A program made the position numbers and the translations under genes. Below, one piece after another: positions 1-42,445 of a stretch of DNA of 42,445 nucleotides (within the stretch, counting starts at the first letter, position 1; every line of letters begins with the position of its first letter). This DNA comes from a virus. A model generated the notes under the pieces. The model worked only from the letters and a program-made list of their open reading frames with translations. It did not search any database and was not told the origin of the DNA. Location of the stretch: the IMG/VR virus record IMGVR_UViG_3300047319_000093, positions 1-42,445 of that record; one strand, 5' to 3'.

Positions 1-1
1 C

Positions 2-616
2 AAGCCGGAGATCACGGTAACGCGCACGCGCCTGACACTGGACGACTACCGTCTGATCTACGAGCAGGCCACGAAGAGTCCGGCGACTCGCTGGATCGCC
101 AACGCCATGGAATTGGCTTTGGTGAGCGGGCAACGCCGGGAAGACATCGGTAAAATGCGCTTCGACGACGTCAAGGACGGTTTTCTGTTGGTCGAGCAGG
201 CCAAGGGCAAAGAGGGGAACCGGGCCAAGCTGAGGATTCCCGTCACCTTGCGGCTGGATGCTTTGGGCGTAAGCCTGGAGGAAGTCATCCGCCGTTGTCG
301 GGATAACGTGGTGAGCCAGTACATGATTCACCTGGTGCAGAAGACGAGCCTGGCATCGCCTGGCGACACGCCGAACCTGCAATACATCAGCGGCGCTTTC
401 GCGCGCATGCGCGACGCTGCTGAGATCAAAGTTGAGTCGGGCAGGACGCCACCCACGTTTCACGAGTTGCGATCCCTGGCCGCGCGACTCTACGCAGAAC
501 AGTATGGAGCCGAATTTGCACAAGCATTGCTTGGCCACAAGTCGGCGGAAATGACCGCGCTTTACCGTGATTCGCGCGGTCGGGAATGGACCGAAATCAA
601 ACTGGGGGCGGGGTAA
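2..616 (+). CDS. int: Tyrosine-recombinase integrase, C-terminal part (5' end outside window)
   Basis: The frame is open from the first bases of the window, so the N-terminus is missing. The visible 204 residues are a tyrosine recombinase catalytic domain. The first catalytic Arg lies in SGQRREDI, the H-x-x-R box is HELR, then comes LLGHK and the nucleophile Tyr in MTALY near the C-terminus. The family (lambda Int type) inserts and excises phage DNA at att sites. The stop is followed one base later by the ATG of the next gene, so the two are probably cotranscribed. The 3' end faces the late-gene end of the phage, as in lambda, where attP lies beyond the int 3' end. The fold is certain; the subfamily is less so. 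Confidence 0.95.
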   Translation, partial: KPEITVTRTRLTLDDYRLIYEQATKSPATRWIANAMELALVSGQRREDIGKMRFDDVKDGFLLVEQAKGKEGNRAKLRIPVTLRLDALGVSLEEVIRRCRDNVVSQYMIHLVQKTSLASPGDTPNLQYISGAFARMRDAAEIKVESGRTPPTFHELRSLAARLYAEQYGAEFAQALLGHKSAEMTALYRDSRGREWTEIKLGAG

Positions 617-617
617 A

Positions 618-1139
618 ATGACGAACAGGCCTGGTAGGCCGCGAAAGAGCGGACGGAAAAACTGGCCGCGAAATCTGTACAAAAATGCCAGCGGGACCTT
701 CTGGTTCCGCAATCCCAAGACGGGAGACGTGCTTTCGCTGGGCATGTCCGAATCTCAAGCGATGAATGCGGTATTTCGACTCAACCGTGCTATGGGGGAT
801 GACTCCGATCCCGTCAGTCTGCGCGACGAGCCGGAGGATGCGCATGGCTTGCTGTCAGCCGCGCAAATTTGCGAACGAGCGGAATCAATCTCGACTTCAT
901 GCGGGATCTATTTCTTGCTGTCGGCCGGGAAAATCGTATATGTCGGGCAATCCATTAACTGCGGTCGGCGCATCTTGGAGCACGTGATCGATCCGTCGAA
1001 AACGTTCGATGCTTACCATGTGATCGCGTGCGATCGGTCAGCGTTGAACGAGATGGAGGCGCGATATATAGCGAAGTTCTCGCCCGCACTGAACATCAAC
1101 ATGCCAAGGCGGGCGATGCTCCAATTAGACGCGAATTAG
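618..1139 (+). CDS. Arm-type DNA-binding domain fused to GIY-YIG nuclease domain
   Basis: 173 residues. The frame extends upstream, but ATG 618 lies one base after the integrase stop and gives a basic N-terminus (RPGRPRKSGRK). Residues about 16-58 match the layout of the lambda Int N-terminal arm-binding domain: NLY at 19-21, an aromatic strand ending F30-R31, P33, T35-G36 and L41-G42, then a helix. Residues about 94-161 are a GIY-YIG domain: GIY 96-98, YVG 108-110, R117/R118, H122 and a candidate catalytic Glu147 in NEMEARYI. GIY-YIG domains cut DNA with a metal ion. I infer a nuclease or recombination modulator that binds integrase arm-type sites. The role is unknown; it could be a homing-type nuclease. 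Confidence 0.75.
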   Translation: MTNRPGRPRKSGRKNWPRNLYKNASGTFWFRNPKTGDVLSLGMSESQAMNAVFRLNRAMGDDSDPVSLRDEPEDAHGLLSAAQICERAESISTSCGIYFLLSAGKIVYVGQSINCGRRILEHVIDPSKTFDAYHVIACDRSALNEMEARYIAKFSPALNINMPRRAMLQLDAN

Positions 1140-1412
1140 ATTTATTTTAGACGATCGCTTTTCCGGTGAATTCAAATTCCGCGCAAAGCCTTACCGGGCT
1201 TCGCTCCAGAGCTTTCCAGCCGTTGCCCAATTTTCGCGTTTCACGTCCGTCAAAAGCATATCGAGCTAAAAAGAACTTTCCGTAGTAAATTCAACCGCTT
1301 ACCCCCGTTTTAATGGGCGCTTTGAATGTACATCATTGGAGTATGTTGGCCCAATAAAATCAACAACGTACAAACGCGTTTTGGACGGTCGATTATTTGA
1401 AAGCTCTCGGTT
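1140..1412. other. AT-rich intergenic region, possible attP location
   Basis: This stretch of about 270 bases carries no convincing gene and is AT-rich compared with its surroundings. It lies downstream of the integrase 3' end, where lambda-type phages keep attP. AAATTC occurs twice (near 1170 and 1289). A weak hairpin, AAGCC/GGCTT near 1188-1203, has no T-tract, so it is not a good terminator. I could not define a core or arm sites by eye, so attP here is inference only. Confidence 0.3.
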
Positions 1413-1432
1413 TATACTGTTCATCCATACAG
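1413..1432 (+). promoter_or_regulatory. LexA (SOS) box overlapping a -10 element
   Basis: CTGT-TCATCCAT-ACAG at 1417-1432 is a perfect match to the CTGT-N8-ACAG LexA consensus, and the flanking TA extends the match. The -10-like TATACT at 1413-1418 overlaps it, so bound LexA would block RNA polymerase. No good -35 stands at normal spacing. The box is 10 bases upstream of ATG 1443, so the plus-strand cassette with the DNA ligase is probably DNA-damage inducible. Confidence 0.7.
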
Positions 1433-1442
1433 GATGCGCACC

Positions 1443-1649
1443 ATGGGCCTATTTGACAATCCAACCACCGATCGCCACTGCCGCCGGTGCGAATTCTGGA
1501 GCGGCGACATCGCAGGCGGCTCGCATATCCTCTGCATGTACGGCGACCGGAAGCAGGTTCAGGCGCAGCCTGAGCGCGGGTGCGTTTACTGGGTCCGTTG
1601 CATAGGCGCCGACGACGAATCGGGCATAGGCGATGCTGAGCTCAAGTAG
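1443..1649 (+). CDS. Small Cys-rich (zinc-knuckle-like) protein, first gene after LexA box
   Basis: 68 residues. ATG 1443 is preferred over ATG 1434 because CAGGA lies 8 bases upstream of it, while 1434 has no room for a ribosome site. Four cysteines in the order C-x2-C (CRRC), C (ILCMY) and C (RGCVYW) suggest a small zinc-binding fold. I do not recognise the family. It is first in the SOS-box cassette with a small unknown gene and a DNA ligase, so a DNA-repair link is possible but unproven. The stop overlaps the ribosome site of the next gene. Confidence 0.7.
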   Translation: MGLFDNPTTDRHCRRCEFWSGDIAGGSHILCMYGDRKQVQAQPERGCVYWVRCIGADDESGIGDAELK

Positions 1650-1659
1650 GAGGCTCATC

Positions 1660-1923
1660 ATGGACGAACTGCAAGAACCCACCTTTGACCCATTCGAGCA
1701 GCCGCCGCTGGTTCAGGCGCTGCTCGTCGCACTGCACACTCTCGTCGTGCACAACGGAATGGAAGTGACCAGCGAGGGCGAGACATGGAAGCTCGATTTC
1801 ATGCCGCGGATCACGCAGATAAAAGCGGCGCTGAAAACGGCCGGCATTGACGCCGATAAGCCGATGCTCGCGCCGGTTAGATGGGCTGACGATGCTCAGT
1901 GGGCATGGACGCATCAGACCTGA
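1660..1923 (+). CDS. Hypothetical protein in SOS cassette
   Basis: 87 residues. The ATG at 1660 follows AGGAGG (1648-1653) at good spacing, and the ribosome site overlaps the upstream stop. The sequence begins MDELQEPTFDPF and contains a predicted helical middle and the segment TWKLDFMPRITQIKAAL. No known domain is recognised. Its stop TGA (1921-1923) shares a base with an ATG in the ligase frame, so translation of the two is probably coupled. Confidence 0.75.
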   Translation: MDELQEPTFDPFEQPPLVQALLVALHTLVVHNGMEVTSEGETWKLDFMPRITQIKAALKTAGIDADKPMLAPVRWADDAQWAWTHQT

Positions 1924-2531
1924 TGCTCGCAACGCTGCATGCGCGGCCATTCTCCGACCCCGACTGGCTGTTCGAGCTGAAGTATGACGGTTTCAGGTGC
2001 CTGGCTGTCAAGGCCGACGAGCGCGTCGCGCTTTGGAGCCGCAATGGCAATCTTTTCAACGGATCGTTCCCGGATGTCGTCGCGGCCGTCGCCGCGGTGC
2101 CGGGCGATTTTGCGTGGGACGCCGAGTTGACGGTCGACGACGATACCGGTCGGTCGTCTTTTGAGCGGCTGCGGCAGCGCGCGGTGACTAAAACTCCGAA
2201 GAATGTCCGCGCGGTCGCTAAGTCCGATCCGGCCCGGCTCTATGTCTTCGATGCACTGTCCATCGACGGCGCCGACCTTCGCGGCCTGCCACTCACTGAA
2301 CGTAAGTTGCACCTTCGGCGATCCTTCGACAACACGCGCACACTGATTTACGCGAGCGGTATTGAAGGAGAGGGGAAAATGGTATTCGATGCAGTCGAGG
2401 GGCTTGGGCTAGAAGGCATGATGGCCAAGCGGATGGATTCACCGTATCAGCGAGGTCGGTCTCGAGACTGGCTGAAAATCAAGTACAGTGGATATGGGCG
2501 CCCTGCGGCTTTGGGTTGGGGCAAAAAATAG
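1905..2531 (+). CDS. Minimal ATP-dependent DNA ligase (adenylation domain only)
   Basis: 208 residues from ATG 1905; GTG 1899 and ATG 1923 (TGATG overlap with the upstream stop) are also possible. Motif I is ELKYDGFR with candidate nucleophile Lys26. Motif III lies in WDAELTVDD, motif IV in LEGMMAKR and motif V in DWLKIK. This matches the nucleotidyltransferase domain of LigD-type ligases, which seal nicks through an enzyme-AMP intermediate. The protein ends about 15 residues after motif V, so the usual C-terminal OB-fold (motif VI) is missing. SOS control from 1413-1432 suggests repair of phage or host DNA after damage. It could be an adenylated but weakly sealing enzyme. Confidence 0.9.
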   Translation: MDASDLMLATLHARPFSDPDWLFELKYDGFRCLAVKADERVALWSRNGNLFNGSFPDVVAAVAAVPGDFAWDAELTVDDDTGRSSFERLRQRAVTKTPKNVRAVAKSDPARLYVFDALSIDGADLRGLPLTERKLHLRRSFDNTRTLIYASGIEGEGKMVFDAVEGLGLEGMMAKRMDSPYQRGRSRDWLKIKYSGYGRPAALGWGKK

Positions 2532-2568
2532 ATGGGCTACACGCAGCTAGTGCGGCAAGAGGAGCGAT

Positions 2569-2808
2569 ATGAATACCGATGAAGACACGACGCCCAACAT
2601 GGACATGTGGGAAAACGATCCGTACCTCACGAACAACCCTGAGCGTGAGGCGCGAGTTAAGCGCGACACGTATCCGATGATGAAGGCACTGGGCCTTACA
2701 CTGGACCAGATCAAGGATCCGAAAGCAAAGGCAGAATATGCCGAGTTCCTTCGGCAAGATGCGGCTGAGGGGAAAGCGGGGGATGCGCCGCTAGTGCGGG
2801 CTGATTGA
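2569..2808 (+). CDS. Small acidic/helical hypothetical protein
   Basis: 79 residues. ATG 2569 follows AAGAGGAGC at good spacing. The protein is charged, starts MNTDEDTTPNMDMW and contains a helical stretch around LTLDQIKDPKAKAEYAEFL. It has no signal peptide or membrane segment. I do not recognise a family. It follows the ligase by 37 bases on the same strand and may belong to the same SOS transcript. Confidence 0.65.
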   Translation: MNTDEDTTPNMDMWENDPYLTNNPEREARVKRDTYPMMKALGLTLDQIKDPKAKAEYAEFLRQDAAEGKAGDAPLVRAD

Positions 2809-2827
2809 TGTGCGCTAAGGCGCGGGG

Positions 2828-3130
2828 ATGGTTCCCATGACATTCGAAGACTTCCGAAGCCAACTGGCGATGCTTCTCCGCGATGCGCCTCGATGCACGA
2901 GCGCAGACATCACAGACTTTGCCGTCGCCTATTGGGATGGACGCCAGGTGGTGGGGCTATTCCTGCGAGATGACGGAAGCGGGCGTCTCGATGAGGAATT
3001 CGACCTGACCGAACACGCGTTCGAGCAGTGGAAAGAGGAAATCGAAGATTGGATCAAGGCGCCGAAGTTCTCGGTACGGCCAGAGTTGGCTGAATGGCTT
3101 AGGGATTCTCCGCCGTACGAGGCGGGATGA
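2828..3130 (+). CDS. Hypothetical protein
   Basis: 100 residues, or 97 if ATG 2837 is used; the region before both is G-rich and does not decide the start. The protein is acidic and has a compact alternating pattern (FAVAYWDGRQVVGLFLRDD) suggestive of a small alpha/beta fold, then EQWKEEIEDWIK. No family is recognised. It is the last plus-strand gene before the convergent late operon. About 100 bases without a recognisable gene or terminator separate it from the lipase gene. Confidence 0.6.
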   Translation: MVPMTFEDFRSQLAMLLRDAPRCTSADITDFAVAYWDGRQVVGLFLRDDGSGRLDEEFDLTEHAFEQWKEEIEDWIKAPKFSVRPELAEWLRDSPPYEAG

Positions 3131-3232
3131 TTGGTCGTCGCCGATGGCGAGAAAAGAGGGGTGCCGCCCGGGCCGAAGTCCGGACGGGATACAGCAGATG
3201 GACTGTTGCCGCTGTTTACAAATCGTGGGCTG

Positions 3233-3814
3233 TTAAGCCAAGGATTCGATCACGCGGGCGATCGCATGATCCCGCACATTGCCGAGTGGAAGGTCCGGCT
3301 TGCCGATATGCGTCAGCAGTGCCGCGTGATGCCAGCCTAGGGGAATGTCCGGAACAATATCGTTGCCGTTCTTGTACAGATGCACTGGCACCTTGGCGAG
3401 CAGCGTTCGAACTCCGAGGTTTGGACTGACGCGCGGAGGCTCGAATCCGTAGACCGCAGCGGGCGGATTGCTTGACAGGGTCATCGATACCGCTGCGCAC
3501 ACAGCCAGGGCCGCACCAAGGCTGTGCCCGACCAGCGCGACCGGCTTGCCATCAATCGCGGCAAGTACCGCCACTTCGATGGTCTGCCAAGCCTTCCAAA
3601 ACCCACCATGGATTTTCCCGACACCGGGCACATTAACCGGCTCGACGTCCAAGTCGGCGCCCCAGCAATCCCAGTTATCCGTTCCCGGAAAGGCCACCAC
3701 GAGCCCCGCGGCCGTCTGCCTCACGATGGCTCGAGATGCGCTATTCTCGTCGCCGATGTCGGGCTTCGCCGAATACGCCTCCTGTGCGAGCAGGGCGTAA
3801 TCGCGCGGAGTCAT
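3233..3814 (-). CDS. Lipase, class 3 family
   Basis: 193 residues. The start at 3814 is chosen because GGAGGT precedes it at 5 bases; a start 12 bases upstream lacks this. The alpha/beta hydrolase elbow is GHSLG (residues 96-100, Ser98). FPGT near residue 42 is the usual class-3 oxyanion region. Asp in NDIVPD and His in the HHAALLTHIGK area are candidate triad partners. There is no signal peptide, so it acts in the cytoplasm or after lysis. It is the last gene of the late operon and overlaps the DUF6527 gene by 4 bases. The family hydrolyses lipid esters; the phage role (membrane disruption at lysis, or lysogenic conversion) is inference. Confidence 0.88.
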   Translation of the reverse strand: MTPRDYALLAQEAYSAKPDIGDENSASRAIVRQTAAGLVVAFPGTDNWDCWGADLDVEPVNVPGVGKIHGGFWKAWQTIEVAVLAAIDGKPVALVGHSLGAALAVCAAVSMTLSSNPPAAVYGFEPPRVSPNLGVRTLLAKVPVHLYKNGNDIVPDIPLGWHHAALLTHIGKPDLPLGNVRDHAIARVIESLA

Positions 3815-4065
3815 GCAGACCTCCACATGCCGCGCTCAAGCCAGCCATGCCATTCCGGCGGCGATTCGCCCGACTGAGTGACGAGGATCGACGGGCTAAC
3901 CGTGATCGATCCGTCCGGATGCTCAACAACAGCATGGGCAGTAAGGTTCGCGAGCTTTCCATCCGGGACGCATGCGTACCAGTTGCCCTTGTCGGCATCC
4001 CATCGACCGTAATCGCCCGGCTCCAACTCATGCGGAGCCTTGTCATAGACGCGGCGGCCGATCAT
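3811..4065 (-). CDS. DUF6527 (BubE-like) family protein
   Basis: 84 residues starting MIGRRVYDKAPHELEPGDY. The core is a Leu-Thr-Ala-His segment (AHAVVEH), then DGSITVSPSIL, ending WHGWLERGMW. From memory this is the DUF6527 family, whose members in bacterial ubiquitin-like (Bub/Bil-type) operons are thought to be peptidases; His in AHAVVEH and Ser in VSPS are candidate active residues. It overlaps the lipase start (ATGA) and the lipoprotein stop, forming a tight trio. In phages its role is unknown. A virion or lysis function, or interference with a host ubiquitin-like defence, are both open. Confidence 0.6.
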   Translation of the reverse strand: MIGRRVYDKAPHELEPGDYGRWDADKGNWYACVPDGKLANLTAHAVVEHPDGSITVSPSILVTQSGESPPEWHGWLERGMWRSA

Positions 4066-4430
4066 TGCAGCGGTGCGCCAGCAAGCGGCGTTGATGCTGC
4101 GGCCGGAGCCGATGCGGACGGCGCGGCGCTCGCAGCCGCATGGGCTTGGGCCGCCACGACCGCCGAGGCCGCGTCGGCGGCCACGCTTGCGGTAGCGCAG
4201 ACCACACCATTGACCGCGGCAGCGCTGGCGATTTGCGGGCTAGCTACGGCTGCAGCGGTAAGCGTCGGCTGGACGATCGAGCAACCGCTCTTGATGGTCT
4301 GTAGCGCGATCAGGTTCGTCTGGTTCAGATTGGCGAGAGTCTGGTTGACGTTCGTTTGCTGCGTGGCTGAACAGCCAGCGAAAAGGACGGACGCGACAAG
4401 GCCTGCCGCGAGGCATAGCGTTTTCAACAT
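4062..4430 (-). CDS. Ala-rich lipoprotein
   Basis: 122 residues. A type II signal peptide is clear: MLKTLCLAAGLVASVLFAGC, with a lipobox ending in Cys at residue 20. The mature part is NQT-rich (NVNQTLANLNQTNLIALQ) and then very Ala-rich, with two further cysteines. It should be lipid-anchored in the cell envelope. It sits downstream of holin and endolysin in the same operon. An outer-membrane spanin is conceivable, but no inner-membrane coiled-coil partner is seen, so the function is open. Confidence 0.75.
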   Translation of the reverse strand: MLKTLCLAAGLVASVLFAGCSATQQTNVNQTLANLNQTNLIALQTIKSGCSIVQPTLTAAAVASPQIASAAAVNGVVCATASVAADAASAVVAAQAHAAASAAPSASAPAAASTPLAGAPLQ

Positions 4431-4472
4431 GGGAAGACTCCGGAGGTTTGCCGCGGTCGCGGCGAGGTGGGG

Positions 4473-4682
4473 TTAAGCGGCGGGGGCTTGCTTGGCAGCG
4501 GTGCGGGCGGCTGCGATCTGCGTGAGCTTGTGTGCGCCCGCCACGATGAGCACGACGAGCGCGCTTTGCACGTCAAGCGGAAGCGTCAGGTGAAAGAGGC
4601 TCGCGACATACGAGACAACAGGCGCGACGACTGCGCCGGCGCCGACGGCCGTGGCGGTGTTGATCGGAGAAGTGTTGTTCAT
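4473..4682 (-). CDS. Small membrane protein, possible holin-like
   Basis: 69 residues with two hydrophobic segments, about residues 10-30 (TATAVGAGAVVAPVVSYVAS) and 38-55 (VQSALVVLIVAGAHKL), and a basic C-terminus. It lies between the HNH and lipoprotein genes. The true T7-type holin is elsewhere (7935-8153), so this could be an accessory holin or antiholin or an unrelated membrane protein. ATG 4682 follows the usual Shine-Dalgarno (GGAGTAATCC). Confidence 0.6.
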   Translation of the reverse strand: MNNTSPINTATAVGAGAVVAPVVSYVASLFHLTLPLDVQSALVVLIVAGAHKLTQIAAARTAAKQAPAA

Positions 4683-4685
4683 GGA

Positions 4686-5045
4686 TTACTCCTTGTCAGT
4701 CAAAGGGCGATTCTTGAGCTTGCCTAGCCACATAGCGGCATCTAGCAGGACATCGACGTTGAAGCTGCGGAAATTCCCGAGATGGCCGAACCACAGATGG
4801 CAGTTCACGCCGCTTTTTTTCGATTCGCAGAGCGTCACGAGATTGGAGGGGTCGAGCTCGAGATCGGGATGCAAATGGAAAGGCCGGCGGTGATGCACTT
4901 CCAGCTTGTCCGATCCGCCGCACACCTCGCAGACCGGATGCAGCGCTAGATGCTGCTTGCGCACAGTCGGCCAATGACCCGAGCGCGCAGCAGTGATCGG
5001 ATGCTTGCCTTGAGCAGCATCGACTAGGTGTTTGATGATTGGCAT
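4686..5045 (-). CDS. HNH endonuclease
   Basis: 119 residues from ATG 5045; a TTG in the same frame at 5063 is the other option. CEVCGG supplies a zinc pair, followed by the LEVHHRRPFH core and DPSNLVTLC, with a late Cys-x-x-Trp (CHLWFG). These mark the HNH beta-beta-alpha-metal nuclease fold. The start lies one base after the upstream stop (TGATATG), so translation is probably coupled. Phage HNH proteins near terminase genes help DNA packaging; this one sits at the far end of the late operon, so packaging, homing or another role is open. Confidence 0.85.
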   Translation of the reverse strand: MPIIKHLVDAAQGKHPITAARSGHWPTVRKQHLALHPVCEVCGGSDKLEVHHRRPFHLHPDLELDPSNLVTLCESKKSGVNCHLWFGHLGNFRSFNVDVLLDAAMWLGKLKNRPLTDKE

Positions 5046-5046
5046 A

Positions 5047-5460
5047 TCAATTCGAGTTGGCAATCGTCCACGACGAAACCGACACCTGAACGCCGGTTGA
5101 GATCGTCGCAGACCCGAGGTTCAGGTCACAGCCAGACGTGCCAACGGTGCCGTCGACGTGCGCGGTACCGCCAGAGGTCGTCATGCGGAACCACGTGGCG
5201 AGCGTGCCGCCCGCGCCTGCTGCTGCCGTACCGGTACCGGCCGTAATGGCATTGAGCGTTTCAACGCCGCCCGATTCCGTGCCGAAAGTTGCTCCAGCCG
5301 TCAGCGTGGCGAGCAAGACCTGAGAGGTGATCGCCGTATCGGGGCTCGCCGGCTGCGTGCCGCTGTAAATGTTGATGAGCGCGCTTGCGCCGAGAGTGGT
5401 TCGAATGGCGGCCTGCTGAGCGTTGCGCAAGGTCGCCGAATATTTCAGGTTCGTTGCCAT
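5047..5460 (-). CDS. Probable virion (tail-associated) protein
   Basis: 137 residues, Ala/Thr/Gly-rich, with a helical N-terminus (NLKYSATLRNAQQAAIRTTLG) and then beta-rich sequence with few charges, typical of phage fibre or decoration proteins. It starts after GAAGGA at good spacing. An intrinsic terminator ends 18 bases upstream of the ATG (5478-5504), so expression needs readthrough. I do not recognise a named family. The position next to the fibre-tail adaptor gene supports a virion role. Confidence 0.65.
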   Translation of the reverse strand: MATNLKYSATLRNAQQAAIRTTLGASALINIYSGTQPASPDTAITSQVLLATLTAGATFGTESGGVETLNAITAGTGTAAAGAGGTLATWFRMTTSGGTAHVDGTVGTSGCDLNLGSATISTGVQVSVSSWTIANSN

Positions 5461-5477
5461 CGAATTTCCTTCAGGAA

Positions 5478-5504
5478 TAAAAAAAGCCCTCGCTCGGAGG
5501 GCTT
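5478..5504 (-). terminator. Intrinsic terminator
   Basis: On the minus strand AAGCCCTC pairs with GAGGGCTT (5484-5491 with 5497-5504) around a 5-base loop, followed by a T-rich tract from the A-run at 5478-5485. It lies just upstream of the ribosome site of the 5460 gene. Confidence 0.85.
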
Positions 5505-5523
5505 GTTCGGTATGGAGGCGGGG

Positions 5524-5877
5524 TTACATCGGGCTGAGTGGCAGCATGGCTTTCAGGACGAGCGTCTTGTTGGGATTCGACGTCGAGCAGGTAATCGCTA
5601 TCAGGTACTGACTGCCGAAGCCACCCGCAGATGCGACGGCCTGCACTGCCGCGCCAGCCGCAATGGTTTTCCCTGCGACTGACAGCGGCGCAGCGTTGAC
5701 GATGACGCCAGAGAGAACAAGCGACGGCGTTGCGTCTGCACCGGTGACAGTCGTAATCTGGGCCGTGGGCGTACCCGTCAGCGTTTCACCGCTCGCGAGC
5801 ATGAGCGTCGCATCCCACGTGAGCACGGCTGACTCGCGCGGGTCTTTCCAGTTGAATTGCAGTGGAGTCGGGATCAT
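5524..5877 (-). CDS. Phage fibre-tail adaptor-like protein
   Basis: 117 residues. Starts MIPTPLQFNWKDPRESAVLTWD and continues with short beta strands (LASGETLTGTPTAQITTVTG, a later YLIAITCSTS), the pattern of small Ig-like phage adaptor proteins that join fibres to the tail. It overlaps the upstream repeat-protein gene by 4 bases (ATGA) and is followed by a terminator. It may link the 5874-7412 repeat protein to the virion. The family name is from memory; the structural nature is more certain. Confidence 0.6.
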   Translation of the reverse strand: MIPTPLQFNWKDPRESAVLTWDATLMLASGETLTGTPTAQITTVTGADATPSLVLSGVIVNAAPLSVAGKTIAAGAAVQAVASAGGFGSQYLIAITCSTSNPNKTLVLKAMLPLSPM

Positions 5878-7412
5878 GGCTTGAACTGGACATAGAAAGG
5901 GCGCGGCGCAAGAGCGACATAGAAGTCATGCCCTTGCGGCTGAACGATGAAATCCCGGCGTGGCCCAGCCACGTAGAACTCGTATCCGGGACATGACACA
6001 CAGAAATGGCGAGCGGGAATCTGGAGGTAGAAGCTTGGGTCGACTGGGTATGACTGCGCGCCAACGTGTCCCGCGCCAGATGACACGTCCGGAATCTGAA
6101 CGCTATTGCCCAGCCCGGTAATCGGAGACGCGATACTCCCTGACGCGCTCGAGGTATCGTGCGCCTGAGCCGATGTGCCCGTTGCAGTGATGCCGATGAG
6201 GCCAGCGCCCAGACTGAGGTCATGCGCCGCGGTTGGTGCTCCGGACCCGGCGATACTGAGACTGCCCAACGCGGCCGATGAGGTCGGTTTCTGAGTCGAC
6301 GAACTCGCGCCTGCAATCGACACCGCGCCCGATGCTGCCGACGAACTTGCAGACTGAGTGCTCGCACCGGAGCCGCCGATAGTGCTGCCAACGGTGCCAG
6401 TCGCCGTCGATGCGTTCCGTGCCTGGCTGTCAGCACCGGATCCGGACACGGCCAGTGCGCCAGATGCAGCGCTGATGTTGACCGGCTGGCTTGATGCACC
6501 AGCGCCCGCAATCTTGACCGCGCCGGATGCAGAGGACGCATTGGCGGTCTGTGTTGATGTAGCCGAGCCAGCGATGCTGACCTGACCTGTCGCCGAACCC
6601 GCATTGACGGCTTGCGCACTTGCCGCAGTACCAGCAACCGCAACCGATCCAGACCCAGCGTCGGTGTTAGCGTGCTGCGTGCTAGATGCCGAACCGGAGA
6701 CCGAAACGGCGCCAGAAGCTGTCGACGCATTGACGCTCTGCGTGCTGGCTGAGGATGCCGAAATGGAAATGGCGCCGGCCGCTGATGAGGTATTGGCCGC
6801 CTGGTTTGTGGCGCCTGTACCGCTGATCGATGCCGACGCCAGGACCTTCGCCGCCTGTAGCGCGATGTTGGAATCGGTCTGAAGTAGGGTTGCTGACAGT
6901 GTCAGCGCAATCGTCAGCGTCTGAGACGACGAATTCGCGCTATACGTCAGTGTCGTGACGTAATTTGTTGAGGCGCCCGTCGCGCCAGTGGGCGTATGTG
7001 TGACGGCCGTCGCGCTGCCGTCCGACAGCGTTGCGACCATCTTTGCGCTGCCGTCCCACACCCCCCAGTAAATCTTCAGGGTCCGGGCAGTCGTGTCCGC
7101 AACGACGGTGAACTGCAAACCATCCCCAACGGAAGATGCATTGCTGTTGACCTGCGCGAAAATCCCTTCCGTGGACCCTGCGCTCGATGCAGTGGGCGTG
7201 CCGCCAGACCAGGAGATGGCCACCGCGCTGTTGTTATAAAACTGCTGGGCGGCAGAGCCGAGCAGCGTGGGCAGCGCGAACAGTGAGCCGCCGCCGCTCT
7301 TACGGTTCGGAGTCGTCCAGCTCTGCGGGAACTGGATCCAGTCAGTCTGGACGGGCGAAGCCAGGTTGACCGCGGCGGTACTTGTTACGGTCGAACCCGT
7401 TAAAGTACCCAT
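5874..7412 (-). CDS. Repeat-rich virion protein (fibre/appendage)
   Basis: 512 residues. The N-terminal 190 residues look like a beta-sandwich (DWIQFPQSW, TVVADTTARTLKIYWGVWDG). Residues 195-448 hold 12 copies of a 21-residue Ala/Ser/Gly repeat with the theme S-[IV]-[SA]-G-S-x-S-T-Q-x-N-A-S-x-A-S-G-A-V. Residues 461-512 are six units of a 9-residue F-Y-V repeat. Few charges and high Ser/Thr content suit an extended virion fibre or surface lattice. It lies between endolysin and the adaptor-like gene. It has no named family that I recognise. Confidence 0.75.
   Translation of the reverse strand: MGTLTGSTVTSTAAVNLASPVQTDWIQFPQSWTTPNRKSGGGSLFALPTLLGSAAQQFYNNSAVAISWSGGTPTASSAGSTEGIFAQVNSNASSVGDGLQFTVVADTTARTLKIYWGVWDGSAKMVATLSDGSATAVTHTPTGATGASTNYVTTLTYSANSSSQTLTIALTLSATLLQTDSNIALQAAKVLASASISGTGATNQAANTSSAAGAISISASSASTQSVNASTASGAVSVSGSASSTQHANTDAGSGSVAVAGTAASAQAVNAGSATGQVSIAGSATSTQTANASSASGAVKIAGAGASSQPVNISAASGALAVSGSGADSQARNASTATGTVGSTIGGSGASTQSASSSAASGAVSIAGASSSTQKPTSSAALGSLSIAGSGAPTAAHDLSLGAGLIGITATGTSAQAHDTSSASGSIASPITGLGNSVQIPDVSSGAGHVGAQSYPVDPSFYLQIPARHFCVSCPGYEFYVAGPRRDFIVQPQGHDFYVALAPRPFYVQFKP
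5877..6032 (-). repeat. Six-unit 9-residue (27-nt) tandem repeat
   Basis: The last 52 residues of the repeat protein fall into exact 9-residue steps, each opening F-[YCI]-[LV]: FYLQIPARH, FCVSCPGYE, FYVAGPRRD, FIVQPQGHD, FYVALAPRP, FYVQFKP. The spacing has no slips. The pattern suggests stacked short beta strands. Confidence 0.85.
6069..6830 (-). repeat. Twelve 21-residue (63-nt) repeats
   Basis: Twelve consecutive units encode residues 195-448 of the repeat protein. Most are 21 residues and one is 23. Conserved points are a beta-like [SA]-[IV]-[SA]-G start, a T/S-Q near position 10, N near 13 and SGA[VIL] at the end. DNA identity is looser than protein identity, so the array is old or under protein-level selection. 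Confidence 0.8.
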
Positions 7413-7484
7413 TGCAAGTTCCGTTTATTATGCGTGACACGGGTAAATGGCAAATGTTCGTGTGGCGGATATGGGTTTGAGAGG

Positions 7485-7931
7485 CTAAACGTCCAACATT
7501 CCGAGGTTGTGCGCCTTGATGATCGAGACGATCTTCTGGCTGTAGAGCGGATCGGTCGCATAGCCGGCAGCGGCGACCGCCTGGGCAAATAGCGCGCCCG
7601 TTGTGTAGGCGAATGCGGGCTCATAGCGCGGGTTCGTCAGCAGGAACTGCGCGTGATCGTTGATCGATCCAAGCCAGTCGGTGTACGCACGAAACTTGGC
7701 CGTGATCGTGATCGCTTTGCCGTTGACGACCTCATGCGTGATCTGCGTCGTGACCGGGCCTTTCCATGATGCGTCGGCCTTGATGCCGAACAGATTCATG
7801 CCGGGTGCATGTGAGCCCCACGCGGATTCAAGCGCGCCTTGGGCAACGGTGAAGCTGGCGGGTATCTTGGTGGTCTTGGCCGAGGTCTTGGCGGATGGCG
7901 AGACGGCCTTGATGAAGTCGTCGGGGGTCAT
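7485..7931 (-). CDS. Endolysin: glucosaminidase/muramidase (GH73-like)
   Basis: 148 residues. The FlgJ/GH73-like glucosaminidase signature ALESAWGSHAPGMNLFGIKA lies at residues 33-52, with candidate catalytic Glu35, followed by an AYTDW segment and the C-terminal helix SQKIVSIIKAHNL. The family cleaves peptidoglycan glycan strands. It has no signal peptide, so it should need the holin encoded immediately upstream (7935-8153, 3 bases away) to reach the wall. Together they form the lysis core. Confidence 0.88.
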   Translation of the reverse strand: MTPDDFIKAVSPSAKTSAKTTKIPASFTVAQGALESAWGSHAPGMNLFGIKADASWKGPVTTQITHEVVNGKAITITAKFRAYTDWLGSINDHAQFLLTNPRYEPAFAYTTGALFAQAVAAAGYATDPLYSQKIVSIIKAHNLGMLDV

Positions 7932-7934
7932 GGC

Positions 7935-8153
7935 TCACTCCTTTCTATGCTTCCCGCGATGCGGCCAGAACTTGTCGCGGATCAGGGCGAACGTTTGCAG
8001 CACTGTGTAGATCAACGTCGCAGCCATGACCCAGTCGGAAATTTGAAATCCGAGCCAGTGCATGCTCGCCACTGACACCGGGGGAAGGGATTTAACTGCG
8101 CTTGCAACGATGTCGCTGCGCGCGAGGTCTGCGGCCTGATCGCCGATGGTCAT
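7935..8153 (-). CDS. T7-type (class II) holin
   Basis: 72 residues. One clear membrane segment (DWVMAATLIYTVLQTFALI, about residues 40-58) is followed by a basic tail RDKFWPHRGKHRKE. The arrangement G-[FL]-x-[IL]-x-[DE]-W ... YTV-[LV]-Q ... D-K and the charged tail resemble T7 gp17.5 holin. It would form inner-membrane holes that release the endolysin. It starts about 20 bases after the base of a terminator hairpin (8173-8192). Confidence 0.75.
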   Translation of the reverse strand: MTIGDQAADLARSDIVASAVKSLPPVSVASMHWLGFQISDWVMAATLIYTVLQTFALIRDKFWPHRGKHRKE

Positions 8154-8167
8154 GAGTGGCCCGGAAA

Positions 8168-8192
8168 AGAAAAAGCCGCTCGATGGCGGCTT
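8168..8192 (-). terminator. Intrinsic terminator (second of a pair)
   Basis: On the minus strand AAGCCGC and GCGGCTT pair (8173-8179 with 8186-8192) around a 6-base loop, then a T-rich tract. It sits between DUF6165 and the holin ribosome site. Confidence 0.8.
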
Positions 8193-8213
8193 GTGGTCGT
8201 GTGTTGCGGACGT

Positions 8214-8235
8214 AAAAAAACCGCCTCGCGGGCGG
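8214..8235 (-). terminator. Intrinsic terminator (first of a pair)
   Basis: On the minus strand CCGCC pairs with GGCGG (8221-8225 with 8231-8235) around a 5-base loop, followed by seven T (8214-8220 read on the minus strand). It is 23 bases after the DUF6165 stop and forms a tandem pair with 8168-8192. Confidence 0.85.
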
Positions 8236-8257
8236 CTTTGGTAACGTCTAGGTACGT

Positions 8258-8629
8258 CTAGACGTAGGACTTTTCCTCGACCAGCTTTGAGCCGGTCAAG
8301 TCGTTGATCGCTCTTTTCAATGTGGCGCGGACGTCGTTGTGTTTGTACACCGACCGCGCTGCCTCAACGAACGCCGCACCGAACTCGCCGCGCCTTTCCA
8401 TCGCGCGCAGATCGTCCTCGACGTCCCACAAAGCCGTGTTGACGGCCTTTAGCTCGGTCAACAGGGACCCCAGGATAACGTCGATTTTCACCGATTTCGT
8501 TGCTACCGCGTTCAGCGCGGACAGCTCGTTTTCGACATTGCGCCGCTTGCTTTCGTCGCTGATCCGCTCGGACTTGATCTGCAAGATTGAAATCTTGTCC
8601 AGCAGCTCGCCAACCGAAATCGGCACCAT
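8258..8629 (-). CDS. DUF6165 family protein
   Basis: 123 residues from ATG 8629; a TTG 18 bases upstream is the alternative. It starts MVPISVGELLDKISILQIKSERI, the hallmark start of DUF6165, and is largely helical. In bacteria this family is often encoded beside TPR and sugar-transferase genes in surface-polysaccharide loci. Here it directly follows a TPR-glycosyltransferase-like gene. The two probably act together in glycan modification, of the host surface in lysogens or of virion proteins. The mechanism is unknown. Confidence 0.75.
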   Translation of the reverse strand: MVPISVGELLDKISILQIKSERISDESKRRNVENELSALNAVATKSVKIDVILGSLLTELKAVNTALWDVEDDLRAMERRGEFGAAFVEAARSVYKHNDVRATLKRAINDLTGSKLVEEKSYV

Positions 8630-8659
8630 GATCCCATCTGATTCCAACTTATTCCCCGA

Positions 8660-10234
8660 TTATTTCACCGGCCATACAAGGGGCATTTCGCCAGCCAGTA
8701 CAGCTCTCAATTTTTGGGCGACCCGCTCAAACACTCCCGCCCAGTTCCCGCGCTCCGTTTGCCGGAACAGCCGGGTATTCGGATACCACGGACTGTCCTC
8801 GCGGTCGGTCATCCAGACCCAGTGCGCCGCGTAGGGTAGCACCAGCCAGACAGGCTTGCCAAGCGCGCCGGCAAGATGGCAAATCGACGTGTCTGACGTG
8901 ATGACGAGGTCGAGATTCATGATGAGCGCCGCGGTCTCTTCAAACGGCGCCGTGAGTTCGTCGACCTCGTGGCCGATGTCAACGGCCTTGTCTCCCGCGC
9001 TCCCGATCAGTTCGGCGCGCGAGTTTGGCAGCAGGGTAAAGATGCGTACCCCGTCGATGCTGAAGATTGGCTTGAAGAAGCCAAGGCCGGGCGAGCGCGC
9101 TGCATCCCCCGGATACGCGGCGCTCCCTTTCCAGCAGATGCCGATTTTCAGGTCGGTAGAGCGGCCAAACTCACTGGCAATCCGCTCTGTCAGCGCGGCG
9201 TCGGCGAACAGATAAGGCACGTCGGCAGGGGCCGTCTCAACCGTGGTGCCGCAATGTAACGGCAGCGACTGCGCGAACGACCAGAAATCGTGCTGCGGCA
9301 CCGTTGATATGTCACCGCGCTCGAACACTGCATCAATACCCTTCATTCTACTGAACAGCGGGCGCAGACGATTTTTGCAAACCAGTGAAACGCGCGCCGC
9401 ACCCATCTGTTTGAGAGTGGACGCATACCGGCAGAACTGGATGTCGTCGCCGATCCCTTGTTCCTCGATGATGACGATGGATCTGCCAATAAGCGGCTCG
9501 CCATACCAAGATTGGAACGGAAGATCCGGCACGGCGACCTTGTCGGCGTCCGTTAGAGAGAAGCGTATTTCGTTACACTTCCAGCCCTCGTCGTACCGCC
9601 CTAGTCCGAGCAGGGCAATGCCAAGATTCCACGTTGCTCGGCGGAAATCCGGGTCGATATTAAGCGCCCGTCGATAACTGATCAACGCGCCTTCAATCTG
9701 GCCGACATCTTTCAAAACGTTCGCCAGATTGTAGTGAGCTTCGACGTAGTCAGGATCTATATCGAGCGCCCGGCGATAACTTTCAATGGCATCGTCGAAC
9801 TGACCAAGGTCTTGCAGTGCAGCGCCTATGTTCCGATATACCCCTGGTAGGCGGGCGCAGGTTTCGATCGTGCTGCGACAGATCGATATGGCATCTTCTA
9901 GTTTCCCTAGGCCGGTGAAGATACTGCGGATTTCCGTGTATCGTCCGCGCTCGATTAAGATCGCGCAAAGGTTCCTGGCTGCTAAATGGAAGCTGGGATT
10001 TATATTCAGCGCTCTAAGATAACTGTTGATAGCATCATCAAACTTCCCCAACTGACCGAGGATGAAACCAAGGTTATTATGGGCTTGTGCGTTCTCTGGG
10101 TGAACGTTCAAGATAGCCCGGTAAATTCGATCTGCGTCCTCCAATTGCCCCGCCTGATGCAGGGTGGCGGCATGTGAAAATGCTTGCTCTTCGGTTAGCG
10201 ATGTCGATGGTCGGGGCAATTCGGAACGCGTCAT
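8660..10234 (-). CDS. TPR protein with glycosyltransferase-like C-terminal domain
   Basis: 524 residues from ATG 10234; a GTG at 10285 would add 17. The N-terminal half has TPR units (NAQAHNNLGFILGQLGKFDD, YVEAHYNLANVLKDVGQIEG, RRATWNLGIALLGLGRYDEG). The C-terminal half has a GT-B/GT9-like nucleotide-sugar site: EEQGIGDDIQFCRYAS, IGICWKGS, and SDTSICHLAGALGKPVWLVL. The layout recalls TPR-linked O-glycosyltransferases. Placed between tail fibre and lysis genes with DUF6165, it may modify host glycans or Ser/Thr-rich virion proteins. Donor and acceptor are unknown. Confidence 0.8.
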   Translation of the reverse strand: MTRSELPRPSTSLTEEQAFSHAATLHQAGQLEDADRIYRAILNVHPENAQAHNNLGFILGQLGKFDDAINSYLRALNINPSFHLAARNLCAILIERGRYTEIRSIFTGLGKLEDAISICRSTIETCARLPGVYRNIGAALQDLGQFDDAIESYRRALDIDPDYVEAHYNLANVLKDVGQIEGALISYRRALNIDPDFRRATWNLGIALLGLGRYDEGWKCNEIRFSLTDADKVAVPDLPFQSWYGEPLIGRSIVIIEEQGIGDDIQFCRYASTLKQMGAARVSLVCKNRLRPLFSRMKGIDAVFERGDISTVPQHDFWSFAQSLPLHCGTTVETAPADVPYLFADAALTERIASEFGRSTDLKIGICWKGSAAYPGDAARSPGLGFFKPIFSIDGVRIFTLLPNSRAELIGSAGDKAVDIGHEVDELTAPFEETAALIMNLDLVITSDTSICHLAGALGKPVWLVLPYAAHWVWMTDREDSPWYPNTRLFRQTERGNWAGVFERVAQKLRAVLAGEMPLVWPVK

Positions 10235-10302
10235 AAACTTCGGGGCGGAGTCCAGGAAAGGCCCTATGATCCCATACCTTGCCACCCTCGCGCTTCAACC
10301 CT

Positions 10303-10830
10303 TTACTGCGCGATCCCGGCGAGAATCTGTGGGATACGGTCAGCCGTGATAACAGATGGCGTCGGTGCCGTTGGCCTAGCAAGGTACTCCAGCCCCTCTT
10401 GGATCGATGTGAGGTTTGGGTCGATGTTGGACTTTTCCTGAAGGGCCATCTGAAAGGTCGCCCAGAATTCCTCGATGTCGGGATCGACCGGGATAGCCGT
10501 CGCCGTCGCATTGAACGCGCTGTTTGCCGGCAAGCCCGTCGTCGCCAGTGCCTTGAGCAACTTGCGCTCTTGCGTCTTGAACGCAAGGTAGAACTGCATC
10601 GGTGTGAGCAGATCGTAAACAGTCGGCGCAGGAGCAGGCTCAGCAGGCTCAGTCGGATTCGTCCATGTGCTTCCGCCGTCCGTTGTTGTCGCCCCCGCTT
10701 CAGTCCCGTCAGGAACCTCAACGAAAAGCACCGCGACTTCTGGATGAAAGCATTCAACCAGCGAAAATCCGGAATGCGGCATAAACACTTCCACCGCCGT
10801 GTCGTTTTGAATGCGTGCGTAGGTTGTCAT
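10303..10830 (-). CDS. Tail fibre assembly-like protein
   Basis: 175 residues. Opens MTTYARIQNDTAVEVFMPHSGF and then HPEVAVLFVEVPDGTEAGATTTDGG, the pattern of phage fibre-associated small proteins, with a Pro-rich linker (PTEPAEPAPAP) and a helical C-terminal half. It is 3 bases after the Gly-rich fibre gene, the usual place for a fibre chaperone. The role is inferred from position and N-terminal pattern. Confidence 0.6.
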   Translation of the reverse strand: MTTYARIQNDTAVEVFMPHSGFSLVECFHPEVAVLFVEVPDGTEAGATTTDGGSTWTNPTEPAEPAPAPTVYDLLTPMQFYLAFKTQERKLLKALATTGLPANSAFNATATAIPVDPDIEEFWATFQMALQEKSNIDPNLTSIQEGLEYLARPTAPTPSVITADRIPQILAGIAQ

Positions 10831-10833
10831 AAC

Positions 10834-11772
10834 TTAGAACTCCACCACTACGAGGCCATTGCCGCCGCTACCGCCAGAGCCGCTGGCGCCGCCACCGCCA
10901 CCACCGCCGATGCCGCCATTGCCACCATTGCCGCCGCTACTCGCGCCGCCGCCACCACCACCGATGCCGCCAGGTCCGGCTGCCGCTGTGGACCCCGCAC
11001 CACCAGCTCCATTGCCACCACTACCACCCGCAGAACTGCCGAAGCCGCCGCCTCCTCCGGTGAAACCATCAAACGGAAATCGCAGGGCAGCATTTATGGA
11101 GTTGTTTGAGCCATTGGCGCTGCCAACGGCCTGGTTTGCGAGAATATCGGGCGCCCCCGAGCCGGTCGTTGCGTTACCGAATGGGCTTCCACCACCTGAA
11201 TTGCCAATCAGACTGCCCCCGGACGACACTCCACCGCCGCCCGAGCCAGCGCCCGCGAATGTCGATCCGCCATTCCCGAGCTGGGAACCGGCCCCACCTC
11301 CACCCGAACCTGATGCGTTGCCGCTTGTCCCGCCGGACGCCTGAAAGCTTCCCCCTATGCCTACGCCGGGTGTTGTGGTGGCGCTACCGGTTGCACTAAT
11401 CATGCTGCCGAACGAAGAGGTGCCACCTGCCGATGGAGACGCCCCTCCCGGGCTGCCTTGACCGATCGTCACGGCATATTGTGAGCCCGGTGAGACAGCA
11501 AACACGCCATGGGCATACCCACCACCACAACCGCCGCGCCCATTGCTCAGCCCACCGCTCGCCGCCCCGACCACCCGCACACGAATTTGCGTGACGCCAG
11601 CCGGCACAGTGAAGGCGCCATTGGCCTGAAAGACCTGATATTGGCCGTTCCCGAAGGCCCCCATGAATCCGGCTGGGGGATTGGTATTCAGCGCGCCGTT
11701 GACAAGGCTGGGCGTGACGACAGAGTTGCTTTTCCCGGTTGGATACGGAAACCCAAACATGCCTCTTTGCAT
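10834..11772 (-). CDS. Gly-rich tail tip/fibre protein
   Basis: 312 residues from ATG 11772, which follows CTGGAG at good spacing; the open frame upstream crosses the terminator. N-terminal MQRGMFGFPYPTG and a beta domain (FTVPAGVTQIRVRVVGA) are followed by about 200 residues of glycine-rich sequence with many Gly-Gly-Gly and GGxGG runs, ending NGLVVVEF. Such sequence forms polyglycine-helix sandwiches in some phage adhesins (S16 gp38 type). A receptor-binding role is likely. A terminator (11791-11819) sits just upstream. Confidence 0.75.
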   Translation of the reverse strand: MQRGMFGFPYPTGKSNSVVTPSLVNGALNTNPPAGFMGAFGNGQYQVFQANGAFTVPAGVTQIRVRVVGAASGGLSNGRGGCGGGYAHGVFAVSPGSQYAVTIGQGSPGGASPSAGGTSSFGSMISATGSATTTPGVGIGGSFQASGGTSGNASGSGGGGAGSQLGNGGSTFAGAGSGGGGVSSGGSLIGNSGGGSPFGNATTGSGAPDILANQAVGSANGSNNSINAALRFPFDGFTGGGGGFGSSAGGSGGNGAGGAGSTAAAGPGGIGGGGGGASSGGNGGNGGIGGGGGGGASGSGGSGGNGLVVVEF

Positions 11773-11790
11773 TCGCGACTCCAGAAATGC

Positions 11791-11819
11791 AAAAACCCGT
11801 CGCGATGGACGGGTTTTTT
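11791..11819 (-). terminator. Intrinsic terminator (bidirectional form)
   Basis: CCCGTC (11796-11801) pairs with GACGGG (11808-11813) around a 6-base loop, with an A-run on one side and a T-run on the other, so it can act on either strand. It lies between the 11840 fibre gene and the ribosome site of the Gly-rich fibre. Confidence 0.88.
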
Positions 11820-11839
11820 GTGTTTTGCAGAGTTGCGGC

Positions 11840-12871
11840 TTAGTAGCTGCCGCCTTCTGCCTGAATAGATACGCCCGAGAGAATCGGCGGATTTCCGACC
11901 AGGACACCGCTTGCAACGGCTGCATTCGTGGCGATGGTCAGCACACTTGCGTAGGTGTTGGTCGACTGAACCTGGCCGATGTTCGGGCCTGCGAGTACTT
12001 CGGTTTGCAACACGCCGGCCGAATTCAGGCCTGTGATCGTGAAATTGACAGCAGACAGGTTTGCGCCGCTCGACAGCATGATCGGGCTTGGCAGAGGAAG
12101 AACCGACACGCCTGCGACAGTGGAATAACCGGCCGACACCGTGCCTGCGTTGCTCGCAGTCGGCGTGATCGACAGGATCGCCTTGTACGCATTAACCGAA
12201 TAAACGGTATTCGCATTCGGCCCGACGATCGTCTCCGAAATGAGCGCGCCCTGTGCATTGCGGCCCACGACCTTGTAGCTAACCGTCGAGACATTCGATG
12301 CGCTTGTGAGCGTCAGCAGTACCGGATTCGCCATCACATACGGCACCGACGTGAGCGTCATCGGCGTATTGGCCGTAGGCGCCGCAGCGGCTGCGACCGC
12401 GGTAGTCGATCCGGCCGTGACGTTCGTGCCGTTCAGATTCAGCAGAGCCGCACCGGCCGTTGTTTGCGAGAGCGCGATACTGTTGATCGACATTTCCTGC
12501 GCGATCTGTGTGTCGTTGAGCGTGGCGCGCAGCGACCAGTTGGCTGGAATTGCAATCGGGAAGACGTTCGGGTTATCAACCGCTTCGAGCTTGATCGAAA
12601 GATTGGCCGTCCCGTTGGCTGCGTTCAGCGAACTGATCGGGATTTCGTCGCCATACTGGTGGTATGCCGATCCGTCAAAGCGGAAAAGGCGCAGCACAGT
12701 CGCGGTGAGTGATCCTAGCGGCGTGATAACGATTCGCTCAACTTGGCCACCGAGAGTGCTGGACGGGAAGATCGTGCCAGCACTGACCGGTGCGGTGCGC
12801 GAAGAATCGCCGAGGCTCAGCGTGGCGGCGCCAACTGTTGGGGTCGATGCGTAGTTCGGATTTGATGCCAT
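11840..12871 (-). CDS. Tail fibre/virion protein with internal repeats
   Basis: 343 residues from ATG 12871, preceded by AAGGAGC; a TTG 6 bases upstream is less likely. It is a low-charge beta-rich protein. Two related blocks of about 75 residues occur in the C-terminal half, each with a NVSTVSYKVVGRNAQGALIS / LSAVNFTITGLNSAGVLQTE-type strand pair, then E-x-[IV]-[VL]-[AV]-GPN and a Y-x-[AS]-[IV]-L-[ST]-I segment. This suits a fibre or tail-surface protein. A terminator follows the stop by about 20 bases. Confidence 0.65.
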   Translation of the reverse strand: MASNPNYASTPTVGAATLSLGDSSRTAPVSAGTIFPSSTLGGQVERIVITPLGSLTATVLRLFRFDGSAYHQYGDEIPISSLNAANGTANLSIKLEAVDNPNVFPIAIPANWSLRATLNDTQIAQEMSINSIALSQTTAGAALLNLNGTNVTAGSTTAVAAAAAPTANTPMTLTSVPYVMANPVLLTLTSASNVSTVSYKVVGRNAQGALISETIVGPNANTVYSVNAYKAILSITPTASNAGTVSAGYSTVAGVSVLPLPSPIMLSSGANLSAVNFTITGLNSAGVLQTEVLAGPNIGQVQSTNTYASVLTIATNAAVASGVLVGNPPILSGVSIQAEGGSY

Positions 12872-12883
12872 GTTCAATGCTCC

Positions 12884-13282
12884 TTAAAGCAGTAAGCCGA
12901 GCTGGTACAGAGACGTCGACCCCTGATCAAGGGCTGCAAGGTTTCCATTCCCATCGTTGAAAAGCCCGGCCCCGATGTTCAAAGTTGCCAATGCGCCAAG
13001 GTGGCCCATCATGAAGGCGGTTATTGACGCCGCAAAATTCGCCTCTAACTCAGCAATATTCCCGTCGTCGAGCGCGCTCACGCCACCCTTGTCGACGATG
13101 AATTGACCGATCATCGATGCAACGAACGAAGCCTGACGGAGAATGGTGTTCAGATTTGCGGAAGGCAGGATGCCGGAGGTGAAACCCGGGCCGAGCGCTG
13201 CTAGCGCCTGGTACTGTGCTGGCGTCAGAACGTTCGCACCAGTGCCCGTTGCGAAAGGCAGGATCTGATTTACAGCGGTCAT
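12884..13282 (-). CDS. Tail fibre (base) protein
   Basis: 132 residues. Begins MTAVNQILPFATGTGANVLT, a common opening of phage tail fibre proteins, and continues YQALAALGPGFTSGILPSANLNTILRQ, with a helical middle and a short beta tail. It lies immediately downstream of the DUF2612 baseplate gene, the place where fibres attach to the baseplate. The likely role is fibre base or connector. Confidence 0.65.
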   Translation of the reverse strand: MTAVNQILPFATGTGANVLTPAQYQALAALGPGFTSGILPSANLNTILRQASFVASMIGQFIVDKGGVSALDDGNIAELEANFAASITAFMMGHLGALATLNIGAGLFNDGNGNLAALDQGSTSLYQLGLLL

Positions 13283-13291
13283 TGATACCTC

Positions 13292-13879
13292 TTAGAACGC
13301 GGCTGACCAGGCTCCAACATCGAGCCCGGCGATAAAGTTGTTTTCGAGATCGAGGCCGAATATTGGAGCGTTAGCTGTCGTCACGAGTTGAGATGCAACG
13401 CGCACTCCTGCTGGCTTCAAAGGCAGATACCACTGCGAGAAGATCGCGAGCTGTACGGGGGTTGGGACATTCCCGGCCACGGCGATGTTGATCGACATGT
13501 CCTGGTTGTCCTGGATGAACGCGTACGAGCCAAACGCCCCGTAAAACATCGCGAGAATTGTTGCTGCCTGCTGTGGCGTGCCGTCCCACTTGTTGGCCGC
13601 CGCACGAGCCTTGATGAGCAGCCGAAATGTGGAGTCGTCAAGCGAGACCACGGTAGACGTGGATGGCACCGTGACATCGCGGGTCACGCCAACCCATAGT
13701 CCGACGACGTCCAGTTGCGCGCCGATGGCCATATCGACGTCGAAGTCACTGGGCAGTCCCGCTACGCAGTTCTGCTGGTCGACGAAGGTCTGAGCGACGG
13801 CCGCAACCATCGCGGAAAACTTCGGGCGCCCCGAATGTTCCGATGTGATTAGGCCGGTGTAGTCGCTTGCTAGGGCCAT
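13292..13879 (-). CDS. DUF2612 baseplate protein (gpI-like)
   Basis: 195 residues. MALASDYTGLITSEHSGRPKF, then FDVDMAIGAQLDVVGLWVGVTRDV, and the typical LRLLIKARAAANKWDGT-like segment mark the DUF2612 family of contractile-tail baseplate proteins that follow gpJ, equivalent in position to P2 gpI. It starts 1 base after the J stop, so the two are coupled. It likely links the wedge to the tail fibres. Confidence 0.82.
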   Translation of the reverse strand: MALASDYTGLITSEHSGRPKFSAMVAAVAQTFVDQQNCVAGLPSDFDVDMAIGAQLDVVGLWVGVTRDVTVPSTSTVVSLDDSTFRLLIKARAAANKWDGTPQQAATILAMFYGAFGSYAFIQDNQDMSINIAVAGNVPTPVQLAIFSQWYLPLKPAGVRVASQLVTTANAPIFGLDLENNFIAGLDVGAWSAAF

Positions 13880-13880
13880 A

Positions 13881-15065
13881 TCACACCTGAGTCAGGGTTA
13901 CGCTTGCTGCTGTGCATGTAGGCGTCTGGTTGTATGCGATCGCAACGTCAGGCGTACCCGCTCCACCGGGGCCGGAGACCGTCAGAGAAACGATCTTGAA
14001 GGTACTGCTTCCCGCTACACCCTTGGCCGCGGCAATACACGAGTCCCATTCGACCGAGTTACCCTGGCCGCCACCGATGGTCACGCTGTTGATGTACGAC
14101 GCCACGGCGTTTTGTATCGTCGCGCCGACTGTCGTAGAGTAACCAGCGAGAGCATGCAGACTGATAGCCACCGTGATCGCAACATTGGTAGGCCGGGAAA
14201 AGTTGATTGATGTCGGAATGGCGTTCGTATCCGGGACTGTCTGGGTAGTGGTGCCAAAGGTACTGGTGCCAGGCGTCTTCTTCAATGCGATCATGCTGGC
14301 GATCTGCGTTACGTCGCCGCCCTGAACTACTGCTGCAATCGCGTGCGCGGGAATCCCTAGAGCGTTAGTGGTTCCGGTGTCATTTTCGTAGATCACGCAT
14401 TGCGTAACGCCGATTAGGGCTGACACGGCCGCCTTGATTCCACCAACAGGCGTCAGCGCAGGTAGGGCCGTGGAGTTGCCTTGTCGCTGGCGAAGCTGCG
14501 AATCGGTCTCGATTGGCGCGCCAGGTACTGCGGCCGATGCATTGGTGACGGACTGCCATCCCAGCGTCGGCGTAGCGATCCGGTTGACGGTTCCGATCGA
14601 CGCCGCAACCGCACCGGGCGTCTGGCACGTCGCGGTAACCGTGATCGTGCCGCCGGAGGGAATGGTGACGCTCGCCGGCAGGCTCCACTTGTTACCGTTC
14701 GAATCCTGCGTCACGCCATTTATGATCGGCGTGAAGGCCTGGCCAACGATGATCTGGTCGACGGTCGAATTCGTTGGAACATATCGCGCTAGGCCATTGA
14801 TCTTGACTGCGCTCGAAAGCGCCGCGCCTTGCGAGGTGGATGGCGACCGCGAGTTATAGTCGGCTATGATTGCGGCATTCGTATCGTTAATAGCTGATGC
14901 ATAAATCGCTATCGATTGATAGTCCTGAGAGTCGGCGCCGAGATAGATGTCAGTCCCATAGATGCCCTGATATTTCGCGATGAGGTAAGCGAGGATGTCG
15001 GAATACGCTGGCGCACTGATGCCGGTGGCACTGATGACCGGCGCAACGGAGGTGATCGTCGTCAT
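13881..15065 (-). CDS. Baseplate J-like wedge protein
   Basis: 394 residues. It has the baseplate J architecture: N-terminal SDILAYLIAKYQGIYGTDIYL, a QDYQSIAIYASAINDTNAAI helix, a central G-rich beta domain and the ETDSQLRQRQGNSTALPALT segment. It overlaps the upstream 15062-15415 gene by 4 bases. Phage J proteins are wedge subunits at the baseplate rim that connect to fibres. Confidence 0.85.
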   Translation of the reverse strand: MTTITSVAPVISATGISAPAYSDILAYLIAKYQGIYGTDIYLGADSQDYQSIAIYASAINDTNAAIIADYNSRSPSTSQGAALSSAVKINGLARYVPTNSTVDQIIVGQAFTPIINGVTQDSNGNKWSLPASVTIPSGGTITVTATCQTPGAVAASIGTVNRIATPTLGWQSVTNASAAVPGAPIETDSQLRQRQGNSTALPALTPVGGIKAAVSALIGVTQCVIYENDTGTTNALGIPAHAIAAVVQGGDVTQIASMIALKKTPGTSTFGTTTQTVPDTNAIPTSINFSRPTNVAITVAISLHALAGYSTTVGATIQNAVASYINSVTIGGGQGNSVEWDSCIAAAKGVAGSSTFKIVSLTVSGPGGAGTPDVAIAYNQTPTCTAASVTLTQV

Positions 15066-15415
15066 ATCGTCGTGGTGATCGTTGCGGTGCCGTACTGAGT
15101 CTCAACCGTTGCTGCAACGGTCAGCTTGCGAGTGGCCGTATTGGCTGAACTCGAATAGTTGGTGATCTGCGTTACACCCTGTGTGCCAAGGATGCGATCT
15201 TGGATCGCGGCGTCGTACTGGTCTTTCGTGTACTTGTCGAGGACTTGCGTGGTCCACGGTGTTCCATCTGTCACATCAAGGAACCACTCGCCAGAGAACA
15301 GATTCAGTCTGGTTTGGACGGCCTGCGCCACGGCTTGGGACTGATCGCGATAGAAATCGTTTTGCTGATGTCCCCATTGATAATCTCCGTCAACCGTCAT
15401 TTTCCTGTAACGCAT
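15062..15415 (-). CDS. Small baseplate wedge protein
   Basis: 117 residues. RYRKMTVDGDYQWGHQQNDF, then QAVAQAVQTRLNLFSGEWFLD and RILGTQGVTQITNYSS are typical of gp25-like small wedge proteins located just before baseplate J. It shares one base with the spike stop and overlaps J by 4 bases. The likely role is wedge assembly next to the sheath. The exact family name is uncertain. Confidence 0.72.
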   Translation of the reverse strand: MRYRKMTVDGDYQWGHQQNDFYRDQSQAVAQAVQTRLNLFSGEWFLDVTDGTPWTTQVLDKYTKDQYDAAIQDRILGTQGVTQITNYSSSANTATRKLTVAATVETQYGTATITTTI

Positions 15416-16197
15416 TACTGCGGCCCTCCCGTTGTTCCGCCTTGTGGATCTCCGTGGACGTGGCTGTCGAGGCTGATGCCGCCAGATGTGACGTCGCCCG
15501 TCGCATGGATTGACCCGTTGATCTGAGCGGATGCGCCCGAGCCACCGGATCCGACCATCCCCGACTCATATGTGAATGCGCCCTGGACCGTAAGCGCCCC
15601 GGTGCACGTCGTCTGTGGCGAGTCAATAGTCACGCTTTGCGCTTTCAGGGTCGCAGTCCCGCTCGCTTGCGCCGAGATGTTGCCGCTCGTCACGACATTG
15701 ACGGCATGGCTAGCAGGGTTGATTTCAATGTATGCCTGGCCGTCATTGCTGCGGAGCTGTGCGCTCGTCGTGCTGATGCCGGTTATCTTGGTCGCCTGCG
15801 AGAAGAAGCCAACGAAGGCAAAGCCGTCGCTCAGGTCATGGATGCGATGTTCTGCGGGAGCCTGCACACCGCCGGACTGCCACCAGGTGTCGATGCATCG
15901 GGCCGCGAATACGACAAGGCATTCGTCGCCCTTCGCGACCGGGAAAGTCAGGGTGCAGCCGCCGCCACGCGGAAAATGCACGGGCACATCCACCAGCAGC
16001 GGCATGTTGACGAACTGCGCCTTGTCGTCCGGGGTATGCACGACGCCCTTGATGGCAATCTGCACCGTCGCGGTTACAGCGTCAGCGCTGAATGACTGGA
16101 CGATCCCCGGCATCGAGGTCCACAGGCCCGACTTGAGGCCATCCATCGCGACGCGCAGCGCTTCTTCGGGGTCATCCCAACGTTCTCGCGGATCGAT
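15415..16197 (-). CDS. Gp138-type membrane-puncturing spike, apparent ATC start
   Basis: 260 residues from ATC 16197, or 243 from the first ATG at 16146. The segment before that ATG (DPRERWDDPEEALRVAMDG) reads as natural protein continuous with GLWTSMPGIVQSF, and contains no ATG, GTG or TTG. ATC 16197 follows GGAGG by 5 bases and lies just after the hub stop. The body is Gp138-like: an OB-type N-domain (VTATVQIAIKGV, FPRGGGCTLTFPVAKGDECLV) and a repetitive beta-helix (SGNISAQASGTATLKAQS) ending HVHGDPQGGTTGG. It forms the needle that pierces the outer membrane. Confidence 0.85.
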   Translation of the reverse strand: MDPRERWDDPEEALRVAMDGLKSGLWTSMPGIVQSFSADAVTATVQIAIKGVVHTPDDKAQFVNMPLLVDVPVHFPRGGGCTLTFPVAKGDECLVVFAARCIDTWWQSGGVQAPAEHRIHDLSDGFAFVGFFSQATKITGISTTSAQLRSNDGQAYIEINPASHAVNVVTSGNISAQASGTATLKAQSVTIDSPQTTCTGALTVQGAFTYESGMVGSGGSGASAQINGSIHATGDVTSGGISLDSHVHGDPQGGTTGGPQ

Positions 16198-16207
16198 TTC
16201 AGCCTCC
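16195..16207 (-). promoter_or_regulatory. Ribosome site GGAGG + 5 + ATC start
   Basis: On the minus strand GGAGG (16203-16207) is followed by 5 bases and ATC (16197-16195). The hub stop TGA lies between. No standard start codon exists near this spacing in the spike frame. Confidence 0.6.
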
Positions 16208-17134
16208 GTTATTTCCGTTCACGACGGCGTTCGTATAGTTCGACGTCAGCGGCGCCGTCCCATTGACAGCAGCGCAGATCATGTCGGTATGAAAAGCGGG
16301 CCCGCGCGTGTCGCCCGTCTGGGTCATCGCGTAGACCTTGTAGAATCCGTCGTCGTCCAGGCTAGGAAAATAGTTCGTCGCCGTGTAGTCGACGCTAAGG
16401 GCGGCTTGCTGGATGCTGGCGTTGTTGATCTGGATGCGCGAGCCTGGTTTGATATTGGGATTCAGCAAGCACTTGACGAGGATGCCGTCGACGGTCTGAG
16501 TGGGTACACCGATCATTCCCGTGGCGGACGTCAGCACGACGGCCTGGTCCGGGAGATAACCGTTGACCGGCACCATGTGAAGCTGTCTATCGTGAATGGT
16601 CCATTGCATGCCTGCCGCACCGGCAAGCTGACGCATGTAATCTCGCGCCATGCCGTAGCAGACCTTGCCGCGGGGGAGTATCGTGGCCGCGAAGTTGGGC
16701 GTATATCCCGCCGACACTCCATAGGGCGACATGGACTGGACTAAGGCACCGTGGTAGTCGGCCTGACTCCAGCCGGCCGCCAGCGTCGTATTGACAACGG
16801 ACCAGTTGTAAGCCTCGTCTCCGTCTGCCGCAATGATGTCGACAAACGTGTCGGTCGCGTTCTCGCGGCCCTTACGGATCTGCTTAATAGAACCGCTGAA
16901 AATAAGACCGAAATTTCCGTCATAGCCTGCTTGCAAAAACACCTGCTGGAATTCCTGCTGCAGTCGTTTTGCAGTGGCATCGGCCACGTTATAAACGCGG
17001 ATCGTCGTGTGCTTCGGGCTCTGCGTCGTCGCGCTCCAGACGGTGAAGCGGAGATGGAGTTCCGAAAGATCCAGTCCTTGACCGCTGGCGTTGCCTACGA
17101 TCAGGCTCACCTTCCGCAAAAACTGCGCAGTCAT
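16199..17134 (-). CDS. Baseplate hub protein
   Basis: 311 residues. Starts MTAQFLRKVSLIVGNASGQGLDLSELHLRF and contains KHTTIRVYNV and GYDGNFGLIFSGSIKQIRKGREN, with a later MARDYMRQLAGAAGMQW and PGSRIQINNASI. This is typical of contractile-tail hub proteins (gp27/gpD-like) that hold the spike, and the spike gene is next. It would seat the tail tube on the spike. Family assignment is by pattern and gene order. Confidence 0.78.
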   Translation of the reverse strand: MTAQFLRKVSLIVGNASGQGLDLSELHLRFTVWSATTQSPKHTTIRVYNVADATAKRLQQEFQQVFLQAGYDGNFGLIFSGSIKQIRKGRENATDTFVDIIAADGDEAYNWSVVNTTLAAGWSQADYHGALVQSMSPYGVSAGYTPNFAATILPRGKVCYGMARDYMRQLAGAAGMQWTIHDRQLHMVPVNGYLPDQAVVLTSATGMIGVPTQTVDGILVKCLLNPNIKPGSRIQINNASIQQAALSVDYTATNYFPSLDDDGFYKVYAMTQTGDTRGPAFHTDMICAAVNGTAPLTSNYTNAVVNGNNGG

Positions 17135-17164
17135 GTTTTACCAACCCAGTCACAAGGAGCAAAA

Positions 17165-17521
17165 ATGAAATTAACGAAATTCGTCGGTATCGCGCTTTGC
17201 GTCGTCACGTCTATCCCGGCCCTGGCTCATGCGGAGAAGAACATGTCTGACGCGGAGCTTCATGCCATCATGAAGTCATGGAAGCAGCGCTGCGCCGATC
17301 TTGCTGCCGGAGAAGGCCAGCCATCGCTTGAAAAGGAATGCCTGAAGGGGCTGCTTCTGGGTGTTAAAGAAGTCGATGACCTGCAATTCGATGACACCAT
17401 CAGCGAGCAGATGTGGGACGTCTGCAAGGCAGAGAGCGGCTTCAATTACTCTAATGACTTCCACGCCTGGGCCGCCTGCATGCGGATCGCCCGGACCCGG
17501 CGAGGTCTTAGAGACTACTAA
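17165..17521 (+). CDS. Secreted Cys-rich moron protein on the opposite strand
   Basis: 118 residues. ATG 17165 follows AAGGAGC; the longer frame to the left runs through the hub antisense and is rejected. Residues 1-23 are a signal peptide (basic KLTK, hydrophobic core, cleavage after AHA). The mature part has four cysteines (QRCADLA, KECLKG, DVCKAE, AACMRI), suggesting two disulfides, and is helical. It is the only plus-strand gene inside the late operon, so it probably has its own promoter, though none is convincing. Such isolated genes are usually morons expressed in lysogens. The function is unknown; envelope or superinfection roles are possible. Confidence 0.8.
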   Translation: MKLTKFVGIALCVVTSIPALAHAEKNMSDAELHAIMKSWKQRCADLAAGEGQPSLEKECLKGLLLGVKEVDDLQFDDTISEQMWDVCKAESGFNYSNDFHAWAACMRIARTRRGLRDY

Positions 17522-17531
17522 GCTGACTCGG

Positions 17532-17843
17532 CTACGGCGTAACCGCGTACAAGTTCGACGTCGATCCCAAATTCGTATAAGTCGGCGGGACGTCGGCGGC
17601 GTCCGTCTGCACCCATAGTTCGAAACCAAACGACAAGTACTTGTACTGCGCGAGCAAATCGGCGCCCGTCACCAGCGGAATACCACTGATGATCGTGATT
17701 CCCGACGCATCTGCAATATCCAGCACCCACCCGCCATTCGTCGTATCGCGCCATTGCAGCGTGAACTGATACTGCGTGCCGACGAGCGAGACGAAAAACG
17801 TCTGCGGTGCCGGGGTCAGAGGAATTTCGAAGGTCGAGGACAT
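17532..17843 (-). CDS. Baseplate plug protein (DUF6983-like)
   Basis: 103 residues. ATG 17843 shares a base with the upstream stop; the longer frame to 18221 is rejected. MSSTFEIPLTPAPQTFFVSLVG, then YQFTLQWRDTTNGGWVLDIAD and DLLAQYKYLSFGFELWVQTD fit the small beta-barrel baseplate plug (cyanophage Pam3 type), located between Dit-like and hub genes. It would close the central baseplate channel. It converges with the plus-strand moron 10 bases away. Confidence 0.78.
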   Translation of the reverse strand: MSSTFEIPLTPAPQTFFVSLVGTQYQFTLQWRDTTNGGWVLDIADASGITIISGIPLVTGADLLAQYKYLSFGFELWVQTDAADVPPTYTNLGSTSNLYAVTP

Positions 17844-18460
17844 CAGTTCGTCAGGCCAAGAGAGGATGCAGCTCGATACGCCAAACTGGTTGTCGTCGCC
17901 TGCGGCTGTTTCGTGCCAGCATTCGAAATAGCCGCTGTCTTCTGTGGGCTGTCCATATTCTCTGCCGGCTGAAGCTGAGTAGTCGTCGTCTGAACGATGA
18001 TGATCTCGCGGCAATGCAGCGTGATGATCAGCGAGTTCTCGGTTTTGGCGTCGGTCGTCGTATCCAGCCACTGAATCAGCATGTTCTGGTATCGACGCTT
18101 GCCGGTCGAGAGATCGAACGGCGTGCGCGATGCCTGAAGCGTCAACAGGTTTTTGTAGACGAACTGGTTGTAGCTGCCAAACTGGAGAGACGTTATCGAA
18201 CTTAGGCTGCTGTTCGACCACGCGAGCGTCATCGTTACTTCCGCGGGCTTCTTGTAAGCATGATCGGAGATTGCCGCGCCTTGCTCGACGGGGTGATCGG
18301 TAATCACCAGCTCGTCATGATGGTGTTCGTCAATTGTGACGTAACTTTGAAAGGAGACGACCGATGAATTGATGGACCTCTTCGGGCTAAAAAAGGCGCT
18401 GACGAGTTCGCCGCCAATAGAGGCAGCGATCCCGATGCCGGTTTCCAGGAAGCCACTCAT
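17843..18460 (-). CDS. Dit-like baseplate N-domain protein
   Basis: 205 residues. MSGFLETGIGIAASIGGEL leads to a hydrophobic segment, then SFQSYVTIDEHHHDELVITDHPVEQGAAISDHAYKKPAEVTM, the strand-rich pattern of Dit-like N-terminal domains in simple contractile tails. The C-terminus is Gln/Thr-rich (TTTTQLQPAEN). It overlaps the tape-measure stop. It probably forms the ring at the distal end of the tube. Confidence 0.7.
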   Translation of the reverse strand: MSGFLETGIGIAASIGGELVSAFFSPKRSINSSVVSFQSYVTIDEHHHDELVITDHPVEQGAAISDHAYKKPAEVTMTLAWSNSSLSSITSLQFGSYNQFVYKNLLTLQASRTPFDLSTGKRRYQNMLIQWLDTTTDAKTENSLIITLHCREIIIVQTTTTQLQPAENMDSPQKTAAISNAGTKQPQATTTSLAYRAASSLGLTN

Positions 18461-20439
18461 TGCACCGCCGTTTTCATGTTACGCACGAGGCGCTGATTCA
18501 CGCCGCCTTGTGCCTGAGCCACAGCCTGAGCCGTTGCGTGCGGATCGCCGGAACCAGTTACGTTTATGGTCGTATTGGTGCTGACCGACACCGGAACCTG
18601 ACCGCCTGTACCGACTACACTCTCCCCGGGCGAGAGGGCTAATTGTTCCATTGCATACGGATTTCCGACTCGCGAAGATTGCAAGGCACGCGCCATGTCC
18701 CCCGCTGAAATCGATGCGACATTGTTGGCCACTCCGGAGTAGTGACTTTTCCCAGTAATCGGGTCGGCAACGCTCGCCCATTCCAGCGATGCTGCCTGAA
18801 TGGCAGCCTTAACATCATCACTCTTTCCGGAGATAAAATCTCCGATGGCTTTTCGCTTGTGACTGACCAGATATTGTTCAAATATCCGGTCTTGCGTACT
18901 CTTATCAAACTTCTCATCCCCCTTAAGTCCGAGGGATTTGACGGCGTCAGAGAGTGTGCTAGCAATCAATTGATACCGCCCGGCCGCGTTGAACTGGCCT
19001 TCCTTCTGGGCTTCCATTACCTGCGCGACCGTCATGTCCGGAAGGTTCGCTTTGCCTGACTTATAACCGTGCTTCGCGCCGAGATTGACTGAGTCATAGT
19101 CGCCTTCACCTTTGGAAATTAATGCGCCGAAAGCCGAATTGGCGATTCCCGATGATGAGCTTGCTGCTGGCGCATTCGGATTGACCGGGGTAGGGGCTAC
19201 TGGCAAACCATCAGCCGGCGCTACCTTCGGAACCGGAACCGGAGTTCCGTCAATCTGACTCTTGATCGTGTTGTAGACATCCTTCCATCCACCCACCGCC
19301 AATTTCGCAAACCTCGCGGCGTGAGTACCAAGGTCGGCCCATCGCTTATCCATCACTGCATGGATGATCTCGCCTAGTTCGGTAAACTGCTCACCCATCG
19401 TATGCAGCAGGCGCTTCGCAAGCTCAATGTCGGGCAGCCAGCGAGTCCAGTCGATCAGGCTCTTTCCGCCTTCCCTCCAGACCTTGTAATCGTCATACAG
19501 AGCGAGAAATGCAAGTCCCAGAGCGGCCAATTGTCCGAGCGGCGTAGCCAGGAAGCCGGCATTCAGCAGCCGCCATGCTGCCAGCAAACCAACCACACCT
19601 TCGGCAAGACGTTTCGTGCTGTCGTCGAGGCTGTTGAACCAGTCAACCACAGTTCCAATAACCTGCATCGCCCGGAACGCGAGGGTGCTAATTATGTCGG
19701 CAAGCCACAAGACGCCTTTGACTACGTTGGTGATAATTCCAGAGATCCGTGCGAAGTTGTCTACCATACCTTCACGGAAGTGCTTGATATCGCCCTGAAG
19801 ACTGCCATTCAACGTTGCGACGACCTTCTGACCAAGAATGGCGAAAGCCGATCCGAGCGTACGCACCTCGTTCATGAAGGCGTGGCTGTTCTTCGCTGCA
19901 GACTGAAGGTCCAGCCCGGCCGCCGACAGCATATGCTTGTATTCGTCGCCGAAGTCGTCGAGACCCTGACGCAATGCCATCAGCGTCTTTTCGTCGATTC
20001 CCAGCGCCTGAGCATATGCATTGGCGCGGTAGTACGGCATGCGCGCGAACTGCTTGCCGAGGTCCTGCAGGATGTCCGACGTATCACGCAATTCGCCATT
20101 AGCGGTCTGCGTTTGCACTCCCAGGCTTTGGATCAGGCCCGATGCGCCAGGGCTGTTGCGCATGAAACGCGCAAGGTTCTCGATGGTGTCGAGCGCAGCT
20201 CCAGCGCTGGAGCCCATCTGACCCATGGCGAAACCAAATGCCCGGATATTCTCAGCCGAGGCGCGCGTCCGCATGGAGGCGAAATACAACTTCTCCAGAT
20301 TGTCGGAGATCGCCGTGACGCTCGCCAGAACAGTGCCCGATGCTGCAGTGATGCCCTTGACGAAGGTATCGAGTCCTACCTTGTCGATCTTGAATCCGAG
20401 ACTGACAAGAAACTCTTTGATGACGGTCGCGTCGGACAT
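18457..20439 (-). CDS. Tape measure protein with lysozyme-like domain
   Basis: 660 residues. The N-terminal 400 residues are long helices and hydrophobic segments (GVVGLLAAWRLLNAGFLATP, ALGLAFLALYDDY), as expected of a tape measure that sets tail length. Residues about 430-580 resemble a phage lysozyme fold: ALISKGEGDYDSVNLG (candidate Glu in KGEG), QFNAAGRYQLIASTLSDAV, FDKSTQDRIFEQYLV. This domain could open peptidoglycan during DNA entry. ATG 20439 lies 1 base after the frameshift-extension stop. It is short for a tape measure, consistent with a modest tail. Confidence 0.85.
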   Translation of the reverse strand: MSDATVIKEFLVSLGFKIDKVGLDTFVKGITAASGTVLASVTAISDNLEKLYFASMRTRASAENIRAFGFAMGQMGSSAGAALDTIENLARFMRNSPGASGLIQSLGVQTQTANGELRDTSDILQDLGKQFARMPYYRANAYAQALGIDEKTLMALRQGLDDFGDEYKHMLSAAGLDLQSAAKNSHAFMNEVRTLGSAFAILGQKVVATLNGSLQGDIKHFREGMVDNFARISGIITNVVKGVLWLADIISTLAFRAMQVIGTVVDWFNSLDDSTKRLAEGVVGLLAAWRLLNAGFLATPLGQLAALGLAFLALYDDYKVWREGGKSLIDWTRWLPDIELAKRLLHTMGEQFTELGEIIHAVMDKRWADLGTHAARFAKLAVGGWKDVYNTIKSQIDGTPVPVPKVAPADGLPVAPTPVNPNAPAASSSSGIANSAFGALISKGEGDYDSVNLGAKHGYKSGKANLPDMTVAQVMEAQKEGQFNAAGRYQLIASTLSDAVKSLGLKGDEKFDKSTQDRIFEQYLVSHKRKAIGDFISGKSDDVKAAIQAASLEWASVADPITGKSHYSGVANNVASISAGDMARALQSSRVGNPYAMEQLALSPGESVVGTGGQVPVSVSTNTTINVTGSGDPHATAQAVAQAQGGVNQRLVRNMKTAVQ

Positions 20440-20440
20440 G

Positions 20441-20683
20441 CTAATTCTCGTTATTCAGTCGTTGGGCTATCTGGGTGTTTTCTGCCAGAACATCTAACGC
20501 GTCGTTCATAAGCGCAATGTCAGCCAGATCGATCCGCCCATCCTTCAGTGACTCGTACCGGCACATACCCTTGACGACTGGCCTGAGAAGCCAGTCCAGA
20601 CCATCAGGCAGGCTTACCCATTCAGCGCTGCGGCTGGGCTCGCCGCTTTGTTCGCGAGTAGGCCTGAGATAAAAGGACCGAGG
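20441..20683 (-). CDS. DUF6889-type tail chaperone extension (by -1 frameshift)
   Basis: In the -1 frame relative to the 20614-21063 gene, the reading frame is open from 20683 to the TAG at 20441-20443. The recognisable part reads PDGLDWLLRPVVKGMCRYES, then LKDGRIDLADIALMNDAL and LDVLAENTQIAQRL, a DUF6889 tail-chaperone extension. No ATG, GTG or TTG is available at its N-terminus, only an internal Met, so it is probably made as a fusion by -1 frameshifting, as in gpG-GT. A weak candidate slip site is T-CCT-TTT-A at 20670-20677; no canonical heptamer is present. Confidence 0.72.
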   Translation of the reverse strand, partial: PRSFYLRPTREQSGEPSRSAEWVSLPDGLDWLLRPVVKGMCRYESLKDGRIDLADIALMNDALDVLAENTQIAQRLNNEN

Positions 20684-21063
20684 CTATCCCATATAACTTT
20701 GACGGCGATCTGAGTCATTTGCCCGAGGTCGATATCATCGAACATCAGTGACTTCGCACTCTGACTCCAGATCGTCGCCCAGTTGCCTTGCTGATTGCGC
20801 GACACGACACCCAAACAGGCGGCGAACACATGCTCGCAATCGGCATCCGGCATCTCTGCCAATGCCTGTGCGAGCGGCTCGAATGCCTCGGCGAGCCCGT
20901 CTAGATCATCCTTGAGCGCATCCTTGCTGCCTGCAAACTTTTGGAACATAGGCAAAAGCTTTGGGATGATCGGCGCGATCTTGCGGGAGACGTGGAGTTG
21001 CTTGAAGGCGTCGAGCTTTTCGGCCCGATACCGCTGGCCGCCAATTTCAAATTCAATCGACAT
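20614..21063 (-). CDS. Tail assembly chaperone
   Basis: 149 residues. MSIEFEIGGQRYRAEKLDAFKQLHVSRKIAPI is a common start of these chaperones; helices follow (LDGLAEAFEPLAQALAEM, CEHVFAACLG). It sits between the tube and tape-measure genes, where gpG-type chaperones coat the tape measure during tail assembly. Its 3' end overlaps the -1 frame that encodes the DUF6889 extension, so two products are likely. Confidence 0.82.
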   Translation of the reverse strand: MSIEFEIGGQRYRAEKLDAFKQLHVSRKIAPIIPKLLPMFQKFAGSKDALKDDLDGLAEAFEPLAQALAEMPDADCEHVFAACLGVVSRNQQGNWATIWSQSAKSLMFDDIDLGQMTQIAVKVIWDSLGPFISGLLANKAASPAAALNG

Positions 21064-21153
21064 CTCGTGTCCTTGGAGACAGTCCAGAAGGGAAGCGTCG
21101 GCAGGCGCTGGACTAGCGCTTTTCGATAGCTGGTCTAGCCGACGCTATGGGGA

Positions 21154-21594
21154 TTAGTACGTGCCGAGCGCGGAGTCGATCTTCACCGCGTCGAAGACCC
21201 ACGTAACGACATCGCCGTCTTTCGCGTACTTCATGTCGGGCTTCTTCTTGAACGCGCACTGGCGCGCAACGTGAAGGTCGGCCGATGCAGTATTCGCGAC
21301 CGTGATAATGTTTTGTCCCCACAGCGAGGAACTGAGCGATTGCGCGTCGTAGGTCGCCATGAGTTTCTGGTTCATGGGACTGGTCTTGAGAAGTCGGACC
21401 GTGACCTGGCCGGACTTGTCGGCGTGCAGGCTGTGCATGCCTTCACCGTCCGCACCAATGGTCATGGTGTTCTTGTCGCCAGCCGCAGCAATGTCAATAC
21501 CTTCTTCCGCATTGGCCGATCCGTAGCCGAGGGAGAAGACGCCAGTCGGACCGACGAATGTCGCGGTCACATCTTTAAACGAATAGGAAGCCAT
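21154..21594 (-). CDS. Tail tube protein (DUF3277)
   Basis: 146 residues. MASYSFKDVTATFVGPTGVFSLG, then GIDIAAAGDKNTMTIGADGEGMHS and VTVRLLKTSPMNQKLM are DUF3277 features. This protein forms the inner tube of contractile tails. It follows the sheath gene after 9 bases. GGTAGAAC precedes the ATG at 21594. Confidence 0.9.
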   Translation of the reverse strand: MASYSFKDVTATFVGPTGVFSLGYGSANAEEGIDIAAAGDKNTMTIGADGEGMHSLHADKSGQVTVRLLKTSPMNQKLMATYDAQSLSSSLWGQNIITVANTASADLHVARQCAFKKKPDMKYAKDGDVVTWVFDAVKIDSALGTY

Positions 21595-21603
21595 GTTCTA
21601 CCT

Positions 21604-23421
21604 TTACCGGGTCACGTTGACGGTGAGCTGAACGCTGTGGATTGCCCCAGCCTCGAGCAATGCCATCTGGAACGGCACAGACTTGCGGGCCTGGCGATCC
21701 GATGCGGATTGCGACGAGATTGGCGGGGTATAAACGTAGTAGCCCTTCGATAGCGTGTCGCCCTGATTCAGCGCACCGAATCCTGCTGATGTCCACACTC
21801 CCGCGCCCGCATAGCCGTTGCTCAATGCGGCGTCGCCGGCCTTTTCCATCACTGCGGCCAGTTGCTGATTTCCAGCATCCGTCTGCGGGATTTTCGTCGG
21901 GCTCAGGTACAGCGCGTTGTACAGGTCCGTTTGAACTCGATTGCGGAACCATATCGCGTTGTAGACGGAGTCGATGAAGATGCCGCTCGACGTGACGCCC
22001 GTCTGGATGATCGCCGTCGAGTTGTCGAAGTTGACGAAGTAGTTGTACTTCTTGGCGTCGAGCGCGTTGGCCTGCGTCGTACTCAGGGATTCCGCGACGA
22101 TGCCAGGCTCGGTCTTGAAATCGAGCGTGATCGTTGTGCGGTTGCCGTTGAAGTTGACGGTCAACAGGCGACCAAACAGGGAGGCGACAGCGTACGGGGT
22201 CGTGCTCGAGTACTGCACAATGCTGTACTTGTAGCCGAGTTGCGCCATCTGGTAGCCGAGGTCGCTCGTCTGCGTCGGGTCGAGGGCGGCCGACTCCTGC
22301 GAGGTCGCACCGTACAGATGCTTCTGATCGGCTTCGATGAGCGCAGCGACTGCAAGGTGCTGCGCGTTGCTGATAGAACTATCAGCAAAAGCGACCCCCA
22401 GAAACTGAGTGCCCGCATAGCCGATCATCGCCGAGACTGCGTCAACCGGCTGCTCTGCCGACACGCCATTGGCCGGAACCGATGCGACGCCCGTCACCAG
22501 ACCCAACTGCGCCGAAACATCCTGGCCGCCTGCCGGCGATGTTGCATACGTGATGGTCGAAGCGTTGAGGCCGCCCGACAGCGTTGCGCCGGAAACGGTG
22601 ATGTTCGTGCTGACCTTCGCGAGCGTAAATGCATTGCCTGCCGTGCCTGCCGATGCGTACGTGACGGTGACCACGCCCAGCGCCGTCGAGTACTTGCACT
22701 TGCTGATGTTGACGTCGGCCGACGATTGCAGGAACGCTTGCAGGTTCGCCGCAGTCTGTGCAGCGGTGCCGCCGATCAGAACCTGGTTGCCGGTCGGGTT
22801 GGCGGCGACAAACGTAGCTGCCGTGCCGCCGACCGTGACCGTGTCATTAGCCGCCGGAACGCCCGTCAGAGTGATCGTGCCGCTTGCAGCCGTGCCTGCA
22901 CCCGTCGTAGCGGAGGCGATTTCGAAGCGGCTATAGTTCGCGTTCCATACGCACGAACCGGCAGAACCCAGAGCCGTCGAGATGGCAGACGCGACGCCAT
23001 TCAGATTCGTCTGCGCGGTAAAGTCGAGCGCCGTAACGTTCTTCACAGTGCCATCAATGGTGACGCTGAAGCCGCCATTCGAAACAGTCGTCCAATTCGA
23101 CATCACCTGAGCGGCAGCCGACAGCAGGCCGCCCTTTAGCTTAGCAGCCGTGGCCATCTTGGCCCAGCGACCCACAAGAAGCGTCGACGGCTGCGGCACC
23201 TGTTGGAAGTACAGGCTAGCCGCGAGGTATTCTGGCGCGGTCAGGCCGAAATCGGTACCGACAGCGTTAGCCGAAGCATACGAGCGAAAGCGCTCGCCAG
23301 TGTCGATAACTGTCGACGCGCCGATGATGAGGCCCGTGTTCAGGTTCGCACCTTGCGCCGCCTGCGGAGACATGTTGATCGTGACATTGATTAGCCGCGA
23401 AACCGGCAAAGTGTTCGCCAT
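21604..23421 (-). CDS. Tail sheath protein (DUF3383)
   Basis: 605 residues from ATG 23421, preceded by TGGAG at good spacing; the ORF start 12 bases upstream is rejected. [57 protein letters not shown] and [12 protein letters not shown] match DUF3383. A large inserted Ala/Thr-rich beta region (about residues 90-300) is decorated compared with minimal sheaths. The sheath contracts to drive the tube and spike into the cell. A terminator lies just upstream of the ribosome site. Confidence 0.9.
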
Positions 23422-23439
23422 CGAGGGCTCCAAAAAATG

Positions 23440-23462
23440 AAAAAGCCCGCTCAGTGGCGGGC
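23440..23462 (-). terminator. Intrinsic terminator
   Basis: On the minus strand GCCCGC pairs with GCGGGC (23445-23450 with 23457-23462) around a 6-base loop, followed by a T-rich tract. It is 22 bases after the neck-terminator stop and 19 bases before the sheath ATG. Confidence 0.85.
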
Positions 23463-23484
23463 CCGTCTAAGAGGGTAAAACGGG

Positions 23485-24069
23485 CTACTGGGTAACGTTG
23501 ATAGTTGTGGTGAGCGGCGTGCTTGCCTGAATCGTGCCGCTCGCAGACAGGATGCCGAGCACTTGATATGTGCGCGTGATCTTGCGGCGGAACGTCAGTT
23601 CGAGGTCATATCGCCTGACCCATTGCTCGTTGATCAGGTCTGGCGCCGCGCGTATCTGCCCGGTGTCGATGCTGTTCATGTCCTGCGCCTTCAACTGCTC
23701 AAGGTTCTGCGGAATCGCAAGACCGTCCGCGAGCAACTGCGCGTTCTGCATGGCGTTCGGGCCGTAGAACGATGCGAGCACGTCAATCTGTTCGTGGCGA
23801 ATGTAGGTGTCGGAGCCGTTGCCGGCGCCGCTGTGGATGATCGCAGGACCGTCATCCGGAGTCTGAACGGAGATACCGAGCGCGCACCAGTTCGCGGTTG
23901 GCTCTGGTTGCTTGGGCGGATTTGGTTGCCAGCGCGGGCGCACCATGCTCCCAGGCAGGCCGGTGATACCGACGATCATCTGTTGAAAGATCGCCGTCAG
24001 CGCGTCATCCTCAAGCGGCGGCGACGCTACTGCTGGCGAGAGGTAGCCGCCCGTGCTCGAGTCGTTCAT
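23485..24069 (-). CDS. Phage neck/tail terminator protein (LIC_12616-like)
   Basis: 194 residues. The conserved RPRWQPNPPKQPEPTANWCALG followed by IHSGAGNGSDTYIRHEQIDV and QWVRRYDLELTFRRKITRTY is typical of the neck terminator family. The family caps the tube and sheath and joins the tail to the head. It lies just upstream of the sheath gene, as expected. Confidence 0.78.
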   Translation of the reverse strand: MNDSSTGGYLSPAVASPPLEDDALTAIFQQMIVGITGLPGSMVRPRWQPNPPKQPEPTANWCALGISVQTPDDGPAIIHSGAGNGSDTYIRHEQIDVLASFYGPNAMQNAQLLADGLAIPQNLEQLKAQDMNSIDTGQIRAAPDLINEQWVRRYDLELTFRRKITRTYQVLGILSASGTIQASTPLTTTINVTQ

Positions 24070-24072
24070 GGT

Positions 24073-24444
24073 TTAGCCAGAGAGTTGCTTGAGCGTGCAG
24101 GTTGCCGTCACGAAGCCGCGACCGAACGTCGAGTAATCGTTGACATTCGTTACCGTCCATTGCAGTCCCTGCCAGTTGACGACATCGGCGTCATAGCCCA
24201 CTTGCCCGTCGATCAGCTTGAACTGTGTGTGAATCGTGATCGTGTCGCTGATGTGTTCGCCTTCTGCCGCGCGGGTGAGCACGGAACCATTCAGGCTTGT
24301 CACGACGCCATAGAACGGCGCTGTCGTGGCCGCGATGACTGCGATGCCATCATTGCCGACCGTCTGTGCGTTGCGCGTGACGGAGAGCGTCAGGTCCATG
24401 AAGAGCGGATCGAGCAGGACGTCAGATACGTCGAGGAGTGGCAT
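24073..24444 (-). CDS. Head-tail joining / neck protein
   Basis: 123 residues. MPLLDVSDVLLDPLFMDLTLSVTR opens a small beta-rich protein (FYGVVTSLNGSVLTR, ITIHTQFKLIDG, WTVTNVNDYSTFGRGFVTATC). It lies between the gp10-like and terminator genes, the place of head-closure proteins. No motif proves the function; the order does. Confidence 0.65.
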   Translation of the reverse strand: MPLLDVSDVLLDPLFMDLTLSVTRNAQTVGNDGIAVIAATTAPFYGVVTSLNGSVLTRAAEGEHISDTITIHTQFKLIDGQVGYDADVVNWQGLQWTVTNVNDYSTFGRGFVTATCTLKQLSG

Positions 24445-24451
24445 GCTGATC

Positions 24452-25009
24452 CTATTTCTTGCGGACGACGAACGTCACGGCGTTGCGTAAGCTACCGGTA
24501 TTTATCAAAGGCTTGATGCCCGCTGCGTCCTGCGCTTCCTGCTCTGTCTTGCCAGCCGCCAGATGCTTGAAATAGTCCTTCTCAGCCTTGCGCATGGATT
24601 GTGTCTGTCGGCTGTTCTTGCGCTGGGCAATCGTTCTAGGGGAGAGCGGTGCGAATGGTCCGTCATTGATCTTTTTCTTGACGGAGTTTTGAGCAATCAG
24701 TCCCGCAGCAGTCAGTTGGGCATTGGCTCCTGACAGATTGCCGCTTAGCGCCGCAGTCGCGCCTTTCTGTAGCCGATCGGCGCATTTCGACTGAACCGCC
24801 GCAACGCCAGGAATGAGAAACGGACGCGCGGGGATATTACTGGCCGGAGAGCCGGTTTCCATCACGTAGCCAATCTGCGCATTCGTAATCGGCGTGTCTG
24901 TGCGTTCAGGAGCGCTGTCCGGAATACCCACCAGCACATCCTTACCTGCCAGTTCGCTGATCGCCTTGATCACGTCACCCAGTTTATCGATCGTGATCTT
25001 GACGGTCAT
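24452..25009 (-). CDS. Tail completion protein (HK97 gp10-like)
   Basis: 185 residues. MTVKITIDKLGDVIKAISELAGKDVLVGIP and a conserved IPARPFLIPGV segment, then a basic helical part (MRKAEKDYFKHLAAGKTEQE) and LINTGSLRNAVTFVVRKK, match the HK97 gp10-like neck family. It likely finishes the tail connector. It starts 1 base after the upstream stop. Confidence 0.78.
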   Translation of the reverse strand: MTVKITIDKLGDVIKAISELAGKDVLVGIPDSAPERTDTPITNAQIGYVMETGSPASNIPARPFLIPGVAAVQSKCADRLQKGATAALSGNLSGANAQLTAAGLIAQNSVKKKINDGPFAPLSPRTIAQRKNSRQTQSMRKAEKDYFKHLAAGKTEQEAQDAAGIKPLINTGSLRNAVTFVVRKK

Positions 25010-25010
25010 A

Positions 25011-25406
25011 TCAGCAATTTATCTGGAGGCCACCGGCGCCGAACATGCGGGCCAGTCCAAGGTAACGGGTGCCGTACGACGTGCTATTCCAAAATCCGGC
25101 GTCGGTCAGCGTAACGGCAGTCGTGTCGTACGAGACAGACACCTTGTCGACCGACTTCGATGCTGTCGGCCCCTTAACTTCGCCGGGAGCGCCGCCTACC
25201 GAAGCCGCCAACTGATCCTTAGCCGAAATAGCGAGGTGATGACAGGTGACAAGCTCAATGCCAAGATTCGTCAACTCTACCCATCGATCGACGTTGACCA
25301 GTGAGTTCGCAACGGTCAGCCACATATTGACCAGTGAATCCGGATAGATCGTCGCGTCGGCGAACTCCGGAAAGTCAGACCTCAGTTGGGCGGCAGTGAC
25401 AGTCAT
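25011..25406 (-). CDS. DUF4054 head-tail connector
   Basis: 131 residues. LRSDFPEFADATIYPDSLVN (a typical adaptor start), then ELVTCHHLAISAKDQLAASV and NSTSYGTRYLGLARMFGAGG match DUF4054, a connector between portal ring and tail. It overlaps the neighbouring small gene by 4 bases. Confidence 0.82.
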   Translation of the reverse strand: MTVTAAQLRSDFPEFADATIYPDSLVNMWLTVANSLVNVDRWVELTNLGIELVTCHHLAISAKDQLAASVGGAPGEVKGPTASKSVDKVSVSYDTTAVTLTDAGFWNSTSYGTRYLGLARMFGAGGLQINC

Positions 25407-25594
25407 GGCTTCGCGGGTCGTCCGGGTTTGCGCTTCTCGTCCGGTTCTACCGCGGCGACGGGCGCTTCGTCTGTGTGCAGCAGCACGAACCAGTGGCTTT
25501 CGTACTCTGCGGGAATTTCATCGCCAGCCTTGAAGTACAGCGGCCGGCAGTCGTCGCGGGTCAGGGTGAAATCCTGATTGGCGATTCGGGTCAT
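25403..25594 (-). CDS. Small hypothetical protein downstream of capsid
   Basis: 63 residues. Basic and Pro-rich end (EKRKPGRPAKP), with a beta start (NQDFTLTRDDCRPLYFKAGDE). It resembles small proteins found between capsid and connector genes in many phages. The function is unknown. An 8-bp inverted repeat (25613-25646) lies between it and the capsid gene. Confidence 0.6.
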   Translation of the reverse strand: MTRIANQDFTLTRDDCRPLYFKAGDEIPAEYESHWFVLLHTDEAPVAAVEPDEKRKPGRPAKP

Positions 25595-25612
25595 GTTTTG
25601 CTCCGGAGATCA

Positions 25613-25646
25613 GCCGGGAGAGGTCAATGGTACAACGACTCCCGGC
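25613..25646 (-). repeat. 8-bp inverted repeat after capsid gene
   Basis: GCCGGGAG (25613-25620) and CTCCCGGC (25639-25646) can form a stem with an 18-base loop just after the capsid stop. No T-tract follows, so it may stabilise the capsid mRNA 3' end or act in another way. Confidence 0.4.
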
Positions 25647-25652
25647 ATCCGC

Positions 25653-26720
25653 TTAGATCGCGTCGCGATAAGCGAGCGTGCTGCCGTAGCGGAATTCCAC
25701 CTGACCAAAACGCGCCCAGTAGGTGGTGATCTGGAAGAGCGAGCGATATTCCAACGGAGTCCGCTGCAGTTCCGTCATCGGGTACTGAACGTACTTCTTG
25801 TCGTTGTTGTACGCGATCATGCGGTCTACCGTGCCCGGCGTTCCCGGAGTGCCGCCGACGCCCGCGCCGATCAGCCACTTCAGCGGGAGGATGTCCAGCT
25901 TCTGGCCCATCTGCGTGCAGATGTTGTTCTTCATGATGTACGACAGGATGGTTTCCTGCGCCGCGGTGTTGACCGGCTGGCTGCCGATGTAACCGAGCTG
26001 TGCCGGCGGCAGCATCAGACGGTTCGGCAACACCTTCCAGCCCGAAGCAGCCCATGCGCTCGTCAGGATTTCGTTGCAATCCTTCAGGATTTCGAGGGCC
26101 GTTTTCGTCGTCCACTGCGGCGTGCTTGCGGCGCCGTTCGCCACGTTCTGATAGCTTCCGACTGCGCTGTTCGAGTTCACGAGACCGGTGAAGCCCATGG
26201 ACGAATCGCCGAAATAGACGATGTTGTCCAGATCCATGTTGCGCTTCAGGTTCATGCCTTCAACCTTCTGCGCGTCCACCGGCTGGCCGAGGGCTTGCGC
26301 CTTCACCAGTTCGGGAACGGTGTACTTGACCTCAGCACCCCACAGGCGCATCGGTTGCGGCGTCTTGCCGATGTCGACGGACGGGCCGGCGAGCGCGTTG
26401 CCTTCGTTCGAGATCCAGTTCAGACCGCCCGGATTGATGCCGCCTGCCATCGCGAACGCGGAGTTCGTCCACGATGCGACTTCGTCAGCCGGCGACACGT
26501 CGGTGCGAATCTCGACGTCACGCGACCAGGTGAATTCGACCAACGGCTCGTTGAGCGTCTGATCCAGACGTTCGAGCTGGCCGATCAGGAAAACGCCCGT
26601 CGAGTCGACGGTCGCCTGATCGTAGGTCATCATGCCATCGGTCGTGAAGTGACGTGCGAACTTGCGCGACGCTTCAGCGATTTCCCGGCGCTTAAGGAAT
26701 TTTTGAACAGACATGTCCAT
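25653..26720 (-). CDS. Major capsid protein (DUF2184)
   Basis: 355 residues from ATG 26720 (MDMSVQKFL), with GGAGC 9 bases upstream. ATG 26714 is possible and the ORF start at 26744 lies inside the terminator. Features: RREIAEASRKFARHFTTDGMM, VLDQ-like region, PSVDIGKTPQPMRLWGAEVKYT and LDNIVYFGDSSMGFTGL, all DUF2184 major-capsid pattern. It forms the HK97-fold shell. An intrinsic terminator with a UUCG loop sits just upstream. Confidence 0.9.
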   Translation of the reverse strand: MDMSVQKFLKRREIAEASRKFARHFTTDGMMTYDQATVDSTGVFLIGQLERLDQTLNEPLVEFTWSRDVEIRTDVSPADEVASWTNSAFAMAGGINPGGLNWISNEGNALAGPSVDIGKTPQPMRLWGAEVKYTVPELVKAQALGQPVDAQKVEGMNLKRNMDLDNIVYFGDSSMGFTGLVNSNSAVGSYQNVANGAASTPQWTTKTALEILKDCNEILTSAWAASGWKVLPNRLMLPPAQLGYIGSQPVNTAAQETILSYIMKNNICTQMGQKLDILPLKWLIGAGVGGTPGTPGTVDRMIAYNNDKKYVQYPMTELQRTPLEYRSLFQITTYWARFGQVEFRYGSTLAYRDAI

Positions 26721-26740
26721 TGATTTAATGCTCCAGAAAT

Positions 26741-26762
26741 GCAAAACCCCGCCGAAGCGGGG
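26741..26762 (-). terminator. Intrinsic terminator with UUCG tetraloop
   Basis: On the minus strand CCCCGC-TTCG-GCGGGG (26747-26762) is followed by TTTTGC. It lies between the cement gene (26795) and the capsid ribosome site. Confidence 0.85.
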
Positions 26763-26794
26763 CTCTGTGAGGTGCGCTGTTACGCGCCGGGGAC

Positions 26795-27301
26795 TCAGAT
26801 GTTGAACGCGATTTCTGTCACACCGTATGCATCGGCGGGGCCGGTGAAATAGGTGTTCGACGGAAGGGCAACGGTGTTCGTGCTGTCTGCTGCGGCTTCG
26901 AATCCACCAAGCGGCTTGCCAGCAGCAGCACCAGCGACGCGCACATAGACCGTGCCACCCTTGGCCGCGGCAGCGACGCCACCCAGCGAGACCATCACAT
27001 AGCCGCGCTTCAGAACATCGACCACGCCCGAAACCGGCGGCGTCGATGTGCCGAGCGGGTCAGTGCCGTTCGTCTGGATCGGGTAGGCGCGAAGGTTGAT
27101 GCCGTACACCGACGCAGCGGTGTCGCCAGACAGGTTGATCGGCTGCACCTTGCCCGAGACCAGTTTCACGGCAACGCCGAATGCGGTCGGCGGCGTCGCC
27201 GAGTCGATCTGCTGGGGTTCGATGGTCGCGGCTTCTGCGCGCTGGAGGTCACCGGCAAAACCAGCCGGCATGCGGAATGTATAAGCTTGCAACGAGGGCA
27301 T
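26795..27301 (-). CDS. Capsid cement/decoration protein (gp24-like)
   Basis: 168 residues. MPSLQAYTFRMPAGFAGDLQ, then YGINLRAYPIQTNGTDPLG and GYVMVSLGGVAAAAKGGTVY fit the phage structural cement protein family that decorates HK97-type capsids. It lies between the scaffold-protease gene and the major capsid gene, the classic place. GGAGC precedes the start. Confidence 0.75.
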   Translation of the reverse strand: MPSLQAYTFRMPAGFAGDLQRAEAATIEPQQIDSATPPTAFGVAVKLVSGKVQPINLSGDTAASVYGINLRAYPIQTNGTDPLGTSTPPVSGVVDVLKRGYVMVSLGGVAAAAKGGTVYVRVAGAAAGKPLGGFEAAADSTNTVALPSNTYFTGPADAYGVTEIAFNI

Positions 27302-27310
27302 GTCGGCTCC

Positions 27311-28120
27311 TTACTTACAGTTGTTCCAGAAATCGCGATGGATCTGGTTGAGGTCTTTCGTGACTGCTTGCGCATCAGCGGTCGCGGTCTTCGCAGACTT
27401 GTTCTTCTGCTTCACGAGTTCCGATGCAGCGTGGAAGGCCATCTTGGCGGCGGCGCAGTCCATCTTCGACACATCGGCATCGCCAGTGATGATGCGAACG
27501 GTGTCGGCATTGCCGTTCTCGAGCGAGGCACGGAGAGCCCGACGACGCAGCACGCAGAGCGAGTCGGCGGTCTTCTTGCTGTCGGCCTTAGAGTCGTACG
27601 TCGGCAACTTCACGCCCGGGGCGAGGATTTCGGCACGCGCCTTGGCGTCCTGAAACTCATCGCGGAAGGATGCGGAATCGCTGGTCGACTTCTTCTCGTC
27701 GCCCTTCTTTTCCTCTTCCTCGTCGGAATCGTTCGTTTCATCGGACTCGTCGCCAGCGTCGCCGTCGTCGTCCTTGGTCTCGTCCTTCTTCTCTTCGTCG
27801 GAGTCCTTGGTCGAGCCAGCCGATTCAAGGGCCGAGACGCGATCGTTGATCGACGTGACGGCCTGCGTCAGGGCATCGAGCGACTGAGCAACCTTGGCCA
27901 TCGGATCAGCCTCGGACTCGTCGTCCTTGGTGTCTTCCGACGCGTTGGCCTTTTCGGCGCCGGGCATGTGGATGTGTATCGCGGGCACGTTTTCAGCCAT
28001 GCCGGCCGATTCGTCCTTGACTTCCTCCGACAGCGCTTTCTCGAAGGCTTCCGAGTCGCGCGTCATAAACAATTTGCGCAACTTATCCTTGATGGATTCG
28101 GCGCCGTTCTTAACAGCCAT
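27311..28120 (-). CDS. Nested scaffold protein from internal start
   Basis: Within the fusion gene, ATG 28120 follows AGGAG (28129-28133) at 8 bases. It would give a 269-residue protein starting MAVKNGAESIKDKLRKLF with the acidic scaffold alone, as in lambda C and Nu3. The in-frame position at the protease-scaffold boundary supports it. The excess of scaffold over protease needed during assembly would follow from this start. Not proven without protein data. Confidence 0.65.
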   Translation of the reverse strand: MAVKNGAESIKDKLRKLFMTRDSEAFEKALSEEVKDESAGMAENVPAIHIHMPGAEKANASEDTKDDESEADPMAKVAQSLDALTQAVTSINDRVSALESAGSTKDSDEEKKDETKDDDGDAGDESDETNDSDEEEEKKGDEKKSTSDSASFRDEFQDAKARAEILAPGVKLPTYDSKADSKKTADSLCVLRRRALRASLENGNADTVRIITGDADVSKMDCAAAKMAFHAASELVKQKNKSAKTATADAQAVTKDLNQIHRDFWNNCK

Positions 28121-29119
28121 GGGGGGATCTCCTAGGGAGGGGTGTTGTGAATCCTGGACGGAACACGTAGGTCCGCAGCGCGGCGCCTTAACCAGCGCTG
28201 CGTGATTGGCTACGATGGATGTTTGCCGCGCTCGTCCGGGCGCGATTTGCTCGTAATCGGCGTCATATCCGACGCTGATGCCGCGCAATCCGTTGTTGCG
28301 AATCTCGTTGATCGCGTATTCGGTAGTGATCAGCAGATCCGCGATGAGTAGGTCGCTCTGTTCGCCTTCGCCGCGTCGCGGGTTGTGGATCGTCCCGTGC
28401 GAGAGCGTCTGCCACGTCTTGGGAGTGACAAAGTCTTTTGGGTGACCGATCGTTACGGGCTTTCCGATCAGGCTCGCTAACGTGTCCGGCGCGAATACCA
28501 CTTCGGGAGCACGCTCAACAACGATCAGCCCGTCCTTGCCTGCTTCTAGGTCGGGTAACTCGATATCCGCGTATTCCTGCGTTCCAGTGCGCGCGATTGG
28601 CACCGACTCACAGATAAGGAAGTCTTCCGGCGTGAAGTATTGATTCGGACCGAGTTCTTCATCGGCGAAGAATCCCGATCCGGTCACGGAATCGGTTGTT
28701 CTTCCGGATTTGCAGGAATCACAGCCACAGTCTTTCGTCAGCGCAGCCTTCACGCCAGGATGCGTGGATTTGGGAAGCTTCTTCACTGGGGCCCACATGA
28801 AATCAGTGTGTTCGTCGTTCAGCGTCGGCTCAAACTGCTTGTCGACGTCAGATCCAAACGTCGTGAAGTCGACGCCTTCATCACTGACGATTTGCGCAAT
28901 CTGACCGAGTTCGCCATAAGGAAAGTGGCCGATTTCCTCACTTGATTCTCGGCGGGCGGCTTGCTCTGCTGTTTCGCCTTCGTCGATGTGGCCGCCAGGC
29001 AAGCACCATTCACCAGGATGATCGCTGTCCGGGCTACGCTTCAGTAGCAGGACGTTTGCGCCAGGGTCGATGTAGGCGATGCCGGCGGCCATAACATTGG
29101 CGTCGCGCGCATGGGCCAT
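27311..29119 (-). CDS. Nudix + DUF2213 prohead protease + scaffold fusion
   Basis: 602 residues in three parts. Residues 1-130 are a Nudix domain: the box from Gly43 (GHIDEG-E-TAEQAAR-RE-SSEEIG) keeps the catalytic REx2EE core. Residues about 160-320 are DUF2213 (protease-like): GKPVTIGHPKDFVTP, GLRGISVGYDADYE and a later NHAAL supply Ser and His candidates. From about residue 334 it is an acidic, Lys/Glu/Asp-rich scaffold with coiled-coil helices. In DUF2213 phages this protease matures the prohead and cuts itself out. A Nudix domain at its front is unusual. Confidence 0.85.
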   Translation of the reverse strand: MAHARDANVMAAGIAYIDPGANVLLLKRSPDSDHPGEWCLPGGHIDEGETAEQAARRESSEEIGHFPYGELGQIAQIVSDEGVDFTTFGSDVDKQFEPTLNDEHTDFMWAPVKKLPKSTHPGVKAALTKDCGCDSCKSGRTTDSVTGSGFFADEELGPNQYFTPEDFLICESVPIARTGTQEYADIELPDLEAGKDGLIVVERAPEVVFAPDTLASLIGKPVTIGHPKDFVTPKTWQTLSHGTIHNPRRGEGEQSDLLIADLLITTEYAINEIRNNGLRGISVGYDADYEQIAPGRARQTSIVANHAALVKAPRCGPTCSVQDSQHPSLGDPPMAVKNGAESIKDKLRKLFMTRDSEAFEKALSEEVKDESAGMAENVPAIHIHMPGAEKANASEDTKDDESEADPMAKVAQSLDALTQAVTSINDRVSALESAGSTKDSDEEKKDETKDDDGDAGDESDETNDSDEEEEKKGDEKKSTSDSASFRDEFQDAKARAEILAPGVKLPTYDSKADSKKTADSLCVLRRRALRASLENGNADTVRIITGDADVSKMDCAAAKMAFHAASELVKQKNKSAKTATADAQAVTKDLNQIHRDFWNNCK

Positions 29120-29120
29120 A

Positions 29121-29402
29121 TCACTTACCCGCCGTAATCCGGATTGATGCGGGATCGCCCGTCGTGATGAACGACAGGCTCGTGTTCGCGTTCAGGTTCA
29201 TGACGACGGGCAGGTTTTGCACGAGCGGATGGCCGGTTGCCACCGTCACCGATGCGCCATACCCAACGTAAGCCACAGCGGGGCCGAGATTGGTCAGGAT
29301 GACCTGCGTCGGCGTGCCAGTCGCAGGCACAGCCACGGTTTGTGACGTGCCGTTAGCAGCGACCGCTGCTTCTGCAGTGAAGATGAAATCGGGGAGGGCC
29401 AT
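29121..29402 (-). CDS. Small beta-rich virion protein
   Basis: 93 residues. FIFTAEAAVAANGTSQTVAV, PTQVILTNLGPAVAYVGYG and VVMNLNANTSLSFITTGDP form an all-beta protein typical of small phage head or capsid-decorating proteins. It ends 1 base before the Nudix-protease gene. AAGGCAGG lies before the start and a terminator (29421-29442) just upstream of that. Confidence 0.65.
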   Translation of the reverse strand: MALPDFIFTAEAAVAANGTSQTVAVPATGTPTQVILTNLGPAVAYVGYGASVTVATGHPLVQNLPVVMNLNANTSLSFITTGDPASIRITAGK

Positions 29403-29420
29403 TTAGCCTGCCTTAGGCGT

Positions 29421-29442
29421 TAAAAACCCGCCGTAGCGGGTT
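29421..29442 (-). terminator. Intrinsic terminator
   Basis: On the minus strand AACCCGC-TACG-GCGGGTT (29425-29442) is followed by TTTTTA. It lies 20 bases from the ATG at 29402. Confidence 0.85.
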
Positions 29443-29462
29443 GGGTCGGTCTGGGTTTGTGC

Positions 29463-29627
29463 TTATTCGGTCGGCGCGCTGCGTTGCGCCTCGGCGGCCA
29501 TCAGCTCACGAGCGAAATTCAGAATCCGAGATTCATTCGGCGCGATGTCCACATTCCAGCGCTCCGCCATGCGCATGATCTGCGCGTCTGTCAGCGACCC
29601 TTGATCTATTTCTTGCTTATCGCTCAT
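29463..29627 (-). CDS. Small helical hypothetical protein
   Basis: 54 residues from ATG 29627 (MSDKQEIDQGSLTDAQIMRMAERW); the ORF extension to 29678 overlaps the head-morphogenesis gene end and is rejected. It looks like a small helix-turn-helix-sized all-alpha protein. No family. It is followed by the terminator at 29421-29442. Confidence 0.5.
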   Translation of the reverse strand: MSDKQEIDQGSLTDAQIMRMAERWNVDIAPNESRILNFARELMAAEAQRSAPTE

Positions 29628-29629
29628 GG

Positions 29630-30376
29630 CTAGTCCGGAATGATGGGCTCGGCAAAGCAGCGACAATTCCAGATACATCCTGGATGCGCGCGCTCGCCCG
29701 ATCGCTCATCAGCGACAGGCGGGTTATTCCACTGGAATATCTTGCCGTTGAGTTTCTTGTGATCGCCGCGGACGGTGGAGTCTCCCGAGGTCCGCCACAC
29801 GTACGAATCGGCGCCGATGGATTGGGCGCGAGCCTGCGTCAGTGTGGTGGCGGTGCGGCTGGTCTCCGTCCGTGCAATCAGGATCGCCCGGCTGGTTGTG
29901 ACTTCCTCCGTGCGCTGGATTTCCTTCGCAATCTCGGTGAATCGCGTTGAGTCTTCTAGCCCCTCGAGCGTCAGCCGATGCACACGCTGCGCCGCCTCAA
30001 GCGGAATGCTCTGTATCAGCGTGACCTGTTCGGCCAGCAACTGACGCATCACCTGACCGGTCGGAGCGTTGCGGATCTCTTCACGCAGTCCGCGCGATAG
30101 CTCCTTGGCCATCGTCTGCCATGCCTGCTCATCACGGAGCGCGACGTCCATCAGCATGTTGCTGGCGGTCTGCGTCGCCCATCCCTTCAGCATGTCCGAG
30201 TACGCCTTGAGCAGTTGCTCAATGGTCGGCACTTGCGACATGTCGCCGGGCGTGAAGGGCGCGACGATGGAGCCGACCTGCTGCGCTACCTTGCGAAGCT
30301 GCAGGGCGTACCGCTGCTCGATGCGCTGCGTCTTGACCGGGTTGCGGTTGCGCTTGCGGTCAAGGGTTAGGGTCAT
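29630..30376 (-). CDS. Head morphogenesis protein (SPP1 gp7/Mu gpF-like)
   Basis: 248 residues. The C-terminal signature ARTETSRTATTLTQARAQS, YVWRTSGDSTVRGDHKKLNG and HPGCIWNCRCFAEPI is the minor head protein (SPP1 gp7/Mu F) family, with the conserved Cys-x-Cys at the end. These are ejected with or fixed in the capsid at the portal. It lies downstream of the portal gene, with one small gene between. Confidence 0.88.
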   Translation of the reverse strand: MTLTLDRKRNRNPVKTQRIEQRYALQLRKVAQQVGSIVAPFTPGDMSQVPTIEQLLKAYSDMLKGWATQTASNMLMDVALRDEQAWQTMAKELSRGLREEIRNAPTGQVMRQLLAEQVTLIQSIPLEAAQRVHRLTLEGLEDSTRFTEIAKEIQRTEEVTTSRAILIARTETSRTATTLTQARAQSIGADSYVWRTSGDSTVRGDHKKLNGKIFQWNNPPVADERSGERAHPGCIWNCRCFAEPIIPD

Positions 30377-30735
30377 GATTCCGGAATAGCATCAGGCAGT
30401 TCTTCGCCGAACTTCGACATCACGAAAAGCCTCATGCCAGCGATAAGCGGCGTCGGGCCATCTGCGCGCATTGAATCGTCGCGCCAGAGCGCACACCACT
30501 CGCCGCCTTCAGGAATCGGGCCATCGGTCGGCTCGTAGAACTTGCAGATGCCGAATCCCTCGCGCTCAAATATCGGGCCACCTAGCGCCCAGTCATGGGA
30601 TGGGTCGTAGCAGGCTGCCGGGTGAAACTGATCGATGCCCCGATCATCCGTCCACGCGGATGCGCCGCGCGTCCATCCGTTCGCCCGTGCCACCCAGTAG
30701 TCGAGCAGCGCGCCAGTCAATTCCGATGTCTTCAT
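30373..30735 (-). CDS. DUF2591 (NinX-like) protein, copy 1
   Basis: 120 residues. MKTSELTGALLDYWVARANGW is the DUF2591/NinX opening, followed by FHPAACYDPSHDWALGGPIF and ADGPTPLIAGMRLFVMSKFG, the conserved closing helix. Function unknown in any phage. This copy lies between portal and head-morphogenesis genes; a second copy is in the nin region (38834-39211). It overlaps the next gene by 4 bases. Confidence 0.8.
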   Translation of the reverse strand: MKTSELTGALLDYWVARANGWTRGASAWTDDRGIDQFHPAACYDPSHDWALGGPIFEREGFGICKFYEPTDGPIPEGGEWCALWRDDSMRADGPTPLIAGMRLFVMSKFGEELPDAIPES

Positions 30736-30768
30736 TCACTTCCCCAAAGATGAACCCTGAATAAGAGG

Positions 30769-30819
30769 CTGCGGCAACGGGCAGGGGAACCCGCGTTCGG
30801 ACGGCCATCCTAGCCGCAG
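30769..30819 (-). other. Structured RNA element upstream of DUF2591 copy 1
   Basis: CTGCGGC (30769-30775) pairs with GCCGCAG (30813-30819). Between them GGA/TCC (30799-30801 with 30808-30810) and CGGG/CCCG (30778-30781 with 30790-30793) can pair, giving a possible three-way junction. It is too short for a tRNA. It lies in the 93-base gap between the portal stop and DUF2591. Confidence 0.4.
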
Positions 30820-30828
30820 CACAACTTG

Positions 30829-32277
30829 CTACTTCTTACGCCAGCGTTTGAGCCAGTCCAGTGCGCTCGACGAATCCCCCGTCAGCTTCGACACATCAGG
30901 CAAGTCCATCTCGCCGGGTGGCGGGGCGTTTTTTTCCTGTTCTTCGGCTTCGGCAATCGTCTCGTCCGTGATCCCGCCAAACATGCCGGTGTTCGGTGCC
31001 GAGGCTTTCAGTTCCTTCATGCCATCGCTGATCTTCAGCAGGTTCGCATCTACCGCGGCGGTCACTGCTTCCACGGTCGACTTGGCGATCTCCGACTTTT
31101 CCTTCTCCGACATTTCCTGAAGATTGCGGAACTCGAATCCGAACTCATCGGGCAACGGCTTCCCGAGCGTCGACATGGACATGACCGACAGCAGGCGATG
31201 CAGCGGATTGCGTAGGCGCCGCTCCTGTTGCTGCTTGACCTTCTCATGCCACTGCTTCATTTCTCCTTCGCCAGTCGCGTTCAGACCGGTAGGAGACTGC
31301 CCAAACAAGCGGGTGAAAGGCATGCCGAGTGCGCCGCAGAGCTGCTGAGCAAACTGGGTGAGCATGTCGGACAAGCCGGAGAACGCGTAGGTATGCGCTT
31401 CAAACTTGTCTTTGGCGTCGACCAGCGTCATACCTTCGTTGGTCTGGGCCTCGCGCGTGTACTTGATCTGTGCGGTCAGGCCAGCAAGTGCGGGGCCGCC
31501 GGCCGCGATGATGTCGCGCAGCCCTTCAATCGTCATCGTGCGCAGATGGGCCTTGTAGATCAGTTGGCCGGCACCGACAGACGCGCTATCAAACGCAATC
31601 AGACGATCCCACATCGGCTCAAGAACCGACAGACCCCATCCATTCTCAGCAACACGCTGATAGAAGGGCAGATCCATGCCGTCTAGGCGGATCACGCGCG
31701 AGTAGTGAATCTTCGCTTTCGGGATAGCTGCGTAGTCGGCGATGACGTTGTAGTAGACGGGCTTGCCCATGTCGGGGCCGAACTCCGTCACGACGTCGCC
31801 AACAGGAGGCGATACCATCCATCGGTCGAGGATCAGCAGACCCTTAAACTGTCCTTTGGCGATCGTCTCGACGCGCAGGGGAGTGGCGAAGTCCTGCCCG
31901 TCGATCAGCATGACCGCAAGGCAGCCGCCGTACAAATTCGCCCACTTGCCGTCGTCGCACAGTGCATCCCAGATTGCCAGGCGCATCATGTCGCGGTCGA
32001 GCAGGGAAATGTCTTCCGGGTCGAGCCCGGTCATTTCAATGCCGCACCGGGTCATGTCTTCCGGCATGGCGTCGACTGCAGCGCGAACGACCCACGAGCC
32101 ACGATAAGCGGCCTCCAGGTTGATGCGGTTGCGGCTTTGATACGAGAGAGCGTACTGCGATGCGCTCGACTGGTTGTTGGTGCCCCAGCCAAGGCTCGCC
32201 GAAGCGTTCTGAAAACTGTCCGATGTACGGACTGCCACAGTCACGCCTGCCTTCTGGTTTCGACGTGACTTGGACAT
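30829..32277 (-). CDS. Portal protein (DUF1073)
   Basis: 482 residues. SYQSRNRINLEAAYRGSWVV and AVDAMPEDMTRCGIEMTG are the DUF1073 start, followed by KWANLYGGCLAVMLIDGQDF, IHYSRVIRLDGMDLPFYQRV and FTRLFGQSPTGLNATGEGEM. This ring protein at the capsid vertex passes DNA and binds terminase. It lies 21 bases after terL. Confidence 0.9.
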   Translation of the reverse strand: MSKSRRNQKAGVTVAVRTSDSFQNASASLGWGTNNQSSASQYALSYQSRNRINLEAAYRGSWVVRAAVDAMPEDMTRCGIEMTGLDPEDISLLDRDMMRLAIWDALCDDGKWANLYGGCLAVMLIDGQDFATPLRVETIAKGQFKGLLILDRWMVSPPVGDVVTEFGPDMGKPVYYNVIADYAAIPKAKIHYSRVIRLDGMDLPFYQRVAENGWGLSVLEPMWDRLIAFDSASVGAGQLIYKAHLRTMTIEGLRDIIAAGGPALAGLTAQIKYTREAQTNEGMTLVDAKDKFEAHTYAFSGLSDMLTQFAQQLCGALGMPFTRLFGQSPTGLNATGEGEMKQWHEKVKQQQERRLRNPLHRLLSVMSMSTLGKPLPDEFGFEFRNLQEMSEKEKSEIAKSTVEAVTAAVDANLLKISDGMKELKASAPNTGMFGGITDETIAEAEEQEKNAPPPGEMDLPDVSKLTGDSSSALDWLKRWRKK

Positions 32278-32298
32278 GCTTTGAGTGAATCCTATTGT

Positions 32299-33687
32299 TT
32301 ATCCGGCGAGCGCGGCCCATTGAGCCAAGCCGCCACCAATCAAATGCGAGAAGGCGCGCGAGAGAGAATCAATCTGATCGTCGAAGCTGCCGTTCGGGAA
32401 CATGCGCATCTCATCGATCAGCGCTGCGTTCCAGCTACCGCGGAGCATGACCACGTTGCCGACGTTCACCTGTGCGGCGAATGGCTCGGCGCGCGTTACC
32501 TTGTCGCCCGATTCTGGCGATGTTGTGACTGGATAGCCGACGAGCTCGCGCGTCAGGTAGAGAACCTGCGTCTTGCCAGCCTGCCCGGGGTCTTGCGGGA
32601 TGCTGATCTTCGTCGAGACGCCATCCTGCGAAGCGGTGGCGACCATTGCAGCGTCTCGTTCATCAGGGCCGACACGAAGCCTGACCATGTCGCCGATGAC
32701 AAAGCGGCCATCTGGCAGTCGGCCCAGCTTGCCGCCCGCAGTGAAGTCGCCGTCCGTCGTGCTCGCCAAGTCCCAACCGCGCACCCACTGGATATGACCG
32801 TAGGGCAGGGCGTCGATGACCTGTATCTGATCCGGCTTGAAGATGCCGCCTTCGGCCGGCGCCGGACGTTGCTGATATTGCCCAGCGAACGTATAGGGCG
32901 ATGCCGCTTCCATGCGGCGCAATTCTGCGACCGAGTGCTTCTCAGGCCATAGCGCCGTACCATCATCCTGCAGAGCAGGGAGACAGACATGCTCCCACTT
33001 CTCGCCGTTGCCGCCGGAGAGTAGCCAGCCAGCCAGATCACTCTCATGCAAGCGCTGCATGATGAGGATGATCGGAGTATCGGGCGAATTCTTCCGGGAT
33101 TCGAACGTGTTCTGAAACCAGTCGATGCCGTTCTGTCGGATCACATCGGAGCGTGCGTCATCCGCCTTCAATGGGTCGTCGATCAGCAGTGCGCCGCCAA
33201 AGCCTTCACGATGCTTACCGGCGCCATAGCCAGTGATCGTGCCTCCCGCGCCAACGGCGTACATTATGCCGCCGGCCGTCGTTCGCCATTCGTCTTTGGC
33301 TGAGCTATCGTCGCGCAGTGTGACTGCGGGAAAGATCGCGCGATACTCCGGCTCTTGCACTAGTCCGCGCACGTCCCACGACGAAGCAGCCGCCAGCCGG
33401 CCAGAGTACGACGTGTAGATGAATTCGCTATCAGGCGCATGCCCAAGAGTCCATCCGACGAAGTTCTTGACGATCTCTGTCTTGGAGTACCGCGGCGGGA
33501 TGTTGATGATGAGGCGCTTGCACTCACCACGAAACACCCGCATCAGTGCATCACAGACCGTCGCATGGTGCTGAGCCTGCTGCCAGGTGTAGCCGCGGCG
33601 GTTGACGAACATCCAGCGCGTGAACCAGAAAAGGTCAGCCATCGACAGCGAACGGTATGCGCGTCGCTCAGTGTCGGTGAATTCCAT
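32299..33687 (-). CDS. terL: Terminase large subunit
   Basis: 462 residues. ATPase: a Walker-A-like IPPRYSKTE at 63-71 and Walker B in GGALLIDDP. Nuclease part: WDLASTTDGDFTAGG (acid in GWD) and PQDPGQAGK with the following acids. It packages DNA into the prohead and cuts it. The small subunit gene is 4 bases upstream. The end of the protein overlaps no other gene. Confidence 0.93.
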   Translation of the reverse strand: MEFTDTERRAYRSLSMADLFWFTRWMFVNRRGYTWQQAQHHATVCDALMRVFRGECKRLIINIPPRYSKTEIVKNFVGWTLGHAPDSEFIYTSYSGRLAAASSWDVRGLVQEPEYRAIFPAVTLRDDSSAKDEWRTTAGGIMYAVGAGGTITGYGAGKHREGFGGALLIDDPLKADDARSDVIRQNGIDWFQNTFESRKNSPDTPIILIMQRLHESDLAGWLLSGGNGEKWEHVCLPALQDDGTALWPEKHSVAELRRMEAASPYTFAGQYQQRPAPAEGGIFKPDQIQVIDALPYGHIQWVRGWDLASTTDGDFTAGGKLGRLPDGRFVIGDMVRLRVGPDERDAAMVATASQDGVSTKISIPQDPGQAGKTQVLYLTRELVGYPVTTSPESGDKVTRAEPFAAQVNVGNVVMLRGSWNAALIDEMRMFPNGSFDDQIDSLSRAFSHLIGGGLAQWAALAG

Positions 33688-33691
33688 GACC

Positions 33692-34354
33692 TCAAACCTT
33701 CGGGGCGGCAGCGCTCTCCCTCAATACCTGCTGTATCTCCGCCAGTGTGGCCGGCGGTGCGTTGTTCACTACAACAGATGGCGCCGGGGGCGGCGGCGTT
33801 TCTTCAGCCAGCCCATAAGCCTCGCGCTCAAGTGTGATCAGCGTCTTCAGCGAATCCGCGAGTTTCTTCATGCCGTCGATGCGGCCAGGCGTTGATATGA
33901 CGCGCCGGTATGCCTCAAGCAACTTCGACTCAGCGTCGCTGCCAGTGTCGACGACCAATTCACCGAGCCGATCAAATAACTCAGGGCCGCCTGTCTGCGT
34001 TTCCACTTCGCCGAGCAACGACATCACCAGCGAGCGGGCGCGCGCAATATCTGATCTGTGAGCCAGTCGGACGTTAGCGATGACCTGCGCATTCGCATCG
34101 ACGATCGCCTTATCCGACAGGGCTGTTTCCGTGGAAACATCGTTGGAAACAGTCGCAGTGGAAACAAGCGCCTCAGCCTTGTCCTGTATGCGTTTGGACA
34201 GGTCTCGGACCCATCCGAACTTCTTCGCCCGCGTGTTGATGTACGTGTGCGAGATTTGGTGAGCGGCCGCTATCTCCCGAACCGACAATAGGCCGGCCCG
34301 GTAGTCAGCTTCAATGCGCTCCCAGTCCGGCGCGGCTTTCTTTGGCTGCGCCAT
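33692..34354 (-). CDS. terS: Terminase small subunit
   Basis: 220 residues. N-terminal helix-turn-helix: WERIEADYRAGLLSVREIAA, then ISHTYINTRAKKFGWVRDLS, as in DNA-binding small terminases. The middle is long helices; the end is Pro-rich and acidic. It recognises the packaging site and brings TerL. It is next to terL in the usual order. The HTH could also be read as a regulator, but context favours TerS. Confidence 0.85.
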   Translation of the reverse strand: MAQPKKAAPDWERIEADYRAGLLSVREIAAAHQISHTYINTRAKKFGWVRDLSKRIQDKAEALVSTATVSNDVSTETALSDKAIVDANAQVIANVRLAHRSDIARARSLVMSLLGEVETQTGGPELFDRLGELVVDTGSDAESKLLEAYRRVISTPGRIDGMKKLADSLKTLITLEREAYGLAEETPPPPAPSVVVNNAPPATLAEIQQVLRESAAAPKV

Positions 34355-34375
34355 GTCTAACCTTATGTGTTTTGC

Positions 34376-35542
34376 TTACGCCGCTTCAAACATCTCAGGA
34401 CATACGATCGTGCGCGCTACCTGTCCATACCGTTCGTGGTAGGTCACCAAGTTCGCGGCACGCTCAGAGATCCATCCACCGCGGGCAGAATGGGCGTCTC
34501 GAGCGGCGAGGGTGGGATGTTGCGTAACCGTCATGCCGGCGTATTCCTTCTCGTCGACATGGTGCCTATGGCCGCAATGTGCATATCGCTTTGCCGTCGC
34601 GCCCCAAACCTTGGGGAACTGGGCAGCGAATAGCATCGGCAACTGTTCGTTTGAGACCTTGTGACCGTGGTGAAACGCCAGCATCACTTCGCCGTGCTGG
34701 TGAACGTAGAACGGCAGCTCCGAGTCATTCACCGTCAGGCGTGGCTCGTTCTCATACAGCGCGGCGAACATGTGCCGAAGCCATAGCGAGCTCGCCTCAT
34801 CGTGGTTGCCCTCGCAAATGATCAGGTGCACCGTCGCGTGCTTAACGAGCGCATGGTCGATCAATCTGCGCAGTACACGGATCGCTGCTGCGACGATCTT
34901 GGAGAATCGGCCATCGGTATCTAGGACGTTCTTGTGTGCCGGCGTCAGGGGCAAAAGCCCATCGCTGTGCAGGAAGTCCCCTTGAATCGTCAAAACGCAT
35001 GTAGCGGCTTGCGGGGCGGATTCGACCATATGGACGAAACTCGCCAGAAGCAGGCTTTCAGCGATCTTTAGATCCCAATCCCCGCCGGTCTCTCGGCCCC
35101 AAGAAAGCTGGCCGAGGTGATAGTCAGTGAAAACGATAAGATTGCAAAGAGATGCGTCGACCTTGGCTGGACCTTGGGCAGGCTTCACCCGCGGCAACGT
35201 CTCCGCCATGGCAGCACACGCTTCACGGAAGATCTCCGCCTGCCGATCCTGGTCTATCTGATTCTTGACCCATTGACCGGTGAGAACGCCATCCTTGTTG
35301 AAATAGGACGATACGCCTTTGGTCAGAAAGCCATCTGGCGCGACCCGAGTCATATTGCACTCTGGCGCGTAGCCCATCCGCGCCGCTTTCTTCTTCAGCG
35401 AAGCCAGCGCATTGCCGACCGTACCGCGACTCAGGCCCAGCGACTCCGCCGCTTTACGCTCGGAGCCCAACCGGTCGACGGCTTCGATGAATTCGAGCTG
35501 CCGGGACGTGGCAAACTGGCGAAGTGTTTCGTCTATTGCCAC
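34376..35542 (-). CDS. HTH-metallophosphoesterase fusion
   Basis: 388 residues. Residues about 18-60 form a helix-turn-helix (RKAAESLGLSRGTVGNALAS). Residues 135-388 are a calcineurin-like phosphoesterase: TDYH (D140, H142), QGDF (D189), GNHDE (245-249), a HHGH pair and HCGHRHH. These are the metal ligands of nuclease/phosphodiesterase enzymes of the Mre11/phosphatase superfamily. It lies upstream of terS. Possible roles are DNA end processing, packaging-site control or cyclic nucleotide cleavage. The substrate is unknown. Confidence 0.85.
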   Translation of the reverse strand: MAIDETLRQFATSRQLEFIEAVDRLGSERKAAESLGLSRGTVGNALASLKKKAARMGYAPECNMTRVAPDGFLTKGVSSYFNKDGVLTGQWVKNQIDQDRQAEIFREACAAMAETLPRVKPAQGPAKVDASLCNLIVFTDYHLGQLSWGRETGGDWDLKIAESLLLASFVHMVESAPQAATCVLTIQGDFLHSDGLLPLTPAHKNVLDTDGRFSKIVAAAIRVLRRLIDHALVKHATVHLIICEGNHDEASSLWLRHMFAALYENEPRLTVNDSELPFYVHQHGEVMLAFHHGHKVSNEQLPMLFAAQFPKVWGATAKRYAHCGHRHHVDEKEYAGMTVTQHPTLAARDAHSARGGWISERAANLVTYHERYGQVARTIVCPEMFEAA

Positions 35543-35551
35543 GGTTTCCCC

Positions 35552-35773
35552 TCAAGAGTCTAGTTTTGGGCTGAATTCGCCACAGGTCACATCGGCCGCC
35601 ACCACTGGAAACGTGCTGCATTGGGTTTGCTCGCCAATGTCGTATGTCACGGTCGGGGGATAACGCCGGCAGTACCAGACTGCGTGATCCTGATCTTCTA
35701 CGAACCAGGCGTGGCGACAGGATTTACAGGTGCTCGTCGGCTCTTCGACCACCGCGATCTTTTTGCGAGCCAT
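35552..35773 (-). CDS. Small Cys-rich protein
   Basis: 73 residues from ATG 35773 (MARKKIAVVEEPTSTCKSC). CKSC, then WYCRRYPP, TQCSTFP and VTCGEF give five cysteines in a zinc-ribbon-like spread. The AGGCGG ribosome site follows the terminator 35785-35807. Family unknown; such proteins are common in phage early regions. Confidence 0.6.
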   Translation of the reverse strand: MARKKIAVVEEPTSTCKSCRHAWFVEDQDHAVWYCRRYPPTVTYDIGEQTQCSTFPVVAADVTCGEFSPKLDS

Positions 35774-35784
35774 CGAGCCGCCTG

Positions 35785-35807
35785 AATAAGAAAGCGCCCG
35801 AAGGCGC
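35785..35807 (-). terminator. Intrinsic terminator with UUCG tetraloop
   Basis: On the minus strand GCGCC-TTCG-GGCGC (35794-35807) is followed by TTTCTTATT. It ends about 12-20 bases before the ATG at 35773. Confidence 0.75.
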
Positions 35808-36146
35808 AATGTCGAAGGGGAGTCGACGATGAATTAGCGAGGATTACCGCGCTCGGTCCGCTTTCCCGTAGGCGTCTATCGACGTGCGCGACCGACTCTG
35901 TTTCACCCTCAAGGAAGGGCACTGGCATGCGGCTGCGCACAAAGCCACCAGTGCAAGTACTGTGCGCTTCCTTGAAGATGCCGCCGGGCCACATAATCAG
36001 CGTTTTCGCCGATCCATGGCGCACTCGGGCTACACCGCGGAGGGATACCACCCATGCCCGCGCCGAGCTTCGAGGCTAGTAACTGGTGCTCCGTCGCCCG
36101 TATGACAGAGTGCCGGGCCTACCGGCTGGCGGCGGAGCGGGGGCCA
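35808..36146. other. 338-base segment without a convincing gene, strongly folded
   Basis: No frame has a good ribosome site and full-length protein look. It holds inverted repeats: TCAAGGAAG/CTTCCTTGA (35909-35917 with 35967-35975), GCACTGG/CCAGTGC (35919-35925 with 35948-35954) and GCGCAC/GTGCGC (35935-35940 with 35962-35967). Short frames are open here (a 48-residue frame at 35909-36055 and a 23-residue frame coupled by TGATG to the 36147 stop), but none is supported. It may be a structured RNA, leader or packaging/regulatory DNA. Confidence 0.35.
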
Positions 36147-36584
36147 TCAGCGCACAAAAACTTCATCCGCCTTTTGGTAGCCGGTCAGCTCAGAGAAACC
36201 AAGATACCCAGCGTTGATTGGCATAACCGACAGGTCAATTGGCTTGAAATAGCCGTCCATCTGAATAGTGCACGCGCGTCGTCCGAGCGGCTTTATCTCG
36301 ACTTCGACCAGCTTTGCGCCCAATCCGTCCGCGATGTACTGCATGACCTCGCGGTAGTTGCGCTTCAGAGCTTCTTCCGACCAAGGCGCGGCGATCAGAT
36401 CAAGGTCGCGCTCCAGCGAGCCATGCACGCCGATGGCGTAGCCAATTTCTTTTGCTAACTCGCGAATGCGATCAAGCGGTGGCATCGCCGGATACTCCCA
36501 GCTAGCAGAAGGCTCAATGGTTTCGGCACCACACTTCCAGCACGATGCGCCGTTGCGCTGCGAATTGCACTGCGGACAATGCAT
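36147..36584 (-). CDS. Zinc-ribbon N-domain protein
   Basis: 145 residues from ATG 36584 (MHCPQCNSQRNGASCWKCG): CPQC and CWKC form a zinc ribbon, followed by a conserved domain IRELAKEIGYAIGVHGSLER, LKRNYREVMQYIADGLGAK, EIKPLGRRACTIQMDGYFK. Function unknown; the zinc ribbon suggests nucleic-acid or protein binding. The ORF extension upstream overlaps the microORF and is rejected. Confidence 0.7.
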   Translation of the reverse strand: MHCPQCNSQRNGASCWKCGAETIEPSASWEYPAMPPLDRIRELAKEIGYAIGVHGSLERDLDLIAAPWSEEALKRNYREVMQYIADGLGAKLVEVEIKPLGRRACTIQMDGYFKPIDLSVMPINAGYLGFSELTGYQKADEVFVR

Positions 36585-36586
36585 AG

Positions 36587-36697
36587 TCAATCCCCCAGCA
36601 GCATGTCGCACCACGCCGTCAACGCTTCAGCGCATGACAGATGCCAGCCGATTGCGATCATCGGCCCAAAGGTGAGCGTTTCCAGGAGACCAGTCAC
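36587..36697 (-). CDS. 36-residue hydrophobic small protein
   Basis: GTG 36697 overlaps the upstream stop (GTGA), and the stop lies 2 bases before the next ATG. The sequence is a short hydrophobic protein: LLETLTFGPMIAIGWHLSCA, then EALTAWCDMLLGD. Tight coupling to both neighbours supports it as a real small gene. Function unknown; possibly membrane-associated. Confidence 0.5.
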   Translation of the reverse strand: MTGLLETLTFGPMIAIGWHLSCAEALTAWCDMLLGD

Positions 36698-36927
36698 GCC
36701 AAGTTCCTCAGCGTGCCTCGGTGCGTGTCCATTACATTCCGAAGGGCCTCTGCCATCTTCTCTGCCGATGCGCCGGTCACGGATGGCGCGATAAGCACGC
36801 GAGCCGATGCCATCTTGCGCAATTGGTCCAGACGACCAACGAGCGAAGCCAACAGAGCCGCGTCCAGATTGCGGATGCGCTCAATGTCAGCTTCCAGGCT
36901 GTCGATCAAGTCGTTTGCTTCAGTCAT
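36694..36927 (-). CDS. Small helical protein
   Basis: 77 residues from ATG 36927. NDLIDSLEADIERIRNLDAA, then LVGRLDQLRKMASARVLIAP and AEKMAEALRNVMDTHRG look like a coiled coil. No family. Its stop overlaps the 36-residue gene start. Confidence 0.65.
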   Translation of the reverse strand: MTEANDLIDSLEADIERIRNLDAALLASLVGRLDQLRKMASARVLIAPSVTGASAEKMAEALRNVMDTHRGTLRNLA

Positions 36928-36992
36928 GGTTGAATTCTTGCCGGCTATTCCCCGGCGAGAGCGACATTGCATCGCAGCAGGAGGATTGCGGC

Positions 36993-37208
36993 TCACGAAT
37001 GGTCCGCGGCGGGAATCGGTAAATCGAAAAGAGATTCGGCGGCTTTGCGCGCCTCGCTCCACTCGCCACCCGTCTTTTTGGATCGCAGTGTGAGCGTAGG
37101 CCGCTTGTATTCTTGCTGGGCTTGTCGCTTCTCGCGCGCCTGCTTGGCCGCATAGACTTCCATCGGATCGCCGTACATGTGCGATTCGAGAGCGGTTGAG
37201 CGGGACAT
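36993..37208 (-). CDS. Small basic protein, first gene of the late operon
   Basis: 71 residues from ATG 37208 (MSRSTALESHMYGDPMEVY) and a basic helical middle (AAKQAREKRQAQQEYKRPTL). No good Shine-Dalgarno precedes it, so the start is uncertain; ATG 37178 or 37163 is possible. It follows the terminator 37223-37242 and is the first gene after the putative late promoter. Confidence 0.55.
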   Translation of the reverse strand: MSRSTALESHMYGDPMEVYAAKQAREKRQAQQEYKRPTLTLRSKKTGGEWSEARKAAESLFDLPIPAADHS

Positions 37209-37222
37209 GGCGGGCGGAAATG

Positions 37223-37242
37223 AAAAAGCCCCGCGCGGCTTT
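37223..37242 (-). terminator. Intrinsic terminator (tR'-like)
   Basis: On the minus strand AAAGCC-GCGCGG-GGCTTT (37225-37242) is followed by a T-run. It lies about 155 bases downstream of the putative late promoter, with no gene between, like lambda tR'. Confidence 0.65.
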
Positions 37243-37403
37243 CGACCGGGCAGGGCTTGGAGAATTTTTGAGCGAACGATCCCATCAAACATCTTTGGGA
37301 GCGTTATATGTCGAGGGCGTCTGCTGGTTTCCGGGGACTTGCGGCTGTCTGCGCTATCCGATTCCGGCTCGGGCTAAACGTCATTTACTTGCTCTAAGGC
37401 CAC

Positions 37404-37432
37404 AGTGTACGAAAGAACGCAAGGGTTTACAA
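37404..37432 (-). promoter_or_regulatory. Putative late promoter (pR'-like)
   Basis: On the minus strand TTGTAA (37427-37432), 17 bases, TACACT (37404-37409). The spacing is ideal and the region is AT-rich. It reads into a gene-free leader of about 155 bases, a terminator and then the late operon. It lies downstream of a Q-like gene, as pR' lies downstream of Q in lambda. Confidence 0.6.
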
Positions 37433-37451
37433 CTCTATTTGAAAAATAATT

Positions 37452-38180
37452 TCAGGCTGCCCAATCTAACTTCTTTGGCGCGGCCGGAGTCGTCTCAAGC
37501 GTCGCCAAATCGATGAAGGTGAAATAGCCTTCACGGAACACGGCGCCAGTGTCGATGTGGTAGACGTTGCCAAGGACGGCGGGGCGCTTCAGTGGTGTGT
37601 GACCGACGATCACTGCGCGAACGTCTGGGACGCCCGTCGAATCTTCGGACTGAATGCGCATCCGATCCCATAGGCAATGGTTTGTGATCGCCTTCAGCTT
37701 ATTGTTGCTCGTGACCCGCGAGAACTTGTCGACCATCTCTGCCCAGGTTTCGCCTGCCACGTCCGCATGAACGATGCCGATCAGACCGCCGGCCGTTTCA
37801 ACTTCGATGGCGTAGGGTAGGGCGGCCAGTTCGAGAGCGTATTCACCCTGTTCCGCCGGGGTCTTACCAATCAGCCATGCGCCACCGTTAGCGGCGTAGT
37901 GATATGCGTCGCGGTTGCCGGGTGTGACATAGCGGATCGCCATGTCTTCATGATTGCCCTGCACAGCGTGAAACCATGGCTTGGCGATCCACTCAAGCGC
38001 CAGCTCCGAATCGGGCCCGCGATCGACTAGGTCACCAACGCTGAACAGGCGATCGACTGACGGATCAAAGCCGATGCCATCCAGTTCGGTTTGCAGAAGG
38101 CGGAACATGCCGTGAATGTCCCCCACGGCGAAATCGCGTCCGGCCGCATTGCGTGCGTAGTGATGAACGAATGCATTCAT
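37452..38180 (-). CDS. Ser/Thr phosphatase (lambda PP/NinI-like)
   Basis: 242 residues. GDIHG at 20-24, GDLVDRG from 49, GNHED from 75, later LIGIVHAD and VIVGHTP, the full metallophosphatase motif set of lambda NinI. In lambda it removes phosphate from Ser/Thr/Tyr proteins; its role in infection is unclear. It overlaps the Q-like stop (ATGA) and ends before the late promoter. Confidence 0.9.
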   Translation of the reverse strand: MNAFVHHYARNAAGRDFAVGDIHGMFRLLQTELDGIGFDPSVDRLFSVGDLVDRGPDSELALEWIAKPWFHAVQGNHEDMAIRYVTPGNRDAYHYAANGGAWLIGKTPAEQGEYALELAALPYAIEVETAGGLIGIVHADVAGETWAEMVDKFSRVTSNNKLKAITNHCLWDRMRIQSEDSTGVPDVRAVIVGHTPLKRPAVLGNVYHIDTGAVFREGYFTFIDLATLETTPAAPKKLDWAA

Positions 38181-38713
38181 GCTGCCACCTCATCAAATGC
38201 CCCAAACGCTTTCATCGCGCCGACCGTATGCGAGGATACAGCGCCACGAAGGCATTCGAGAACAGTTTCATAGTCGCGCTCGTACTTCTTCCACGAACCG
38301 GCCGCCAGATTAGCCATGTGGGCGCGCTCGTAGTCGGCGTATTGATGCAGGCCGGTTCCGTTGCATATCGTGCAGGACGTCATGTTGCGGAACTTGTCGG
38401 TCTCCAGTCCGCGGCCACCGCATTTCTTGCAGTTCTCATCCAGCCATTCGCGAATAGCGGTATGGCAAAGCGCCTTAACGACGTTGCGCTTCTTGCGGTC
38501 ATAGAACCGTTCGCCCAGAAGATGCACGCTTCGGGCATAGGCGCGATGATCATTGCCCCATTTAAGCCGCTCGAGCAGTGCGCCTAGAGGTTCGCCCGAT
38601 AGTCCACGCGCCGCGATGAAATCGGCATCGGTCGGCCCTGTGTCGCGCCATTGCAAATTGCCCGAGTTGATGGCTCGTGCCTCGCGTCTACGGAAACCAG
38701 TGAAACTCGTCAT
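38177..38713 (-). CDS. Q: Antiterminator Q-like (Q82 type) protein
   Basis: 178 residues from ATG 38713 (MTSFTGFRRREARAINSG); a GTG 15 bases upstream is possible. The C-terminal zinc pair CKKCGGRG ... CTICNGTG and the overall helical N-terminus match Q82-type late antiterminators. Q binds DNA at the late promoter and modifies RNA polymerase to read through terminators. The position just upstream of a pR'-like promoter supports the call. The late operon has many intrinsic terminators that would need it. Confidence 0.8.
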   Translation of the reverse strand: MTSFTGFRRREARAINSGNLQWRDTGPTDADFIAARGLSGEPLGALLERLKWGNDHRAYARSVHLLGERFYDRKKRNVVKALCHTAIREWLDENCKKCGGRGLETDKFRNMTSCTICNGTGLHQYADYERAHMANLAAGSWKKYERDYETVLECLRGAVSSHTVGAMKAFGAFDEVAA

Positions 38714-38758
38714 TTGAACCCCGCACACGATACCTAGTTGGAACTACCAAACCGAACA

Positions 38759-38801
38759 CAACCGGTTGCGATATCTTATCAAAAACTCAGGACAACTACA
38801 A
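38759..38801 (-). promoter_or_regulatory. Putative Q-gene promoter with palindrome at the start site
   Basis: On the minus strand TTGTAG (38796-38801), 17 bases, TAAGAT (38773-38778) is a moderate promoter for the Q-like gene. CAACCGGTTG (38759-38768), a perfect 10-bp palindrome, covers the expected start and could be an operator. A perfect TTGACA further upstream has no -10 at normal spacing. Confidence 0.4.
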
Positions 38802-38833
38802 TTACATGCATCTGTCAATCCTCTGTTTTGCGA

Positions 38834-39211
38834 TTATTCTTCGGGCACTTCTGCGCCAAACTTGAAGGCAACGAAAGCGCGCATCGCCGCAACGAGAGGA
38901 GTCGGACCAAATGCCTGATAGCGATTGACGCCTCGCCCCATGCGCGCGAAGTAGATGACAGGATCATCACTTCCCTGATACTCCGGGCCAATCGCACCGT
39001 GCTCGCGCTCGATGAGCGGGCCGCCATCAGCCCACGACGATGACGGTTCGAACGCGCGATAGCGTGTAATCGGCCCCTCATCATCCTCGCTTTCGTACGG
39101 CACCATGACGAAGCCCATCGCCATTTCGCGCATCGCACGCGGGTGCTCGATACGCTCTGCGCGCGCTACCCAAAAATCAAGTGCATCACCTTCCAATTCG
39201 ATAACCTTCAT
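38834..39211 (-). CDS. DUF2591 (NinX-like) protein, copy 2
   Basis: 125 residues from ATG 39211, preceded by GGAGAGGAAGT. MKVIELEGDALDFWVARAER, ADGGPLIEREHGAIGPEYQG and FGPTPLVAAMRAFVAFKFG mirror copy 1 at 30373-30735, at moderate identity. This copy is in the usual nin-region place. Function unknown. Confidence 0.85.
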   Translation of the reverse strand: MKVIELEGDALDFWVARAERIEHPRAMREMAMGFVMVPYESEDDEGPITRYRAFEPSSSWADGGPLIEREHGAIGPEYQGSDDPVIYFARMGRGVNRYQAFGPTPLVAAMRAFVAFKFGAEVPEE

Positions 39212-39459
39212 ACTTCCTCTCCAGTTTGACCCATGAACCTGTATTCGATGCCGCCCACTTCCGCAAAGTCCGCATCCCTCGCCACCTTGCATACCGGCAT
39301 CGGCGGCGCATTGCGCACTTCGGGAAGGCGGTCGCGGTTCTTCCTGCGCAATGTCGGCGCGTTGTACCGCGGTCGGTGGAGTAGGCAGACAGCAGCCAAG
39401 ACTGCGCAGTTGAATACGCCCAAACCGTAGAAGGCGGCGCAGAGAAAGACTGTTTTCAT
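39208..39459 (-). CDS. Small membrane-anchored protein
   Basis: 83 residues. MKTVFLCAAFYGLGVFNCAV and the next residues form an N-terminal membrane segment followed by a basic cytoplasmic part (RKNRDRLPEVRNA). It overlaps both neighbours by 4 bases. No family recognised. Confidence 0.65.
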   Translation of the reverse strand: MKTVFLCAAFYGLGVFNCAVLAAVCLLHRPRYNAPTLRRKNRDRLPEVRNAPPMPVCKVARDADFAEVGGIEYRFMGQTGEEV

Positions 39460-39854
39460 GACTTCTCCTTAGAGCGCTCCGCGTCGATCTCTGCCGATAT
39501 CGCTTTCTTGTCCGGCGCATTGTTCATTACGGCAGCCAGAAGCGTTTCTGTGTTGTCCTCGTATGCAATGGACCACCGATACCGCTCCGCGTCCTCCCGC
39601 AGCGCCCGCACCTCGGCGATAAGCACCAGGATTGCGTCGGGGTTGGCGGCGGCGATGAAATCAGCATTGCTAGCACGTTGCGCGTCACGTACAAGGCAAT
39701 TCTTGAACACCTCCAGGACACGCCCCCTGAGATCGCCCGGCTTTCCTTTGGCGACATAGAGACAGCCTCGGTCAGTTAGGCATTCTTCGTCAACGGTCCA
39801 CGGCCCGGGCGTTGCCGCCTTTGCCAGCGCTTCCAGTGCGTCGATGTCGATCAT
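39456..39854 (-). CDS. Ead/Ea22-like family protein
   Basis: 132 residues. The opening MIDIDALEALAKAATPGPW is the recognisable Ead/Ea22-like start, followed by DFIAAANPDAILVLIAEVRA. Lambda ea22-type proteins are non-essential early proteins that influence the lytic/lysogenic decision or host cell physiology. It overlaps its neighbours in a typical early operon. Confidence 0.75.
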   Translation of the reverse strand: MIDIDALEALAKAATPGPWTVDEECLTDRGCLYVAKGKPGDLRGRVLEVFKNCLVRDAQRASNADFIAAANPDAILVLIAEVRALREDAERYRWSIAYEDNTETLLAAVMNNAPDKKAISAEIDAERSKEKS

Positions 39855-40330
39855 GACTGCTCCTTGGGATGCGCCGCGTAGAACTCAGCCATGCATGAAA
39901 ACAAGCGCTTCACGCCGTAGTACACCGCGACCGGCTGATCGCTATTCAGAAATACGTCCTGCGCCACATCGTGATAGACACCTTCCGCTCCGACAATGCG
40001 GCCGATATACGTCGAGTACGCCGCGGTTAGGACGGGCGTGTTCAGAGCCTCCCGCAGCGCCTCGTTTTCCTCCGTCAGCGTCGCATTCATGGCGCGCTCG
40101 GAAGCAAGCACTTCGGGGGATGACTCGGCGCGGGCCTGCGTCGCGAGTTCAAGCCTGATGCTGCTGGCGCGCGTGGCCGCGTCCATGCCCGCACGAGCAG
40201 CATTCGCCTGCCGCTTGATGGTTTCGCGCAACCTCTCACACTCCGCGAGAACCTTTTCATACTCCGCGTAGAGACAGAAGATGCCGTCCGGTCTCTCTGC
40301 TGAACTTGTGCCGTAGCGTTTGACTGTCAT
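39851..40330 (-). CDS. Coiled-coil early protein
   Basis: 159 residues. A long helical region (EYEKVLAECERLRETIKRQA, ATLTEENEALREALN) suggests coiled coil; the C-terminal part ends YGVKRLFSCMAEFYAAHP. No family recognised. Overlaps both neighbours. Confidence 0.6.
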   Translation of the reverse strand: MTVKRYGTSSAERPDGIFCLYAEYEKVLAECERLRETIKRQANAARAGMDAATRASSIRLELATQARAESSPEVLASERAMNATLTEENEALREALNTPVLTAAYSTYIGRIVGAEGVYHDVAQDVFLNSDQPVAVYYGVKRLFSCMAEFYAAHPKEQS

Positions 40331-40938
40331 GCTGCCTCCAATTCGTTAGTTGTCGCCTTCTTAAGCTCGCGGACCTTCGCCCGATATTCGGCTTTCATTT
40401 CCAATATCTCCGGTAAGGTGAGCTTTAACGGGAGGTGAGGGCCTTCTAGGCGCTCGATCTCTGCCAAGCCGATTTTTTTGACCAGGTTGACTCGATAGGC
40501 GACCAGAAATCCAGATTGATGGCGGTTACACGGTAGGCACTGTTTATGGACGTTGGCCGGGTCGAATCGAATGGCGGGACTAGATCCTCGCGACAAATAA
40601 TGTCCGGCATCCCACTGCCCTTGCCACGACGCCGGTCGCCCGCAGGAAATACACGGCAAGCCAGCGTCCCGCATCCTGATCCACGCATTGAACGCCGCCT
40701 GCAATTCCTTTAGATGCGTGCCGCGGGTCTTTATCTTCTCCTTCGCCACCCGCGTCGCCGCACGTTCCTCGCGATTGGCTCGGGCTTCCTTGCGAGCGTT
40801 GGCCTGACGAACCAGATCTAGAGCGCAGTAGACAGAGCACGCTTTGGACATGCTGCTGATCGGTTGAAAGGAATTGCCACAGGATCGGCAACGGCGGGGC
40901 TTCAGCGCTTTCTTGACGGGCAGGGAAGTGCGGATCAC
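40327..40938 (-). CDS. ninG: NinG (Rap) recombination nuclease
   Basis: 203 residues from GTG 40938, which overlaps the small-gene stop (GTGA); the ORF start at 40986 would overlap more. CRSCGNSFQP (zinc pair), a basic coiled middle, LPCISCGRPASWQGQWDAGH and CLPCNRHQSG with GHY are NinG hallmarks. Lambda NinG/Rap resolves recombination branches. It lies in the nin region with NinB. Confidence 0.9.
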   Translation of the reverse strand: MIRTSLPVKKALKPRRCRSCGNSFQPISSMSKACSVYCALDLVRQANARKEARANREERAATRVAKEKIKTRGTHLKELQAAFNAWIRMRDAGLPCISCGRPASWQGQWDAGHYLSRGSSPAIRFDPANVHKQCLPCNRHQSGFLVAYRVNLVKKIGLAEIERLEGPHLPLKLTLPEILEMKAEYRAKVRELKKATTNELEAA

Positions 40939-41066
40939 AGCCACCCCATCTTGCTTGCGATGGCTAGGGCAATAAACACAGCCCACGCAACATCGGCGGC
41001 ATACTTGGGCGCATATCGAGCCCAGCAGATAGTCGCGAGAATCGAGAAGTACATTCCGTTGGTCAT
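40935..41066 (-). CDS. 43-residue membrane protein
   Basis: ATG 41066 overlaps the NinB stop (ATGA) and its own stop overlaps the NinG GTG (GTGA). MTNGMYFSILATICWARYAP and DVAWAVFIALAIASKMGWL have two hydrophobic stretches. Coupling on both sides supports a real small gene. Function unknown. Confidence 0.6.
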   Translation of the reverse strand: MTNGMYFSILATICWARYAPKYAADVAWAVFIALAIASKMGWL

Positions 41067-41476
41067 TCGAATGTCACTCCCAAAGTTCCGCCCGCGTAGG
41101 CCTGCACCGCATCCAAATACTCGCTGAACTCGCCCACGCTCATCTGCGTCGTCGACTTCCGGCGCGTGATGATCTCGCCATCGGGCAGCGTTAGCTCATC
41201 CAGCACGCCATACTTGCGCGCAAAGAATTCATGCCACGTATCTTTGTCGTATTGCTTACCGTCAACCCAAGCAGCCTCGCTTATTTGCTTGAGCACGGCG
41301 CCCCAGTAAAAACGGTTTTGCTGTGCGTTTCTCTGACGCTCCTCGGCGGTGACGATCAGGCGCAACGGCTCGCCCTTGTCGGCAAAGACCGGCGCGTTGG
41401 CCTTGATGAAGGCGACGACGGCATTCCAGACGCCGCCGTTCTTCAGGGTAAATTCGCGGTATAGGGCGGCCGTCAC
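41063..41476 (-). CDS. ninB: NinB recombination protein
   Basis: 137 residues from GTG 41476, overlapping the upstream stop (GTGA); ATG 41536 would overlap that gene more. VVAFIKANAPVFADKGEPLR, AEERQRNAQQNRFYWGAVLK and HEFFARKYG with MSVGEFSEYLDAVQAYA match NinB/Orf, which loads recombination proteins on SSB-coated DNA. It is followed by NinG. Confidence 0.88.
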   Translation of the reverse strand: MTAALYREFTLKNGGVWNAVVAFIKANAPVFADKGEPLRLIVTAEERQRNAQQNRFYWGAVLKQISEAAWVDGKQYDKDTWHEFFARKYGVLDELTLPDGEIITRRKSTTQMSVGEFSEYLDAVQAYAGGTLGVTFE

Positions 41477-41667
41477 GCTTTCACCCCAGCAAATAGTCTG
41501 ATCACCCGGCGATGCAGCGGCTGACGCGGAGCCCACAGCTTCAGCTCACCTCTCTGCATGCACCAGCCGCCGAATCTCACCTCTGTCGAGCAGAAGTAGC
41601 CCGTCGCAGCGCAACGACTCCAACCGTGCCTGTGCGCACACGTCCTGCAATTGCGTTCGTCGCTCAC
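41473..41667 (-). CDS. Cys-rich small protein
   Basis: 64 residues. CRTC, SRC, YFC and WC cysteines form a compact zinc-knuckle-like pattern, then a basic helix (LHRRVIRLFAG). Similar in layout to the 1443-1649 protein. Overlaps both neighbours (ATGA and GTGA). Function unknown. Confidence 0.65.
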   Translation of the reverse strand: MSDERNCRTCAHRHGWSRCAATGYFCSTEVRFGGWCMQRGELKLWAPRQPLHRRVIRLFAGVKA

Positions 41668-41846
41668 GCCTTCACCTCATGCGCCAGATACTCCGCAGTA
41701 GCCGTCGACATCAGTGCATCCATTGCAGCTTCGAGCGCGTAAAGCAGTTCCATGGAGGCCTTTGTGCGGAACCCTTGGGCGCTCGCTTCTTCGACCTTGC
41801 GAAAGAGGTTTCCGACCTTGACAACATATTCGGCTGAGTTGGTCAT
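41664..41846 (-). CDS. Small helical protein
   Basis: 60 residues, mostly helical (VVKVGNLFRKVEEASAQGF, MELLYALEAAMDALM). No family. Overlaps both neighbours by 4 bases. Confidence 0.55.
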   Translation of the reverse strand: MTNSAEYVVKVGNLFRKVEEASAQGFRTKASMELLYALEAAMDALMSTATAEYLAHEVKA

Positions 41847-42073
41847 GCTGCTTGCCCTCTCCAGGTGAGGTTTTGATCGATCAATGAACTACCGCCTTCT
41901 TGGTCTAACCACAGTTGGCGATCGTGGTCCCAGTACGCCATCCAGTCGTACATCCAACCCGCGTCGAAAAACTGTGCGAGGTATTGGCCCGATCTAGCCG
42001 GCTTAATGCTCGGCTCGTACCAGTCGGTGAGGGCCACCCATGCACCGTCGATAATGCATACGTCTTCGATCAC
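41843..42073 (-). CDS. Trp-rich small protein
   Basis: 76 residues. IDGAWVALTDWYEPSIKPAR, then GWMYDWMAYWDHDRQLWLD has a striking Trp/Tyr density and a DUF551-like pattern. Function unknown. Overlaps both neighbours. Confidence 0.55.
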   Translation of the reverse strand: MIEDVCIIDGAWVALTDWYEPSIKPARSGQYLAQFFDAGWMYDWMAYWDHDRQLWLDQEGGSSLIDQNLTWRGQAA

Positions 42074-42288
42074 TTGGCGGCCTCCGCGTCGTACAGGCCA
42101 AGTTCCTCGGCGTTCTGCGTCATCCGTTCAAGCGCTTGTTCCGCCAGAGCGCGGCGCTGTGCATCTTGGAGGATTCGGGCGAATCGGTCGTGCCCGCAGA
42201 AGATGTTGTTCTCAGCCATGATCTCGAGCATTTCCTTGTGGCTTAGCCCGATAACGAGTTGCGATGGCTCCTTCAGTTCGGTGCTCAT
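42070..42288 (-). CDS. Small helical protein
   Basis: 72 residues from ATG 42288 (MSTELKEPSQLVIGLSHKEM); the ORF start at 42432 is rejected because ATG 42288 overlaps the upstream stop. Helical, EEL-rich end. No family. Confidence 0.6.
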   Translation of the reverse strand: MSTELKEPSQLVIGLSHKEMLEIMAENNIFCGHDRFARILQDAQRRALAEQALERMTQNAEELGLYDAEAAK

Positions 42289-42425
42289 GCGGCAACCTCC
42301 ATTTCTTCTTCGGGTGAGTCGGTCAGGTGGATAAAGACGCGGCCCGTAGTCAGTGCGGGCGCGCAGACCATTCCCGCGGCTGCTGCGAATGGATTCCGTC
42401 CAGCACTGCGCCGGGCGCGTTTCAT
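42285..42425 (-). CDS. Small protein at right edge (possibly partial)
   Basis: ATG 42425 gives 46 residues starting MKRARRSAGRNPFAAAAGMV and ending EEEMEVAA. The frame continues upstream to the window edge, so a longer protein is possible. The stop overlaps the next gene start. Function unknown. Confidence 0.45.
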   Translation of the reverse strand: MKRARRSAGRNPFAAAAGMVCAPALTTGRVFIHLTDSPEEEMEVAA

Positions 42426-42445
42426 CTTCCATTTCTCCGAGGTCG

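What the first reader, a model, noticed from the sequence alone, without database searches (positions are those of the whole stretch)
618..1139. Integrase arm-binding domain fused to a GIY-YIG nuclease, encoded next to the integrase
The ORF directly after int carries a lambda-Int-like N-terminal arm-binding domain (NLY at 19-21, F30-R31, P33, T35-G36, L41-G42) and a GIY-YIG domain with catalytic residues in place. An att-arm reader joined to a nuclease could compete with, control or cut recombination sites. It could be a homing enzyme, an anti-competitor weapon against other phages with the same arm sites, or an excision regulator. I know of no described function for this pair.
Basis: partly seen in the sequence, partly recalled or inferred. 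Interest (0 to 1): 0.75.

Follow-up and report, generated by a model that had tools for sequence, protein, structure and literature searches.

The report
Att-site-targeting phage nuclease beside integrase
A temperate phage carries, squeezed between its integrase gene and its attachment site, a small protein that joins a copy of the integrase's own DNA-reading domain to a DNA-cutting domain, so it probably cuts the attachment sites of related phages; it looks like a new version of a trick known so far from phage-versus-satellite conflicts.

Summary
Confirmed: ORF 618-1139 encodes a lambda-Int-type arm-binding domain (Pfam PF09003 above cut-off; structural match to lambda Int 1-64 on P'2 DNA) fused to a GIY-YIG nuclease with active-site residues in place. 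It starts 1 nt after the int stop. Near-identical phages lacking it show that it is a clean insertion between int and attP. It separates int from a tandem array of three 11-bp repeats (candidate P' arm sites) that directly follows int in most related Burkholderiaceae phages examined; its own stop codon lies inside that array. The attP core, the 3' end of a host tautomerase gene, lies about 50 bp further on. Relatives of the nuclease domain are fused, next to int, to two other integration-module DNA-binding domains (DUF4224, AlpA). The centre of the array co-varies with one arm-domain residue; by that rule the nuclease should read 'GG' arrays, whereas its own array is 'AG' at all three sites. 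Best explanation: an att-directed nuclease of homing or interference type, working like Odn of phage ICP1 and sparing its own attP. The chimaera and its location are shown; cleavage, target and self-sparing are inferred. The arm/GIY-YIG fusion itself was found only once.

The parts
2..616 (+). int: tyrosine integrase of lambda type, C-terminal 204 aa only (N-terminus off the contig)
   Evidence: PF00589 E=1.1e-20; 97% and 91% aa identical to intact 374-aa Ints in L013 and L014
618..1139 (+). chimeric nuclease: Int-type arm-binding domain (aa 6-60), linker (60-78), GIY-YIG domain (79-163)
633..797 (+). arm-binding domain (aa 6-60): three strands 20-22, 28-31, 38-41 and helix 45-58
   Evidence: PF09003, model and Foldseek 2wcc/1kjk
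852..1106 (+). GIY-YIG catalytic domain (aa 79-163) with Y98, Y108, R118, H122, E147, N159
1123..1153 (+). tandem array of three 11-bp-spaced candidate P' arm-type sites: AATTAGACG (1123), AATTAGATT (1134), TTTTAGACG (1145); overlaps the 3' end and stop codon of the nuclease gene
   Evidence: same array directly follows int in L013, L014 and most Burkholderiaceae Ints of this type
1195..1255 (.). attP core region: carries the 3' end of a 4-oxalocrotonate-tautomerase-like gene (minus strand ...LTDVKRENWATAGKLWSEAR*)
   Evidence: 1206-1252 is 81-89% identical to the end of that gene in many Burkholderiaceae genomes
1379..1387 (+). further candidate arm site TTTTGGACG on the far side of the core, GG type, conserved in L013 and L014

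Best explanation
The gene is a small attachment-site-directed nuclease: a captured integrase arm-binding domain brings a GIY-YIG cutting domain to the P'-arm repeats of attP in related phages. It is probably made together with Int from the int transcript (1-nt gap). When a phage with a recognised array is in the same cell, the protein binds the tandem sites and cuts at or near attP, which harms the rival's integration and/or invites repair from the carrier's copy, moving the gene into the int-attP junction (intronless homing). The carrier is spared because all three of its own repeats differ from the predicted target at the central dinucleotide. Shown: domain content, predicted fold, active-site residues, clean insertion between int and the array, position of the attP core. 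Inferred: that the arm domain still binds arm sites, that the nuclease cuts there, that the altered array protects the carrier.
For: Arm and GIY-YIG domains by profile, sequence and structure. The near-identical phages L013 and L014 are empty: a TTTTGGACG-type array starts 1-2 nt after their int stop, and only the window has about 520 extra bp there; a homing-type gene inserted flush against its putative target is expected. The array is a general feature of this Int group and its centre follows one strand residue of the Int arm domain: W gives GG in 29 of 42 sites (AG in 1), T gives GA in 14 of 21, Y gives AG in the 3 scored sites and in most sites of two more loci. The nuclease's arm domain is of the W kind (GTFWFRNP) and its closest Int arm (L083, 30 of 61 identical) has a GG array, while the window's own three sites are all AG. 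Other members of this GIY-YIG subfamily are fused to DUF4224 (L014, L019, L043, L044) or AlpA (L028), and those of L014, L019, L027, L028 and L043 lie within about 1 kb of int; DUF4224 lies in the int gene cluster of phages F10 and Marilyn. Precedent with biochemistry: Odn (PMC8263062).
Against: The arm + GIY-YIG fusion was found only once; no second carrier allows a test of array against nuclease. The window's own Int N-terminus is missing, so the AG array could simply match an AG-type Int here, although L017 (96% identical DNA over the shared part) encodes a W-type arm domain and the far-side site is still GG. If its Int is W-type, a changed P' array should also weaken Int binding, a cost the model must explain. 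The arm domain is on a long branch and may have lost or changed specificity. The relative placement of the two domains is uncertain (pTM 0.51). No cleavage data.
Confidence: 0.5

Rival explanations
1. Excision/integration regulator: the arm domain competes with Int for arm sites to tune integration, or the GIY-YIG domain nicks or resolves stuck recombination intermediates at attP; cutting rivals is not its job.
For: Placed 1 nt after int; an arm domain alone could compete for arm sites; SLX1-type GIY-YIG enzymes act on branched DNA (general knowledge).
Against: Absent from phages 91-97% identical in Int, so not needed for recombination. Active-site residues kept, which a mere competitor does not need. 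Own P' array differs from the predicted target. Nearest folds are UvrC-type.
Confidence: 0.15
2. Superinfection-exclusion or defence cargo: expressed from the prophage and cutting incoming phages or satellites that carry such arm sites, without homing.
For: Att-adjacent cargo position; the stand-alone close relative in Paraburkholderia lies at the end of its prophage opposite int; weak matches of the GIY-YIG half to candidate defence family PDC-S14; Odn protects its carrier against satellites.
Against: Placed directly behind int, whose transcript is usually off in a lysogen; no lysogenic promoter shown; the PDC-S14 match covers the nuclease fold only.
Confidence: 0.2
3. Ordinary selfish homing endonuclease whose arm domain is only a chance-acquired DNA anchor; the true target lies elsewhere (for example in int or the flank).
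For: GIY-YIG domains are highly mobile and pick up many partners (PMC1564403); an HNH homing-type gene also sits next to int in L019; most relatives carry unrelated N-termini.
Against: Several different integration-module DNA-binding domains fused to the same GIY-YIG subfamily beside int is more than chance pick-up would suggest.
Confidence: 0.15

Closest known systems
Odn (origin-directed nuclease) of Vibrio phage ICP1 and its coliphage relatives (PMC8263062, PMC10448857)
   Same: Small chimaera: a DNA-binding domain captured from another element's own machinery plus a GIY-YIG (T5orf172) domain; the target is a short series of repeats recognised by the captured domain; targets escape by changing repeats.
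   Different: Odn carries RepA_N and hits a satellite replication origin (iterons). Here the captured domain is the Int arm-binding domain, the predicted target is attP, and the gene sits inside the int-attP module of a temperate phage. No activity shown here.
Free-standing GIY-YIG homing endonucleases of phages (Seg type; I-TevI catalytic domain)
   Same: GIY-YIG active site, intronless insertion beside the presumed target, absent from close relatives.
   Different: Orthodox GIY-YIG homing enzymes have C-terminal NUMOD modules (PMC1564403); here an N-terminal integrase domain is used and no NUMOD was found.
Lambda integrase N-terminal arm-binding domain (PF09003; 1kjk, 2wcc)
   Same: Fold, sequence signature NLY..N..G..WFRNP..G....LG, proximity to tandem arm-type sites.
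   Different: No core-binding or catalytic recombinase domain; joined to a nuclease.
DUF4224 (annotated excisionase in phage F10) and AlpA proteins
   Same: Integration-module DNA-binding domains that are also found fused to this GIY-YIG subfamily next to int.
   Different: Alone they have no nuclease domain.

Membership tests
Int arm-binding domain (PF09003) | profile match above curated cut-off | tested here: met
   24.2 bits against 22
Int arm-binding domain (PF09003) | three-stranded sheet plus helix as in lambda Int 1-64 | tested here: met
   model strands 20-22, 28-31, 38-41, helix 45-58; 2wcc rmsd 2.0 over 49 columns
Int arm-binding domain (PF09003) | binds arm-type sites | not testable with these tools
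   only predicted from co-variation of array and strand residue
GIY-YIG superfamily | conserved Tyr, Tyr, Arg, Glu (and Asn) active site | tested here: met
   Y98, Y108, R118, E147 invariant in the 11-sequence alignment, N159 nearly so
GIY-YIG superfamily | Pfam PF01541 above curated cut-off | tested here: not met
   19.7 against 22.6 bits; relative L043 passes (24.7), and the fold match is clear
GIY-YIG superfamily | GIY-YIG fold | tested here: met
   UvrC 1yd5/1yd6, probability 1.00
Homing endonuclease gene | insertion beside or in the target locus, absent from close relatives (empty site) | tested here: met
   L013 and L014 against window; that this locus is the target is inferred
Homing endonuclease gene | cuts the empty allele but not the occupied one | not testable with these tools
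   own array differs at all three sites; cleavage not measured
Homing endonuclease gene (GIY-YIG, orthodox) | C-terminal NUMOD modules | tested here: not met
   only 14 residues follow N159; Pfam lists no NUMOD
Odn-type directed nuclease | DNA-binding domain homologous to the target element's own site-binding protein, plus GIY-YIG | tested here: met
   homologous to Int of related phages, the presumed targets
Odn-type directed nuclease | RepA_N domain | tested here: not met
   PF09003 instead; so it may work like Odn but is not an Odn
Odn-type directed nuclease | site-dependent cleavage of the target repeats | not testable with these tools
   needs protein

The most novel reading that the evidence does not exclude
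A previously undescribed class of attachment-site-directed nucleases: temperate phages capture integration-module DNA-binding domains (Int arm, DUF4224, AlpA) onto one GIY-YIG subfamily to cut the attP of rival phages, with self versus non-self written in the central dinucleotide of the arm-site array.
Probability: 0.35. Interest if true: 0.82.

Novelty: new variant of a known kind. Interest (0 to 1): 0.66.

Why it matters
If right, phages fight over integration itself: the site-specific recombination module, usually seen as housekeeping, becomes the address for a targeted nuclease, and the attP arm sites become markers of self. It would extend the Odn principle (capture another element's DNA reader, add a nuclease) from satellite origins to prophage attachment sites. 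The arm-site rule found on the way (array centre follows one arm-domain residue) makes targets predictable from sequence and so testable at once.

Tried and rejected
Recent duplication of the phage's own Int arm domain: rejected, the fusion's arm domain is closer to another Int (L083, 30/61 identical) than to L013/L014/L017 (23-24/61). General rule that the GIY-YIG partner domain copies a neighbouring gene: tested on 24 loci, not seen outside the window. More carriers of the arm fusion: none in viral contigs (limited by pattern seeding), 50,697 phage records, 72,556 plasmids or 399 Burkholderiaceae genomes. tRNA attachment site: no tRNA in the window; attB turned out to be a tautomerase gene end. 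RNA family near attP in L013/L014: none. Defence-library hit: only the nuclease fold matches. The AG array as proof of self-sparing: not claimed, because n=1 and the window's Int N-terminus is off the contig. Order-wide search for more Int arm domains gave only two, so the arm-site rule rests on Burkholderiaceae.

Full report
Observation. The ORF at 618-1139 is real and is as described. It begins 1 nt after the int stop codon and encodes 173 residues. Residues 7-59 match the lambda integrase arm-binding family above its curated cut-off, match solved lambda Int N-domain structures by sequence (E=0.0016), and match the N-termini of genuine prophage integrases at E down to 4.6e-11. Residues 79-163 form a GIY-YIG domain. 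Its Pfam score is slightly under the cut-off, but Y98, Y108, R118, E147 and N159 are kept. The AlphaFold2 model (mean pLDDT 82.5, domain packing uncertain, pTM 0.51) matches UvrC GIY-YIG structures in one half and lambda Int 1-64 bound to P'2 DNA in the other.

Surroundings. The window is an incomplete temperate-phage contig: int is cut by the left edge and I saw no int start at the right end. Intact relatives L013 (97% Int identity) and L014 (91%) show xis-int order and an Int with its own arm domain. L017, 96% identical in DNA over the shared 415 bp, gives a likely picture of the missing int start: a GYYWFKNP arm domain.

The insertion. Aligning the three phages shows that about 520 bp containing the fusion gene are extra in the window; to either side the sequences are homologous. 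In L013 and L014 the int stop codon is followed within 1-2 nt by a tandem array, 11-bp spacing, of TTTTGGACG-like sites. The same three-unit array follows int in most Burkholderiaceae integrases of this type that I examined. Three adjacent sites one helical turn apart near the core are what lambda's P' arm looks like (general knowledge), so I take them as candidate arm-type sites. In the window the array follows the nuclease gene, whose last codons and stop codon (1137-1139) lie inside it. About 50 bp further is the attP core: 1206-1252 is 81-89% identical to the end of a 4-oxalocrotonate-tautomerase-like gene in many genomes, and the phage copy keeps its reading frame to the stop. So the gene sits between int and attP.

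An arm-site rule. Across about 30 integrases, the central dinucleotide of the array follows one strand residue of the arm domain: W gives GG (29 of 42 sites; GA 6, AG 1), T gives GA (14 of 21), Y gives AG (3 scored sites in L084; also most sites of L085 and L088, whose arrays fell below the score limit). These are counts over related sequences, not independent events, and the site finder was simple. By this rule the nuclease's own arm domain (GTFWFRNP) should read GG arrays, and its closest Int arm domain (L083) has one. The window's own array is AG at all three sites, although the site at 1379-1387 on the far side of the core is GG as in the empty relatives. Two readings fit: the array was changed so that the nuclease spares it, or this phage's unseen Int N-terminus is of the Y kind. 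I cannot separate them.

The wider family. The GIY-YIG half belongs to a modular phage subfamily. Several members sit next to int and carry other integration-module DNA-binding domains: DUF4224 in L014 (two genes upstream of int in a phage whose Int is 91% identical), L019 and L043, and also in L044 where no int lies beside it; AlpA in L028; an unclassified, similar-looking N-terminus in L027, followed by an HTH_17 gene and int. DUF4224 proteins lie in the int gene cluster of phages F10 (annotated excisionase) and Marilyn. Of the seven viral records with a detected integrase, GIY-YIG lies within about 1 kb of int in four (L014, L019, L026, L027); L028 adds a P4-type Int beside it. Other members have coiled-coil or unknown N-termini and no nearby int. 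The closest relative of the window's nuclease domain (L042/L132, 52-56%) has no arm domain and lies far from int, towards the other end of a Paraburkholderia prophage. So att-adjacency is recurrent, while the arm fusion is so far a singleton.

How it most likely works. The parts describe a nuclease addressed by borrowed Int specificity. Odn of ICP1 is the tested precedent: a RepA DNA-binding domain captured from a satellite plus a GIY-YIG domain cuts the satellite's origin, needs its three iterons, and is escaped by changing them (PMC8263062); related cases occur in coliphages (PMC10448857). The window protein differs in the captured domain and predicted target. Placement flush against the array, empty sites in near-identical phages and an array that differs at every unit also fit homing-endonuclease logic. 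I give 0.5 to an att-directed nuclease acting on related phages (homing and interference not separated), 0.2 to prophage-expressed defence, 0.15 to regulation or resolution of recombination, 0.15 to a homing enzyme with another target.

Novelty. No paper in the library searched joins GIY-YIG to an integrase arm-binding domain; the four that mention GIY-YIG and excisionase do so, by title and abstract, as genome reports. Because the principle of a captured reader plus GIY-YIG is published, I call it a new variant of a known kind.

Noticed in passing
L076-L105, L013, L014 (bases after the int stop): Three-unit 11-bp tandem array directly after int in most Burkholderiaceae lambda-type integrases; its central dinucleotide follows one arm-domain strand residue (W: GG, T: GA, Y: AG). 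A possible recognition code for integrase arm domains.
   Followed up: partly
L014:3819-4292; L019:1438-1893; L043:1458-1934; L044:4860-5384: DUF4224 fused to GIY-YIG, near int in L014, L019 and L043; a second kind of integration-module reader joined to the same nuclease subfamily.
   Followed up: partly
L028:5743-6348 and L027:5632-6288: AlpA-type (L028) and similar unclassified (L027) N-termini fused to GIY-YIG beside int.
   Followed up: partly
L019:2061-2519: HNH_3 homing-type gene wedged between the DUF4224/GIY-YIG gene and int; two nuclease genes in one integration module.
   Followed up: no
L002:3728-4474 and L003:3728-4474 (phages BL4, Clover): GIY-YIG relative with an unidentified N-terminus of about 160 residues directly after the terminase small subunit gene.
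   Followed up: partly
L070 (G105:C4:187644-188721): 84-aa ORF with an Int arm domain followed by an Int match that lacks it: split or decayed integrase, or a free arm-domain protein.
   Followed up: no
window 654-833: phrog_15424, a 128-aa phage family of unknown function, matches the arm-domain region (residues 13-72, E=9e-4): stand-alone arm-domain proteins may exist in phages.
   Followed up: no
window 1899-2531: 210-aa ORF that resembles the nucleotidyltransferase part of ATP-dependent DNA ligases, kept in L013; identified by eye only.
   Followed up: no
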